A DNA stretch of 64,000 bases from an uncultured Clostridia bacterium. GTDB lineage: Bacteria > Bacillota > Clostridia > Oscillospirales > Acutalibacteraceae. The stretch spans positions 1-64,000 of the forward strand of contig CAMFSU010000020.1 of the NCBI GenBank assembly GCA_945983355.1, read 5' to 3'. Positions 1 to 64,000 of this stretch are shown here, piece after piece. Under the pieces are notes generated by a model. That model ran no database searches and was not told where the DNA came from. It saw only the letters and a program-made list of their open reading frames with translations. A program made the position numbers and the translations under genes. Position 1 is the first letter of the stretch, and every line of letters starts with the position of its first letter.

Positions 1-1140
1 CCCTCAAAAATATATATGGCTGATGGTAGCGAATTACCAATTGAAATTTTGTGTGGCAGACCGGGTTATATCAACTTTTTAGATGCGTTTAACTCTTGGC
101 AGCTTGTTAAAGAATTAAAGGAAGCATTGGGACTTCCCGCAGTTACCTCCTTTAAGCATGTAAGCCCCACAAGTGCTGCAGTCGGCACAATTTTGCCCGA
201 AAAGCTTAAAAAGGCCTGCTTTGTTGATGATATCGAAGGGCTAGACGATTCCTTACTTGCTTGTGCATATGCAAGGGCTCGCGGTACTGACCGTATGTGC
301 TCCTTCGGTGACTGGGTTGCCCTATCTGATAAATGCGATGTTACCACAGCACTTTTAATTAAGCGCGAGGTATCTGACGGTGTAATCGCCCCCGATTATG
401 ACCCCGAAGCATTAGAAATTTTAAAATCAAAAAGAAACGGCAACTATAATATAGTTAAAATTGACCCTGACTATATACCTGCTCCACAAGAAACCAAGCA
501 GGTTTATGGTATTACCTTTGAACAGGGTCGCAATAATTTTAAAATCGATAACGACTTACTTTCAAATTTAGTTACTGAAAACAAAAATTTACCCGATAAT
601 GCAAAGCGTGATTTAATAATTTCACTTATTACATTAAAATACACACAATCTAACTCGGTTTGCTTTGCGGTTGACGGTCAGGCAATCGGTGTTGGTGCAG
701 GTCAACAGTCCCGTATACACTGCACCCGTCTTGCAGGCAGCAAGGCAGACACCTGGTTTTTGCGCCAGTACGACAAAGTGTTAAACCTTCCCTTCTTGCC
801 CGAAATTGCCCGTCCCACACGTGACAATGTAATTGACGGTTATATTAACCGTAACGAAGAAGATGTTTGTGCCGACGGTAATTGGCAAAAATATTTTACC
901 ACACAGCCCGCACCCTTAACCGACGATGAAATTAAGGAATATTTAAAAACTATTTCGGGCGTTTCACTTGGCTCTGATGCATTCTTCCCCTTTGATGATA
1001 ACATTGAAAGAGCATACAGAAGCGGTGTTTCTTATATTGCAGAACCCGGTGGCTCTATCCGTGATGATGCTGTAATTGACTGCTGTAATAAATACGGCAT
1101 TGCAATGGCGTTTACTGGTATGCGCTTATTCCACCACTAA
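1..1140 (+). CDS. purH: Phosphoribosylaminoimidazolecarboxamide (AICAR) formyltransferase, stand-alone PurH C-terminal-type; 5' end truncated by window edge
   Basis: Frame is open upstream of the ORF-track ATG at 16 (PSKIY-MADGSELPIEILCGRPGYINFLDAFNSWQLVKELK); SFKHVSP Lys-His motif of AICAR transformylase; no IMP cyclohydrolase domain in the visible part. Confidence 0.93.
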   Translation, partial: PSKIYMADGSELPIEILCGRPGYINFLDAFNSWQLVKELKEALGLPAVTSFKHVSPTSAAVGTILPEKLKKACFVDDIEGLDDSLLACAYARARGTDRMCSFGDWVALSDKCDVTTALLIKREVSDGVIAPDYDPEALEILKSKRNGNYNIVKIDPDYIPAPQETKQVYGITFEQGRNNFKIDNDLLSNLVTENKNLPDNAKRDLIISLITLKYTQSNSVCFAVDGQAIGVGAGQQSRIHCTRLAGSKADTWFLRQYDKVLNLPFLPEIARPTRDNVIDGYINRNEEDVCADGNWQKYFTTQPAPLTDDEIKEYLKTISGVSLGSDAFFPFDDNIERAYRSGVSYIAEPGGSIRDDAVIDCCNKYGIAMAFTGMRLFHH

Positions 1141-1161
1141 TTTTTTAGGAGTTATATTATA

Positions 1162-2400
1162 ATGAACTTTTTTGAAGAACTTAAAAACTATGACAGAGAG
1201 GTTGCTTTGGCTTGTGAAAACGAGCTTAACAGACAGCGTCATAATATTGAGCTTATTGCTTCTGAAAACATTGTTTCCCCCGCTGTTTTACTTGCAGCAG
1301 GCGGTGTTTTAACCAACAAATATGCCGAGGGTTACCCCACAAAGCGTTATTACGGCGGTTGCTACTGCGTTGATGTTGTTGAAGATATCGCACGCGAGCG
1401 TGTTAAAAAGCTTTTTGGCTGTAATTTTGCAAATGTTCAGCCACACAGCGGTGCAAATGCAAACCTTGCAACATTTTTCGCACTTGTAAACCCGGGTGAC
1501 ACAGTTATGGGTATGAACCTACAACAAGGCGGTCACTTATCTCACGGCTCACCTGTTAACATTTCGGGTAAATATTTTAACATTGTGCCTTACGGTGTTA
1601 ATAATGAAACCGAAATGATTGACTATGACGAAATGCTTAAAATAGCAAAAGAATGTCAGCCAAAGCTTATTGTTGTTGGTGCAAGTGCTTATTCAAGAAT
1701 TATTGACTTTAAGCGTTGCCGCGAAATTGCTGATGAGGTTAATGCATATTTAATGGTTGATATGGCACACATTGCAGGTCTTGTTGCCGCAGGAGTTCAT
1801 CCATCTCCCATTCCTTATGCTCATGTTGTTACCTCTACAACCCATAAAACCCTTCGTGGCCCACGCGGCGGCTTAATTCTCACAAATGATGAAGAGCTTG
1901 CCAAGAAAATCGACAAGGCCGTTTTCCCAGGCACACAAGGCGGTCCTTTAATGCACATTATCGCTGCTAAGGCCGTTTCCTTTGGCGAAGCACTTACCGA
2001 TGAATATAAAGAATATCAAAAGCAGGTTGTTAAAAATGCTGCTGCTTTAGCTGAAGCGCTTAAAGAACAAGGTTTTAAGCTTGTATCAAATGGCACAGAC
2101 AACCACCTTATGCTTTTAAACCTTGTTAAAGAAGGTATTACAGGTAAAGAGCTTGAACACCGTCTTGATGAGGTACACATCACCGCAAACAAAAATACTA
2201 TTCCCAACGACCCACAAAGTCCGTTTATTACAAGTGGTTTACGTATTGGTACACCCGCAGTTACAACACGCGGCTTTAAGGAAGAAGAAATGAAGAAAAT
2301 CGCTAAATGGATTAGAGATATTGTTGACGATTTCGATGCTAATAAAGAGCGTGTTTCAAAAGAAGTACAGGAATTATGCGCTAACTTCCCTATTTATTAA
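1162..2400 (+). CDS. glyA: Serine hydroxymethyltransferase
   Basis: Full-length 412 aa; PLP-lysine motif [18 protein letters not shown] taggag upstream. Confidence 0.98.
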
Positions 2401-2411
2401 GGAGCATTTAA

Positions 2412-3677
2412 ATGAAAATAATGGTTGTAGGTGGTGGCGGTCGTGAACACGCCATCATTAAAAAGCTAAAAGAAAATAAAGAAATTACTGAAATTTTTGC
2501 GCTTCCCGGCAACGGCGGTATGGCAAAGGATGTAACACTTGTAAATATCGGTGCGAAAGATATCCCCGCTATTGTTGACTTTGCAAAAAATAATGATATT
2601 GACTATGCAGTGGTTGCCCCAGATGACCCGCTTGTGCTTGGCTGTGTTGATGCCTTAAACGAAATTGGTATTGATTGCTTTGGCCCGAATAAAGCCGCCG
2701 CAATTATTGAAGGCAGTAAGGTTTTTTCAAAAAATCTTATGAAAAAATATAATATTCCAACTGCGGAATATGAAGTTTTTACCGATTTAGATGCAGCTCT
2801 TTCCTACCTTGAAACTGCACCTATTCCCACCGTTATTAAAGCAGATGGTTTAGCACTTGGTAAAGGTGTTATAATTGCCGAAACACGCGAGGATGCAAAA
2901 AACGCAGTTAAATCAATGATGCAGGATAAGATTTTCGGCGAAAGCGGAAGTCAAGTTGTAATAGAAGAATTTTTAACCGGCCCTGAGGTTTCAGTTTTGT
3001 CCTTTACAGACGGTGAAACCGTTGTGCCAATGGTTTCTTCTATGGACCACAAGCGCGCATTAGATGGTGATAACGGTCTTAATACGGGTGGTATGGGTAC
3101 TATTGCCCCCAACCCCTATTACACCGATGAAATTGCAAAAGAATGTATGGAAAAAATATTTATTCCAACTATAAACGCAATGAACAGTGAAAACCGCACC
3201 TTTAAGGGTTGTCTTTACTTCGGCTTAATGCTCACCCCTAAGGGACCAAAGGTAATTGAATATAACTGTCGCTTCGGTGACCCTGAGACACAGGTTGTGC
3301 TTCCCCTTCTTGATAGCGACCTATTAACCGTTATGAAAGCCACAACAAACGGCACCTTAAAGAACTGTGAGGTTAAATTCAAAAACGGTGCTGCCGCCTG
3401 TGTTGTAATGGCTTCCCACGGTTATCCACAAAAATATGACAGCGGCTTTGCATTAAACATCCCCGAAAGCGTTGCTGACAGCGTTTATGTTGCAGGTGCT
3501 AAATTAGACGGTAATACCTTAAAAACCGCAGGTGGCCGAGTTCTCGGCGTTACTGCAACCGCAAATAATTTGGGCGATGCCATAAAGCTCGCTTACGATA
3601 AAGTAAATTATGTTCACTTTGAAAATGCATATTACCGCAAGGATATTGGCAAAAAAGCAATGGAGGTTTTAAAATAA
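2412..3677 (+). CDS. purD: Phosphoribosylamine--glycine ligase
   Basis: MKIMVVGGGGREHAI N-terminus, ATP-grasp architecture, 421 aa. Confidence 0.97.
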   Translation: MKIMVVGGGGREHAIIKKLKENKEITEIFALPGNGGMAKDVTLVNIGAKDIPAIVDFAKNNDIDYAVVAPDDPLVLGCVDALNEIGIDCFGPNKAAAIIEGSKVFSKNLMKKYNIPTAEYEVFTDLDAALSYLETAPIPTVIKADGLALGKGVIIAETREDAKNAVKSMMQDKIFGESGSQVVIEEFLTGPEVSVLSFTDGETVVPMVSSMDHKRALDGDNGLNTGGMGTIAPNPYYTDEIAKECMEKIFIPTINAMNSENRTFKGCLYFGLMLTPKGPKVIEYNCRFGDPETQVVLPLLDSDLLTVMKATTNGTLKNCEVKFKNGAAACVVMASHGYPQKYDSGFALNIPESVADSVYVAGAKLDGNTLKTAGGRVLGVTATANNLGDAIKLAYDKVNYVHFENAYYRKDIGKKAMEVLK

Positions 3678-6600
3678 TGGTTTACCGCGTATATGTTGAA
3701 AAGAAAAAAGAGCTTGCTAACGAAGCGAAAGGTCTTTTAAATAACATCAACAACCTTTTACAAATTAAATCAGTTACCGATGTTCGCGTTATAAACCGTT
3801 ATGATGTTGAGAACATTGACAAAGATTTGTTTGATTATTCTGTTAATACTGTTTTTTCCGAACCACAGCTTGATAACGCATCGGTTGACTTTGATGCAAA
3901 GGGCGGTTATGTTTTTGCGGTTGAATTTTTGCCCGGTCAGTTTGACCAACGCGCCGACTCTGCCGCACAGTGTATTCAGCTTATTTCACAGGGCGACCGT
4001 CCTCGCGTTAAAACCGCAAAGGTATATATAATTTCAGGCGATATAACCAAAAGTGAAATTAACGAAATTAAAAAGTATGTTATCAACCCTGTTGAATCAC
4101 GACTTGCTTCTCTCGAAATGCCTGAATCTCTTGAAGCAAAGTATGATATCCCAACAACTGTTGAAACTCTTAACGGTTTTATTGATTTAGATAAGCAAGG
4201 TCTTGCTGATTTTGTTAAAAATTACGGTCTTGCAATGGATAACGATGATATTGCCTTTTGTCAAAGCTACTTTAAGTCAGAAAAGCGCAATCCCACCATC
4301 ACCGAAATCCGTATGATTGATACCTATTGGTCCGACCACTGCCGACACACAACATTTTTAACCAATATTGACAATGTTGTTTTCGAAGATGAGCTTTTAC
4401 AAAACACCTATAACGAATATTTACAGGTGCGTAAAGATTTAGGTCGTACCAAACCAATTTGCCTTATGGATTTGGCAACAATCGCTGTTAGACAGCTTAA
4501 AAAGGACGGCAAGCTTGATAAGTTGGATGAATCTGAAGAAATCAACGCTTGTACCGTTAAAATTGATGTTGAGGTTGATGGCATAACTGAAAAATGGTTG
4601 TTGCTCTTTAAAAACGAAACCCACAACCACCCAACTGAAATTGAACCCTTTGGCGGTGCTGCAACCTGTATTGGTGGTGCTATTCGTGACCCATTATCAG
4701 GCAGAAGCTATGTTTACGGTGCAATGCGTGTAACAGGTGCTGCCAACCCATTAAAATCGGTTAAAGAAACAATGGCAGGCAAATTGCCACAAAGAAAAAT
4801 CGTTACCACCGCGGCTGACGGTTATTCCTCCTACGGCAACCAAATTGGTCTTGCAACCGGTATTGTTGATGAAATTTACCACGACGGATATGCCGCAAAG
4901 CGTATGGAAATCGGTGCAGTTATTGCTGCTACCCCCGCTGAAAATGTTCGCCGTGAATGTCCCGAAGATGGTGATATTGTAATTTTACTTGGCGGCTCAA
5001 CAGGTCGTGACGGTTGCGGCGGTGCTACCGGCTCTTCAAAATCACACACCCTAGAGTCTCTCGAAAGCTGTGGTGCTGAGGTTCAAAAGGGCAACGCTCC
5101 CGAAGAAAGAAAGTTGCAACGCCTTTTCAGAAACCCCGTTGCTACCAAAATGATTAAGCGCTGCAATGACTTTGGCGCAGGCGGTGTTTCAGTTGCTATT
5201 GGCGAGCTTGCCGACGGTCTTTTAATTGACCTTAACGCTGTACCAAAAAAATATGAAGGTCTTGATGGTACCGAGCTTGCCATTTCTGAATCACAAGAAA
5301 GAATGGCAGTTGTCATTGAAAAAGAAAACCTTGATGCATTCTTAAAGCTTGCTAATGAAGAAAATTTACAAGCAGTTAAGGTTGCCGAGGTCAAAGCCGA
5401 GCCCCGTCTTAAAATGGTTTGGAACGGCAACACTATCGTTGATTTAAGCCGTGAATTCTTAAATTCAAATGGTGCTGAAAAACATATTACAATTACCCCC
5501 GAAAAACCAAACTTAATGCCAAAGGCAGTTGTTGGCTCATTTACCGAAGCATATAAAGCTATTGCTGATGACCTTAATATTTGTTCTAAACGCGGTCTTT
5601 CAGAGCAGTTTGACTCTACAATCGGTGCTGGCACCGTTTTAATGCCGTTTGGCGGTAAAAATCAGCTTACACCAATTCAGGCAATGGTACAAAAAATTAG
5701 TGTTGAGAAAAAACACACTAACGATTGCTCACTTATGGCTTGGGGCTATAACCCATTTATTACCGAACAAAGCCCATACCACGGTGCATATTTAGCAGTT
5801 GTTGAATCGGTTGCAAAGCTTATTGCCACAGGTGCAGAATTTAAGGATGTTTATTTAACCTTCCAAGAATATTTTGAACGCCCCGGTAAAGATGGCAAGC
5901 GTTGGGGCAAACCCTTTGCCGCACTTTTAGGTGCGTTTAAGGCACAAATGAATTTGGGTATTGGTTCTATCGGTGGTAAGGACTCTATGAGCGGTACTTT
6001 CGAAGATTTAGATGTTCCACCTACCCTTGTTTCCTTTGCAGTTACAACCGACAAGGTTGATAACATTATTTCACCCGAATTTAAAAAGGCGGGCAATAAG
6101 GTTTATCTTCTCTGCCCTGTTTATGATGAAAATGAGTTGCCCCTTACTTCATCGCTTTTAAATACCTTTAATCTTGTAACCAAGCTTTCAAGAGAAGGTA
6201 AAATTAAATCGGCTTACACTCCAACCATTGGCGGTATTGCTGAAGCAATTATGAAAATGTCTTTTGGTAATGGTTTTGGATTTAAGTTTAATGAAAATCT
6301 TTCAAAAGAAGCTATTTTTGATTATTCTTACGGCTCATTCCTTGTTGAAACCGATGCTGAAATTGATGGCATTTTGGTTGGCGAGATTACTGATGACGGC
6401 AAACTCACCTATGCTAATGAAAGTATTTCATTAAACGAACTTTTGGGCATTTATGAAGATAAGCTTGAAAGCGTATTCAAGTGCAATATTCAAAACACAG
6501 GCAAAGATGTTGTCAACTTTAATTACACTTCAACCGAATATCCCACACCCGCTATTAAGGTTGCAAAGCCAAAGGTTTTAATCCCTGTTTTCCCGGGCAC

Positions 6601-7363
6601 AAACTGTGAATTTGATTCGGCAAAGGTTATGCGTGATGCAGGCGCCGAGCCCAAGATTTTTGTAATTAACAATCAGTCAAGCGAGAATATTGCAAGAAGC
6701 GTTGAAGAATTTGCAAACGAGCTTAAGACAAGCCAAATGGTATTCATCCCAGGCGGTTTCTCGGGCGGTGACGAGCCCGACGGTAGCGGTAAATTCATTA
6801 CTGCCTTCTTCCGCAATGCCGCAATTAAAGACGGTGTGACCGACCTTCTCGATAACCGTGACGGTCTTATGTGTGGTATTTGTAACGGCTTCCAAGCCCT
6901 TATTAAGCTTGGTCTTGTGCCCTTTGGTAAAATTATTGATACCGATGAAAACTGCCCCACACTTACATTTAATACTATCGCGCGTCACCAGTCACGCATT
7001 GTAAGAACTCGTATTGCTTCTAATAAATCTCCTTGGCTTAAAAACACCAATGTTGGCGATGTTTACAATGTACCGATTTCACACGGTGAGGGTCGCTTCC
7101 TTGCAAATGAAGAATTTATCAAAAAGCTTGCTGAGAACGGTCAAATTGCTACACAATATGTTGATTTAAACGGTAATGCCACAACCGATATTCACTTTAA
7201 CCCCAACGACTCAATGTACGCTATTGAAGGCATCACCTCACCCGACGGCCGCGTATTTGGTAAGATGGGTCACAGTGAGCGTGTTGGTTATGGTCTTTAC
7301 AAAAATGTTATTGGTGACTATGACATTAAGATGTTTAAGTCGGCAGTTGAATATTTTAAATAA
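3677..7363 (+). CDS. purL: Phosphoribosylformylglycinamidine synthase, fused PurL + PurQ glutamine amidotransferase
   Basis: 1228 aa; FGAM synthase motifs (FKNETHNHPTEIEPFGGAATCIGG) and C-terminal GATase (FPGTNCEFD, CGICNGFQALIKLG). Confidence 0.97.
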   Translation: MVYRVYVEKKKELANEAKGLLNNINNLLQIKSVTDVRVINRYDVENIDKDLFDYSVNTVFSEPQLDNASVDFDAKGGYVFAVEFLPGQFDQRADSAAQCIQLISQGDRPRVKTAKVYIISGDITKSEINEIKKYVINPVESRLASLEMPESLEAKYDIPTTVETLNGFIDLDKQGLADFVKNYGLAMDNDDIAFCQSYFKSEKRNPTITEIRMIDTYWSDHCRHTTFLTNIDNVVFEDELLQNTYNEYLQVRKDLGRTKPICLMDLATIAVRQLKKDGKLDKLDESEEINACTVKIDVEVDGITEKWLLLFKNETHNHPTEIEPFGGAATCIGGAIRDPLSGRSYVYGAMRVTGAANPLKSVKETMAGKLPQRKIVTTAADGYSSYGNQIGLATGIVDEIYHDGYAAKRMEIGAVIAATPAENVRRECPEDGDIVILLGGSTGRDGCGGATGSSKSHTLESLESCGAEVQKGNAPEERKLQRLFRNPVATKMIKRCNDFGAGGVSVAIGELADGLLIDLNAVPKKYEGLDGTELAISESQERMAVVIEKENLDAFLKLANEENLQAVKVAEVKAEPRLKMVWNGNTIVDLSREFLNSNGAEKHITITPEKPNLMPKAVVGSFTEAYKAIADDLNICSKRGLSEQFDSTIGAGTVLMPFGGKNQLTPIQAMVQKISVEKKHTNDCSLMAWGYNPFITEQSPYHGAYLAVVESVAKLIATGAEFKDVYLTFQEYFERPGKDGKRWGKPFAALLGAFKAQMNLGIGSIGGKDSMSGTFEDLDVPPTLVSFAVTTDKVDNIISPEFKKAGNKVYLLCPVYDENELPLTSSLLNTFNLVTKLSREGKIKSAYTPTIGGIAEAIMKMSFGNGFGFKFNENLSKEAIFDYSYGSFLVETDAEIDGILVGEITDDGKLTYANESISLNELLGIYEDKLESVFKCNIQNTGKDVVNFNYTSTEYPTPAIKVAKPKVLIPVFPGTNCEFDSAKVMRDAGAEPKIFVINNQSSENIARSVEEFANELKTSQMVFIPGGFSGGDEPDGSGKFITAFFRNAAIKDGVTDLLDNRDGLMCGICNGFQALIKLGLVPFGKIIDTDENCPTLTFNTIARHQSRIVRTRIASNKSPWLKNTNVGDVYNVPISHGEGRFLANEEFIKKLAENGQIATQYVDLNGNATTDIHFNPNDSMYAIEGITSPDGRVFGKMGHSERVGYGLYKNVIGDYDIKMFKSAVEYFK

Positions 7364-7376
7364 GGTGGTAATATAA

Positions 7377-9053
7377 ATGGCTTATTTATCTGACATTGAA
7401 ATTGCACAGGGCTGCGTAATGCAGCCCATTACAGAAATTGCAAAAAAAGCCGGTATTGATAATAAATATCTTGAACAATACGGTAAATATAAAGCAAAAA
7501 TTGATTTATCCCTTGCAAAAGAAACAAACAAAAAAGACGGCAAACTAATTTTAGTTACCGCAATTACCCCCACCCCTGCAGGTGAAGGCAAAACCACCAC
7601 AACCATCGGCCTTGCTGACGGTATGTCACGCATAGGCAAAAATGTTTGTGTTGCTTTGCGTGAGCCATCCTTGGGCCCCGTTTTTGGTGTCAAGGGCGGT
7701 GCCGCAGGCGGCGGTTATGCACAGGTTGTACCTATGGAGGACATTAATCTTCACTTTACGGGTGACTTCCACGCTATTGGTGCTGCCAATAACCTTTTGG
7801 CCGCAATGCTTGATAACCATATCCAACAAGGCAATGCTTTGGGTATTGATGTTAAGAAAATCACTTGGAAGCGCTGTGTTGATATGAACGACCGCCAACT
7901 CCGTAATGTTATTAACGGTTTGGGCGGCAGAATGAACGGTGTTCCCCGTGAGGATGGATTTGATATTACCGTTGCAAGTGAAATTATGGCAGTTTTATGC
8001 CTTGCAAGTGACATTACCGACCTTAAAGAACGCCTTTCAAAAATTATTGTGGGTTATACCTATGATGATAAACCCGTTACCTGTGCTGATATTAAAGCAC
8101 AGGGCGCTATGACCGCACTTTTAAAGGATGCTATAAAGCCAAATTTAGTGCAAACTCTTGAAGGCACACCCGCCCTTGTTCACGGCGGTCCTTTCGCTAA
8201 TATCGCACACGGCTGTAACTCGGTAACTGCCACAAAAATGGCATTAAAGCTTTCGGATTATGCTATTACCGAGGCGGGCTTTGGCGCTGACCTTGGCGCT
8301 GAAAAGTTTTTAGATATTAAATGCCGTATGGCAGGTCTTACTCCATCAGCCGTTGTTGTGGTTGCCACCGTACGTGCCCTTAAAATGCACGGTGGACTTC
8401 CAAAAACCGCATTGGCAAGTGAAGACCTTACTGCACTTGAAAAAGGCATACCAAACCTTTTACGCCATGTTTCAAACATTAAAAATGTTTATAAGCTTCC
8501 CTGTGTGGTTGCGGTTAACCGTTTCCCCACTGACACCGATAATGAAATCAATTTCATTATTAAAAAATGCAAAGAGCTTGGCGTAAATGTTGTGCTTTCA
8601 ACCGTTTGGGCTGACGGCGGTAAGGGTGGCGAGGAGCTTGCAAAAGAGGTTGTGCGCCTTTGCGAAGAAGAAAAGGGCGATTTCACCTTCTCTTATGAGC
8701 TTGACACAACTATCGAAGAAAAGATTACTGCTGTAACCCAAAAAATCTACGGTGGCGACGGTGTAATAATTACCCCCGCCGCACAAAAGCAGATTGATAT
8801 GCTAACCGCTTTGGGCTTTGATAAGTGCCCCATTTGTGTTGCAAAAACACAATACAGCTTTTCGGATGATGCCTTAAAGCTTGGCGCACCTGATAACTTT
8901 AAAATTACCGTTAAAAATGTTAAAATTTCCGCAGGCGCGGGCTTTATAGTTGTTTTAACCGGTGACATTATGACAATGCCCGGTCTTCCAAAAGTTCCTG
9001 CCGCTGAAAAAATTGATGTTGATGAAAACGGTGTAATTACCGGTTTATTCTAA
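7377..9053 (+). CDS. fhs: Formate--tetrahydrofolate ligase
   Basis: 558 aa; [17 protein letters not shown]-loop and [35 protein letters not shown]. Confidence 0.98.
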
Positions 9054-9060
9054 GAATTAA

Positions 9061-9091
9061 AGGAAGTGTCATTAGAGGCACTTCCTTTTTT
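9061..9091 (+). terminator. Rho-independent terminator of the purine/fhs cluster
   Basis: AGGAAGTG-TCATTAGAGG-CACTTCCT followed by a T-tract, directly after the fhs stop. Confidence 0.85.
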
Positions 9092-9104
9092 ATATTGAAA
9101 AAGA

Positions 9105-9135
9105 AAAAACGCTATCGAAAAACGATAGCGTTTAA
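9105..9135 (-). terminator. Rho-independent terminator of rpsT
   Basis: AAACGCTATCG/CGATAGCGTTT hairpin; T-tract on the - strand. Confidence 0.85.
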
Positions 9136-9147
9136 ATTTCTTTAAAA

Positions 9148-9411
9148 TTAAGCGTTTGCTTTGTTATAACGAGTAACTAAAGCAGATTTCTTTCTTGCTG
9201 CATTGTTCTTATGGATAATACCCTTGTTAGCAGCTTGGTCAATCTTTTTAACAGCAGCAGTTACAACAGCAGCCATATCGTCAGACTTTGCATCAATAGC
9301 AGCGTCAGCCTTTTTAACAGCGGTTCTTAAAGCAGAACGGTATGCTTTGTTATGTTCATAATTTTCTTTGCTTACGAGTACACGCTTTTTAGCAGATTTA
9401 ATGTTGGGCAT
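9148..9411 (-). CDS. rpsT: 30S ribosomal protein S20
   Basis: MPNIKSAKKRVLVSKENYEHNKAYRSALRTAVKK; start moved inside the ORF-track start because AGGAGGTGTC is the RBS. Confidence 0.96.
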   Translation of the reverse strand: MPNIKSAKKRVLVSKENYEHNKAYRSALRTAVKKADAAIDAKSDDMAAVVTAAVKKIDQAANKGIIHKNNAARKKSALVTRYNKANA

Positions 9412-9500
9412 CATGACACCTCCTATCATTTTCTCACGTACAAGTTATAATAACATAAAATGTTTAAAAAATCAACACTTTTTTGAAAAAATATTTGAAA

Positions 9501-11336
9501 TTATTGCTTATTTAAAGGGATTTGATATGTTGGAACGATTTTTTTAACAAGTGACAAAATATTTGCCTCTTCATTATACATTTGGCTTGCCATTATATCT
9601 AATGTTTCAAACAATTCGTCCTCATCAAAGCTGATTGGTCGGCCTATATGAATAAGCTCGTTTTCTGTTTGTTTTAAGCCCTCTTCGCTCATTAAAAGTT
9701 CTTCATAAAGCTTTTCACCCGGTCGAAGACCCGTAAATTGAATTTGAATATCTTTATAAGGTGTAAAGCCCGAAAGTCGAATAAGGTTTTCAGCCAAATC
9801 TAAAATTTTAACCGGCTCTCCCATATCAAGCACAAATATTTCGCCACCCTTAGCAGAGGCACCCGCCTGTAAAACCAAGCTTACGGCTTCGGGCACAGTC
9901 ATAAAGTAACGGATAATATTGGGATGCGTAACGGTAACAGGACCGCCGTGTTCGATTTGCTTTTTAAAAACAGGAATAACACTTCCGTTACTGCCAAGCA
10001 CATTACCAAAACGAACAGCAACAAATTCAGTATTTGAACGGTTGTTATAGCTTTGCACAATCATTTCACAAATGCGTTTGCTTGCACCCATTATATTTGT
10101 GGGGTTAACGGCCTTATCTGTTGAAATTAAAACAAATTTTTCGGCGCCGTATTTGTGTGCGCACTGAACAGTTTTGTATGTACCAAAAACATTGTTTTTT
10201 ATTGATTCGTTAGGACTGTCTTCCATTAAAGGAACATGCTTATGTGCCGCCGCGTGATAAACAATTTGCGGTTTATATGTGCGGAACAAATAATCCATTC
10301 TTCTGCTGTCACGAACCGAGCCGATTAAAGTTACTAAATTAAGTTCAGGATAATTATATTTAAGTTCGTTTTGAATTTCATAAGCATTATTTTCATAAAC
10401 ATCAAAAATAATTAACTGCTTTGGCTTTTGTGAAGCAATTTGTCGGCAAAGTTCACTACCTATGGTTCCGCCGCCGCCTGTTACCAAAACAACCTTATCA
10501 TTAAGATATGCAGCAACCTTTTCAACATCAATTCTAATTGGCGGTCTACCAAGCAGGTCTTCAATTTCAACATTACGAATTTGGCTTTTAAATTCGTTAA
10601 CATCATGTAGTTCATAAAGTGGTGGTAAAATTTTAAGCTGGCAGTTTGTTGCCTGGCAAATATTTAAAATTTCGACTCGCTTTTCATAAGGACATGTCGG
10701 AATTGCGAAGATTATACTATCGATTTTGTATTTTTCAGCCGCTTGTATAATTTTTTCCTTACCGCCAACAACCAAGGCGCCACCGCAATACTGACCATGT
10801 AATGCCTTATCATCATCAATGACACAAGAAACTTTTGTATCTTTATGATACGATAGTTCTTTAACAAGCGATTGACCTGCATTACCTGCGCCGATAATCA
10901 TAACCTTGCCTGAAATTTGGCTTTTCTTTCCACTTGCGTTTTTATATATAATAAAATATTTTAAACCAAAACGCTGAACTAATATTAAGATTAGTATAAA
11001 GAAATAATTTATAATTAAAATTGGGATATCAAGATGAAACTTGCTTCTAAAAACTGCAACAGTTGCAATTTCAGCGGTAAAAATACCCAAAAACAGTGCA
11101 ATGGCAATTTTCACAGATTCAAAAAATCCTGATGAGGCCCATAAAACATAATAAATTTTAAAAACATAAAGAAAAAATACTGTAACTATGGGTAAAAGCG
11201 CTATAAAGAAAATCTTTGCCAATTCATAAGTATCATATTGATTATCAAATACCGAAAAAGTCAATATTGTAGATAAAACCGTTACAAAGATATCATAAAA
11301 TATATTTGTAAACAAGTTAAGAATTCTCTTATTCAT
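9501..11336 (-). CDS. Membrane-anchored polysaccharide biosynthesis NDP-sugar dehydratase/epimerase (CapD/PglF-like)
   Basis: N-terminal TM segments; two Rossmann motifs (VMIIGAGNAGQSL, VLVTGGGGTIGSELCRQI); STDKAVNPTNIMGASKR. Confidence 0.9.
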   Translation of the reverse strand: MNKRILNLFTNIFYDIFVTVLSTILTFSVFDNQYDTYELAKIFFIALLPIVTVFFLYVFKIYYVLWASSGFFESVKIAIALFLGIFTAEIATVAVFRSKFHLDIPILIINYFFILILILVQRFGLKYFIIYKNASGKKSQISGKVMIIGAGNAGQSLVKELSYHKDTKVSCVIDDDKALHGQYCGGALVVGGKEKIIQAAEKYKIDSIIFAIPTCPYEKRVEILNICQATNCQLKILPPLYELHDVNEFKSQIRNVEIEDLLGRPPIRIDVEKVAAYLNDKVVLVTGGGGTIGSELCRQIASQKPKQLIIFDVYENNAYEIQNELKYNYPELNLVTLIGSVRDSRRMDYLFRTYKPQIVYHAAAHKHVPLMEDSPNESIKNNVFGTYKTVQCAHKYGAEKFVLISTDKAVNPTNIMGASKRICEMIVQSYNNRSNTEFVAVRFGNVLGSNGSVIPVFKKQIEHGGPVTVTHPNIIRYFMTVPEAVSLVLQAGASAKGGEIFVLDMGEPVKILDLAENLIRLSGFTPYKDIQIQFTGLRPGEKLYEELLMSEEGLKQTENELIHIGRPISFDEDELFETLDIMASQMYNEEANILSLVKKIVPTYQIPLNKQ

Positions 11337-11359
11337 TGTTTTTATCCTTCACTTTTTTA

Positions 11360-12349
11360 TTATAATAAGTTAATACCCTTTGATTTGCATTTTGAAATTT
11401 CTTTTTCAGGCCAAATTGAAACCTGTACCTCGCCTACATGGGCTTTTTCAAGTAAGAACATACAAAGTCGTGACTGACCGATGCCGCCACCGACAGTAAG
11501 CGGTAATGCGCCGTTTAAGAGCATTTTGTGGAATTCGTAATTTAAGCGTTCTTCCTTTCCCTCTGCCTTTAACTGCGAAAGCAATGCCTCACGGTCAACA
11601 CGAATACCCATTGATGAAATTTCAAACGGGATATCCAAAACCTTGTTATATAAAATGATGTCGCCGTTTAGTGACCAGTCATCATAGTCTGGTGCTCTGC
11701 CGTCGTGCTTTTTACCCGATTTTAAACGACAACCGATTTGCATAATGAAAACCGCACCATATTCCTTTGCGACTTCATATTCCCTTTCCTTACCTGTTTT
11801 GTCGGGGTATTTATCCTCTAATTCCTGTGTGGTAACAAAAGCGATTTGCTTTGGAAGTTCGGGATTTAAGACAGGATATTTTGCTTTTACAACATCCAAG
11901 GTTCTTAAAAGCGCACCGTAAATACTGCGAACAGTTGCCTTTAAATATTCAATGTTGCGGTCTTCGGCGGTGATAATCTTTTCCCAGTCCCATTGGTCAA
12001 CATAAATTGAGTGAATAGCATCACACTCTTCATCACGGCGGATAGCGTTCATATCGGTGTAAAGACCAGTATGAAGCGGAAAACCGTATTTTAAAAGCGC
12101 CATACGCTTCCACTTAGCAAGACTGTGCACAACCTCAGCTATTTCCCCCGTTTCCAAAATATCAAAGGAAACAGGACGCTCAACACCGTTTAAATCATCG
12201 TTAAGACCGCTTGCGTGCTTAACAAAAAGCGGTGCCGAAACGCGAGATAAATCAAGCGCATTGCAAAGCTCACGCGTAAAGGTGTCTTTAATAAGCGCTA
12301 TGGCGTTTTGAGTATCAAACTCATTAAGCTTTGAAACATATTTTGTCAT
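11360..12349 (-). CDS. asnA: Aspartate--ammonia ligase
   Basis: 329 aa; class-II synthetase-like, SFDILETGEIAEVVHSLAKWKR, GGGIGQSRLCMFLL. Confidence 0.96.
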   Translation of the reverse strand: MTKYVSKLNEFDTQNAIALIKDTFTRELCNALDLSRVSAPLFVKHASGLNDDLNGVERPVSFDILETGEIAEVVHSLAKWKRMALLKYGFPLHTGLYTDMNAIRRDEECDAIHSIYVDQWDWEKIITAEDRNIEYLKATVRSIYGALLRTLDVVKAKYPVLNPELPKQIAFVTTQELEDKYPDKTGKEREYEVAKEYGAVFIMQIGCRLKSGKKHDGRAPDYDDWSLNGDIILYNKVLDIPFEISSMGIRVDREALLSQLKAEGKEERLNYEFHKMLLNGALPLTVGGGIGQSRLCMFLLEKAHVGEVQVSIWPEKEISKCKSKGINLL

Positions 12350-12364
12350 AAAAAATCAAAACCT

Positions 12365-13741
12365 TTAATAAATATTTCCAACGGTTCTTGGGTACAAGAT
12401 TACATCACGAATATTTTGCACGCCTGTAACATACATAATAATTCTTTCAAGACCAAGACCAAAGCCGCTGTGTGGCACAGAACCAAAACGGCGAAGAGCG
12501 ATATAATGCTCGTATTCTTCAATGCTCATACCACGAACCTGCATTGCCTGTAGCAATTTATCTAAATCAGCTTCACGCTCGCTGCAGCCAATAATTTCAC
12601 CAACACCGGGTACCAAAAGGTCGGTAGCGGCAACGGTTTTACCGTCGGCATTTTGCTTCATATAGAAAGACTTGATTTCCTTGGGGTAATTTGTAAGGAA
12701 AACAGGGCGTTTGCAAATTTCCTCGGAAATATATCTTTCGTGTTCGGTTTGCAAATCACAGCCCCATTCAACAGGATATTGGAAATCCTTGCCCGACTTT
12801 TTAAGCACATCGATTGCCTCGGTATAGGTCATAATAGCAAAATCATTATTAACAACACCGTTAAGCTTTTCAATTAAGCCCTTTTCAAAGTGTGCATCAA
12901 AGAACTTCATTTCATCAGGGCATTTTTCTAAAACCGACTTAATGATGTATTTAATCATTTCTTCAGCAATTTCAATAATGTCGGGAAGCTCAGCAAAGGC
13001 AACCTCGGGCTCAACATGCCAAAATTCAGCAACATGGCGTTGAGTATTACTCTTTTCAGCACGGAAAGATGGACCAAAGGTGTAAATCTTACCAAGTGCC
13101 ATTGCGGCAACCTCGCCCTCAAGCTGACCTGAAACCGATAAAGCAGCTCTTCTGCCAAAGAAATCATCAGCGTTATATTCTTCTTCGGTTTTATAGTCAT
13201 TAGAAAAACCAATGGTTGTAACCTTAAACATTTCACCTGCACCCTCACAGTCAGAGGCGGTGATTAAAGGTGTGTGAATATAGGTAAAGCGACGTGCTTG
13301 GAAAAATTCATGCACAGCAGCTGACACAACACTTCTTACACGTAAAACAGCGTTAAAGGTGTTTGTTCTGACACGAAGGTGTGGGATGGTGCGAAGATAT
13401 TCAAGTGTGTGGCGCTTTTTTTGTAAGGGATATTCAAGCGGACATTCACCCAAAACTTCGATAGCGGTTGCGTTAATTTCAACCGAATCAACCGCAACAG
13501 CAGACTTTACAAGTGTGCCCACAACCTTTAAAGATGTGCCAAGGCGCATAAAGTCAGTAATATCGGTCATAACGGCTTTATCAATAACAATTTGCAAATG
13601 CTTTAAGGTTGTACCGTCATTAAGCTCGATGAAAGCCATATTTTTAGAATCACGAGAGGTGCGCACCCAGCCGCAAACAGTAACCTCGCTATTTAAAAGC
13701 TCTTTGTTTTCAAAAATTTCATAAATGTCAATGTGTTTCAT
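12365..13741 (-). CDS. asnS: Asparagine--tRNA ligase
   Basis: MKHIDIYEIFENKELLNSEVTVCGWVRTSRDSKNMAFIELNDG; start chosen at the internal Met after a GGAG RBS; preceded by an Asn T-box. Confidence 0.97.
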   Translation of the reverse strand: MKHIDIYEIFENKELLNSEVTVCGWVRTSRDSKNMAFIELNDGTTLKHLQIVIDKAVMTDITDFMRLGTSLKVVGTLVKSAVAVDSVEINATAIEVLGECPLEYPLQKKRHTLEYLRTIPHLRVRTNTFNAVLRVRSVVSAAVHEFFQARRFTYIHTPLITASDCEGAGEMFKVTTIGFSNDYKTEEEYNADDFFGRRAALSVSGQLEGEVAAMALGKIYTFGPSFRAEKSNTQRHVAEFWHVEPEVAFAELPDIIEIAEEMIKYIIKSVLEKCPDEMKFFDAHFEKGLIEKLNGVVNNDFAIMTYTEAIDVLKKSGKDFQYPVEWGCDLQTEHERYISEEICKRPVFLTNYPKEIKSFYMKQNADGKTVAATDLLVPGVGEIIGCSEREADLDKLLQAMQVRGMSIEEYEHYIALRRFGSVPHSGFGLGLERIIMYVTGVQNIRDVILYPRTVGNIY

Positions 13742-13744
13742 TAA

Positions 13745-14016
13745 ATTCACTCCACAAAAATAAAAATAGCGCCCATCCATCCTAAAACCTTAGGACGAAT
13801 AGACGCAATATCCGCGGTGCCACCTAAATTACCTTTTAAAAAGGTCACTTTAACTTGATTTAACGCATCAATAACGGCGCCCCTACTAAACCAAAGGTTT
13901 TTCAGTTTGCTGCTCCGAAGTGTTCTTCACTTTTTCTATTTACCGCATTTCCACCGTCGGCGGCTCTCTTTAAAAAATCAAAAAAGCTACTTTTCTTCAT
14001 TAAGGCATTTTTATAT
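13745..14016 (-). promoter_or_regulatory. T-box riboswitch (Asn specifier) controlling asnS-asnA
   Basis: On the - strand: AGAGAG stem-I element, GAAGAACACTTCGGAGC specifier region with AAC (Asn) at 13924..13922, T-box AGGTGGCACCGCGG at ~13813-13826, and terminator stem GCGTCTATTCGTCCTAA/TTAGGATGGATGGGCGC + TATTTTT. Confidence 0.96.
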
Positions 14017-14022
14017 ATAATA

Positions 14023-14048
14023 ATTATACCATTATTTTATTAAAAGTC
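14023..14048 (-). promoter_or_regulatory. Sigma-A-type promoter for T-box/asnS operon
   Basis: TTGACT - 16 nt - TATAAT on the - strand, overlapping the engB stop region. Confidence 0.75.
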
Positions 14049-14624
14049 AACACCTTCAATAATTTTCCTTATTTTATCGGCGCCGTCAAAGTTATTAACG
14101 GTAAACGGGATAATCTCGGCATCTTTTGCAAAATCGCCAAGCTCTTCTTTAATAAGGGTTAAGCGGTTTTGGGTTTCGGTTTTGTTAAGCTTATCTGATT
14201 TAGTTAAAACAACAGTATAAGGCAGACCCATTTGTGATAAAAAGTCAAGCATCCATAAATCAAAATCGGTTGCGGGGTGGCGCATGTCAATAAGCGAAAA
14301 GACCATTTTAATGTTACGGTTAGATTTAAAGTAACCCTCCATAAGCTCGCTCCAACGCTGTTTTTCAGCGTCGTTAACCTTGGCATATCCGTAACCGGGT
14401 AAATCTACAAGGCGGATGTTATCCACCTTGTAAAAATTGATGGTAACGGTTTTACCGGGCTTTGAACTTACCCTTGCAATAGATTTTCTACCCAAAACCT
14501 TGTTAATAAGCGAAGACTTACCCACATTACTTCTGCCGCAAAAGCAAAATTCGGGCAAGGTTGATTCATCTAACTGTTCAAATTTACCGAATGCTTTTTC
14601 AAACTGTGCGTTATTATAATTCAT
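14040..14624 (-). CDS. engB: Ribosome biogenesis GTPase YsxC/EngB
   Basis: FCGRSNVGKSSLINKVLGRKSIARVSSKPGKTVTINFY; DLPGYGYAKV. Confidence 0.96.
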   Translation of the reverse strand: MNYNNAQFEKAFGKFEQLDESTLPEFCFCGRSNVGKSSLINKVLGRKSIARVSSKPGKTVTINFYKVDNIRLVDLPGYGYAKVNDAEKQRWSELMEGYFKSNRNIKMVFSLIDMRHPATDFDLWMLDFLSQMGLPYTVVLTKSDKLNKTETQNRLTLIKEELGDFAKDAEIIPFTVNNFDGADKIRKIIEGVDF

Positions 14625-14635
14625 AATTTTCTCCG

Positions 14636-17029
14636 TTACTGTCTAACTGTGTTGCTTTGTTTAATTTCGGTATAAAATATATTATCCTTATTCTCGACCG
14701 AATTATCAACCAGCACACAGTCAACAATTTGTGAAACATAGCTTACAGGTATAAACTTAACCTTTTCGAGCACAAGCGGGTCAACCTCGTCCAAATCGGC
14801 AACATTGTCATTTGGAATAAATACAGTATTTACTCCACCACGATAAGCCGCCATTGCCTTTTCACGAAGACCACCGATAGCGGTAACTCGGCCACGAAGT
14901 GTAATTTCACCTGTCATTGCAACATCACGCTTAATTTTGCGGTTTGTAAGCGCCGAAATTAAGGCAGTCACCATTGTAACACCTGCCGATGGGCCATCCT
15001 TTGGGACAGCACCCTCGGTTGCGTTTATGTGTATGTCTTTGTTTTTATAAAAATCGGCATCAATGCCATATTTTTCAGCATTGGAACGCACATAACTAAT
15101 GGCAGTTTTGGCGGATTCCTTCATAACATCCCCCAAATAGCCGGTAAGCTCGACCTTGCCTGTGCCCGACATAACAGAAACCTCAAGCTGCATAATTTCG
15201 CCGCCGACCGAAGTCCAAGCAAGGCCGTTAATAATACCAACCTCGTCATTTTCCAAAACCATTTCGGGTTTATATTTGCGTTTGCCAAGCATTTTTTCGA
15301 CATCGCTGTCTTTAATATTTATTTTTAAAATTTCACCCTCGGCAATTTGCTTTGCGGTTTTTCGGCAAAGTGATGCAATAGCCCTTTCAAGCTTTCTAAC
15401 ACCTGCCTCACGGGTGTAAAAATCAATAAGCGAATAAAGTGCGCTATCACTGAATTTAATTTGATTTTTATTAAGACCGTGACGAGCAATTTGCTTTAAG
15501 CACAAATGCTTTTTAGCAATTTGAAGCTTTTCTTCACGGGTATAGCTTGGTATTTCGATAACTTCCATACGGTCTAAAAGCGGTGCGGGAATTGTATCAG
15601 CCGAATTTGCAGTGGCAATAAATACCGCACGGCTTAAATCGTAAGGAATTTCAACAAAATGGTCAACAAAGGCATGGTTTTGTTCGGGGTCTAAAACCTC
15701 TAAAAGTGCGGATGCAGGGTCACCCTTATAATCATTGCCAAGCTTATCAACCTCGTCAAGAAGTATAAGCGGATTACCACTGCCCGACTGTTTAATGGCG
15801 TTAATGATTTTACCGGGCATTGCACCGACATAGGTTTTTCTATGTCCCCTAATTTCCGCCTCATCCCTAACACCGCCAAGCGATATACGGGCATATTTTC
15901 TACCCATACATTCGGCAACGGTTTTGGCAATTGAGGTTTTACCAACACCTGGTGGACCGATAAGACAAATTATTTGCCCCTTAATATCGGGATTTAAGGT
16001 GTAAACCGACAAAAGTTCGAGTATACGCTCCTTAACCTTTTGCATACCGTAAATATCACGCTCTAAAATTTTGGCGGCGCGTTTAATGTCAGTATTAACA
16101 GTGGTGTAAGCGTTCCAAGGCAATTCAATTAAGGTGTCAAGATATCCACGCTCAACTGTACCTTCGTGTGACCCCTGCGGCATTTTTGAAAGCTTTAAAA
16201 CGTGTGAATGAAGCTTTTCTTTAACCGATGCCTCGGCCGAAAGTGAATCAATTTTAGTGTGATACAAATCAATTTCATCGCCCTCGTCATAACCGTAAAG
16301 CTCGGAATTGATGGCTTTAATTTGCTCACGCAAATAATATTCCTTTTGGTTTTCATCAATAGCAGAGCGTGTTTTAGCGTTAATACGCTTATCAATTTCG
16401 TTAATTTCAGTTTCCTTCTTTAAAAGCTCAACCAAAATTTTTGCACGCTTTGTGACAGATTCCTGCTCTAAAATATACTGCTTATCATCAAAAGGTGTGT
16501 TAATACCCGCCGCAATAGTGTCGCAAACAAACCCCAAATCCTCACTGCTTTCAACAATTAAGGGCACATCGGGTGTAACGCTTGGGCCTGACATTGCATA
16601 TTTTAAAAATTCGCCCTTAACCTTTCTAAGCAATGTTTCAATATAAACCTGTCGGTTTAAAATGGGCTTATCTTCAACCTTTTCAACATTTGCAAAATAA
16701 TAATCTTTAAGTGAAACAAGTTGGCTGTGTTTTGCACGATAAAGACCTTCAACCAATACTTTGGTAAGGTCATCCGAAACGCGCAAAACTTGTTTAATGC
16801 GTACAACACAGCCCATTTCATACAAATCATCATTTTCGGGCTCGTCAACAAAATAATTCTTTTGTGTAACTAAATATATTAACTGATTTTTCTCCATCGC
16901 AAGCTTTAAAGCGTTGATAGATTTTTTTCTGCCAACATCAAAGCTTAAAGTTGTTTTTGGAAAAGCAACAATTCCCCTAAGGGCTAAAACAAACATTTTT
17001 TGTGTATTTTCGTTTACGCTAAGTGACAT
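14636..17029 (-). CDS. lon: ATP-dependent protease Lon
   Basis: GPPGVGKTSIAKTVAECMGR; catalytic PKDGPSAGVTMVTAL; 797 aa. Confidence 0.98.
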   Translation of the reverse strand: MSLSVNENTQKMFVLALRGIVAFPKTTLSFDVGRKKSINALKLAMEKNQLIYLVTQKNYFVDEPENDDLYEMGCVVRIKQVLRVSDDLTKVLVEGLYRAKHSQLVSLKDYYFANVEKVEDKPILNRQVYIETLLRKVKGEFLKYAMSGPSVTPDVPLIVESSEDLGFVCDTIAAGINTPFDDKQYILEQESVTKRAKILVELLKKETEINEIDKRINAKTRSAIDENQKEYYLREQIKAINSELYGYDEGDEIDLYHTKIDSLSAEASVKEKLHSHVLKLSKMPQGSHEGTVERGYLDTLIELPWNAYTTVNTDIKRAAKILERDIYGMQKVKERILELLSVYTLNPDIKGQIICLIGPPGVGKTSIAKTVAECMGRKYARISLGGVRDEAEIRGHRKTYVGAMPGKIINAIKQSGSGNPLILLDEVDKLGNDYKGDPASALLEVLDPEQNHAFVDHFVEIPYDLSRAVFIATANSADTIPAPLLDRMEVIEIPSYTREEKLQIAKKHLCLKQIARHGLNKNQIKFSDSALYSLIDFYTREAGVRKLERAIASLCRKTAKQIAEGEILKINIKDSDVEKMLGKRKYKPEMVLENDEVGIINGLAWTSVGGEIMQLEVSVMSGTGKVELTGYLGDVMKESAKTAISYVRSNAEKYGIDADFYKNKDIHINATEGAVPKDGPSAGVTMVTALISALTNRKIKRDVAMTGEITLRGRVTAIGGLREKAMAAYRGGVNTVFIPNDNVADLDEVDPLVLEKVKFIPVSYVSQIVDCVLVDNSVENKDNIFYTEIKQSNTVRQ

Positions 17030-17046
17030 TTTTTCTCCCTAAAAAA

Positions 17047-17649
17047 CTAATTAAATGCTGAGGTTTTAAAAATTGCAGTACAAACGAGACCGCTTTCCTG
17101 AAAAGCAAACTGAACCGTAACATCATTAAATTCGGCAGTTAAAACTGTGCCCTCGGTCATATAGTCGGCATAAAATAGACTGCCCTCTGTAATTTCAGTT
17201 TCTTTAAATTCAATACTTGCCATTTTATTTTTTACATCAAACGCCAAGCTGCCTGTTTCAATACCAAAGGCATTATCGTATGTATAAAGAGCATCAATTT
17301 TTTTATCTTTTTCCGAAGCTTTACAGTAATAGCCCTTGTTGCCTTGGTCTAAAATTATATAACCGTTTTCTTCTTTTCTTTCAAAATAAATATCTTCAGA
17401 ATAATGGTCGTGTTCGTGGTCGGCATTATCGTGACCACCGCCCGACAAAAACTCATCAAATTCATTTTGAAGCTCGGTATTGGCTTTTTCACAGTCAAAC
17501 CCAAGCTTATACTTCATTTCAGGAATTTGACCAACCTTTGCATAATATTCCAAATCAATTTCATCGTTGCTGTTTTTTCTACCACCCTTACAAGCAGTAA
17601 ATGAAAAAAGTAAAACAAAGCAAAGCAAAAATGCTAATATTTTTTTCAT
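17047..17649 (-). CDS. Putative lipoprotein with His/Asp-rich segment
   Basis: Lipoprotein signal MKKILAFLLCFVLLFSFTACKGG; GGGHDNADHEHDHYSED tract; no recognised family. Confidence 0.75.
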   Translation of the reverse strand: MKKILAFLLCFVLLFSFTACKGGRKNSNDEIDLEYYAKVGQIPEMKYKLGFDCEKANTELQNEFDEFLSGGGHDNADHEHDHYSEDIYFERKEENGYIILDQGNKGYYCKASEKDKKIDALYTYDNAFGIETGSLAFDVKNKMASIEFKETEITEGSLFYADYMTEGTVLTAEFNDVTVQFAFQESGLVCTAIFKTSAFN

Positions 17650-17659
17650 AAAATTCACC

Positions 17660-19108
17660 TTAGTGTTTAATTAACTTTCTTAAAAGGTCATTTCTTAAAT
17701 TCCATAAATCTTCTGAAAGGTCAACATAATAGGTATGTGGATTTTCAAAACGCTTAACCTCATCCCACATAGAATCAAGCTGTTCCTTGCAATAAGCTGC
17801 AATTTCTGAAACCTTTGGTGATTCATAAACAAGCTTGCCCTTTTCGAAAACCTTAACCTGAAGCTTTTTAGCAACAAAGTTTGTTACAACCTTGCGCTTC
17901 CAAGTGTGAACAGGGTCAAAGATTTCATACGGCTCGCTGCTGTCAATTTTTTCGTGGTTAAGTGTAATAACATCGGCAATGGCTTTGCCTGTTTCTTTAT
18001 CATAAAGTCGCCACGGAATTTTAATGCCTGGAAGTGTGATTTTTGCGGTGTTTTCGCTAATTTTAATTTTAGGAATAACTTCCCCATTCTTTTCAACCGC
18101 CGAAAGCTTATAAACGCCACCGAAAACCGCTTCACTGCTTGCAGTAATAAGGCGTTCACCTACACCGTAAGAGTCAACCTGCGCGCCCTGTCTTATCATA
18201 TCACGGATAAGGTGCTCATCAAGTGAGTTTGAAACACAAATCTTACAGTCGGGATATCCCGCCTCGTCAAGCATTTTACGGGCTTTTTTGGAAATATAGG
18301 TAATATCGCCACTGTCGATACGAATGCCAAGAGGGCGTTTACCAAGCGGCTTTAAAACCTCATCAAATACCTTGATTGCGTTAGGGATACCCGATTTTAG
18401 TACATTATAGGTATCAACTAATAAAAGGCAGCTGTCGGGGTATTTTTCAGCGTATGTTTTAAATGCGGTGTATTCATCCTTAAAAAGCTGCACCCAGCTG
18501 TGTGCCATTGTGCCGCTTGCCTTAACACCAAAATCCTTAGCAGTAAGAATACAAGAAGTGCCTGTCGCACCGCCGATAATAGCGGCACGCGCACCATAAT
18601 ATGAAGCACCATGACCGTGCGCACGGCGCGCACCGAATTCCATAACAGCTCTACCCTCTGCCGCACGGACAATACGGCTTGCCTTTGTGGCAATAAGTGA
18701 CTGATGGTTAATTGTCACCAAAAGCATTGTTTCAAGCATTAACGCCTGCATAGCGTTGCCTCTAACAGTTACAATTGGCTCATGCGGGAAGATAATTGTA
18801 CCCTCTGGTACTGCCCAAACATCACAGTCGAATTTAAAATCCCTTAAATATTCAATAAATTCATCTTCAAAAAGATTTAAGGATTTTAAATACTCGATAT
18901 CATCATCATCAAAATGCAAATCGTTCATATATTCGATAAGCTGTTCAAGACCTGCCATAATAGCGTAGCCACCCTTATCGGGCACACGGCGGAAAAACAT
19001 ATCAAAATATGTCACTGTGTCACGCATATCGCTTGTGAAAATTCCGTTTGCCATTGTAAGCTCGTAAAGGTCCATAAGCATTGTAAGGTTTAACTTCTTA
19101 TTTTTCAT
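17660..19108 (-). CDS. pncB: Nicotinate phosphoribosyltransferase
   Basis: LTMLMDLYELTMANG; EFGARRAHGHGASYYGARAAIIGGATGTS. Confidence 0.95.
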   Translation of the reverse strand: MKNKKLNLTMLMDLYELTMANGIFTSDMRDTVTYFDMFFRRVPDKGGYAIMAGLEQLIEYMNDLHFDDDDIEYLKSLNLFEDEFIEYLRDFKFDCDVWAVPEGTIIFPHEPIVTVRGNAMQALMLETMLLVTINHQSLIATKASRIVRAAEGRAVMEFGARRAHGHGASYYGARAAIIGGATGTSCILTAKDFGVKASGTMAHSWVQLFKDEYTAFKTYAEKYPDSCLLLVDTYNVLKSGIPNAIKVFDEVLKPLGKRPLGIRIDSGDITYISKKARKMLDEAGYPDCKICVSNSLDEHLIRDMIRQGAQVDSYGVGERLITASSEAVFGGVYKLSAVEKNGEVIPKIKISENTAKITLPGIKIPWRLYDKETGKAIADVITLNHEKIDSSEPYEIFDPVHTWKRKVVTNFVAKKLQVKVFEKGKLVYESPKVSEIAAYCKEQLDSMWDEVKRFENPHTYYVDLSEDLWNLRNDLLRKLIKH

Positions 19109-19121
19109 TTTAAACACCTTC

Positions 19122-20810
19122 TTACATCTTTTCGGGGGCATCAATTTTCATTAAATCTAAAACATTTTTAATAACTGTTGCAGTTGCACCGCAAAGTGAA
19201 AGGCGGGCTTGCATAAGCTTTTCATCAATTCCTTTTACACGACATGCGGCATAGAATTTATGAAACTTTGTTGCAAGCTCCTGCACATAGTGGGTAATCT
19301 TTGCGGGGTCATAAGCACGGGCTGATGCAATAATTTCATCAGTAAGGGCTGCGATATATAAAATAAGCTCGCGTTCCTCGGGCGCAGTTAAAAGCATAAG
19401 CTCATCTAAAGCTGCGGGGGTGTTTTTAATTCCCTCACCCTCTAAATTTCTTATAATACTGCAAATTCTCGCATAAGCGTACTGAACATAATAAACAGGG
19501 TTAGAGTTTGATTCGTTAACTGCTAAATCCAAATCAAAGTCAAAATGGCTGTTTGGCTCACGCAAATTAAAGAAAAATCTTGCGGCATCAATCGGCACTT
19601 CATCCAAAAGTGTCACAAGGGTAATTGCCTTACCCGAACGCTTTGAAGCTTTAATAACCTCGCCGTCACGAACAAGGCGAACCATTTGCATAAGCACAAC
19701 ATCCAAGCGGTCAGCATCAACGCCAAGTGCACTTAAAGCCGCTTTAAGACGCGGAACATAACCGTGGTGGTCAGCACCCAAAACATCAATAGCTTTGTCA
19801 AATTTGCGGGTTACAAGCTTGTTATAGTGGTATGCAATGTCAGGCACAACATAGGTTGGAACACCATTTGCACGAACTAAAACAAAGTCCTTATCACAAC
19901 CAAATTCGGTTGCCTTAAACCACAAGGCATCCTCGTTTTCATAGGTATAACCGCTTTGCTTTAAAAGCTCAATAATACGGGTGGTTTCACCGCTTTGGTG
20001 AAGTGTGCTTTCCTTAAACCAGGTATCATATTTAATGCGATATTTGCCTAAATCACGCTCAAGTCCTTCAATATTCTTTGGCAAGGCAAATTTTACAAGT
20101 TCGGCACGACGAACGCTTTCATCCTCTTTAACAAATTTATCGCCGTGGATTTCAGCAAATGCCTTTGCGTGTGCCACAATGTCATCACCGTGGTAGCTAT
20201 CCTCAGGCATTTCAATGCCGTCACAGTAAAGCTGCAAATATCTTAAATCAAGCGAAAGTGCGAATTTGTTAATTTGGTTGCCCGCATCGTTTATATAAAA
20301 TTCCCTTTCGGTGTAATAACCCGCCGCTGACATAACAGCCGCAAGGCAGTCACCCAAAGCGCCGCCACGGGCATTACCAATATGCATTGGGCCTGTTGGG
20401 TTAGCCGAAACAAACTCAACCAAAACACGCTTACCCTCACCATAATTACTTTTACCGTAATCAGCGCCCTTGTTTTCTACATCTAAAACAATGTCAGCAT
20501 AATATTTTTGTGAAAGATAAAAGTTAATAAAGCCGGGGCCTGCAATTTCAAACTTTTCGATATAAGTATCAGAAAAATCGGCCGATGACATTAACACTTC
20601 AGCAATTTGGCGTGGGGCTTTTCTAAATAAGCGTGACCAAACCATTGCCGCATTTACAGCATAGTCACCGTTTGCGCGGTCCTTTGGTACCTCTATTGTA
20701 AAATCAGTAAGCTCGGCATTCTCAAAAACACCGTCAGCCATTGCCTTTTGTGCGGCATTTATGATAATGCTTTTAATTTGTTCCTTTGCATTTTTAACAA
20801 TAACAGACAT
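19122..20810 (-). CDS. argS: Arginine--tRNA ligase
   Basis: VEFVSANPTGPMHIGNARGGALGDCLA (HIGN motif); 562 aa. Confidence 0.98.
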   Translation of the reverse strand: MSVIVKNAKEQIKSIIINAAQKAMADGVFENAELTDFTIEVPKDRANGDYAVNAAMVWSRLFRKAPRQIAEVLMSSADFSDTYIEKFEIAGPGFINFYLSQKYYADIVLDVENKGADYGKSNYGEGKRVLVEFVSANPTGPMHIGNARGGALGDCLAAVMSAAGYYTEREFYINDAGNQINKFALSLDLRYLQLYCDGIEMPEDSYHGDDIVAHAKAFAEIHGDKFVKEDESVRRAELVKFALPKNIEGLERDLGKYRIKYDTWFKESTLHQSGETTRIIELLKQSGYTYENEDALWFKATEFGCDKDFVLVRANGVPTYVVPDIAYHYNKLVTRKFDKAIDVLGADHHGYVPRLKAALSALGVDADRLDVVLMQMVRLVRDGEVIKASKRSGKAITLVTLLDEVPIDAARFFFNLREPNSHFDFDLDLAVNESNSNPVYYVQYAYARICSIIRNLEGEGIKNTPAALDELMLLTAPEERELILYIAALTDEIIASARAYDPAKITHYVQELATKFHKFYAACRVKGIDEKLMQARLSLCGATATVIKNVLDLMKIDAPEKM

Positions 20811-21239
20811 TTAATTAACCTCTCTAACAAAAATATTAACTCTATTTCGGCTTAACGGCTTTGAATTTGCATCAATAATATATGCCAAATCAATTTTGCC
20901 GCCGCTTTCATTTAAATTGCTTAAAACCTTTTCACCAAAAATCCCTAAAGTCAGACTACCCGCAGGGGTTGAATAAAAACAGCTTGTTCTAACACCCTTT
21001 TCAATAACCATTTTACTGTTGTAAGAGCCCTTTCTTTGTAAAACCACTGTATTATCGGGCTTTAAAAAGATAGTTGTTTTAATTTCACCCTCGACATCTA
21101 AAAGTCGGCTTTCATCATACGAGATAAAAAAGGTGTCGTCCTTTATACCAAAACGGCCGTCGGTCGTAAACTCAATATTATCGGTTTGACCGTCAAGCGA
21201 CTGTTCGGTTTTAATATCAATAATTACATCCTTAATCAT
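20811..21239 (-). CDS. DUF1934 / YwiB-like beta-barrel protein
   Basis: Sequence style plus location immediately upstream of argS, as recalled for ywiB-argS in Bacillus. Confidence 0.8.
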   Translation of the reverse strand: MIKDVIIDIKTEQSLDGQTDNIEFTTDGRFGIKDDTFFISYDESRLLDVEGEIKTTIFLKPDNTVVLQRKGSYNSKMVIEKGVRTSCFYSTPAGSLTLGIFGEKVLSNLNESGGKIDLAYIIDANSKPLSRNRVNIFVREVN

Positions 21240-22054
21240 AAATTGTTTATATCAACCTTTAAAACTTTATTTCCGTCAACCTGTCGCCCAATTAAAATTG
21301 AAGCCTGTTTCACAAAAGAATCTGGCTTATCACTTACATAATAACGGTATTCTGGTAAATTTTCACCGTCATTTTCAAGCCCGTTTTCTTTTAAAAATTC
21401 GGTTAATGATTCAGCAACTGCTGTGCCCGCATTTATAAGAGTAACCTCATCGCCCAAGACCTTTTTAATAACCTCGCTTAAAATTGGGTAATGTGTGCAA
21501 CCCAAAATTAAAGTGTCGGGCTTAAAATCAATAATCGGCTGTAAATATCGTCGCACAGTTTCAACCACAACAATATCATCGGCTTCATACCAGCCCTCTT
21601 CAACAAGTGGCACGAAAAGTGAACAGCTTTGGTTTAAAACCGAAGCCGACGGCATAAGCTTTAAAATTTCCTTTTCGTGTTGGCGGCTGTTAACGGTAGC
21701 GCTTGTGCCAATAACCGCAATTTTGCCGTTTTTGGTGGCTTTTGCCGCTGCCTTAGCCGAGTGTGACACCACCTCAAAATAAGGTACAGGTAAATCTAAC
21801 GCAATATCACCCGCAACAGAAGACACCGTACCGCAAGCGGCAATTATAAGCTTAACATTTTGATTTAATAAAAATTGTTCGTCCTGTTTTGCATACTTTT
21901 TAATTGTTTCAACACTTCTTGTTCCGTAAGGCACACGCCCTGTGTCACCGAAATAAACAATGCTTTCATTCGGCAACGCTTTTATAAGCTCTTTCACAAC
22001 GGTTAAACCGCCAAGTCCCGAATCAAAAACGCCAATTGCGCGTTTGTCAGACAT
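21236..22054 (-). CDS. murI: Glutamate racemase
   Basis: IGVFDSGLGGLTVVKEL; two Cys motifs AACGTVSS and LGCTHYPIL. Confidence 0.95.
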   Translation of the reverse strand: MSDKRAIGVFDSGLGGLTVVKELIKALPNESIVYFGDTGRVPYGTRSVETIKKYAKQDEQFLLNQNVKLIIAACGTVSSVAGDIALDLPVPYFEVVSHSAKAAAKATKNGKIAVIGTSATVNSRQHEKEILKLMPSASVLNQSCSLFVPLVEEGWYEADDIVVVETVRRYLQPIIDFKPDTLILGCTHYPILSEVIKKVLGDEVTLINAGTAVAESLTEFLKENGLENDGENLPEYRYYVSDKPDSFVKQASILIGRQVDGNKVLKVDINNL

Positions 22055-22085
22055 AAGAACATCTCCTTACATAAGTATTCAATTT

Positions 22086-22114
22086 ATCATACCATATTTT
22101 GTACACTTTATCAA
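22086..22114 (-). promoter_or_regulatory. Sigma-A-type promoter upstream of murI
   Basis: TTGATA - 17 nt - TATGAT on the - strand. Confidence 0.6.
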
Positions 22115-22124
22115 CCTTAAAATG

Positions 22125-22153
22125 CAAAAAAACACCCTTAAATGCGGGTGTTT
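22125..22153 (-). terminator. Rho-independent terminator after xerD-like gene
   Basis: AACACCC-TTAAATGC-GGGTGTT with flanking A/T tracts. Confidence 0.8.
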
Positions 22154-22154
22154 T

Positions 22155-23042
22155 TTATTTTGCTAACGGATGGAACTTTGCATAGTTAGATGTATATTTG
22201 TTTTTTATGTACTGGGCATAAATTTGTGTTGAAGAAATATCACTGTGACCAAGCATTTCTTTAATGTCCTGAAGTCGTGCGCCGTTTTCAAGCAAATGCG
22301 CCGCAAAGCTGTGGCGAAGTGTGTGAGGTGTGATTTCCTCCTTAATTCCTGCATCCTTTGCGTATTGCTTGATAATCTTCCAAAAGCCCTGTCGCGACAT
22401 TGCCAGACCGTTCATATTGGTAAACAGCTTGTCCTGATTAGCGCCCAAAACAATGGCGGGACGAACATTTAAAAGATAATCGGTTACAGTTTTAACAGCG
22501 TCGGGATAAATTGGTATAATTCTTTCCTTTTTGCCGTTATTAAGGTGAAGTATTCCGAGCTGCACGTTAAAGTCATTAACCTTTAAATCTAAAAGCTCGG
22601 AAACCTTAATGCCTGTTGCATATAAAAGCTCAAGCATTGCTTTATCTCGAATACTTTTATAATCATCGCCGTTTGGCTGTGAAAGCAATTTAATAATATC
22701 CTGTGCATCCAAAACACCGGGTAGTTTTTTTACTACCTTGCTTTTAGCGGCATCGGTAACGGGGTTGTCAGTCATAACGCCCTTATTAACCAAATACCTA
22801 AAAAACGCACGCAATGAGGCAGTAATTCTCGCCTTAGTGGCATCGGACTTACCCTGCTTTGTCAAAAGCTTTAAATAATCATCCACAGTTGCAGTCTTAA
22901 CCCTTTGAGGTGAGGAAATTTTCAAAGAAGTACAATATAATGAAAATTGATTTAAATCACGAATATATGATTCAACTGTATTTTTAGAAGATTTTTTATC
23001 CACAGTTAAATACAGCTTAAAAGCATCAATCTGCTTTTTCAT
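22155..23042 (-). CDS. xerD: Tyrosine recombinase XerC/XerD-like
   Basis: HTLRHSFAAHLLENGARLQDIKEMLGHSDISSTQIYAQY; 295 aa; catalytic Arg-I position reads Lys (see findings). Confidence 0.93.
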   Translation of the reverse strand: MKKQIDAFKLYLTVDKKSSKNTVESYIRDLNQFSLYCTSLKISSPQRVKTATVDDYLKLLTKQGKSDATKARITASLRAFFRYLVNKGVMTDNPVTDAAKSKVVKKLPGVLDAQDIIKLLSQPNGDDYKSIRDKAMLELLYATGIKVSELLDLKVNDFNVQLGILHLNNGKKERIIPIYPDAVKTVTDYLLNVRPAIVLGANQDKLFTNMNGLAMSRQGFWKIIKQYAKDAGIKEEITPHTLRHSFAAHLLENGARLQDIKEMLGHSDISSTQIYAQYIKNKYTSNYAKFHPLAK

Positions 23043-23060
23043 ATTGCACCTCCTTTAAAT

Positions 23061-23696
23061 TTAGAATTCAAAAAATTTTAATAAGCTTATTGAAGTCAGC
23101 GCATCAACAAGCGAGCTTGAAACAGCGCCCAAGGTTAAAACCAAAAAGTTTATTGAATATGTTTTAAATTTTATAAACAAATTTTCACCCAAGGTATCGG
23201 GTAATGTAAGTTTGGCAATGTTTAATGAAAAAACCATTGCGTGCTTTGAAGCAAAAATCAAAAACAGTAAAAGCAAAAGCACCGCGGGCAAGAAAATCAC
23301 CGCATTAAATGCAACGCCTTTTAGAGCAAAATTTAAATATAAATACGCGACCGCCGCACCATAGAAAAAACCGCAAAACGACAATGTCACAGGCACCAAA
23401 ACCACACCAAAAAGTGTTGTACCAAAAATAAACACAGCCAAAAACAGCAGCAAGTGTTGAAAATAAGAAATTATTACAATTTTTAAGTAACCTGCGTTTT
23501 GTCGGTCATTTAAAAAGTCGGCAAAAAATTTTTCACAAAAATTTGTAAGCCATTTAAAATCGTTAAACATTACAAGGCCGCAAATTACACCCAAAATTAA
23601 AAACAAAAACGAAATAAGCGTATAGGCATTGGTTTTTAAAATTTCTAAAACCCTAACACCTGAAAGATTTACAACCGTTCCTCTGTTCATAACATC
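23061..23696 (-). CDS. SpoIIM-like (stage II sporulation protein M / DUF95 family) membrane protein
   Basis: Multi-TM protein; adjacency to xerD resembles the recalled spoIIM-xerD order in Bacillus; start chosen at the internal MNRGTVVNLSG. Confidence 0.6.
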   Translation of the reverse strand, partial: DVMNRGTVVNLSGVRVLEILKTNAYTLISFLFLILGVICGLVMFNDFKWLTNFCEKFFADFLNDRQNAGYLKIVIISYFQHLLLFLAVFIFGTTLFGVVLVPVTLSFCGFFYGAAVAYLYLNFALKGVAFNAVIFLPAVLLLLLFLIFASKHAMVFSLNIAKLTLPDTLGENLFIKFKTYSINFLVLTLGAVSSSLVDALTSISLLKFFEF

Positions 23697-23788
23697 ATCT
23701 CCTTTTACAAGACAATGTATGAAAACAATGGACAAGATATGCCACCTTGAAATAAAATTTTAAAATTCAAAACATAAAAATCTAAAAT

Positions 23789-23994
23789 TTATGTAAACCA
23801 AGTTGAAAATAAAAAATCAGCCACCACAAAGTAAAGCGGCGCCAAACCCTTTAAAAATAGCATAAAACAGCCACTATTTTATTTATACTATATTTTTAAA
23901 ATTATGTCAACCACAATTTTTTCTACTCTAAAATGTTATGTAAACTTCTTATGTAAACTATACAATATCTTGATTTTTGTTATTTATGTAAACT
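23789..23994. repeat. Iterated TTATGTAAACT motif in the intergenic region upstream of the SDR gene
   Basis: Exact copies of TTATGTAAACT at 23936, 23949 and 23984; TTATGTAAACC at 23789; degenerate TTATGTCAACC at 23902. Confidence 0.8.
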
Positions 23995-24062
23995 CAATTT
24001 GTTGTAAAATAATGCTTTATTTTTTTAGAAAAATATGTTATACTTTTTTTGGAGATGATTAT

Positions 24063-24797
24063 ATGAGTAAAACCGCGATTATCACAGGCGCATCAAAAGG
24101 GATAGGCGCCGCAACCGCAATTTTATTTGCACAAAAGGGTTATAATGTTGTGCTTAATTACAACACTTCATACGAGTCCGCTTCCCTGCTCGCCCGTTCG
24201 CTTCAAAGCAACGGCTTTTCGGTAACACCAATTAAAGCAAATGTTGCCAACCGTTTAGAAGCCGAGCTTTTAATTAAAGAAACGCTCTATAAATACGGCA
24301 GTATTGATGTTATTGTTAATAATGCAGGTGTGGCTTTTGAAGGGCTAATCACCGAAACCGACGAGGTTGATTTTGATAGAATTATTGATATAAACCTTAA
24401 AGGCACATTTAACTGCTGCAAGGCCGCCGCACAGGTTATGATTAACCAAAAATACGGCAAAATTATAAATGTATCTTCAATGTGGGGACAGGTTGGTGCT
24501 TCATGTGAGGTTGCATACAGCGCTTCAAAAGCAGGCGTAATTGGCCTTACAAAAGCCCTTGCAAAAGAGTTGGCCCCATGTGGAATTACAGTTAATTCCG
24601 TCGCCCCCGGCATTGTCGAAACAGCTATGAATTCAAACTTAACAGTTGAAGAGCTTACCGACTTTGTTGAAACAATACCGCTTGGAAGAATGGGTTCGGC
24701 CGAAGAAATTGCCCAAACAATTTACTTTTTAGCAAGTGACAGCGCCGACTACATAACAGGCCAAGTTATTGGTGTAAATGGTGGTTATGTAATTTAA
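24063..24797 (+). CDS. SDR-family oxidoreductase (3-oxoacyl-ACP reductase FabG-like)
   Basis: MSKTAIITGASKGIGAATA; YSASKAG; RBS GGAGATGATT; start set inside the track ORF. Confidence 0.92.
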   Translation: MSKTAIITGASKGIGAATAILFAQKGYNVVLNYNTSYESASLLARSLQSNGFSVTPIKANVANRLEAELLIKETLYKYGSIDVIVNNAGVAFEGLITETDEVDFDRIIDINLKGTFNCCKAAAQVMINQKYGKIINVSSMWGQVGASCEVAYSASKAGVIGLTKALAKELAPCGITVNSVAPGIVETAMNSNLTVEELTDFVETIPLGRMGSAEEIAQTIYFLASDSADYITGQVIGVNGGYVI

Positions 24798-24807
24798 TTC
24801 AGACATA

Positions 24808-24843
24808 AAAATACCTCTATCAATTTGATAGAGGTATTTTTTA
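24808..24843. terminator. Bidirectional terminator between convergent genes
   Basis: AAATACCTCTATCAA / TTTGATAGAGGTATTT with A/T tracts on both sides. Confidence 0.85.
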
Positions 24844-27426
24844 TATCTTCTTATATACCCTTTTTAAAATTTCACACATTGGTATAATTAATACTGCTAA
24901 TAAAATAGCAACAACAAACTGCCAAAGTTTAAGAATTGTCAAACCAAAGGCAAAACCAACAGGTGTAAACACAAGGAAAATAATTATAAATGCGGTTGAG
25001 AAAACCGACAGGTTCATAAATCTGTTAGAAAATACATCCTTTGTAAAAATGCTGCCGACAAGCTTTGAATTAAAGCAATGTAAAAGCTGCGCAATGCCAA
25101 GCGTCACAAACGCCATAGAGGTTGCAACCTCGGGCGAGGTAAACTGACCAATAATGTAAGAAATGAGTGAAATAATGGCAATTAAAACGCCCTGAACAGC
25201 AAGATTTACAAGAGATTTAACATTTAATATTTTAGAAGCACCGTCAAAACCGTTTTGCTTCATAACTGATTTTTCAGCTTGTTCCTTGCTAAAGGAAATT
25301 GCAGGGGCAACATCAGTTAAAAGGTTGATAATCAAAAGCTGAACAGCAATTAAAATTGGTGATTTAAAAATAACCGAACCAATAAGTAATAGTAAAAGTT
25401 CAGAGAAATTGCAGCTTAAAAGATAAGACACAGTCTTTTTAATATTACTGAAAAATCCTCGACTTTCCTTAATGGCGTGAACTATTGCGCCAAAGTTGTT
25501 TTTAAGAATTATTACATCAGCATTACCCTTTGCAACATCAGCACCATATTTACCGATAGCGCAACCAACATCAGCAATTGCCAAAGCATCGGCATCCTGA
25601 AGACTGTCACCCGTAATAGTTACAACTGCCTTTTTGCTTTGCCAAGCTTTAACAATTCTTGCTTTATGCTCGGGCGAAATGCGGGCAAATACACAATAAT
25701 TTTCAATAACATTTGCAAGTTCTTCATCTGATAAGGCATCAATTTCAGCACCCGAAATCGCTTCGGCTTCATCTTCTAAAAGGCCAATTTTCTTTGCTAT
25801 TGAAACAGCGGTGAGAACATTATCACCCGTTAGCATATTAACCTTAATCTTGGCTTCTTTACAAACCTTAATATCCTTATAAATTTCTTCACGGATTGGC
25901 TCACTAAGTCCCAAAAGGCCTACAAAGGTTAAATCACACTCTATATCCTCATGCTTTGGGTTTGCGGGTATTTCCGAAAGCCTTTTAACAGCGATAGCAA
26001 CATTGCGAAGCCCGTCAGATGCCATTTCGTTATCTATTTTTAAAATACTGTCAGCATCACAGTCACGACACTTTGGCACAATAATTTCAGGGGCACCCTT
26101 AACTATTGCAAAGGGCTGCTCGTTAATAATTGTTAAAATTGTCATGCTCTTGCGCCCAGAATCAAACGGTATAACCGAAATCTTTGGAAATAGTGTGCTA
26201 ATTTCGGCTTCATCTTTATGGTTTAGTTCTTTGCAGGCATCCATTAAAGCATTTTCGGTTGTATCATTATCTAATGTATTACAAGCCGCAGCCAAATTTA
26301 AAACAACCGTTGCTGAATCATCAATAAATCCATCGGCAACATTCAAGACCTTTTTACCGTCATAAACAGCCTGTAAAACCATTTTATTTCTTGTGAAAAT
26401 ACCGGTCTTATCAGCACAAATAACATTTGTTTTTCCGATTTTTTCAAGGGCTGCACTATCTTTAAAAATAATTTTTTCATCAAAAATACGCTTTGCGCCT
26501 GAGGCAATAACAATGGTTGATATTGCATTAAGTCCTTCAGGCATTGCCGCAAAAGCAAGTGCCACAGCATTTAAAAGTGCGGTTAAGGTAACACTTGCAA
26601 ATGGCTCGCTCGATTTAAAGTTTTGAAGCATTGTAATAAAGAAAATCAAAACACAAATGCAAAGAATTAAAATATTAAAGAATTTAGAAATCAGGGTTAA
26701 TTCATTTTGCATTGGCAAACGCTTACCGCCGATTTGCTCATTTATTGCATCAGTTTTGCCTGTTTCAGTGTTAAGGGCAGTTGCAACAACAACCGCCTTT
26801 GCACTGCCGTGTATTGCAGTTGTAGACGCAAAAACCATATTGCTACGCTTTTCTATCGGCACAATATCAACTAAAACAGCATCGGCATTTTTATCAACAG
26901 GAACCTCTTCACCGCTGACTGTCACCTCGTTACAACGAAATTCCGTAGTTTCTATAAGTCGTGCGTCAGCGCAAATATAGTCACCCTCAGAAAGAAGCAT
27001 AATGTCACCGGGTACTAACTCGATAGAATTAACAACCTTTACCACACCGTCACGCAAAACCTTTACCGATGGGTTGGTAGTTTGCTTGATATCCGCCAAT
27101 GTAGTTTCACAGTCAAAAAGGTGGAAAGCCGAAACAACAGCGTTTAAAATAACAATGCCAATTACCAAAAAGCCAAAATAAGCGGTTGGACTTTGGTAAC
27201 TGCTTGCCACAAAAAAGTAAATTAGTGACAAAATCATAAGCAAAATGCCGGTTCTTGTAAATTCAGCAAAAAATGCCTTAATTATTGACGGCTTTTCGGT
27301 TGTTAAAACAACATTTTTGCCGTAAATTTCTTGTTTTTCAACCACTTCGCCATTAGCAAGACCAACTGTGGCATCAACATTATAATGCTTTAAAACTTCT
27401 TCTTTTGAAGAGCTGTGCCAAATCAT
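24841..27426 (-). CDS. P-type ATPase, P2 (Ca2+/cation) family-like, with atypical catalytic motifs
   Basis: VSGEEVPV, AAMPEGL, CADKTGIFTRN, KGAPE, MLTGDN, TGDSLQDADALAIADVGCAIG, INLLTDVAPA; 861 aa. Confidence 0.92.
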   Translation of the reverse strand: MIWHSSSKEEVLKHYNVDATVGLANGEVVEKQEIYGKNVVLTTEKPSIIKAFFAEFTRTGILLMILSLIYFFVASSYQSPTAYFGFLVIGIVILNAVVSAFHLFDCETTLADIKQTTNPSVKVLRDGVVKVVNSIELVPGDIMLLSEGDYICADARLIETTEFRCNEVTVSGEEVPVDKNADAVLVDIVPIEKRSNMVFASTTAIHGSAKAVVVATALNTETGKTDAINEQIGGKRLPMQNELTLISKFFNILILCICVLIFFITMLQNFKSSEPFASVTLTALLNAVALAFAAMPEGLNAISTIVIASGAKRIFDEKIIFKDSAALEKIGKTNVICADKTGIFTRNKMVLQAVYDGKKVLNVADGFIDDSATVVLNLAAACNTLDNDTTENALMDACKELNHKDEAEISTLFPKISVIPFDSGRKSMTILTIINEQPFAIVKGAPEIIVPKCRDCDADSILKIDNEMASDGLRNVAIAVKRLSEIPANPKHEDIECDLTFVGLLGLSEPIREEIYKDIKVCKEAKIKVNMLTGDNVLTAVSIAKKIGLLEDEAEAISGAEIDALSDEELANVIENYCVFARISPEHKARIVKAWQSKKAVVTITGDSLQDADALAIADVGCAIGKYGADVAKGNADVIILKNNFGAIVHAIKESRGFFSNIKKTVSYLLSCNFSELLLLLIGSVIFKSPILIAVQLLIINLLTDVAPAISFSKEQAEKSVMKQNGFDGASKILNVKSLVNLAVQGVLIAIISLISYIIGQFTSPEVATSMAFVTLGIAQLLHCFNSKLVGSIFTKDVFSNRFMNLSVFSTAFIIIFLVFTPVGFAFGLTILKLWQFVVAILLAVLIIPMCEILKRVYKKI

Positions 27427-27437
27427 AATTTCTCCCC

Positions 27438-28286
27438 TTACAAGCTCAAATAATAATCCTTCATGCTTTTAGCATCCTCCGCCTGTGTACCTGCCGATTC
27501 ACAAACAAAGATGGGATTAAGTCCGTATTTTACAACAAGCTCCATAAGTGGCTCAAAATTCGGGCCGTAAACCTCATCCTCAAAGGTTAAGTGCCTTTTT
27601 TCACCGCCTGTTGTATATTCAATTTTAGAAAAATGCGAATGAAAGTTTTTAAAACGGTCTTCACCTAACTGATTTTTAATTTCAAGCAGTATATTTTCAA
27701 AATCGTTTTTATCCTTCAAAATACCTAAATCACGGGCATTAAGGTGACCAAAATCAATACAAGGGATAATTCTTTCATCAATCTTGCAAAGCTCTAACAC
27801 TTCAAAAAGTGTGCCAAGCTGATTAACCTTACCCATTGTTTCGGGACAAATATGAATATTTGAAAGTCCCTCAGCATCAAGCGCCTTTTGTGAAAGAGCC
27901 ATTGTATCCTTTGCAAGAACAAGGGCTTCCTCGCGAGTAATTTTACCGCAAGAGCCGGTGTGAACAATAATTCTATCGCCGCCCATTGCATTAACAGCAC
28001 GGGCAGAAGCCAAGATATAATTTATGGAATTTAAACGCTTTTCTTCATCGACCGATGACATAGAAATATAATAAGGCGCATGCAAAGACAGGGTTATTCC
28101 CTTTTCTTTTGCTATTTTTCCAAGCTCATTAGCTTTATCTAAGCCGATATTTACACCACGGCCACATTGATATTCAAAATGGTCAAGACCCATTTCTACA
28201 AGATATTGCGGAACCTGTAAGCTTGTCTTATAACCAAGTGCTTTAAAGCTGTCGCCTGTTCCCGCAGGGCCAAATTTAGCGGACAT
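27438..28286 (-). CDS. TIM-barrel endonuclease IV (Nfo)-like protein
   Basis: SLHAPYY, IIVHTGSCG, ICPETMGK, CIDFGHLNARDLG, FVCESAG; start set at MSAKFGPAGTG. Confidence 0.8.
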   Translation of the reverse strand: MSAKFGPAGTGDSFKALGYKTSLQVPQYLVEMGLDHFEYQCGRGVNIGLDKANELGKIAKEKGITLSLHAPYYISMSSVDEEKRLNSINYILASARAVNAMGGDRIIVHTGSCGKITREEALVLAKDTMALSQKALDAEGLSNIHICPETMGKVNQLGTLFEVLELCKIDERIIPCIDFGHLNARDLGILKDKNDFENILLEIKNQLGEDRFKNFHSHFSKIEYTTGGEKRHLTFEDEVYGPNFEPLMELVVKYGLNPIFVCESAGTQAEDAKSMKDYYLSL

Positions 28287-28287
28287 A

Positions 28288-28788
28288 TTATTCCTCCGTA
28301 TTGACAATTTTTAGCTTTTTAATCATAAATGCCTCAACCCTGCGCTTCATTCTGAAACGAAGTGAGGTTTCGGGCTTAATGGGTGTTAAAAGAATGGTTT
28401 TAACACCAACAACATTACCACCAAGTGTATCGGTAAAAAGCTGGTCGCCCACAATGGCGGTGTCAACCTTTTTAGTGCCAAGTCGCTTTAAGGCGCGCAA
28501 ATAACCAAACGGCAATGGCTTCAAACCAAGCGATATAAAATCAAGCCCGATTTTTTTAGCAAAAGGTGTTAAGCGTTTAGAATTGGAATTTGACAAAACC
28601 GTCATTTTAATGCCGTTTTCACGCATTAAATTAAGCCATTCGGTAAGACCTTCTGTGAGAACTTGTCCGTGGTGGGTTGAAAGCGTGTTATCAACATCTA
28701 AAATAAGCGCCCTTATGCCATATTTATTTAAAATATCGACCGAAATGTCGGTGACTTTTTCAAGTTTAATTAGGGGTTTCAAAAACAT
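28288..28788 (-). CDS. YqeG-family HAD phosphatase
   Basis: LILDVDNTLSTHHG HAD motif I; VGDQLFTDTLGGNVVGVKTILLTPI. Confidence 0.9.
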   Translation of the reverse strand: MFLKPLIKLEKVTDISVDILNKYGIRALILDVDNTLSTHHGQVLTEGLTEWLNLMRENGIKMTVLSNSNSKRLTPFAKKIGLDFISLGLKPLPFGYLRALKRLGTKKVDTAIVGDQLFTDTLGGNVVGVKTILLTPIKPETSLRFRMKRRVEAFMIKKLKIVNTEE

Positions 28789-28804
28789 TTACATACCTCA
28801 ATAA

Positions 28805-28833
28805 AAAAGGCGGTTGAAAATCAACCGCCTTAA
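28805..28833 (-). terminator. Rho-independent terminator of rpsU
   Basis: AAGGCGGTTGA-AAA-TCAACCGCCTT. Confidence 0.85.
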
Positions 28834-28843
28834 TCACTTAATT

Positions 28844-29020
28844 TTAGCGGAACTTTCTTTTACGAGCAGCTTCCGACTTCTTCTTACGCTTTACAGAGGG
28901 TTTTTCATAGTGCTCTCTCTTACGTACTTCTTGAATTACACCGTCTTTAGCGGTTTGTCTTTTAAAGCGACGTAAAGCGTTATCGAGTGATTCATTTTCT
29001 TTAATTCTAACTTGACTCAT
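28844..29020 (-). CDS. rpsU: 30S ribosomal protein S21
   Basis: [58 protein letters not shown]; start corrected to the internal Met after a ggaggg RBS. Confidence 0.96.
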
Positions 29021-29063
29021 TATATTCCCTCCCTCCACCAAAATAGCAGGGGTAATTTTCAAA

Positions 29064-29102
29064 AAAGCGGTATTCCGCACAAAAAGGGTTTAACCCTTTA
29101 TT
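29064..29102 (-). terminator. Tandem terminator-like hairpins after secG
   Basis: On - strand: AAAGGGTTAAACCCTTTTT then GCGGAATACCGCTTTTTT. Confidence 0.6.
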
Positions 29103-29349
29103 AGTTATTTATTGCAATGATATTTGCAACGATTGCCAACACAAAAAATGCAATAGCAAAATACTTGGTCATACGAGCTAACTTAGCATCGACAGTTCTT
29201 GCTTTTGTCTTTGACAAGAAAGTATCAGCACCACCGGAGATTACACCATTGATACCTGCGCGACGGCCTTGTTGGAAAATAACAATAAACACAATTGCCA
29301 CAGACACTAAAAAAACCACTGCGCCAATGATATATTCGAGTACGCTCAT
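29101..29349 (-). CDS. secG: Preprotein translocase subunit SecG
   Basis: Two TM helices; QQGRRAGINGVISGGADTFLSKTKART. Confidence 0.9.
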   Translation of the reverse strand: MSVLEYIIGAVVFLVSVAIVFIVIFQQGRRAGINGVISGGADTFLSKTKARTVDAKLARMTKYFAIAFFVLAIVANIIAINN

Positions 29350-29432
29350 AATTTCACCTCCAATGATAAATCAGCATTTTATATAATATCATATATTACA
29401 AAAAAATGCAACAAAAATTTTAAATTTTTACT

Positions 29433-31847
29433 TTATTTTACAACAATATTAACTAATTTTTTGGGAACATATAATTCTTTAATAATTGTTTTGCCTGAAA
29501 TTTCGTTTATAACAGCGCTTTCACTCTTTGCAAGTGCAATAGCATCAGCAGAAGAAATATCGGCAGCAACATTAAGACGAGCACGGATTTTGCCATTGAT
29601 TTGAACAACAATTTCAACCGACTTGTCAACACATTTTGCTTCGTCGTAGGTTGGCCAAGCAGTTTGGTTTAACATTCCGTCAAAGCCGCAAATTTCCCAA
29701 AGCTCTTCAGTAATGTGCGGTGCAAATGGGTTTAAAAGGGTTATAAAGGTTTTATATTCATCCTTTGTGATAGCGCCTGTGCTGTTTATAGAATTCATAA
29801 GTGACATAAGCGCTGCAATAGCGGTGTTCATTTTAAGACCTTCTATATCCTCGGTTACCTTTTTAATGGTGCGGTGCATTTCGGCCTCAACCTGTGGGCG
29901 ATAACCACTCTCATCGGTTATGATATCCTGCATTGCCCAAACCTTATCAAGAAAACGCTTACTACCCTTAATTGAAGACATGCTCCAAGGAGCTGCTTTT
30001 TCAAAGTCGCCGATAAACATTTCATAAACACGCATTGTGTCAGCGCCGTAATCGTTAATAATTTCATCGGGGTTAACAACATTGCCGCGGGATTTCGACA
30101 TCTTTTCGCCGTTTTCACCCAAAATCATACCGTGGCTTGTACGCTTTGCATATGGCTCAGCATTGGGAACAGCATCTATATCATAAAGGAACTTGTGCCA
30201 GAAACGGCTATATAAAAGGTGAAGTGTTGTATGCTCCATACCGCCGTTATACCAGTCAACAGGGCACCAATACTGGAGCGCTTCCTTTGATGCAAATTCC
30301 TTATCATTATGCGGGTCGCAATAACGGAGGAAATACCAAGAAGAACCTGCCCATTGTGGCATAGTATCGGTTTCACGCTTTGCAGGCGCACCGCAATGAG
30401 GACAGGTAGTGTTAACCCAGTCGGTCATTTTAGCCAAGGGTGATTCGCCGTTATCGGTTGGCTCGTAAGAATCTACATTAGGCAACAATAAAGGAAGCTC
30501 GCTTTCAGGTAGCGGAACATATCCGCACTTTTCACAATAAACCATTGGGATTGGTTCACCCCAATATCTTTGGCGTGAAAATACCCAGTCACGAAGCTTA
30601 TAGTTGGTTTTAACGCTGCCTATTCCCTTTTCTGTAAGCCATTTTTGAATTGCTTTTTTAGCATCTTCAACCGATAAGCCATTAAGGAAGTCAGAGTTCA
30701 CCAAAACGCCTGTTGCACAGTCGGTAAATGCTTCTTTTTGAACATCCTCTCCGCCCTTTACAACCTCGATAATCGGCAAATCAAACTTTTTAGCAAATTC
30801 CCAGTCACGAGTGTCGTGTGCAGGTACAGCCATAATAGCACCTGTACCGTAGGAAATAAGTACATAGTCGGAAATGAAAATCGGTATTTCGGTATTATTT
30901 ACAGGGTTGATTGCCTTAACACCTAAAAGCTTAACGCCGGTTTTATCCTTTGCAAGCTCGGTGCGTTCAAAGTCAGACTTTTTAGCTGACTGTTCTTGAT
31001 AAGCCACAACCTCAGCATAATTTTCAATTTTATCTGCCCATTTTTTAAGTAATGGATGTTCGGGCGACATTACCATATATGTAGCACCGAAAAGTGTGTC
31101 AGCGCGGGTGGTGAAAATTTCGAAGGTGTCACCAATGGTGGTGTTAAAGGTCACCTGTGTACCAAAGGACTGACCAATCCAGTTGCGTTGTTGAGTTTTA
31201 ACGCGGTCGATAAAGTCAACGTCGTTAAGACCGTCTAAAAGTTTTTCGGCATATTCGGTAATTTTAAGCATCCACTGGCTTTTTTCCTTTTGAATAACCT
31301 CACTACCACAGCGTTCACAAACACCGTTTACAACCTCTTCATTTGCCAAAACGCACTTGCAAGAGGTGCACCAGTTAACCGACATTTCCTTTTTATAAGC
31401 AAGACCTTCTTTATAAAGCTGTAAGAAAATCCACTGAGTCCACTTATAATATGAAGGGTCGGTGGTGTTAATTTCACGGCTCCAGTCAAAAGAAAAGCCC
31501 AAAGACTTTAACTGACGCTTAAAGTTTGCAATATTATTTTCAGTAACTATGGATGGGTGAATATGGTTTTTAATTGCAAAATTTTCGGTAGGAAGACCGA
31601 ATGCGTCCCAGCCCATTGGATAAAGCACATTAAAGCCCTGTAAACGCTTTTTACGGGCAACAATGTCAATGGCGGTATATGACCGCGGATGACCTACGTG
31701 AAGGCCCTGACCTGACGGATATGGAAATTCAACAAGACCGAAAAATTTCGGTAAGGTGTAATCATTTTTTGCTTCAAAGGTGTGGTTATCGTCCCAAACC
31801 TTTTGCCACTTTTTTTCAATAGAAGAATAATTATAATTATTTGCCAC
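29433..31847 (-). CDS. leuS: Leucine--tRNA ligase
   Basis: [37 protein letters not shown]; 804 aa. Confidence 0.98.
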
Positions 31848-31850
31848 AGT

Positions 31851-32216
31851 TTAGTCCCCCAAAGCTTCAACTAAAATTTCATCAAGATTTACAGCAGGCG
31901 CATCCGCCCACATTTTATCAAGTCCGTAAAATTCACGCTCGTTGCGTGAAAATACATGCACAATTACCGACTTGTAATCAAGTGCTATCCAACCGGTTGT
32001 TTTGCCCTCAATATGATGGGGTCTTACACCCGCTTCTTCAAGCTTTGCTTCAACCTCATCAGCAAGTGCTCGCACATGGGTTGAAGAGGTTGCAGTCGCT
32101 ATCACAAAATATTCAGTCAAAACGGTAAGCTCGTCCACCTTGACAGCGGTTAGCTCTCGCGCTTTTTTAGAATTTAGCGCATTAGCGGCAATTTTCATAA
32201 TTTCAAAAGAATTCAA
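31851..32216 (-). CDS. rsfS: Ribosomal silencing factor RsfS
   Basis: YFVIATATSSTHVRALADEVE; GWIALDYKSVIVHVF. Confidence 0.93.
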   Translation of the reverse strand: MNSFEIMKIAANALNSKKARELTAVKVDELTVLTEYFVIATATSSTHVRALADEVEAKLEEAGVRPHHIEGKTTGWIALDYKSVIVHVFSRNEREFYGLDKMWADAPAVNLDEILVEALGD

Positions 32217-32227
32217 AGCTTTTCCTC

Positions 32228-32791
32228 CTAAATAAGTGCTACGGCTTCATTATAAGCCGCAACTGTATCTAAATGAACGGCTTTTTTGCTGTTCACTAAA
32301 TCACAAATTGAATATTGCAGGGCGTAAACAAACGCCTTTTCAAGCGATTCATCAACATACTGCCTAATAACATCAACATCGCTGTAAGTACGGTCAAGAG
32401 AGGTAAAATCAGCAAGATAGATGATTTTTTCAAATTTGCTCATACCCGCCCTTGCGGTGGTGTGATAACGGACAGCGTCAATAATATCGCGGTCAGAAAT
32501 GTTTAAAATATGCTCGATATAAGCGGCACCCGAAATAGCGTGCCATAACTTTTTAGCATTTTTTTCAATATCGTTTAGCATTATACCAAACTGTGAAAGA
32601 ATTTGCAAGTGTTCGTCCAAATCGGCATTTTTTGTTATATCATGCAAAAGGCCCGCAAAATATGCCTTTTCGGCATCCTCGCCATATTTCAAAGCCAAAC
32701 GCTTTGCTTCATTGGCAACACAAAGCGAGTGCTTAAAGCGGTATTCATCAAGGCGGGTGGCTAATAAATCAATATACTTTTTATAATCCAT
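32228..32791 (-). CDS. HD-domain hydrolase, YqeK family
   Basis: RFKHSLCVANEAKRLALKYG; GLLHDITKN; genomic context nadD-yqeK-rsfS. Confidence 0.92.
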   Translation of the reverse strand: MDYKKYIDLLATRLDEYRFKHSLCVANEAKRLALKYGEDAEKAYFAGLLHDITKNADLDEHLQILSQFGIMLNDIEKNAKKLWHAISGAAYIEHILNISDRDIIDAVRYHTTARAGMSKFEKIIYLADFTSLDRTYSDVDVIRQYVDESLEKAFVYALQYSICDLVNSKKAVHLDTVAAYNEAVALI

Positions 32792-33368
32792 AAAGTCCCC
32801 TGCCTTTAATAAATTCAAAAACCTTTTGCGGTACAAATTCCTTTAATGGTGTTTTTCTGAAATCGGTTGAAGAAATATTAGGAATTTCATTATCCATTAA
32901 AATAATTTGCATACCCATTTTACTAAAACGATTAATACAGTCATTAAATTCGTTATTATCGGTTGAAGTGCGTGAAAAAACAATAAATGGCAGCATTTTC
33001 ATAAGCTCATCCGCTTTATACCATTTATCAAAGTAAACCAACATATCGCCGCCGCAAACAAAGGTAAAATTTTCATTTGGATAAAGCTCTTTTAAAAGGT
33101 TTACAGTGTCATAGGTATAACTTTTACCTTCTCTTTTAAATTCGATATCACAAACCTGTGCCTTTGAAAAATCAGCGGCCACAATTTCGCACATCTTAAT
33201 GCGGTCGGCATCATTTACAAGCTCATCAGCCGACTTATGCGGTGGTATTCTATCGGGCATTATTAAAATTTTACCGATTTTATCATTCTCATTCAGGGCC
33301 TTAAGCATCTCATAATGTCCGTTGTGAAACGGGTTAAAGGTGCCGCCGAAAATGGCTGTAAATAGCAT
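32781..33368 (-). CDS. nadD: Nicotinate-nucleotide adenylyltransferase
   Basis: FGGTFNPFHNGHYEML; ISSTDFRK. Confidence 0.95.
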   Translation of the reverse strand: MLFTAIFGGTFNPFHNGHYEMLKALNENDKIGKILIMPDRIPPHKSADELVNDADRIKMCEIVAADFSKAQVCDIEFKREGKSYTYDTVNLLKELYPNENFTFVCGGDMLVYFDKWYKADELMKMLPFIVFSRTSTDNNEFNDCINRFSKMGMQIILMDNEIPNISSTDFRKTPLKEFVPQKVFEFIKGRGLYGL

Positions 33369-33369
33369 A

Positions 33370-33663
33370 TTATTTCACCAATTTAATTGTTTTATTATCC
33401 TTGCTTTCGCGGTAAAGTATAAAGCGCGAGCCAATAACCTGAACAACATCGCATTTAACCGCTACTGCTAATTCATCAGCCGCTTCACGAGAGGAAAGCG
33501 GACAGGTTTCCAAAACACGAAGCTTTATAAGCTCTCTGGCTTCTAAAGCGTCGTTAACCTGTTTAATAGTATTATCGGAAATACCCGATTTACCAATTTG
33601 TAAAATTGTTTCATAATCATTCGCCATACCGCGAAGCTGTGCTCTTTGTCTACTGTTTAGCAT
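33370..33663 (-). CDS. YhbY/CRM-domain RNA-binding protein
   Basis: LQIGKSGISDNTIKQVNDALEARELIKLRVL. Confidence 0.93.
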   Translation of the reverse strand: MLNSRQRAQLRGMANDYETILQIGKSGISDNTIKQVNDALEARELIKLRVLETCPLSSREAADELAVAVKCDVVQVIGSRFILYRESKDNKTIKLVK

Positions 33664-34262
33664 TATATAACCTCGATATACTTTTTAAGTTCTTCTTTAA
33701 ATTTTAAAAGTGCTTTACCTCTGTGGCTTATAGCATCCTTTTCTTCAGCAGTTAACTGACTGAACGGACCTTTTTCGCTTATAAAAAGCGGGTCATAACC
33801 AAAACCGCCGTTGCCAACTTGTCTTTCAAAAGCGATATGGCCGTGACATTCGCCCCTAACGGTAAACTGCTTGCCGTCGGGAAAAACACAAGCAATAGCT
33901 GCCACATAATAGGCGGTGCGTTTTTCCATGGGCACACCTGAAAGCTCAGATAAAAGCTTATCGTTGTTCATTTCATCATTGCCGTGTTCGCCCGAATATC
34001 TGGCCGAAAAAACACCGGGTCTGCCGTCAAGATAATCAACACAAATACCGCTGTCATCCGCAACCGAAATTAAGCCCGTTTGCAAAAGACCTGATTTTGC
34101 TTTTATAATTGCATTTTCTTCAAAGGTCAAACCATCTTCAACAGCATCCTTAAAAGGAAAATCCAAATCGCTTTCAGATAAAACCTCAAAGCCCATCGGA
34201 ATTAAAATTCTTTTAAGTTCGCGAAGTTTCTTTTGATTTTTTGTTGCAATAAATACCTTCAT
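33663..34262 (-). CDS. rdgB: XTP/dITP diphosphatase (RdgB/HAM1 family)
   Basis: FIATKNQKKLRELKRIL; VADDSGICVDYLDGRPGVFSARYSG. Confidence 0.95.
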   Translation of the reverse strand: MKVFIATKNQKKLRELKRILIPMGFEVLSESDLDFPFKDAVEDGLTFEENAIIKAKSGLLQTGLISVADDSGICVDYLDGRPGVFSARYSGEHGNDEMNNDKLLSELSGVPMEKRTAYYVAAIACVFPDGKQFTVRGECHGHIAFERQVGNGGFGYDPLFISEKGPFSQLTAEEKDAISHRGKALLKFKEELKKYIEVI

Positions 34263-35176
34263 TACATTTCACCATCAAAAATTCCGTTTACAAATTCGGT
34301 AGCAGTAAAGGGCTGTAAATCATCAATGCCCTCACCCACACCAACAAATTTAACGGGGATTTTAAGCTCGTTTTTAATTGGGATAATAATACCGCCCTTT
34401 GCAGTGCCGTCAAGCTTTGTTAAAACAATACCCGTAATATCGGCAACGCTTTTAAATTCGCGCGCTTGATTAACTGCATTTTGTCCTGTTGCGGCATCTA
34501 AAACAAGCAAGGTTTCAAGGGATGCATTCGGAAGCTCACGGTTTATTACACGGTAAATTTTTGCAAGCTCATCCATTAGATTTTTCTTATTATGAAGTCG
34601 ACCGGCAGTATCGCAAATTATAACATCGGCACCCTTAGATTTAGCGGATGCAATGGTATCAAAAACGACACTTGCGGGGTCGGTACCCTCAACACTTTTA
34701 ACCATTGTAACATCGGCACGCTCGGCCCAAATGGCAAGCTGGTCAATAGCAGCGGCACGGAAGGTATCCGCCGCGCCTAAAACAACCTTTTTACCCTGTG
34801 ATTTTAAAATGGCAGAAAGCTTGCCGATAGTGGTTGTTTTACCAACACCGTTAACACCGATAACAAGGATAATTGAAGGGGTTGTGGTAAGCTTTAACCC
34901 CTCATCCTCGCCAAGCATTTCGGCAATTATTTCCTTCATTAGTCCCTTAATAACTGCAGGGTCGGTTATGCCTTGTTCTTTAATTTTTTTGCGAAGCAAA
35001 TCGCAAATTTCAGTAGCGGTTGTAACACCAATATCCGACATTACAAGCATTTCTTCAAGCTCTTCAAAAAGCTCTTCATCAATTCTTGTAAAGCTGTTTA
35101 CAATGCTTGTAACACCGTTTGCTATTGAATTTCTTGTTTTTTGCAGTCCTTGTTTAATCTTGCTAAAAAAACCCAT
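34262..35176 (-). CDS. ftsY: Signal recognition particle receptor FtsY
   Basis: GVNGVGKTTTIGKLSA; DTFRAAAIDQL; DTAGRLHNK. Confidence 0.97.
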   Translation of the reverse strand: MGFFSKIKQGLQKTRNSIANGVTSIVNSFTRIDEELFEELEEMLVMSDIGVTTATEICDLLRKKIKEQGITDPAVIKGLMKEIIAEMLGEDEGLKLTTTPSIILVIGVNGVGKTTTIGKLSAILKSQGKKVVLGAADTFRAAAIDQLAIWAERADVTMVKSVEGTDPASVVFDTIASAKSKGADVIICDTAGRLHNKKNLMDELAKIYRVINRELPNASLETLLVLDAATGQNAVNQAREFKSVADITGIVLTKLDGTAKGGIIIPIKNELKIPVKFVGVGEGIDDLQPFTATEFVNGIFDGEM

Positions 35177-38100
35177 TAACCCACCTGATTTTCAAGTAAT
35201 TTCTTTTCAAGCTCTGAAACATTAAGCTCTAAAAGCTTTGTAATACCCTTTTCCTGCATTGTTACACCGTAAAGCATATCAGCGGCTTCCATAGTGCCGC
35301 GGCGGTGTGTAACGCAAATAAACTGGGTGTTAAAGTCGCTCGACTTCATATAGTCGGCAAAGCGTTCCACGTTGATATCGTCAAGCGCTGTGTCAACCTC
35401 ATCCAAGAAGCAGAAAGGCGGTGCGCTGACACGCATAATTGCAAAGTAGATTGAAAGTGCAATAAGTGCCTTTTCGCCACCTGAAAGACCGTCAAGACTT
35501 GGCACCTTTTTGCCCGGAAGCTTAACATCTATATCAATGCCGCTTTCCAAAATGTTTTCAGGGTCGGAAAGTGATAAAGATGCACTGCCGCCACCAAAAA
35601 GCTCGGTAAAGGTTTTTGAAAAGTTTTGACTGATTTTTGTAAAGCCCTCGGCAAAGATTTCCTGCATTTGCGAGGTCAACTGATTTATAAGCTTATTGAG
35701 CTGAGCGCGTGATGCCTCGACATCCTCGATTTGAGCCGATAAGAAGTTATAGCGTTCGCTAACCTCTTTATATTCTTCAATAGCCGAAACATTAACATTT
35801 CCAAGTGCTCTAATCTTGTTCTTAATTTCAACAAGTGTCTTCTTGGCAAGAGTTGGATTTTCAATTTCAATACCAATCTTTTCGGCTTCGCTACGGGTAA
35901 GCTCATATTCATCGTAAAGCTTTCTGATGACATCATCATATTCACGCATCATAACCTCTTTACGCTCTTGAAGTCTTGCAAGCTCACCGCTGATTTGTTC
36001 ACGGCGAAGTGTGTTTTCGCGTTCGCTGTTACGAAGCACAACACCGTATTTTTCAGTGCTGTTTCTTTGCTCAATAAAGTCGGCAATATTCTTTTCGCTT
36101 GCTTCAATTTTCGCTTTGGCATCGCCGATATTATCGTTTATTTCAGAAATTTCTGTTTTTAAGTTTTCACACTTAAACTGTAATGCGGCAATTTCGCTGT
36201 CAATGGCAACAACACGATTTGCACGGTCCTCAGCCATATTTTCAAGCGCCTTGGCTGAAAGAATAAGCGCTTCAATATCCTTTTGTGCCTCAATTACCGA
36301 AAGCTTAACGGCGGTAATATTATCGGCAAGGGCTTCACGGGTTGCATTAAGTCCATCCCTGTCGCCCGACATTTTATCAATTTCCGCCCTGATTTCAGCT
36401 TTTTTAGCTTCAATTTCGGAAATTTCCTTTGCCGCCAAAACAGTAACCTGCTTTAATTCCTCCTGCTTTTGACTGCCAAGAGTTTGCTCATCAACAAGCT
36501 CTTTAAGCAAAAGCTTTGCGCTATCTCTTAAATCGCCGATACGCTTAAGCTCGGCAACTGTGCGGATTTTATCCTCATTAGCAGTTAAAATATCGGCCTT
36601 AACGGCGGTAATATCGGCTTCAACCTCTGCCAAAGAGTTTTGTGCATCGGTTAATTTAGTTAAAATATCCTTTGCCTTTGATTTAAGGGCTTCAACCTCT
36701 TTTTCAATAGCAATAATATCATTGCCACGGCTTAAAATGCCCGAATTCTTGATTACCGAGCCACCTGTTAGTGAGCCACCGGGACTTACAACCTGACCAT
36801 CAAGAGTAACAACCTTTATTCTGTAACCAAACTTTCTCGCAATGGTAACAGCGCAGTCAATATCCTCGGCAACAACAGCCGCACCTAATAAATACTTTAC
36901 AATTTCATTATATTTGCTATCGCATTTTACAAGGTCACTTGCAATGCCAACATAACCGAGCATATCCTCAAAGCCGTGTTCTTTAAATTCACGGGCTTTA
37001 ATTGTTGCAACAGGCAAAAATGTTGCGCGGCCCGCTTTATTATTTTTAAGGAAGTTAATAGCATTTTTAGCATCGGCTTCGGTTTCGGTTACAATGTTTT
37101 GAATTGCATTGTTAAGTGCAGTTTCAATAGCAAGACTATACTTGCTTTCAACTGTTATAAGTGAAGAAACAGGGCCGCAAATACCACGCAAAATGCCCGT
37201 TTCCGCCTTTGACATAACAAACTTAACCGAATTTGCAAAGCCTTCCATATTGTTTTGCAAATCCTTTAAAATTTGAATACGGCGGTTTTTCGCCTCAATA
37301 TCCAAATTTATTGTATCAAGCTCTTGCTTTAAGCTGTCAACCGACTGTACTCTACCGCCTAAACGGAGCTCGTAACCTTTAAGCGAGTTATTATAGCTTT
37401 CAATGTTTTCCTCAATTTTAGAAAGCATATTGTCAGTTTCATTAAATTCGGTATTAAGCTTTTCAATCTCACCCTCACGGGCTGAAATTAAATCAACCAA
37501 AGCACCCCGTCTGGCTTCAATTTCCTCAATAGAGGTTTCGGCAGTAACAAGCTTAACCCTTGTGTCAGAAGACTGTGAGGTTAAGGTGTTAAGTGTTCTA
37601 ATTTTGTTTTCAATTTCACGGCTGCTTAAATCACTATCAATAAGAAGCTGTGAAAGCTCACTTTCCAAAGCACGAAGCTTTTCATCAAGCTCTGTTCTTT
37701 TACCCTCTAAAGCTTTAACCTCGTTATATTTTGCCTCAATTTCAAGCTTTGCATCGGTATCACTGGTTGAAAGCGACTGCTTTTCATCAGTAAGGCGTGC
37801 AATTGTTTCTTCATTGTGGGCAATATCATTTTCCAAAACGGTAATAACACCATTTGATTTAACAATTTCCTCGTTAACCAGTGAAATATTAAGGCGTTCA
37901 CCCTCAATATCAGATGTAAGCTTTGCAAAAAGCGAGGTGTTTTGCTCGGTTTTGCGGTCAAAGTCCTCAAGCATTTGCTCGATTTCCTTATACTGCCCCT
38001 GACAAACCATAATTTTGCTTTCTTGACTACGAAGTGCATCTTTAGAATTATTAAGGGTATGAAGCCACAAGCCGATTTCAAGCTCTTTCTTTTCTTCGGC

Positions 38101-38754
38101 AAGCTTTAAAAACTTTTCGGCTTTACGGCTTTGCTCTTCAAGAGGTCCAACGCGTGCCTCTAACTCGTCAACAATATCGTGAAGGCGGAGCAAGTTTTCT
38201 TGTGCAGCGTTAAGCTTGCGCTCGGCCTCTAATTTGCGGTAACGGTATTTTGAAATACCAGCCGCTTCTTCAAAAATATCACGGCGTTCGCTCGATTTTG
38301 AACTAATTATATTATCAATTTTACCCTGACCAATCATTGAATAACCGTCACGGCCAAGACCTGTATCCATAAACAATTCGTGAATATCTTTAAGGCGAAC
38401 AGACACATTGTTTATAGCATATTCACTTTCGTGTGAACGGTAATATCTTCTTGTGATTGACACAAAATCGTTATCAAAGTTAAGTGAACGGTCGGTGTTG
38501 TTTATATTTAAGGTAACCTCACAAAAGCCGTGGGGACGGCGTGTTTCGGTGCCACCGAAAATTACATCCTCCATCGACTGACCGCGAAGACTTTTTGTTG
38601 ACTGTTCACCAAGAACCCAACGAACCGCGTCGGAAATGTTACTTTTACCGCTTCCGTTAGGGCCAACAACTGCGGTTATACCCTTACCGAATTTTAAAAC
38701 TGTTTTGTCGGCAAATGACTTAAAGCCCTGAATTTCTATCGAACTTAACAGCAT
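35176..38754 (-). CDS. smc: Chromosome segregation protein SMC
   Basis: Walker A GPNGSGKSN; hinge and coiled coils; LSGGEKALIALSIYFAI; FLDEVDTALDD; 1192 aa. Confidence 0.98.
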   Translation of the reverse strand: MLLSSIEIQGFKSFADKTVLKFGKGITAVVGPNGSGKSNISDAVRWVLGEQSTKSLRGQSMEDVIFGGTETRRPHGFCEVTLNINNTDRSLNFDNDFVSITRRYYRSHESEYAINNVSVRLKDIHELFMDTGLGRDGYSMIGQGKIDNIISSKSSERRDIFEEAAGISKYRYRKLEAERKLNAAQENLLRLHDIVDELEARVGPLEEQSRKAEKFLKLAEEKKELEIGLWLHTLNNSKDALRSQESKIMVCQGQYKEIEQMLEDFDRKTEQNTSLFAKLTSDIEGERLNISLVNEEIVKSNGVITVLENDIAHNEETIARLTDEKQSLSTSDTDAKLEIEAKYNEVKALEGKRTELDEKLRALESELSQLLIDSDLSSREIENKIRTLNTLTSQSSDTRVKLVTAETSIEEIEARRGALVDLISAREGEIEKLNTEFNETDNMLSKIEENIESYNNSLKGYELRLGGRVQSVDSLKQELDTINLDIEAKNRRIQILKDLQNNMEGFANSVKFVMSKAETGILRGICGPVSSLITVESKYSLAIETALNNAIQNIVTETEADAKNAINFLKNNKAGRATFLPVATIKAREFKEHGFEDMLGYVGIASDLVKCDSKYNEIVKYLLGAAVVAEDIDCAVTIARKFGYRIKVVTLDGQVVSPGGSLTGGSVIKNSGILSRGNDIIAIEKEVEALKSKAKDILTKLTDAQNSLAEVEADITAVKADILTANEDKIRTVAELKRIGDLRDSAKLLLKELVDEQTLGSQKQEELKQVTVLAAKEISEIEAKKAEIRAEIDKMSGDRDGLNATREALADNITAVKLSVIEAQKDIEALILSAKALENMAEDRANRVVAIDSEIAALQFKCENLKTEISEINDNIGDAKAKIEASEKNIADFIEQRNSTEKYGVVLRNSERENTLRREQISGELARLQERKEVMMREYDDVIRKLYDEYELTRSEAEKIGIEIENPTLAKKTLVEIKNKIRALGNVNVSAIEEYKEVSERYNFLSAQIEDVEASRAQLNKLINQLTSQMQEIFAEGFTKISQNFSKTFTELFGGGSASLSLSDPENILESGIDIDVKLPGKKVPSLDGLSGGEKALIALSIYFAIMRVSAPPFCFLDEVDTALDDINVERFADYMKSSDFNTQFICVTHRRGTMEAADMLYGVTMQEKGITKLLELNVSELEKKLLENQVG

Positions 38755-38756
38755 TC

Positions 38757-39755
38757 TTATAACACTTCCCTTTCTATTCTAAAATCTAATTCTTCTATAT
38801 TTTCATCCGTTTTAACCTTACAGTCAAAACCGCGTTTTTTAAGAAAAAGCAAATTGCTTTTTCTTTGCCCTGTCATAACCGATACCGATTTTGGATTAAC
38901 ATAAATTACATATTTACCCTCGGTAAAAAGGCATGCAAGCACCTTTGTCAGCATTATTTGCGAATAGCAAAGCTCGGCAAAGGCAGGGTGCCAAGGTCCC
39001 GCAACATAAGACCCCTTTTCTATTGAATGAAGTCCAAGGCGTATAACCCTTATGCCGGCTCTTGTTAACTGTAAATACAATTTACTTGCGAGCTTAACCG
39101 CATCGCCAAGAGGTTGTGGCTCGTAAACCTTGTCAAGATAAAGCGCCTCTAAATCAGTGCCCTTTAAAACGATTGTTGGATAAATTCTAACAGTATCGGG
39201 TGCAATTTCAATGATTTTTTGCACTGTACGAAGGGTTGAATCATTATCATCGGCGTAAAGACCTGTCATAATTTGAAGACCAAGCTCAAACCCGTGCTTT
39301 TTAATAAGCATTGCCGCTTTTTCAACATCACGGGCTGAATGACCACGATTGTTCATTTTTAAAACACGGTCGTTTAAGCTTTGTGCACCAAGCTCAATAG
39401 CTGTCACATTATAGCTTTTTAAAAGCATTAAAATCTCATCATCAATGGCATCAGGGCGGGTGGAAATTCTAATTCCTGACACAATGCCAACATTAACAAA
39501 GTTTGATGCCGCCTCTAAAAGCGATTCCATATACACTCGGTTAATTGCAGTAAAGCTACCGCCGAAAAAAGCAATTTCGGTGGTTTTAGGGTCATATTTT
39601 TTAGACTTGATAGCAGTCATTACCGCTTTTTCAACATCCTCGGGGTGAGGTGCCTTTGAAGTGCCCGTTATGTACCTTTGGTCACAAAAGCTACATTTAT
39701 TTGGGCAACCGATATGCGGCACAAAAACCGAAATATTTGAATGAATTTTACTCAT
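38757..39755 (-). CDS. Radical SAM protein (Elp3-related family)
   Basis: PHIGCPNKCSFCDQRYI cluster motif (CX3CX2C); located between smc and rnc. Confidence 0.88.
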   Translation of the reverse strand: MSKIHSNISVFVPHIGCPNKCSFCDQRYITGTSKAPHPEDVEKAVMTAIKSKKYDPKTTEIAFFGGSFTAINRVYMESLLEAASNFVNVGIVSGIRISTRPDAIDDEILMLLKSYNVTAIELGAQSLNDRVLKMNNRGHSARDVEKAAMLIKKHGFELGLQIMTGLYADDNDSTLRTVQKIIEIAPDTVRIYPTIVLKGTDLEALYLDKVYEPQPLGDAVKLASKLYLQLTRAGIRVIRLGLHSIEKGSYVAGPWHPAFAELCYSQIMLTKVLACLFTEGKYVIYVNPKSVSVMTGQRKSNLLFLKKRGFDCKVKTDENIEELDFRIEREVL

Positions 39756-40432
39756 ATTTCAGCACCCATAAGCAAAAGTGCCTCTTTTGCCGCCATTTGT
39801 TCGGCCTGCTTTTTATTTTTGCCCTTACCCTTACCAATTACATTTGAATTTAGATGCACCTCAACCTCGAAAATCTTATCGTGGTCAGGTCCACTTTCAC
39901 CTGTTAAATGATAGGTTACCATTTCTTCAGGGTTTCTTTGGATAATTTCCTGCAAGGTTGTTTTATAATCCTTAAAAACCTGCTCATCACGATGTGAAAG
40001 TTCAGGTAAAACAAACCTTAAAACAAACCTTTCGGCGTTTTCCATACCACCGTCAAGATAAATTGCGGCCAAAACCGCCTCAAAAGCGTCAGCAAGAATA
40101 GAATCACGCTCTCTGCCGCCGCCTTTTTCTTCGCCTTTGCCAAGGTGCAAAAATTCGCCCAAGCCAATTTCACGCGAAAAACCGCAAAGCGACTTTTCGC
40201 ACACCAAGGATGCACGAAGCTTTGTAAGCTCACCCTCGGGTATAGTTTTAAAGTTTTCAAACAAATGCCTTGCCACAATAACCGACAAAACCGAGTCGCC
40301 CAAAAATTCAAGGCGCTCGTTCGATTTTGTGCCGTTACGCACTTCGTTTGCATAAGAAGAATGGTTGAGTGCGTTTTCTAAAAGCTTTACATTATTAAAT
40401 TTATATTGGAGTCTTGCTTCTAAAGCTTCCAT
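39752..40432 (-). CDS. rnc: Ribonuclease III
   Basis: NERLEFLGDSVLS; ILADAFEAVLAAIYLDGG; C-terminal dsRBD. Confidence 0.97.
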   Translation of the reverse strand: MEALEARLQYKFNNVKLLENALNHSSYANEVRNGTKSNERLEFLGDSVLSVIVARHLFENFKTIPEGELTKLRASLVCEKSLCGFSREIGLGEFLHLGKGEEKGGGRERDSILADAFEAVLAAIYLDGGMENAERFVLRFVLPELSHRDEQVFKDYKTTLQEIIQRNPEEMVTYHLTGESGPDHDKIFEVEVHLNSNVIGKGKGKNKKQAEQMAAKEALLLMGAEI

Positions 40433-40433
40433 T

Positions 40434-41426
40434 TTAAAAATCCTTTAATGAATTAGTGATATTTTCTATAACATTATTTTCCGCAAATAAAACTGCTTGT
40501 CTTATAGCGTTTTTGAATGCCTTTGCATCAGAATTTCCGTGTGCCTTAATAACCGGCTTTTTAACACCCAAAAGCGGCGCGCCACCAACCTCTGATGAAT
40601 CCATCATACTTTTAAGTGAGTATAAATCATTTTTAATTACAAGCGCTGCAAGCTTGTTTTTTAAGCTTTTATAAAGTGAGTTTTTAATAAGCTTGAAGAA
40701 GGTTATTGCTGTGCCTTCAATAAGCTTTAATGCAATGTTACCTGTAAATCCGTCAGTAACAACTGCATCAACAACACCCTTTGGCATCTCGCGTGATTCA
40801 ATATTACCAACAAAGTTGATTGGTGCTTTTTCTAAAAGCTTATAAGCTTCCTTTTGAAGCTCGCCGCCCTTACTGTCCTCGGTGCCGATGTTTAAAAGGC
40901 CGATTGTAGCATTTTCCTTACCCTCAACACCCTTTAAATAGGCCGATGCCATAATACCAAATTGGCAAAGCATTTCGGGACGACATTCAGCGTTTGCACC
41001 CATATCCAAAAGCATATAATGACCATCGGGTGAAGGTATCATACCTGCAAGTGCAGGGCGCTTGATACCTTTAATTCTTTTAACAATAAAAGTACCGCCA
41101 ACAACAACCGCACCTGTTGAACCGGCCGATACAAATGCATCGGCTCTATCTTCGGCAAGCTCGTTAAATGCCAAAGCCATTGAAGATTCCTTATGTGCCT
41201 TTAAAAGACTTGTCGGCTCATCGTGCATATCAATAACATCATCAGTATGAACGATAACAAGCTCGCCATTAAATTTTAAGCTATTGTCAGCAATAACCTT
41301 TTCAATTTCGGCTTTATTACCTGCAAGAGTTATTTCTACACCATATTCATTTGAAGCAGCCGCCGCACCCTTTACAATTTCCAAAGGGGCGTTATCGCCG
41401 CCAAAAGCATCTACTGCTATACGCAT
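40434..41426 (-). CDS. plsX: Phosphate acyltransferase PlsX
   Basis: MRIAVDAFGGDNAPLEIVKGA. Confidence 0.96.
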   Translation of the reverse strand: MRIAVDAFGGDNAPLEIVKGAAAASNEYGVEITLAGNKAEIEKVIADNSLKFNGELVIVHTDDVIDMHDEPTSLLKAHKESSMALAFNELAEDRADAFVSAGSTGAVVVGGTFIVKRIKGIKRPALAGMIPSPDGHYMLLDMGANAECRPEMLCQFGIMASAYLKGVEGKENATIGLLNIGTEDSKGGELQKEAYKLLEKAPINFVGNIESREMPKGVVDAVVTDGFTGNIALKLIEGTAITFFKLIKNSLYKSLKNKLAALVIKNDLYSLKSMMDSSEVGGAPLLGVKKPVIKAHGNSDAKAFKNAIRQAVLFAENNVIENITNSLKDF

Positions 41427-41428
41427 TT

Positions 41429-42730
41429 TTAAAGCTCCTTATTTTTAAAAAATTCAAGTGAACGCTGGGACAGTGCCATATATCTTTCACGCTTGTCTCT
41501 TATATGGTTTTCAAGCGGTAGAATAATGCCAAAATTTGCACCCATGGGCTGAAAATTTTTCACCGTTTCATCGGTTATATAATTTAAAAGTGCGCCAATC
41601 ATTGTGAACTTCGGCAAAATAACTGGCGGGGTATTTTTAACCCTTGCAACCGCATTAAGCCCTGCAATAATACCGCTTGCCGCCGATTCCATATACCCTT
41701 CCACTCCCGAAAGCTGACCCGCAAAGAAAACATTTGGGTCAGTTTTTAGAGAAAGGTCTTTATTTAAAAGCTTGGGCGAATTTATAAAAGAATTTCGGTG
41801 CATAACACCGTATCTTATAAATTCGGCATTTTCAAGCCCTGTGATTAGTGAAAACACACGCTTTTGTTCGAGAAATTTTAAATTTGTTTGAAAACCAACC
41901 AAATTATAAAGTGTTCCCTCTTTATTTTCGGCACGAAGCTGTACCACCGCCCAAGGTCTTTTGTCGGTTCTCGGGTCCCTAAGTCCAACCGGCTTTAACG
42001 GACCAAAACGGATAGAATCCTCACCGCGTTTTGCCAAAATTTCAATTGGCATACACCCCTCGTAAACATTTGGGGCTTTATCAAATTCATGAAGCGGTGC
42101 ACCCTCGGCCTTAATAAGCTCGTTATAAAAGGCGGTATATTCTTCCTTGTTCATTGGGCAGTTAATATAATCTGCCGTGCCCTTATCATAGCGGGCGGCG
42201 TAAAACACCTTTGAAAAATCAATGCTGTCCTTTGTAACAATGGGTGCCGCCGCGTCATAAAAACTTAAATTACCGCCTTCACAAAGCTTTGCAATGTCAC
42301 TTGCCAAAGCGCCATCGGTTAAAGGGCCTGTAGCAATTACCGTCACACAGTCGGTTGGAATTTTGCTCACAATCTCGTTTATAACCGTAATATTTGGATG
42401 ACTTTTAATCTTTTCGGTAATATATTCGGCAAATTTTTCACGGTCAACAGCCAAAGCACCGCCCGCCGCAACCGCACAGCTATCTGCCGCTTCAAGACAA
42501 AGGGATGAAAACTGCCGCATTTCCTCTTTTAAAAGACCTGCCGCAGAATCAACACGGTTTGCCTTTAAGGAATTTGAGCAAACAAGCTCGGCAAAGTTAT
42601 TGTTTTTATGCGCGGGGGTTTTCTTTGTGGGCTTCATTTCGTAAAGGTTTACCTTTATTCCGTTATTTGCGGCAATATAGGCCGCCTCACAGCCCGCAAG
42701 ACCTGCGCCAATAACATTAATTTGCATCAT
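41429..42730 (-). CDS. trmFO: FADH2-dependent tRNA (uracil-54-C5)-methyltransferase TrmFO
   Basis: [50 protein letters not shown]. Confidence 0.97.
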
Positions 42731-44814
42731 TTTTTAGTTTCCTTTTTAGTTTTTGCGCGGCTTTTGCATTCAGAATTCATACAATACTTTTTACCCTTCA
42801 TACCGCTTATGATATAACTGCCACATTCCTTACAAACCTCACCGGTTGGTATACCGGGAGATGCAAAGTCGCAGTTTGGATAGTTTGTACATCCGTAGAA
42901 TTTATTACCCTTTTTAGAAAGGCGTTTTACAAGCTTGCCGCCACATTTGGGACATGGTTGCTTGATTTCATCCTCGGGTACGGGTTTTGTATTTTTACAT
43001 TCAGGATAACCTGGGCAAGCAAGGAATTTACCAAAACGGCTTGTTTTAACAACCATTTTTCTTCCGCACTTGTCACAAATTACATCACTTTCAACCTCAG
43101 GCACCTTTACCCTTTTGCCTGTAAGCGAGTTTTCGGCTTTTTGATAGTAATTATCAAAATCGTCATAGAAATCACGAATTGTTTCAACCCAATTTAAGTC
43201 ACCCACACCGATTTTATCAAGTTTAGATTCCAAACCTGCGGTGAATTTAACATCGAAAATCTTATTAAAATATTGCACCATTAAATCAGAAATAACCTTG
43301 CCAAGCTCGGTTGGTTTTAGTGCTTTCTTTTCACGCACGATATAATCGCGGTTCATAATATTGGAAATTATTGGTGCATAGGTTGAAGGACGACCAATGC
43401 CGTTTTCATCAAGCGCCTTAATTAAGGTTGCTTCAACATATCTTGCAGGGGGCTGTGTAAAGTGCTGATTTGGCGACAAATCACGAAGCTTTAAAACATC
43501 GTCCTTTGCCATTTCGGGAAGTGAGCTTTCCTTGTCTTCATCCTCATCCTTACCCTCAACATACAAAACAGTAAAGCCATCAAACTTAACCGAATAACCG
43601 CTTGCCTTGAAGAGATAACCGTTTGCGGTAATATCAACATTAACAGTATCTTGAATTGAAGCCGCCATTAAAGATGCAATAAAGCGTTCCCAAATAAGCT
43701 TATAAAGCTTATACTGTTCGGCTGTCAAAGAGTCCTTAACCTGTTCGGGAGTTAGGTCAATAATAGTTGGTCTAATTGCCTCGTGTGCGTCTTGTGATGT
43801 GTTTTTTGTTTTAAAATAACGCGGTGAAGATGGCAAATATTTTCTGCCGTAATTAGCGCCGATAAACTTGCTTGCCGCTGCTCTTGCCTCTTCCGAAATA
43901 CGAAGCGAGTCGGTACGCATATAGGTAATAAGACCTGTTGTACCGTGCCCCATTATATCAATACCTTCGTAAAGCTGTTGTGCAATTCGCATTGTGCGTT
44001 GTCCTGTAAAGCCCAGCTTACGCGATGCTTCTTGTTGAAGAGTTGAAGTAATAAAAGGTGGTGCGGGCTGGCGATTGCGCTTTCCCTTTTTAACATCGGT
44101 TACAACATACTCGGCACCATTAAGCTTTTCTAAAATCTCGTTTGCGGATGCTTCGTTTTGAATTGAATCAAGCTTGCCGTTTTTGTCACCATAAAGCTTT
44201 GCAACAAAGGTTTTTCTACCCGCCGCAAGCTTGGCTTCAACTGTCCAATATTCTTCGGCCACAAACTTTTCAATTTCGCGTTCGCGTTCAACCACAAGCT
44301 TCAAGGCAACGGTTTGCACACGACCTGCCGAAAGACCGCTTTTAACCTTTTTCCACAAAAACGGACTTAATTTATAACCAACAATTCGGTCAAGCACGCG
44401 ACGGGCTTGTTGCGCGTCAACCAAATTCATATCAATTTTTCGAGGGGCCGCCATACCGCTTGTAACACCCGATTTTGTAATTTCGTTAAAGGTTACGCGG
44501 TTTAAGGAGTTCATATCAAGACCTAAAATTTGTGCCAAGTGCCAAGAGATTGCCTCACCCTCTCTATCAGGGTCAGTTGCAAGATAAACCTCGTCACAGT
44601 CACTAACAGCATTTTTAAGGTCTTTAATCAAATCTTTCTTTTCAGCCATATTGATATATTGGGGCTGAAAATCGTTATTTATGTCAACACCAAGGCGTGA
44701 TTTTGGTAAGTCACGAATATGACCTTTAGAGGCCATAACCTCGTATCCTGTGCCTAAATATTTCTTAATACTTTTGATTTTCGAGGGTGACTCAACAATT
44801 AAAAGCTTTGACAT
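42727..44814 (-). CDS. topA: DNA topoisomerase I
   Basis: [33 protein letters not shown]-terminal zinc ribbons. Confidence 0.98.
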
Positions 44815-44833
44815 ATTATTCCTCCATTAAGGG

Positions 44834-45949
44834 TTATTTGCAAATTTCGTACTGTCCGCCAGGAAGCGCACGAATGATAAATTCCATTTCAAGCTCGGTC
44901 AGTGCTGATAATAAATCCGACGGCGAAAGCCCCGAATTTAAATCATCAGGATAAAATTTTTGCTTATCTAAACAATTATACACTATTTTTGCCGAATTTG
45001 AAAGAGTTATCTGCAATGTTTTTTTATTATTTTTTTCTTTTTCGGGCTTTGGTGCTTCTTTATATGCCTTTTCAATGTTAATTTTATCGGGAAAACGGAC
45101 AATATATTCACCAAAAACATCAGATGCATCTAAAAGTGGCTTTGCACCGTCACGAAGCAACGCGTTTGAGCCCTTATATTGCTTCATATTTGGAAGCCCC
45201 GGAATTACAAAAACATCTTTACCTTGGTTAAGCGCGTGGTTAGCGGTGATAAGCGCACCGCTTCTTTGTCCTGCTTCAACCAAAATTGTACCCAATGTAA
45301 GACCTGATAAAAGTCTGTTTCTTACAGGAAATGTAAATGATGTCACCGGCATATCGGGTGGATATTCACTTATAAGGCACCCTTTGTTTGCAATATGTTC
45401 ACGCAAGGCGCGATTTTCTTCAAGATAAGATACCGAAAAGCCACAGGGCATTACCAAAACGGTTATTCCCTCCGCCTTTAATGCGCCAATGTGTGCAAAG
45501 GTGTCACTGCCAACAGCGCCACCACTTACAACAACCATACCCGAACGGGCAAAACGATATCCAAGCGAATATGCCGATTTTTTGCCAAAATCACTAACCC
45601 TGCGAGGACCTACAATGGTAACCGACGGTGTGTTTTCGAAATCGGGCATTTTACCCTTAACATAAAGCACTATCGGTGGATTTTCGATTTCTTTTAAAGG
45701 GGTTGGATAACCTTCGCTATGAAAAGTCACAACGCTAACGCCTAACCTGTTGCACTTTTCCAAAATTTCCTTTGCCTTTATAAGTGCCGAATTATCAAGC
45801 TTTGCCGCAACGCTTTTAGGTAAAAGCTTTGCTCTTTTTGAATTATCGGCATCATACACCGCTTTAGCATCACAAAAGCTGTCAAAAATTCTATTTACGT
45901 AGCGGTTGCCCTGCCCAAGACAAAGCTGTAACCAAATATAATACTCCAT
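44834..45949 (-). CDS. dprA: DNA-processing protein DprA
   Basis: VTIVGPRRVSDFGKKSAYSLG; SGGAVGSDTFAHIGAL; start set at MEYYIWLQL. Confidence 0.95.
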   Translation of the reverse strand: MEYYIWLQLCLGQGNRYVNRIFDSFCDAKAVYDADNSKRAKLLPKSVAAKLDNSALIKAKEILEKCNRLGVSVVTFHSEGYPTPLKEIENPPIVLYVKGKMPDFENTPSVTIVGPRRVSDFGKKSAYSLGYRFARSGMVVVSGGAVGSDTFAHIGALKAEGITVLVMPCGFSVSYLEENRALREHIANKGCLISEYPPDMPVTSFTFPVRNRLLSGLTLGTILVEAGQRSGALITANHALNQGKDVFVIPGLPNMKQYKGSNALLRDGAKPLLDASDVFGEYIVRFPDKINIEKAYKEAPKPEKEKNNKKTLQITLSNSAKIVYNCLDKQKFYPDDLNSGLSPSDLLSALTELEMEFIIRALPGGQYEICK

Positions 45950-46725
45950 TATTTCATCATTTCCCACATAGAAATTGCAGCGGCAGTTGCAGCATTTAAA
46001 GACTCTGCCTTGCCATACATTTTAATGGTGATTTGCTCGTTAGAATTTGCTTTCATATCATCGGTCAAGCCGTTTGCCTCGTTGCCGATAATTAAAACAG
46101 AGCCATCTGAAAACTTAACATCAGAGATAGATTTTGCATCTCTGTCAACAACACAGGCATAGGTTTTAAGGCCCAAATTTTTAAGGTCATTTACAAAGTC
46201 ATTTAAAATGATAACCGGCATACGAAGTAAGGTGCCCATTGATGCCCTTAAGGACTTTGGTGAATATGGGTCAACGCTGTCGCTTGATAAAATAATCCCG
46301 CTTACCCCAAGTGCTTCAGCGGTGCGGGAAATCGCCCCAAGATTTGACGGGTCATTAAGGTTTTCAAGGGCAATATATCTTCCGCCTTTTGAAATTTTTG
46401 TCGAAATTTCGGGAATTTTTACAACCGCAATTATCCCCTGTGGCGAGGTTGTATCGCTTATTTTTGCAAAAAGCGAATCGGGAATTTTATAAATTTCATT
46501 GGCGTTTTTATAAAAAGCCGATAGCTCCTCCCCGTGCTTTTCTGCGGCGGAATTTGAAATAATCAGTTTATCAAACCCAATTGAATTAGACATAGCATCA
46601 TCGCAAATTCGAAGCCCTTCTAAAACAAAAAGACCTTCATTTTTGCGAGCTTTTGCCGATGTCTGTAAACTACAAACAAGTTTGATAAGCGGATTATCCT
46701 TGCTGGTTATAACCTTAATTTCCAT
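45949..46725 (-). CDS. TrmH/SpoU-family RNA 2'-O-methyltransferase
   Basis: ALENLNDPSNLGAISRTAEALGV; IIGNEANGLTDD; IKMYGKAESLNAATAAAI. Confidence 0.93.
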   Translation of the reverse strand: MEIKVITSKDNPLIKLVCSLQTSAKARKNEGLFVLEGLRICDDAMSNSIGFDKLIISNSAAEKHGEELSAFYKNANEIYKIPDSLFAKISDTTSPQGIIAVVKIPEISTKISKGGRYIALENLNDPSNLGAISRTAEALGVSGIILSSDSVDPYSPKSLRASMGTLLRMPVIILNDFVNDLKNLGLKTYACVVDRDAKSISDVKFSDGSVLIIGNEANGLTDDMKANSNEQITIKMYGKAESLNAATAAAISMWEMMK

Positions 46726-46753
46726 TGATTTTTCACCCCAATAAAAATGAAAA

Positions 46754-46786
46754 AGTCGCCCGAGAGATAAAATACCTCGGGCGAAA
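46754..46786 (-). terminator. Rho-independent terminator of infC-rpmI-rplT
   Basis: TCGCCCGAG / CTCGGGCGA hairpin followed by CTTTTTC on the - strand. Confidence 0.85.
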
Positions 46787-46789
46787 TAA

Positions 46790-47149
46790 TTACTTTTCTA
46801 ATGCCTTCTTTGCAGCTTTAACTAAGGTTTCAAAGCCCTTAGCATCGTTAACTGCAAGGTCAGCCAACATCTTACGGTTGATGTCAATATTAGCTTTTTT
46901 AAGACCATTCATAAATGTTGAATAGTTCATACCGTTCATTTTGCAAGCAGCAGAAATACGGGTAATCCAAAGACGACGGAAATCGCGCTTTTTAAGACGA
47001 CGACCGATGTATGCATATTGACCTGATTTCATAACTGCTTCTTTAGCAGTTTTAAAAAGCTTGGACTTAGCGCCAAAATAGCCCTTTGCAAGCTTTAACA
47101 CTTTATTTCTTCTTTTGCGTGTAGCTAACGCACCTTTAATACGTGCCAT
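46790..47149 (-). CDS. rplT: 50S ribosomal protein L20
   Basis: [62 protein letters not shown]. Confidence 0.98.
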
Positions 47150-47178
47150 TTCTTATACCTCCAATTTATCGTATAATC

Positions 47179-47376
47179 TTATTTGTAAGGGATTAACTTC
47201 TTAACGGTTGCGGTGTTGGTTACATCAGCAACTACAACCTTGCGAAGATTTCTCTTACGTTTTGTGGTCTTTTTGTTGAGAATGTGTGACTTGAAAGCAT
47301 GTGCACGTTTTACTTTACCGGTTTTGGTAAGCTTAAAGCGTTTCTTTGCGCCACTGTGTGTTTTAATTTTAGGCAT
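47179..47376 (-). CDS. rpmI: 50S ribosomal protein L35
   Basis: [33 protein letters not shown]. Confidence 0.98.
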
Positions 47377-47407
47377 TGTAATTCCTCCATACTAATATGT
47401 TTTTTAA

Positions 47408-47926
47408 TTATTTACTTTTTACAGGAGCCAAGAACATAAGCATATTACGTCCTTCTAATTTAGCAGGTTTTTCAACGCTGGCAACATCCTTGCAAAATTC
47501 TGCAAAGCGGTTCATTGTATCAAGGCCAATTTCGGGATGTCCCATTTCGCGACCACGAAAACGGATAGAAACCTTTACCTTGTCGCCCTTTTGTAAAAAC
47601 TTAATTGCTTGCTTGCCTTTTGTTTCAAAGTCATGAACGTCGATGCTTAAACCTAAGCGAATTTCTTTTGTTTCAATAACCTTTTGATTTTTTCTGTTTT
47701 CTTTTTCACGCTTGGCCTGTTCAAAGCAATATTTACCATAGTCCATAATCTTGCAAACAGGCGGTTGTGCATTTGGTGAAATGCAGACTAAATCAAGGTC
47801 AGCTTTGTTTGCCGCGTCAAGTGCCATGTCAATGGAAACAATACCCAACTGACTGCCATCCTGCGCGATAACGCGAACTTCCTTAAATTTAATACCTTCG
47901 TTTATAGCAACTTCTTTACTGCTAAT
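47408..47926 (-). CDS. infC: Translation initiation factor IF-3 (AUU start codon proposed)
   Basis: SSKEVAINEGIKFKEVRVIAQDGSQLGIVS...; GGAGG at 47940-47936, 9 nt before ATT (47926-47924); no ATG/GTG/TTG at the expected position. Confidence 0.93.
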   Translation of the reverse strand: MSSKEVAINEGIKFKEVRVIAQDGSQLGIVSIDMALDAANKADLDLVCISPNAQPPVCKIMDYGKYCFEQAKREKENRKNQKVIETKEIRLGLSIDVHDFETKGKQAIKFLQKGDKVKVSIRFRGREMGHPEIGLDTMNRFAEFCKDVASVEKPAKLEGRNMLMFLAPVKSK

Positions 47927-47929
47927 GCT

Positions 47930-48070
47930 AACGCACCTCCAAACAATAAATAACAAAAGCGTGGACGCAATAACGCCCACGCATAAGAATACCAAAGAGA
48001 TTTTGGAACTTATTAACCCTTTTAAACAAAATCTTAGGGTGAGGACGATATACGCACTACTTTGTTGTAA
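47930..48070 (-). promoter_or_regulatory. Structured leader of infC-rpmI-rplT (probable L20-type autoregulatory leader)
   Basis: Complementary AGATTTTG (48034-48027) / CAAAATCT (48005-47998); ACCCT (48040-48036) / AGGGTT (48020-48015); competing CCAAA-ATCTC-TTTGG; hairpin GCGTGG/CCACGC (47982-47959) followed by TTTTGTTATTT. Confidence 0.7.
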
Positions 48071-48075
48071 CAATA

Positions 48076-48103
48076 ATTATACACAATTTTTCTATTTTGT
48101 CAA
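48076..48103 (-). promoter_or_regulatory. Sigma-A-type promoter of the infC operon, -35 inside the metK 3' end
   Basis: TTGACA - 16 nt - TATAAT on the - strand. Confidence 0.75.
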
Positions 48104-49276
48104 GTATTTTTTTAATTCATTTGCTTTATCGGTCTTTTCCCAAGGCAAATCAATATCTGTTCTACCCATATGACCATAAGCTGCGATTTGGCGGTAAATA
48201 GGACGGCGAAGCTGTAACGCATCAATAATTGCCGATGGTCTTAAATCAAACACACTATTTACCGCTTCAACAATTTTGTCGTCGCTGAGTTTGCCTGTAC
48301 CGAAGGTGTCAACCATTACAGATACAGGGCGCGCCACACCGATAGCATAAGCCAACTGAATTTCGCACTTGTCAGCAAGACCTGCTGCCACAATATTCTT
48401 TGCAACCCAGCGCGCTGCATAAGCGGCACTGCGGTCAACTTTTGTTGGGTCTTTACCCGAAAATGCACCGCCGCCGTGACGGGCATAGCCGCCATAGGTA
48501 TCAACAATAATTTTACGGCCTGTAAGACCTGTATCACCCTGTGGACCGCCAACAACAAAACGGCCTGTGGGGTTGATAAAGAACTTGGTGTTTTCATCCA
48601 TTAGCTTTTCGGGCACAATGGGCTTAATAACCTTTTCCAAAATATCGGCACGCAAGGCTTCAAGCGTAACATCCTCTGTATGCTGTGTAGACACAACAAC
48701 TGTATCAACACGGGTAGGCACACCATCGTTATATTCAACGGTAACCTGTGTTTTTCCGTCGGGGTTTAAGTAATCTAATTCACCACTCTTACGAACATCG
48801 GTAAGGCGCTTTGCCATTTTGTGAGCAAGTGAAATTGCCAAAGGCATAAGCTCTTCGGTTTCGTTACAAGCATAACCAAACATCATACCCTGGTCGCCCG
48901 CACCGTTTAAGTTATAAGCATCATCTTCGCCATCTTTAAGTTCAAAAGACTTATCAACACCCATTGCAATATCGGGTGACTGCTTGTCAAGAGCAACCAT
49001 AACAGCGCAGGTGTTACCGTTAAAGCCCGCTTTTTCACTGTTATAACCAATATCGCACACAACCTCACGCACAATTGCAGGTATATCAACCTGTGCGGTG
49101 GTGGAAATTTCACCCATTACATTTACAACACCTGTGGTGCAAAAGGTTTCACAAGCAACACGGGCATAGGGGTCTTGACTGAAAATTGCGTCTAAAACCG
49201 CGTCAGAAACTTGGTCGGAAACTTTGTCGGGATGACCTTCGGTAACCGATTCAGAAGTAAAAAGCATTTTTGCCAT
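48092..49276 (-). CDS. metK: S-adenosylmethionine synthetase
   Basis: [61 protein letters not shown]. Confidence 0.98.
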
Positions 49277-49318
49277 TTTTAAAATTCCTTTCTATTTTTA
49301 AAAGCTTAAAATTCACAA

Positions 49319-49347
49319 AAAAACACCGCCTACTTTCGAGGCGGTTT
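49319..49347 (-). terminator. Expression-platform terminator of the SAM riboswitch
   Basis: ACCGCCT-CGAAAGT-AGGCGGT followed by GTTTTTTT on the - strand. Confidence 0.85.
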
Positions 49348-49357
49348 TTATAAAAAC

Positions 49358-49455
49358 AACCTCATCTTTCGGATAAACCGACGGATTTAGCACCTTGTAA
49401 AAACAGGTTGCCGGGTTTCATCGGGCCGTGCCCCTCCACCACTCTTGATAAGGAC
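49358..49455 (-). promoter_or_regulatory. SAM-I (S-box) riboswitch upstream of metK
   Basis: - strand CTTATCAAGAGTGGTGGAGGGGCACGGCCCGATGAAACCCGGCAACC...AAGGTGCTAAATCC...GATGAGG. Confidence 0.97.
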
Positions 49456-49505
49456 GATATTTAATTTGCGTTAATTATTGTAACATATAATCGAAATTTG
49501 TCAAG

Positions 49506-50090
49506 TTATTTTTTAAGTAACGGTGATAACTTTTTATAAACCAAAAAGCAAATTGCCGCATCAATTATTCCCTTTGCAAAGTTAAAGGGTAAATTGAAAA
49601 TAACAAGTGCTTCAAAAAGCCCGTCAACCGACGGTAAAATTGCCTGATACATACCAATAATTGCAGGCATTGGCAAGCCATATAACACTGAAAAAGCGGG
49701 ATAAACAATGAAATAGTTTGAAGCAATGCTTATAACGGCCATTGCCAAAGCACCCAAAAGTGAGCCAATAAGAGCAAATTTGCGGTTTTTGTTATACTTA
49801 TATATTGCACCCGCAACGCCAACAAAAATGGCACCAAGGATGAAATTTGAAACCTCACCCACACCTGCGCTTGTGGTGACAAAAAGGTGGAGTAAATTCT
49901 TCAAGAGGCAAACCACAATTCCGTAAAGCGGGCCGTAAACAAAGCTGACAATTAAAGCCGGCAATTCTGAAAAATCGAACTTAACAAACGACGGAATAAT
50001 AGGCAGTGGAAATTCAAGCAGCATTAACACAAAGCCAAGTGCACCGAAAAGGGCACAAAATGCAAGTTTTTTGATTTCTTCCTTACGCAT
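49506..50090 (-). CDS. ribU: ECF-type riboflavin transporter S component (RibU-like)
   Basis: Multi-TM ECF S-component sequence (CALFGALGFVLMLLEFPLPIIPSFVKFDFSELPALI); preceded by an FMN riboswitch. Confidence 0.92.
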   Translation of the reverse strand: MRKEEIKKLAFCALFGALGFVLMLLEFPLPIIPSFVKFDFSELPALIVSFVYGPLYGIVVCLLKNLLHLFVTTSAGVGEVSNFILGAIFVGVAGAIYKYNKNRKFALIGSLLGALAMAVISIASNYFIVYPAFSVLYGLPMPAIIGMYQAILPSVDGLFEALVIFNLPFNFAKGIIDAAICFLVYKKLSPLLKK

Positions 50091-50111
50091 AAAAAACACC
50101 TCTTAAAAAAT

Positions 50112-50142
50112 ATAACGCCCTTACATAAAATAAGGGCGTTAA
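50112..50142 (-). terminator. Expression-platform terminator of the FMN riboswitch
   Basis: AACGCCCTTA-TTTTATG-TAAGGGCGTT followed by ATATTTTTT on the - strand. Confidence 0.85.
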
Positions 50143-50159
50143 AAGTTATAAAAACTTTC

Positions 50160-50266
50160 ATCTTCTCTCATCCAGACTATACTGTCGGCTTTGGAATTTC
50201 ACCAAATCAGCCAAACGGCTCGCGGGCTATGACCGCCGGTGAGGAATTGCACCTCGCCCTGAAGAT
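50160..50266 (-). promoter_or_regulatory. FMN riboswitch (RFN element)
   Basis: - strand ATCTTCAGGGCGAGGTGCAATTCCTCACCGGCGGTCATAGCCCGCGAGCC...GCTGATTTGGTGAAATTCCAAAGCCGACAGTATAGTCTGGATGAGAGAAGAT. Confidence 0.98.
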
Positions 50267-50304
50267 TATAAAAATATTATATGACATTATTCGACATTTG
50301 TCAA

Positions 50305-51423
50305 TTACTTAAAATACATAAATAACTGGCATTTAATCATACCGTTATAAAGCTTTCGGCGCTTGTCGGCAGTTTTGCCGTAATGCTTTTCGAATTCGTC
50401 GTGTGGGCTTATGATAAAGTACTTTCTTCCCTCGCCCATTTCGAACTGTTTACCCATCACCTTATAAAGCTCTTCGGCGGCTTTAACATCTAAAAGTCGT
50501 TCGCCGTAAGGTGGGTTACAAATGGTAAGGCAACGCTTTTCGGGAGCTTTAAAATCCTTAACATCGCCAAGGGATGCTTTAACATATTTTTCAACACCCG
50601 CTTTTTTAGCGTTTGCAAGTGTGAGTTCTACACAAGCGGGGTCAATATCGTAACCTTGCGCTTTAAATTCAACATTTTTAAGTATCAAATCTTGTGCGCG
50701 GGTACGTTCCTCCATCCAAATTTTGCGGTCTAAAAAGCCAAAGCGTTCAGCCGCAAAAAAACGGCGAAGACCGGGTGCGGTTTTGGTTGCCATAAGGGCC
50801 GACTCAATTAAAATTGTACCGCTTCCGCAAAACGGGTCAAAAAGCTGTGTGTCGGGGTAAATTCGTGCCAAATCACACATTGCCGCCGCCAAGGTTTCTT
50901 TAAGCGGTGCATCGTTAGAATTACGGCGGTATCCCCTTTTATGAAGCCCGTCACCGCTTGTATCTATCATCATTGTAACCACATTTTTGTGAATAGAAAA
51001 ACGGATTTTATACTCACTGCCTGTTTCGGCAAAAATGTTTATGTGATAGCGCATTTTAAGGCGCTCAACAATGGCTTTTTTAATAATTGACTGACAGTCG
51101 GGTATGCTGAAAAGCTGTGAATTTATGCTCCAACCGTTTACGGGAAAAGCATCATCTTTACCTATATAATCTTCCCAAGGAAGTGCCTTGACACCGTCAA
51201 AAAGCTCGGTAAAGGTGGTGGCTTCAAATTCGCCGACATTTATCATAATTCTTTCCGCAAAGCGAGAGCATATATTAGCACGGGCTAGCATATTTTCTTC
51301 ACCGCTTAAAAGCACACGGCCGTTTTCAGCAGTTACATCCTCAAATCCCATTCGGCGAAATTCATCGGCGGCTATACTTTCCACCCCGAAAAGACATGGG
51401 GCAACTAAATTTATTTTGCTCAT
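50305..51423 (-). CDS. THUMP-domain class I SAM-dependent RNA methyltransferase (RlmL/YpsC-like)
   Basis: LFDPFCGSGTILIESALMA; ICNPPYGERL. Confidence 0.93.
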   Translation of the reverse strand: MSKINLVAPCLFGVESIAADEFRRMGFEDVTAENGRVLLSGEENMLARANICSRFAERIMINVGEFEATTFTELFDGVKALPWEDYIGKDDAFPVNGWSINSQLFSIPDCQSIIKKAIVERLKMRYHINIFAETGSEYKIRFSIHKNVVTMMIDTSGDGLHKRGYRRNSNDAPLKETLAAAMCDLARIYPDTQLFDPFCGSGTILIESALMATKTAPGLRRFFAAERFGFLDRKIWMEERTRAQDLILKNVEFKAQGYDIDPACVELTLANAKKAGVEKYVKASLGDVKDFKAPEKRCLTICNPPYGERLLDVKAAEELYKVMGKQFEMGEGRKYFIISPHDEFEKHYGKTADKRRKLYNGMIKCQLFMYFK

Positions 51424-51430
51424 ATTTTAA

Positions 51431-51456
51431 ACCTCAAAAAAAGGCGAAACCTTGCC
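51431..51456 (-). terminator. Rho-independent terminator
   Basis: GGCGAAAC-GGCAAG-GTTTCGCC + TTTTTTT on the - strand. Confidence 0.85.
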
Positions 51457-51472
51457 GTTTCGCCCGTTAAAT

Positions 51473-51931
51473 TTATCTTGTTCTTCTTTTGGTGCGATTA
51501 GCTTCGGGATTTTTTCTCTTTAAATCCGAAAACTTTTCATCGCTTGTTTGCTTAAAGCGGTTCATCATTTCCTCAAAGCTTGCAGGTTCCTGCTTTTTAG
51601 GTGTCCAAGTAAACGAATTAGGTGCAGGTCTTTGTGCTTCGGTCGGGCGGCGTTCCTCCCTTGGGCGGCGCGGCGCGGCTTCAGTTTTTTCGGGCTCTAA
51701 CGCGCGTTTAATGCTTAAACTGATTTTTCCGTCATCGCTGACATTCATAACCTTTGCTTTAACAACATCGCCAACCTTGAAAAGCTCTGAAATGTCGTTA
51801 ATATAAGTGCGGGAAACCTCTGAAATATGTACCATTCCCGATTTGCCGTTGCCTAAATCCACAAATATACCAAAATTAGTTATTCCGGTAATTTTGCCTT
51901 CCACAATTTCTCCCACAGTGAGCTGCTGCAT
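51473..51931 (-). CDS. S1-domain RNA-binding protein with basic disordered tail
   Basis: VGEIVEGKITGITNFGIFVDLGNGKSGMVHISEVS; C-terminal Arg/Lys/Pro-rich tail. Confidence 0.92.
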   Translation of the reverse strand: MQQLTVGEIVEGKITGITNFGIFVDLGNGKSGMVHISEVSRTYINDISELFKVGDVVKAKVMNVSDDGKISLSIKRALEPEKTEAAPRRPREERRPTEAQRPAPNSFTWTPKKQEPASFEEMMNRFKQTSDEKFSDLKRKNPEANRTKRRTR

Positions 51932-51959
51932 CTAAATTATTATCCCCCTAAATTTTTGC

Positions 51960-52250
51960 CTAATTGCCCGAAATATCAACAAATATCTGTTCATCAGAAT
52001 AGATATAGCCAAGTCTTTCACGGGCAGCTTTTTCAATAATTTGTTTGTTTGATTCGTCAGACAGCATGGCTTTAAGCTCAGCAATGTCGTTTTGTGTTTT
52101 TGCGTACTCCTGCTTTAAGGCGTTAAGCTCACGCTGACTTTCATTAAGTGTAGACCAAAGATTAACAAGGTTAGCAAAAACATAAACACAAACGAAAAGG
52201 CAAAGCAATTTTAAAATTACACTGCGTTGACGGCGCGGTTTACGCTTCAT
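51960..52250 (-). CDS. FtsB/DivIC-like septum formation initiator
   Basis: Single TM plus coiled coil; ERLGYIYSDEQIFVDI; start set at MKRKPRRQRS. Confidence 0.88.
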   Translation of the reverse strand: MKRKPRRQRSVILKLLCLFVCVYVFANLVNLWSTLNESQRELNALKQEYAKTQNDIAELKAMLSDESNKQIIEKAARERLGYIYSDEQIFVDISGN

Positions 52251-52295
52251 AACACTTTCCCCTTTAATATCTAATCTTTTGTTAGTATACAACAC

Positions 52296-52757
52296 CTAGC
52301 CCTCTTTTTTCAAGTCCTTTTTAAATATTTTTTGGGTTTTATTAAATATTGTATTACAATATTTCACCCATTTTTTAATTTTTTCAAAAAGCCATATCAA
52401 AATGCGGTTTAAAAAGTCGACCATTTTTGCTGAAATTTCGTTTAAATACTTAAAAACCGCAAATAAAATTTTTACAAAAAAACGCGAAATGGTAAAATAA
52501 CAAATAAGAAAACCAACCGCGATTCCAATAAGAATATATCCCCTGATTTCACCGTTTGAGAGCGACATTAAAAGTAAAAATGTGAAAATTGAAATTATTA
52601 AAAAATAAATTAAATCTTCAAAAAACACCGAAATTGCAGTGGGGTTATATAATTTTCTAAACGCCCTAAATAAGTCGTAAAAAAGGCAATAGCCCACCCC
52701 AAACAAAACCGAGTATAAAAACGAAACTGCTTGAAAAGAACTGTCTATTTCCCACAT
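52296..52757 (-). CDS. yabQ: Spore cortex biosynthesis protein YabQ
   Basis: Multi-TM FLYSVLFGVGYCLFYDLFRAFRK; FFEDLIYFLI; context yabP-yabQ-divIC. Confidence 0.88.
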   Translation of the reverse strand: MWEIDSSFQAVSFLYSVLFGVGYCLFYDLFRAFRKLYNPTAISVFFEDLIYFLIISIFTFLLLMSLSNGEIRGYILIGIAVGFLICYFTISRFFVKILFAVFKYLNEISAKMVDFLNRILIWLFEKIKKWVKYCNTIFNKTQKIFKKDLKKEG

Positions 52758-52759
52758 AA

Positions 52760-53029
52760 TTATTTAAAAATTTTACCAAAAAACGAGCCACCGCTTTTTT
52801 GTGCGGTGTAAACAATAGCGTGGAATTTACCCTCTATCGAAATATCGCCCGTTTTAGTGTCAAAATTTATTATATGCAACCTTTCACCCTTTATGGTAAG
52901 GAGCCCCAAAGCAGTATCAAGCACAACCGTTTCATCATCAAAGGAAATACACTCCCTAATGCCTGAAGCGGTAAAGCTTCTGCGGTTTTCTAAAATAATA
53001 TTGCTGTTTTGCTTAATAATTTCTTCCAA
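52760..53029 (-). CDS. yabP: Sporulation protein YabP (TTG start)
   Basis: ENRRSFTASGIRECISFDDETVVLDTALGLLTIKGERLHI; context with yabQ and S4-domain gene. Confidence 0.9.
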   Translation of the reverse strand: MEEIIKQNSNIILENRRSFTASGIRECISFDDETVVLDTALGLLTIKGERLHIINFDTKTGDISIEGKFHAIVYTAQKSGGSFFGKIFK

Positions 53030-53033
53030 AATT

Positions 53034-53067
53034 AAACACCCCTTAAATATATATTTAAAGGGTGTAA
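53034..53067. repeat. Inverted repeat / hairpin overlapping the yabP ribosome-binding site
   Basis: ACACCCCTTAAATAT|ATATTTAAAGGGTGT: 15-nt arms, one mismatch, 53036-53065. Confidence 0.85.
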
Positions 53068-53070
53068 ATG

Positions 53071-53313
53071 TTATTCAATAATTTTATACATTAAAGCCGC
53101 ATCTTCTTTATGGATACTTTCTGTAAGGGTTAAGACCTTAACCTTAACAACGCGTGTGCCGAAGGAAATTTCAATTTCATCATTTACCTTAACATCATAA
53201 GATGCACGGGCAACCTTGCCGTTAACAAGCACACGACCTGCATCACATGCCTCATTCGCAATGGTGCGTCGTTTAATAATTCGGGAAACTTTTAAATATT
53301 TATCTAATCTCAC
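53071..53313 (-). CDS. S4-domain RNA-binding protein (RqcP/YabO/Hsp15 family)
   Basis: [33 protein letters not shown]. Confidence 0.93.
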
Positions 53314-53332
53314 AGTAAACCTCTAATAAAAA

Positions 53333-53358
53333 TTAAGCCGTCTAAAAAGACGGCTTAA
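53333..53358 (-). terminator. Rho-independent terminator of HU gene
   Basis: TAAGCCGTCT / AGACGGCTTA hairpin; T-rich on the - strand. Confidence 0.8.
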
Positions 53359-53364
53359 AAGCAA

Positions 53365-53637
53365 TTATTTAATAGCAGCTTTTAATGCAGCGCCAGCCTT
53401 GAAAGCAGGAGCTTTAGAAGCAGCAATTTCAATCTTGTCGCCGGTCTTGGGGTTGATACCTGTGCGAGCTGCGCGTTCAGCAACCTTGAAAGTACCAAAG
53501 CCGATAAGCTGTACAGAGCCGCCTACCTTTAATTCAGCAGCAACACTGTCAACGAAAGCTGCAAGAGCTTTTTCAGCGTCCTTTTTAGTAATGCCAGCTT
53601 TCTCAGCGATTGAAGCAACTAATTCTGTTTTGTTCAT
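53365..53637 (-). CDS. HU-family DNA-binding protein
   Basis: MNKTELVASIAEKAGITKKDAEKALAAFVDSVAAELKVGGSVQLIGFGTFKVAERAARTGINPKTG. Confidence 0.97.
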   Translation of the reverse strand: MNKTELVASIAEKAGITKKDAEKALAAFVDSVAAELKVGGSVQLIGFGTFKVAERAARTGINPKTGDKIEIAASKAPAFKAGAALKAAIK

Positions 53638-53805
53638 AATAGAACCTCCAATAATTTTTTTAACGGAAAAACCGTTTTGATAACTTGTCCGTACATACTA
53701 TTCGTACCATTTATTTTTAACATACTTTTAGAAAAAAATCAATAGTTTTTTGCATTTTTTATAAAAATTGTTATAAATTTCAAAACATTTTGTGTAAAAT
53801 GGTTG

Positions 53806-54513
53806 TTATTTATTTAAAATACCCTTTATCACTGCCTCAATATAGTCGTAAAGAAGGGTTTCATCGGATATATTCATATCACGATAAGCGGCACCTGCAT
53901 CATTTCCAGCATCGTCAGAAACACGCCTTACAGCCAAAAACGGCACATCTGCATAATTACAAACATAGGCAATGGCGGCAGTTTCCATATCGCAGGACAT
54001 TGCCCCAAAGGCATTAGCCAGTTTAACTCGCACCTCATCATCACATATAAATGAGTCACCCGTAACAGCAGTGCCAAGCTTTGCCGTGGGTATAACCTCA
54101 TTTGCAATTTTTAAAAGCTGCTCATCGGCATTATAAATATATGTTGGCTGTGCGGGCTTTTCACAGGGTGCATAGCCAATCATAGTAAGGTCAAAATCGT
54201 GCTCTAAAAAGCGGTTTGGTAAATTTATTTCGCCACGCCCAATGCCTGAAACACCGCCCGAAAGGCCGTAATTTAAAATAACATCACAGCCCATGCTTAT
54301 AAGACAAACAGTTGCGGCGGTGGCATTAACCTTGCCAATACCGCACAATATTGAAATAACCTCAACAGCACCATTTTCGGTATGAATTTCAAACTTGTGG
54401 GCTTCCCTTTTTAAAACTTCAAGCTTTTCAAAGTCGCCCGCTTCTACCTTATTTCGCAATGCTTTATATTCGTCACCGTCGGCAACAACAATTCCTATTT
54501 TTTCAAAATTCAT
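53806..54513 (-). CDS. mtnN: 5'-methylthioadenosine/S-adenosylhomocysteine nucleosidase family
   Basis: GIGKVNA, VTGDSFICDD, CDMETAAIAYVC, RVSDDAG. Confidence 0.88.
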   Translation of the reverse strand: MNFEKIGIVVADGDEYKALRNKVEAGDFEKLEVLKREAHKFEIHTENGAVEVISILCGIGKVNATAATVCLISMGCDVILNYGLSGGVSGIGRGEINLPNRFLEHDFDLTMIGYAPCEKPAQPTYIYNADEQLLKIANEVIPTAKLGTAVTGDSFICDDEVRVKLANAFGAMSCDMETAAIAYVCNYADVPFLAVRRVSDDAGNDAGAAYRDMNISDETLLYDYIEAVIKGILNK

Positions 54514-54524
54514 AATTTTCCTCT

Positions 54525-54899
54525 TTATTCTTCGGTTGTAAATTCAAGCTTTGCCCCGCAGTAAGAACAAAAGATGGTATCCTCTTCAATAGCGGCACCG
54601 CAGGCAGCACAAATTCGTTTTGCTTTTGCGGCTTTAATTGCCTGCTTTATATCGTTAATTTCCTTGATTTTGGCATCAATGCTATCAACAAGCTCGTTGA
54701 TTTGCTCATAATCGACATCATCGCCCTTGTGCTTTTTATAGCAAAGCTCACCAAGTGCCTTGTAGTCCTTTGAAATCTTTGCTTCAAGAGACACAACATT
54801 AAATTTTTGCTTTCCTGTGTCAACTGCCTCCTCGGTTGCTTTAACCGCAACATCAAAGGCATCCTTCGCTTTATCAAGCAAATTTTCAAACATATCCAT
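54525..54899 (-). CDS. Zinc-ribbon protein with N-terminal helical region
   Basis: C-terminal ICAACGAAIEEDTIFCSYCGAKL. Confidence 0.8.
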   Translation of the reverse strand: MDMFENLLDKAKDAFDVAVKATEEAVDTGKQKFNVVSLEAKISKDYKALGELCYKKHKGDDVDYEQINELVDSIDAKIKEINDIKQAIKAAKAKRICAACGAAIEEDTIFCSYCGAKLEFTTEE

Positions 54900-54912
54900 A
54901 AATATACTCCTT

Positions 54913-56367
54913 CTAAAATTGATTATAAAATTTAGTTATACCCTGTTTTCTATCGCAAATTTCAGAAAAACGACTGATATATTCATACGGGTATTTAAAA
55001 TTAAAAATGCGCTCAATTTTATCGCCGTTTGGTTCTCTAAGCTTTGTAACGGCCGATGCACCGCATGCCAAAATTGAATGAGTTTCATCCATAATATAAA
55101 CATTGTAAAGACATTCAAAGCCCTTTTTGGCATAGCCGACATTTTCAAGGTTTCCGACAGTCTTGCTTTGGCGGTACATATAATAGGGCAAAATTTGGTT
55201 TTCGCATAAATAATTATAAGCAAAGTCAACCATATCAGATGCGATTTTTCCCATTTCAATTTCGGGAAAATCACCATTTTTAGTAAGGTTTGATGCCCTT
55301 TTCATTGAAAGCGAGTGAACAGTTACACTTTCGGGACATAAAGCAACTACTGACTTCACACTATCCTTAAAGCTTTCAAAATCATCACCCGAAAGCCCTG
55401 CAATAAGGTCCATATTTATATTATCAAAACCGCATTCACGAGAAAGCTTAAAGGCAGAAATTGTGTCATTTGCAGTGTGTCTTCTGCCGATAATGTTTAA
55501 AACCTTATCATTCATTGTTTGTGGGTTAATGCTAATTCTGGTAGCGCCGCCCTGCTTTATCGCCAAAAGCTTTTCCTTTGTTATGGTGTCGGGGCGGCCC
55601 GCCTCAACAGTATATTCTAAAACACCGCTTAAATCGAAATTGTCGCTTACCGTTTGCATAATTTTTGTTAATTGCTCGGTCGAAAGGGTTGTGGGTGTGC
55701 CACCGCCGATATAAACCGTCATAAGCTTTAAATTATTGGCTTTGGCAATTTGTGCGGTAAGCTTTATTTCTTCACAAAGAAGCTCGACATACTGCGGGAT
55801 ATAGCCCTTTGCCTTTTCTATTGAATGTGACACGAACGAGCAATAATTACACCTTGTTGGGCAAAACGGAATTGAAATATATAAGCTAAAGCTGTCATCT
55901 CTCGAAAGCGAGGTTATAGCATTTTCGCCTTTAATGGTTTCCTTGCAAAGTGCAATTTTTTTATCACTAACCATTAAATAATTTTTAAAGTAATTTTCAG
56001 CAAAATCAAGTCCCTTTGATTTTGCAATTCTTGAAAACAGCTTTGCGGGGCGAACACCCGTTAAAATTCCCCACTGTGGTAAATAGTTAAAGCATTCAGT
56101 TAAGCAATTAAACAAGCAAATTGCAAGAAACAGCTCGCTATCCTTTGAAAAATCATCGTTTACAGGGGTTATTTCACGACTTGATTGAAATTCTTTTCCG
56201 TTATACAAAAGCGTCGCCTTGGCGGTTTTACCGCAAATTTCGGCAATTGCAACGGCATCCCCATCAGATTTATAATCCAAAAACTCAATTTTTTCAAAGG
56301 GCAAAAAAATCCTTATCAGCTTTTCAAGCTCATATTTAAAGTCGTTATTTATTAAACAAAGCTTCAT
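54913..56367 (-). CDS. hemZ: Coproporphyrinogen III oxidase-like radical SAM protein HemZ
   Basis: SIPFCPTRCNYCSFVSHSI; VYIGGGTPTTL; 484 aa. Confidence 0.92.
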   Translation of the reverse strand: MKLCLINNDFKYELEKLIRIFLPFEKIEFLDYKSDGDAVAIAEICGKTAKATLLYNGKEFQSSREITPVNDDFSKDSELFLAICLFNCLTECFNYLPQWGILTGVRPAKLFSRIAKSKGLDFAENYFKNYLMVSDKKIALCKETIKGENAITSLSRDDSFSLYISIPFCPTRCNYCSFVSHSIEKAKGYIPQYVELLCEEIKLTAQIAKANNLKLMTVYIGGGTPTTLSTEQLTKIMQTVSDNFDLSGVLEYTVEAGRPDTITKEKLLAIKQGGATRISINPQTMNDKVLNIIGRRHTANDTISAFKLSRECGFDNINMDLIAGLSGDDFESFKDSVKSVVALCPESVTVHSLSMKRASNLTKNGDFPEIEMGKIASDMVDFAYNYLCENQILPYYMYRQSKTVGNLENVGYAKKGFECLYNVYIMDETHSILACGASAVTKLREPNGDKIERIFNFKYPYEYISRFSEICDRKQGITKFYNQF

Positions 56368-56368
56368 C

Positions 56369-56983
56369 TCAACCTCTTATGTAGGGATTATAATTTTTTT
56401 CATTGCCAATGGTTGTTTTTTCGCCGTGCCCTGCCATAACAATGGTATCTTCCGGTAAGGTGTAAAGCTTTTTAATAGATTTTTCAATCTCGCCAAAACT
56501 GCCGCCCAAAAAGTCGGTACGGCCAATACTTTCCTTAAAAAGTGTGTCACCTGAAAAAAGCACATTATCCACCAAAAGTGAAACACTGCCAACAGTATGA
56601 CCTGGGGTGTGAATAACCTTAAACTCTATATCGCCCACCGCAAAGCCGTCACCGTCTTTTAAAAGCAAATCGGCTGAAAATGGCTCTAATTCGGTGTGGA
56701 ACATAACCGCCAAATTAACATAAGAATTTAAAAGTGCCTCGTTATCAAATTTACCGATAGCAATTTTTGTATTGGTTTGGCGAGAAAGCTCTAATGCATA
56801 ACCAATATGGTCATAATGTGCATGGGTTAAAATTATAAGCCGTTCTTTGTTTTTGGCATTTTTCAAAAAGTCCAACGCCTCATCCGACGCAAAGCCAGGG
56901 TCAATAACCACTGCTGCCGTTTCGCTTAAAAGCAAATAGCAGTTAACTGCAATATTTCCAAGTGTTAGGGTTTTAATTTCCAT
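56369..56983 (-). CDS. MBL-fold hydrolase (glyoxalase II-like)
   Basis: LTHAHYDHIG; VIHTPGHTVGSVSL; LFSGDTLF; start set at MEIKTLTLGN. Confidence 0.92.
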   Translation of the reverse strand: MEIKTLTLGNIAVNCYLLLSETAAVVIDPGFASDEALDFLKNAKNKERLIILTHAHYDHIGYALELSRQTNTKIAIGKFDNEALLNSYVNLAVMFHTELEPFSADLLLKDGDGFAVGDIEFKVIHTPGHTVGSVSLLVDNVLFSGDTLFKESIGRTDFLGGSFGEIEKSIKKLYTLPEDTIVMAGHGEKTTIGNEKNYNPYIRG

Positions 56984-57437
56984 TTTTTCTCCAAATCTCT
57001 GTGTCAAATAAAATTGTTACAGGTCCATCGTTTACAAGTGATACCTTCATATCGGCGCCAAAAATACCTTTTGACACCTTTTTTACGCCAAGTTCCTTTA
57101 GCTTTTCGCAATAAATATCATAATATTCGCTTGCAAGCTTTGGCTCCATTGCCTTTATAAAGGAGGGGCGATTTCCTTTTTTAACATCAGCGCAAAGTGT
57201 AAATTGTGAAATTGCCAAGATTTCACCCTTTACATCAAGAATTGATTTATTCATCTTGTCATTTTCATCATTAAAAACCCTTAAATTAACGGTTTTATGC
57301 GCTAAAATATCAATATCTTCCAAGGTGTCACCCTCTGCCGCGCCGAATAAAATCATATATCCGTTTTCACAGCTTCCGACAACTTTGCCGTCAACCGAAA
57401 CTGAGGCACAGGACACCCTTTGAATAACTGCCTTCAT
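56973..57437 (-). CDS. dtd: D-aminoacyl-tRNA deacylase
   Basis: MKAVIQRVSCASVSVDGKVVG; ISQFTLCADVKKGNRPSF. Confidence 0.96.
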   Translation of the reverse strand: MKAVIQRVSCASVSVDGKVVGSCENGYMILFGAAEGDTLEDIDILAHKTVNLRVFNDENDKMNKSILDVKGEILAISQFTLCADVKKGNRPSFIKAMEPKLASEYYDIYCEKLKELGVKKVSKGIFGADMKVSLVNDGPVTILFDTEIWRKNGN

Positions 57438-59638
57438 TATTGGTTTATCCTTTCTACGCTGAAAATACCGCCGATTTTTTCAATACGGGCAATAATGCTT
57501 TTTAGATGCTCAACACTTTCGGCGCTGATAGTCATTATAACAGTACAGTTACCGTCTTTAAGCTGACGAGCATTTATGCTGTGAATAGGCACACGCATGT
57601 TATTAATAGCATTCATAATGTCAATAACAATACCCTGTCGGTCAATAGCCAAAGCGGAAAGTGTTGAAGTAAAGTTTTCCTTCTTCGAACCGTCCCAATA
57701 AGCATTAATCCAACGGGCAGGCTCGGGACTGTCAGCAATATTTTTAGGCACATTGTTACAGTCCCTTTTATGAATTGAAACACCGTGACCGCGTGTAATA
57801 TAGCCAATAATATCATCACCCGGCAATGGGTTGCAACAATGTGAAAACTTAATAAGGCAGTTATCAACACCCTCAACTATAACACCATCGGATGATTTTT
57901 TAGCCATCATTTTGCTAATCGGCACAATTTCGGGCGGCTTCTTTTCGGCGGCCTTTTTGTTGTAATCATCCTTAACACGCGGTATAACCTTTGAAAGTAA
58001 AATACCACCATAACCGATTGCGGCATAAAATTCCTCGCCGTTTGCAAGCTTATATTTTCTTGCCAAATCTCCAACATATTCATCCATTTCGCTGTCCGAA
58101 ATGTTGATATTATTTCGGCGAAGTTCTTTTTCAAATTCAGCTTTACCTGTAATAATATTTTCGGGGCGTTTTTCCTTTTTAAACCAAGAACGGATTTTTG
58201 CCTTTGCCGAAGATGTTACCGCAATGTTAAGCCAGTCACGGCTTGGGCCGTGCCCCGCTTGATTTGTGGTTAAAATTTCAATTACTTCACCGGTTTTAAC
58301 CTCGTGGTCAATAGGCACAATTTTACCGTCAACCTTTGCGCCAACCATTCGTGTACCAACAGCCGAGTGAATTTGGAAAGCAAAGTCAACAATAGTAGCA
58401 CCAAGCGGTAGGTTTATAACATCGCCCTTTGGTGTAACGGCAAAAACATCCTCTTGCGAAAGGTCGACCTTAATGTTTTGAATAAGCTCGGTCGAATCCT
58501 CGGCGGCTTCTTGGTTTTCAATAATTTGGCGTATCCAAGCAAGGCGGTCTTCAAGCTTTTTATCGTTATCCTTAATACCCTCTTTATACTTCCAATGCGC
58601 CGCAATACCAAATTCGGCAGTGTGATGCATTTCAAAGGTGCGGATTTGAATTTCAAAAGGAATACCGCTGCGGCCGATAACCGTTGTGTGAAGCGACTGA
58701 TACATATTCGGTTTTGGGGTTGAAATATAGTCCTTAAACCTGTTTGGAATGGGTCTGAACATATCGTGCATAATACCCAAAATGTTATAACAGTCGGTCA
58801 CATTGTCGGTGATAATTCTTATGGCATAAATGTCATAAATTTCATCAAAATCACGGTTTTGCACAAACATTTTGCGGTAAATACCGTGAACTGATTTTAC
58901 ACGACCCTGAAACGATAGTGTAACATTCGGCATTTCCTGTCTTAAACGCTCTTCAATGCGGTTTTTAATTTCATTAAGGATTTGTTCCCTGTGCGCCTTG
59001 CGGTGTGTTAAAAGCTCTTCAATGTCGTGATAAGCTATGGGGTCAAGGTGCTTGATTGCCAAATCCTCAAGCTCTTCTTTAACGGGACGAATACCTAAAC
59101 GGTGAGCAATAGGGGCATAAATTTCAAGTGTTTCCACCGAAATATCCCTTTGCTTTTGCTCACGCATAGCATCAATGGTGCGCATGTTATGAAGTCGGTC
59201 AGCCAATTTTATAATAATCACACGGATATCCTGCCCCATTGCGATAAGCATTTTTCTTAAACTTTCGGCTTGTTGCTGTTCTTTTGTAGAAAAGTTAAGC
59301 TTACCAATTTTGGTAACACCGTCAACCAAAAGCGCAACCTCGGCACCAAATTCACTTTTAATATATTCCAAAGAATAATCGGTGTCTTCAACAACATCGT
59401 GCAAGAGTGACGCCGCAATTGACTGACTGTCCATACCAAGAGATATAACAATCTTTGCAACATTAAACGGGTGGTAATAATAATCCTCGCCCGAAATACG
59501 CTTTTGTCCTGCGTGGGCGGTAACACAAAGTGTATAGGCCTTTTCAACCATTTGATAATCGAAATTACCGCCAAAGTTTTCCATATGGCATTTAAGGTCG
59601 TTTAAATTTTTAAGTTCTTCATTTGTCAAGGCCTTCAC
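57437..59638 (-). CDS. relA: RelA/SpoT bifunctional (p)ppGpp synthetase/hydrolase
   Basis: HD domain SLLHDVVEDT, synthetase domain, TGS and ACT domains; 733 aa. Confidence 0.97.
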   Translation of the reverse strand: MKALTNEELKNLNDLKCHMENFGGNFDYQMVEKAYTLCVTAHAGQKRISGEDYYYHPFNVAKIVISLGMDSQSIAASLLHDVVEDTDYSLEYIKSEFGAEVALLVDGVTKIGKLNFSTKEQQQAESLRKMLIAMGQDIRVIIIKLADRLHNMRTIDAMREQKQRDISVETLEIYAPIAHRLGIRPVKEELEDLAIKHLDPIAYHDIEELLTHRKAHREQILNEIKNRIEERLRQEMPNVTLSFQGRVKSVHGIYRKMFVQNRDFDEIYDIYAIRIITDNVTDCYNILGIMHDMFRPIPNRFKDYISTPKPNMYQSLHTTVIGRSGIPFEIQIRTFEMHHTAEFGIAAHWKYKEGIKDNDKKLEDRLAWIRQIIENQEAAEDSTELIQNIKVDLSQEDVFAVTPKGDVINLPLGATIVDFAFQIHSAVGTRMVGAKVDGKIVPIDHEVKTGEVIEILTTNQAGHGPSRDWLNIAVTSSAKAKIRSWFKKEKRPENIITGKAEFEKELRRNNINISDSEMDEYVGDLARKYKLANGEEFYAAIGYGGILLSKVIPRVKDDYNKKAAEKKPPEIVPISKMMAKKSSDGVIVEGVDNCLIKFSHCCNPLPGDDIIGYITRGHGVSIHKRDCNNVPKNIADSPEPARWINAYWDGSKKENFTSTLSALAIDRQGIVIDIMNAINNMRVPIHSINARQLKDGNCTVIMTISAESVEHLKSIIARIEKIGGIFSVERINQ

Positions 59639-61652
59639 ACTCCTTTACTAAGGCACTATATATACCCGAATTTAATAAGTTTGTTTTTTCGGTGGTTTTA
59701 TATGAAAAATATTTAAAGTTTTCAAAGCCGATTAGCTTTAAATCACATAAAACATCCAAAGAGATTTTTGTTTTCGCATAACCCAAGGTGTTTAAGAATA
59801 TGTTTATAAGCTTTTGCTCTAATATACCTTTTTGAGTAATTGCGCGGTATACCTCACCCACTTCGCTTCTTGTGGGGGTTAAAGCTAAAGCATTATATAC
59901 TCTTCCCGATTTATATGCCTGATAATTGTCAAATTCCTTAAAGAATACATCATCATCAAAGCCATTTTGACGCATTTCTTTAATAACAACACTTATTTCG
60001 TAATTACCGTTAAAATGGTTTGTTTGAACTGTAACCGCCAAATCAAGCACATCACCGACATTATAGCAAAAGCTGTCGGTATTAGCACCAAAAAGCATTG
60101 CCTGAAAGGTATTTGTGCCCTTTGTAAATAAAAGCTTTAAATGCTTATTTTGGCTTAAAGGGGTAACTCTTTGCAAGGTAACACCGCAAACCGCAAAAAT
60201 GGGTTCAGAGTTTTCAAAGCCAAAGGGCTCAAGAATTTTTATGCTTTCAGCCAAATCAACAGTTAAGGCCGACGGGTTTATTTTACAGTCTAAATTAAGC
60301 ACAGGCGGTACATATTCAAAGCCGTTTGCATAATCGTTTACCGCTTTTCTAAAATCGGCAATATTTTCAGCCTTTAAGCTTATACCTGCCGCTTGTGAAT
60401 GACCGCCGAATTTTGTCAAAAAATCTTTTGCGCTGTAAATTGCATCATAAAGCGAAAAACCGTCATAACTTCGGCCCGAGCCGTGTGCATCCTCACCATC
60501 AACCGAAATTACAATAGCGGGCTTTCCGTATCTTTCACAAATTCGAGAAGCCACAATGCCCACAACACCGTGATGCCAATTTTCGCCGTCCACAACAATT
60601 ACGCGGTCAAAATTATATCCGTTTGCTTCAATTTTTAAAATTGCATCCTCGCAAATTTTCTTTTCGGTTTGTTGGCGAAGTGCATTGTCGCTGTCAATTT
60701 CGTTTGCAATTTCAAGCGCCTTTAACATATCATTTGTTGTTAAAAGCTCAACCGCCCTTTTGGCATTACCCATTCGACCTGCCGCATTTATACGGGGGCA
60801 AATTGCAAAAGCAATGCGCGATGCATTTATTTGGCTTAAATTAACCCCCGAAACATTTAAAAGTGCCGAAATACCAACAAGGCAGTTTGACTTTTTAATC
60901 TTTTGAATTCCATATTTTATAATAATTCTGTTTTCAAGGGTGAGCGGCATAATGTCTGCAATTACAGCAACCGACAAAATATCGGCATACTGCGGTAATA
61001 ATTCCTCGGGTTCAGCCCCCTCCATAACGCAAATAAGCTTGAAGGCAACCTCAGCCCCGCAAATTGATTTAAAGCTTGAAGGACAATCCCTGCGGTGCGG
61101 GTCAACAACTGCCGCCGCATTTGGTAATTTTTCGGGCGGAAGGTGGTGGTCAGTTACAACAACGGTTATGCCCATTTGATTTGCAAGTTCAATTTCTTCA
61201 AAGCAAGAAATTCCGTTATCAACGGTGATTATAACCTCTACACCGTCATTTTTAAGTGAGATTACTGCATCCTTATTCATACCGTACCCCTCGCTAAAAC
61301 GGTCGGGTATGTAATAAATACAGTTTGCGCCACGCTCTATTAAATAGTTATAAAGCAAAGCCGTTGCCGCAACACCATCACAGTCATAGTCGCCATATAC
61401 TGCAATCTTTTTATTTTCAGCAATGCTTTTATTAACAATGTCGGCGGCGTGCATTATATCTACAAGCTCATAAGCATCTGAAAAATATGGCTCGTCAGAC
61501 AAAAATTGCTCTAAATCGGTTGGGTCTGTATACCCGCGAGACGCGGAAATTAAAGCAACAATGGGCTCAATCTCACACTCAAGAGCAAGCTCCTTCGCCA
61601 AAGCTTTATCAACACTTTTTACCTGCCACTTTTTATATGCCATATTTTTCAC
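59619..61652 (-). CDS. recJ: Single-stranded-DNA-specific exonuclease RecJ
   Basis: VYGDYDCDGVAATALL; VVVTDHHLPPE; GGHSQAAGISL. Confidence 0.96.
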   Translation of the reverse strand: MKNMAYKKWQVKSVDKALAKELALECEIEPIVALISASRGYTDPTDLEQFLSDEPYFSDAYELVDIMHAADIVNKSIAENKKIAVYGDYDCDGVAATALLYNYLIERGANCIYYIPDRFSEGYGMNKDAVISLKNDGVEVIITVDNGISCFEEIELANQMGITVVVTDHHLPPEKLPNAAAVVDPHRRDCPSSFKSICGAEVAFKLICVMEGAEPEELLPQYADILSVAVIADIMPLTLENRIIIKYGIQKIKKSNCLVGISALLNVSGVNLSQINASRIAFAICPRINAAGRMGNAKRAVELLTTNDMLKALEIANEIDSDNALRQQTEKKICEDAILKIEANGYNFDRVIVVDGENWHHGVVGIVASRICERYGKPAIVISVDGEDAHGSGRSYDGFSLYDAIYSAKDFLTKFGGHSQAAGISLKAENIADFRKAVNDYANGFEYVPPVLNLDCKINPSALTVDLAESIKILEPFGFENSEPIFAVCGVTLQRVTPLSQNKHLKLLFTKGTNTFQAMLFGANTDSFCYNVGDVLDLAVTVQTNHFNGNYEISVVIKEMRQNGFDDDVFFKEFDNYQAYKSGRVYNALALTPTRSEVGEVYRAITQKGILEQKLINIFLNTLGYAKTKISLDVLCDLKLIGFENFKYFSYKTTEKTNLLNSGIYSALVKECEGLDK

Positions 61653-61729
61653 CGCCTTTTAAATATAATTATCCAATATAATATTATATAATATCACTTT
61701 AAAACATTTTTTTCAATAATTATATTAAA

Positions 61730-61753
61730 AAAACGCCCTTTCGGGCGTTAATT
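61730..61753 (-). terminator. Rho-independent terminator of spo0A
   Basis: AACGCCCGAAAGGGCGTT + TTTTT on the - strand. Confidence 0.85.
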
Positions 61754-62530
61754 TTAACCGATTTTAAGTTTTAACCGCAGCTTATCGCTAATCATTGCAA
61801 TAAATTCGGAATTTGTGGGTTTTCCGCGTTGACTTTGAATAGTATAACCAAAGTAAGAATTTAAAACATCAATGTCGCCCCTATCCCACGCAACCTCTAT
61901 AGCATGACGAATGGCTCTTTCTACTCTTGATGAAGTTGTTGCGTGAAGCTTTGCAATTGTGGGATATAATAATTTAGTAACCGAATTGATAATTTCGCTG
62001 TCTTTAACCGCTAAAATTATTGATTCACGCAAATAGTGATAACCCTTAATATGTGCAGGTACACCGATTTGATGCATTATTTCGGTTACCATAATTTCAA
62101 GCTCGTTATCACCTATAGCATCGTTTTTTACCAAAATGGGTGCTTTTTCGTTTTTCCAGCCCGAAAGCTTTATAATTCTTTCTGCCATTACATTAACATC
62201 AAACGGCTTTAAAAAATAGTAACAAGCACCCGCATTTAAAATTTCTTTTTCAATTCTTGGGTTTGCATAACCCGATGTAACCATAACAAGCGGTGCATCC
62301 TTTTTATCCATTTTGCCAATAATATCCAAAACGCCCAAGGCATCAAGATTTGGCATAAAAATTTCGGTAAGTAAAACATCCGGCTTTTCTTTTTTAACAG
62401 CATCAATTACCTTTAAGCCGTCCTTGGCAATAATAATTACCTCCATACCATAACTTTTAAGTACCTTTTCACAATTTTTTGAAAAATCATTGATATCGTC
62501 CGCAATTACAATTTTTAACTTTTTTTCCAT
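61754..62530 (-). CDS. spo0A: Sporulation transcription factor Spo0A (Glu at the phospho-acceptor position)
   Basis: Receiver domain with [19 protein letters not shown]; effector domain [20 protein letters not shown]...[31 protein letters not shown]...[20 protein letters not shown]. Confidence 0.97.
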
Positions 62531-62620
62531 AATATTTCCTCCGTTTTGATTGAATATGGCTATATATTACCATATTATGACATATAAATCAAGCAATTTG
62601 CCAAAACTTCCCATCAAAAA

Positions 62621-62634
62621 ATGTAAATTTACAT
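62621..62634. repeat. Perfect 14-bp palindrome in the spo0A / tcdA divergent intergenic region
   Basis: ATGTAAATTTACAT, followed by a partial copy GTGTAAATTC at 62640. Confidence 0.75.
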
Positions 62635-62670
62635 AAAAAGTGTAAATTCGCCATTTTTCAACAAAGCTTA

Positions 62671-62699
62671 TTGACAAAAAATTCGGTAGCATTTAAAAT
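62671..62699 (+). promoter_or_regulatory. Sigma-A-type promoter of the ThiF/TcdA gene
   Basis: TTGACA - 17 nt - TAAAAT. Confidence 0.8.
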
Positions 62700-62723
62700 T
62701 AAAACATAAAACTTAAAAGGAAA

Positions 62724-63419
62724 ATGTTTATGAACAGCGAATTTTCTCGAACAGAAAATTTAATAGGTGCTAATGCCCTTGAAAAGCTAAAAAAATGTCA
62801 CATTGCGGTTTTTGGCGTTGGCGGTGTTGGTGGTTTTGTTGTTGAGGCACTTGCCCGAGCAGGTGTTGGTACAATTGATTTAATCGACAGCGACTGCGTA
62901 GATATCACAAACCTGAACCGACAAATTATTGCTTTGCACTCGACCATTGGCAAACAAAAGGTTGCGGTTATGCGGGACAGGGTTTTGGATATTAATCCTA
63001 ATGCGAATGTTAATATATTTCCCCTGTTGTTTTTGCCCGAAAATTCATCACAGTTTGATTTTTCAAAATATGATTATGTTGTAGACGCGATTGACAATGT
63101 TACTGCCAAAATCGAGCTTGTGATGAAATGTCAAGAATCAGGCACACCAATTATTGCCTCAATGGGTACAGGCAATAAATTAGACCCTACAAAATTTGAA
63201 ATCAGCGATATTTATAAAACCAGCGTTTGCCCACTTGCAAAGGTGATGCGGTACGAGCTTAAGAAACACGGAGTTAAAAAATTAAAGGTGCTATATTCAA
63301 AAGAGGTTCCTTTTAAAACTAACGACCGCACTCCAGCAAGCATCAGCTTTGTGCCTTCTGCCGCAGGGCTTATAATTGCCGGCCAGGTTATAAAGGATAT
63401 AATAGAAAAAGAGCCGTAA
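62724..63419 (+). CDS. tcdA: ThiF-family tRNA threonylcarbamoyladenosine dehydratase (TcdA-like)
   Basis: VFGVGGVGGFVVEALARAGVGTIDLIDSDCVDITNLNRQI; start may be the second ATG at 62730. Confidence 0.92.
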   Translation: MFMNSEFSRTENLIGANALEKLKKCHIAVFGVGGVGGFVVEALARAGVGTIDLIDSDCVDITNLNRQIIALHSTIGKQKVAVMRDRVLDINPNANVNIFPLLFLPENSSQFDFSKYDYVVDAIDNVTAKIELVMKCQESGTPIIASMGTGNKLDPTKFEISDIYKTSVCPLAKVMRYELKKHGVKKLKVLYSKEVPFKTNDRTPASISFVPSAAGLIIAGQVIKDIIEKEP

Positions 63420-63432
63420 CGGCTCTTTTTAC
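63408..63432. terminator. Bidirectional terminator between convergent genes
   Basis: AAAAAGAGCCGTAACGGCTCTTTTT. Confidence 0.85.
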
Positions 63433-64000
63433 TTTTTCTCATTAAATTTTTCTAAAAACGAATGTACCTCGCCCAAATCACAGTCACGATATGCGGGCAT
63501 TGTTGCAAGGTTTACATTGTGAAGACTTCTAAAAATATTATCATCAGCGTGGGGGTTTATGGTTTTCATATACTTTATGAGCGCCTTGGTTTCCTTTCGT
63601 TTTGAAAGGTCTTCCCTGTCCTTACTGTCTTGAGTCAGCTTACAAGCGCATTGCAAAAAGCGAAGCCCATTATAGTTTGCCCAGGAAATAATATCGGCCT
63701 CCTTAACTCTATAAAGCGGTCTGATTAACTGCATACCCTCAAAATTGGTGCTGTGAAGCTTTGGCAGCATTGTTTTAATTTCACTTGAATAGCACATACT
63801 CATTAAAACAGTTTCGATAACATCATCAAAATGGTGTCCTAAAGCAATTTTATTACAACCAAGTTCTTTCGCCTTTGCATATAAACAACCGCGGCGCATA
63901 CGGGCGCACAAATAACAGGGCGAGCCGCCAACGCGGGTGGTAACATCAAAAATATCGCTTTCAAAAATTGTGACAGGAATATTAAGAGTTTTCGCATTTT
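63429..64000 (-). CDS. TtcA-family tRNA 2-thiocytidine synthetase-like ATPase; 5' end truncated by window edge
   Basis: Frame stays open beyond the track ATG to the window end (...VTTRVGGSPCYLCARMRRGCLYAKAKELGCNKIALGHHFDDVIETVLMSM). Confidence 0.88.
   Translation of the reverse strand, partial: NAKTLNIPVTIFESDIFDVTTRVGGSPCYLCARMRRGCLYAKAKELGCNKIALGHHFDDVIETVLMSMCYSSEIKTMLPKLHSTNFEGMQLIRPLYRVKEADIISWANYNGLRFLQCACKLTQDSKDREDLSKRKETKALIKYMKTINPHADDNIFRSLHNVNLATMPAYRDCDLGEVHSFLEKFNEKK

Follow-up and report, generated by a model that had tools for sequence, protein, structure and literature searches.

The motifs of P-type ATPases, enzymes familiar from the textbooks, show very little variation. 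A gene within a 64,000-nucleotide stretch of DNA (the window) from an uncultured Clostridia bacterium encodes one in which the phosphorylation motif reads DKTGIFT, and the question which this locus raises is whether the product is still a pump. A first-pass annotation had drawn attention to the motif, noting that the phosphorylated Asp is kept while the fifth residue is Ile, and had proposed an altered catalytic cycle, a slow pump, or a regulatory or pseudo-ATPase. The motif is real: read directly on the minus strand, the codons GAT AAG ACC GGT ATT TTC ACA lie in an open 861-aa reading frame, with the phosphorylated Asp at position 339 and Ile343 encoded at 26398-26400. The motifs PEGL (residues 296-299), KGAPE (443-447) and TGDN (533-536) are present as had been described, and the canonical form is indeed the norm, a DKTGT.T DNA pattern giving 393 matches in 98 genomes of the order. 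The features discussed below are collected in Table 1.

Table 1. Features of the altered ATPase gene and its upstream neighbour, in window positions
Feature	Positions	Strand	Remarks
Xylose-isomerase-like TIM barrel (endonuclease IV type), upstream neighbour	27438..28307	minus	ORF and PF01261
Altered P2A-type ATPase gene	24841..27426	minus	861 aa, stop codon included; ORF uninterrupted
A-domain loop SGEE, residues 171-174 (canonical TGES)	26905..26916	minus	Alignment
TM4 cation-site motif PEGLN, residues 296-300 (canonical PEGLP)	26527..26541	minus	Glu309 equivalent present (alignment)
Phosphorylation motif DKTGIFT, residues 339-345 (canonical DKTGTLT)	26392..26412	minus	Asp339 = SERCA Asp351, Ile343 = SERCA Thr355
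N-domain ATP-site motif KGAPE, residues 443-447, intact	26086..26100	minus	Alignment; SERCA Lys515 equivalent in 63/63
P-domain motif SEPIR, residues 508-512 (canonical IDPPR)	25891..25905	minus	Alignment
P-domain motif TGDN, residues 533-536, intact	25819..25830	minus	Alignment; Thr625-Gly626-Asp627 in 61/61
P-domain Mg2+/phosphate loop TGDSLQDADAL, residues 605-615 (canonical TGDGVNDAPAL)	25582..25614	minus	Asp703, Asp707 equivalents present
TM5 cation-site residues Asn673, Glu676 (SERCA Asn768, Glu771), intact	25399..25410	minus	Alignment
TM6 cation-site motif NLLTD, residues 701-705 (SERCA Asn796, Thr799, Asp800), intact	25312..25326	minus	Alignment

The locus and its product

The ATPase gene lies 11 bases downstream of the TIM-barrel gene, with which it is probably co-transcribed. 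This synteny is limited to genomes on the window's side of the clade described below, and the TIM-barrel gene stands outside the ATPase mechanism. An Rfam search for riboswitch control returned nothing near the ATPase gene.

The protein scores above cut-off with the Pfam models E1-E2_ATPase, Cation_ATPase_N and Cation_ATPase_C. Its 211.8 bits with TIGR01494 (cut-off 62.3), together with the DKTG core, place it in the P-type ATPase superfamily. Among relatives of solved structure, LMCA1, the Ca2+-ATPase of Listeria, matches best (lmo0841; 843 aa, 443 bits, E 2e-131). Against TIGR01522 and TIGR01116 the protein reaches 399 bits (cut-off 798) and 358 bits (cut-off 703), values to be read beside those of the canonical relatives L113, L051 and L035, which likewise fall below the cut-offs at 601-693 and 632-654 bits, respectively. 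Full-length homology, domain order, the phosphorylated Asp and the ATP site are shared with LMCA1 and with P2A pumps of the SERCA/PMR1 type. The window protein differs from these in its lower TIGR01522 score and in its altered DKTGT, TGES, DPPR and GDGVNDAP motifs; it also has, among its SERCA-like cation-site residues, the Glu771 which LMCA1 lacks.

Retained and altered motifs

The motifs of the window protein were compared by alignment with LMCA1 and SERCA. SERCA numbering throughout follows the rabbit SERCA1a sequence, which served for numbering only. All of the cation-site residues expected of a P2A pump are present (Glu309, Asn768, Glu771, Asn796, Thr799 and Asp800), and the catalytic residues Asp351, Lys352, Thr353, Gly354, Glu183, Asp703, Asp707, Lys684, Lys515 and Arg560 are unchanged. 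The P2A catalytic motifs TGES and TGDGVNDAP are absent, SGEE and TGDSLQDAD standing in their place, and the fifth residue of DKTGT is Ile. In SGEE an acid occupies the position of the TGES Ser, the residue whose phosphorylation inhibits KdpB. A structure prediction made from six sequences gave a pLDDT of 34 and was discarded.

Four of these changes had escaped the first-pass annotation, namely SGEE for TGES, PEGLN for PEGLP, EPIR for DPPR and GDSLQDADAL for GDGVNDAPAL. Its emphasis on the Ile was well placed as regards the residue itself, but Ile343 alone is not the story, being one of several linked changes. Similarly, the functional proposal fits the homolog pattern described below, except that the term 'pseudo-ATPase' is not established for the window protein, because Asp351, Lys684, Asp703, Asp707 and the A-domain Glu are retained; neither the nucleophile nor the essential ligands have gone, as they have in a pseudoenzyme.

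A single clade across the genus

The altered ATPase occurs in 64 of the 70 genomes of the genus, fragments counted, as orthologs of 41-98% identity. The five named relatives are MAGs designated 'Clostridia bacterium' or 'Oscillospiraceae bacterium', four of them labelled as from buffalo, deer or goat gut. A search of 394 genomes from 168 genera of the order gave no homolog beyond the genus with more than 39% identity. In a tree of 56 full-length altered and 41 canonical sequences, the former make up one clade (SH-aLRT 100), which sits within the canonical P2A proteins on a stem of 0.64 changes per column. L113, a pump of the same family that is canonical throughout, branches as sister to the clade. 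On the evidence of alignment and tree, the altered active site is common to about 60 related species rather than a one-off mutation, and the clade has a single origin, descended from an ordinary Ca2+-type pump.

This distribution bears on two further explanations, a sequencing error behind the Ile and a pseudogene in decay, either of which is highly improbable. A sequencing error or frameshift is ruled out by a 98%-identical ortholog in the separately assembled MAG RGIG7429 (L054/L068), and an error also by DKTGIFT in orthologs of 57-76% identity (L005, L006, L055, L056 and L058). The loss of motifs and the long stem branch could be read as relaxed constraint, but frames are open in nearly all copies and pairwise dN/dS is 0.035-0.13 in the altered clade versus 0.043-0.070 for canonical pairs. 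The altered gene is therefore under purifying selection, and decay can be set aside. Conservation within the clade is about equal to that of canonical proteins in the N domain and TM7-10, and looser than theirs in the P domain and TM3-6.

The altered fifth residue does mark a conserved, monophyletic group: the Thr355 position holds Ile, Val or Leu in 61 of 63 members and Thr in all 40 canonical relatives. Asp351 is kept in 62 of 63. Lys352, Thr353, Gly354, Thr357, Glu442, Lys515, Thr625-Gly626-Asp627, Lys684 and Asp707 are invariant, and cation-site residues are retained in about 90% of members, some having been lost in L012, L061, L084 and L085. The A-domain and P-domain loops tell a different story. 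Glu183 is lost in 33 of 62 members and Ser184 replaced in 59, by an acid in 37. In the second loop Asp703 is lost in 18 of 61, Asn706 changed in 57 and Pro709 replaced in every one, by an acid in 54. Of the 56 full-length members, 52 have an acid at 184 or are altered at one or more of Gly182, Glu183, Asp703 and Asp351. The 40 canonical comparison proteins are unchanged at Asp351, Lys352, Thr353, Thr355, Glu183, Ser184, Asp703, Asn706, Asp707 and Pro709, although the contrast at 703-709 holds by construction, since the canonical set was defined by TGDGVNDAP, which is not so for 183, 184 and 355. The single member without Asp351, L073 (genome G076), has NKTGILT and an intact TGES, and its Asn could be a single-base assembly error or the sign of a dead copy.

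Loss of the motif Thr is very rare elsewhere. In the 394 genomes of the order, a DKTG[I/L/V/M].T pattern gave 30 matches, of which four fall in the window genus and three in other P-type ATPases (L153, L158 and L159); the remaining matches outside the genus were mostly not P-type ATPases, being unrelated or unreadable as such. A similar, narrower pattern found no other P-type ATPase in 300 genomes of the phylum. The three are also altered at TGES (TGDT, TGEA and TGDR) and in the GDG loop (GDGVADA, GDSSNDA and GIGAADV, respectively). Since all three independent cases carry other changes, loss of the motif Thr appears, at the level of sequence, to mark a wider change in the active site. The motif reads DKTGVLT in L153 and DKTGVIT in L158. 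These two, shorter P1B-like ATPases of other genera in the order with TGES and GDGxND also altered, are possibly further independent cases.

Possible readings: a stalled or a rewired cycle

The reading which we favour over its rivals, with a probability of about 0.45, is that the window protein is a turnover-impaired P2A derivative which would bind ATP and cations and could be phosphorylated. ATP and divalent cation binding would be retained, as would phosphorylation on Asp339. The enzyme would then turn over slowly or stall as the phosphoenzyme, because the cycle-completing TGES loop and the Mg2+/phosphate loop GDGVNDAP are both altered. Rather than exporting in bulk, it may act as a switch that responds to cations and ATP, or as a very slow pump.

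KdpB offers a precedent. With S162D in its TGES motif the enzyme loses all ATPase activity and is trapped as E1~P, whilst with E161Q it is trapped as E2-P, in both cases with high phosphoenzyme levels (PMC7535926). We would expect phosphorylation without normal turnover in the window clade too, because an acid occupies the equivalent Ser position in the SGEE of the window protein and the Glu is missing from half of the members; for Ser184 this is an argument by analogy, as KdpB belongs to a different subfamily (P1A). The window protein resembles the inhibited, E1~P-trapped form of KdpB (S162-P or S162D) in its acid at the TGES Ser (PMC7535926), but the modification of KdpB is reversible, whereas that of the window protein is genetically fixed and accompanied by other motif changes.

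The clade-wide pattern, in which Asp351, the ATP-site residues and most cation sites are kept while Glu183 or Ser184 is altered, would suit a stalled pump, as would purifying selection. On the other side, the cycle of the window protein itself may be intact, since Glu183, Asp703 and Asp707 are all retained there. Against a role as a switch stands the finding that no conserved partner on which it might act emerged: across the genus the altered ATPase has no constant neighbour, the preceding gene being nfo on the window's side of the clade but glyA or purB elsewhere. On one side of the clade (L074-L077, L100, L101, L105 and L108) the ATPase lies downstream of glyA and convergent with what, from the look of its sequence, we take to be a gene for an MgtE-type Mg2+ transporter.

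The distribution of acids lends itself to the main rival, that of a working cation pump whose active site has been rewired and compensated, with different kinetics or a different ion preference. In such a pump, either 183 or 184 would provide the phosphatase acid and either 703 or 706 the one that binds Mg2+, with Pro709 giving way to a new acid. An acid is indeed found at 183 or 184 in 61 of 62 members and at 703 or 706 in 59 of 61, and the 703-709 loop has at least three acids in 56 of 61, versus exactly two in canonical relatives. Where 183 or 703 has lost its acid, one tends to be present at 184 or 706 instead. This tendency is strong by Fisher test and suggests compensation rather than loss, but on the tree it comes down to 4 and 2 informative pairs and is not significant; with so few independent events, compensation is suggestive only. 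The ion-site residues, mostly intact, also speak for a rewired pump. Against it, KdpB with an acid in place of the TGES Ser does not turn over (PMC7535926), and the clade includes the members noted above which lack cation-site residues or the phosphorylated Asp. We regard a rewired pump as possible, though on balance doubtful.

Other Ca2+ exporters in the genus do not settle the choice. The altered protein is the sole P2-type ATPase (by PF00689) in 50 of the 70 genomes; a canonical pump stands alongside it in 14 and alone in 3. Na/Ca exchangers (PF01699) occur in 32 of the 70. Another candidate exporter, canonical pump or exchanger, is thus present in 44 of the 64 carrier genomes, in keeping with a stalled pump, and neither in 20, all of them genomes in which the altered protein is the sole P2-type ATPase, which would favour a working one; these absences are soft, since many assemblies are incomplete. 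The distribution cuts both ways between switch and slow pump. PF01699 almost never accompanies a canonical pump (1/17 versus 31/53 genomes; Fisher p 1.5e-4, uncorrected for phylogeny).

A second, more degenerate clade

Starting from L159, a family was found that spans genus g69 of family f26, with a match in 58 of 60 genomes. Among those read, 38 sequences (L173-L202, L209-L216) show clear degeneration: 8 have Glu or Gly in place of the phosphorylated Asp, and little or nothing remains of TGES, GDGVND and the TM5/TM6 site residues. All 38 fall into a single clade (support 100), separate in origin from the window clade, with dN/dS of 0.06-0.18. In 14 of 15 loci (L217-L231) the ATPase gene is directly followed by a co-directional PF04018 (DUF368) gene, in most cases no more than 200 bp away; PF04018 proteins are undecaprenyl-phosphate (C55-P) translocases (PMC9876793). 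The arrangement suggests that the g69 protein is a pseudo-pump working with PopT. A similar link was sought in the window genus and rejected, as just 20 of its 70 genomes carry PF04018, and not next to the ATPase gene. Both clades are genus-wide, conserved and P2-derived, belong to the same order and are altered at DKTG, TGES and GDG, but they arose independently, and that of g69 is far more degenerate, its ion sites gone and its genes linked to PF04018.

The g69 clade shows that wholly dead P-type ATPases can be maintained genus-wide under purifying selection within this order, which gives some weight to the suggestion that the window protein, too, is a fully dead pseudo-pump, neither hydrolysing ATP nor transporting and serving as a cation- or nucleotide-binding scaffold. 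The change of Asp351 to Asn in one member of its clade and the missing Asp703 in others point the same way. A pure scaffold, however, would need neither Asp351 nor the ATP-site residues, which are nearly always and invariably kept, respectively, and the window protein has the residues known as essential. We consider a fully dead protein unlikely.

Common themes and wider significance

Taking the two clades together, we put forward, tentatively, that gut Clostridia have repeatedly, at least twice genus-wide, made P-type ATPases into conserved, vertically kept, non-cycling proteins, the one ion- and ATP-binding, the other wholly dead and PopT-coupled. If true, these would represent a class of regulatory pseudo-pumps undescribed in the open literature searched. 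No open-access report of bacterial proteins of this kind was found, and the literature searched held neither mutational data on SERCA Thr355, Asp703 or Asn706 nor a paper on the phosphate-positioning role which the first-pass annotation gives to the motif Thr. The eukaryotic TMEM94/ERMA is a disputed P-type ATPase-like protein without TGES, whose catalytic cycle has been questioned (PMC12134183). It shares the P-type architecture, whereas the window protein retains DKTG and its nucleotide- and cation-site residues.

In the window clade, nature has varied the dephosphorylation and Mg2+ loops across about 60 species and left the phosphorylated Asp, the ATP site and the ion sites in place. Comparing these species offers a way to test which elements of the cycle can be uncoupled from one another, and whether a P-type pump is able to act as a switch. 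It also carries a warning for annotation, as genes of this kind are easily labelled 'calcium-transporting ATPase'.

Elsewhere in the window, on the minus strand, lie three ordinary RNA elements: a T-box leader (13788-14012), a SAM riboswitch ahead of metK (49359-49454) and an FMN riboswitch ahead of a gene for a RibU-like membrane protein (50156-50270).
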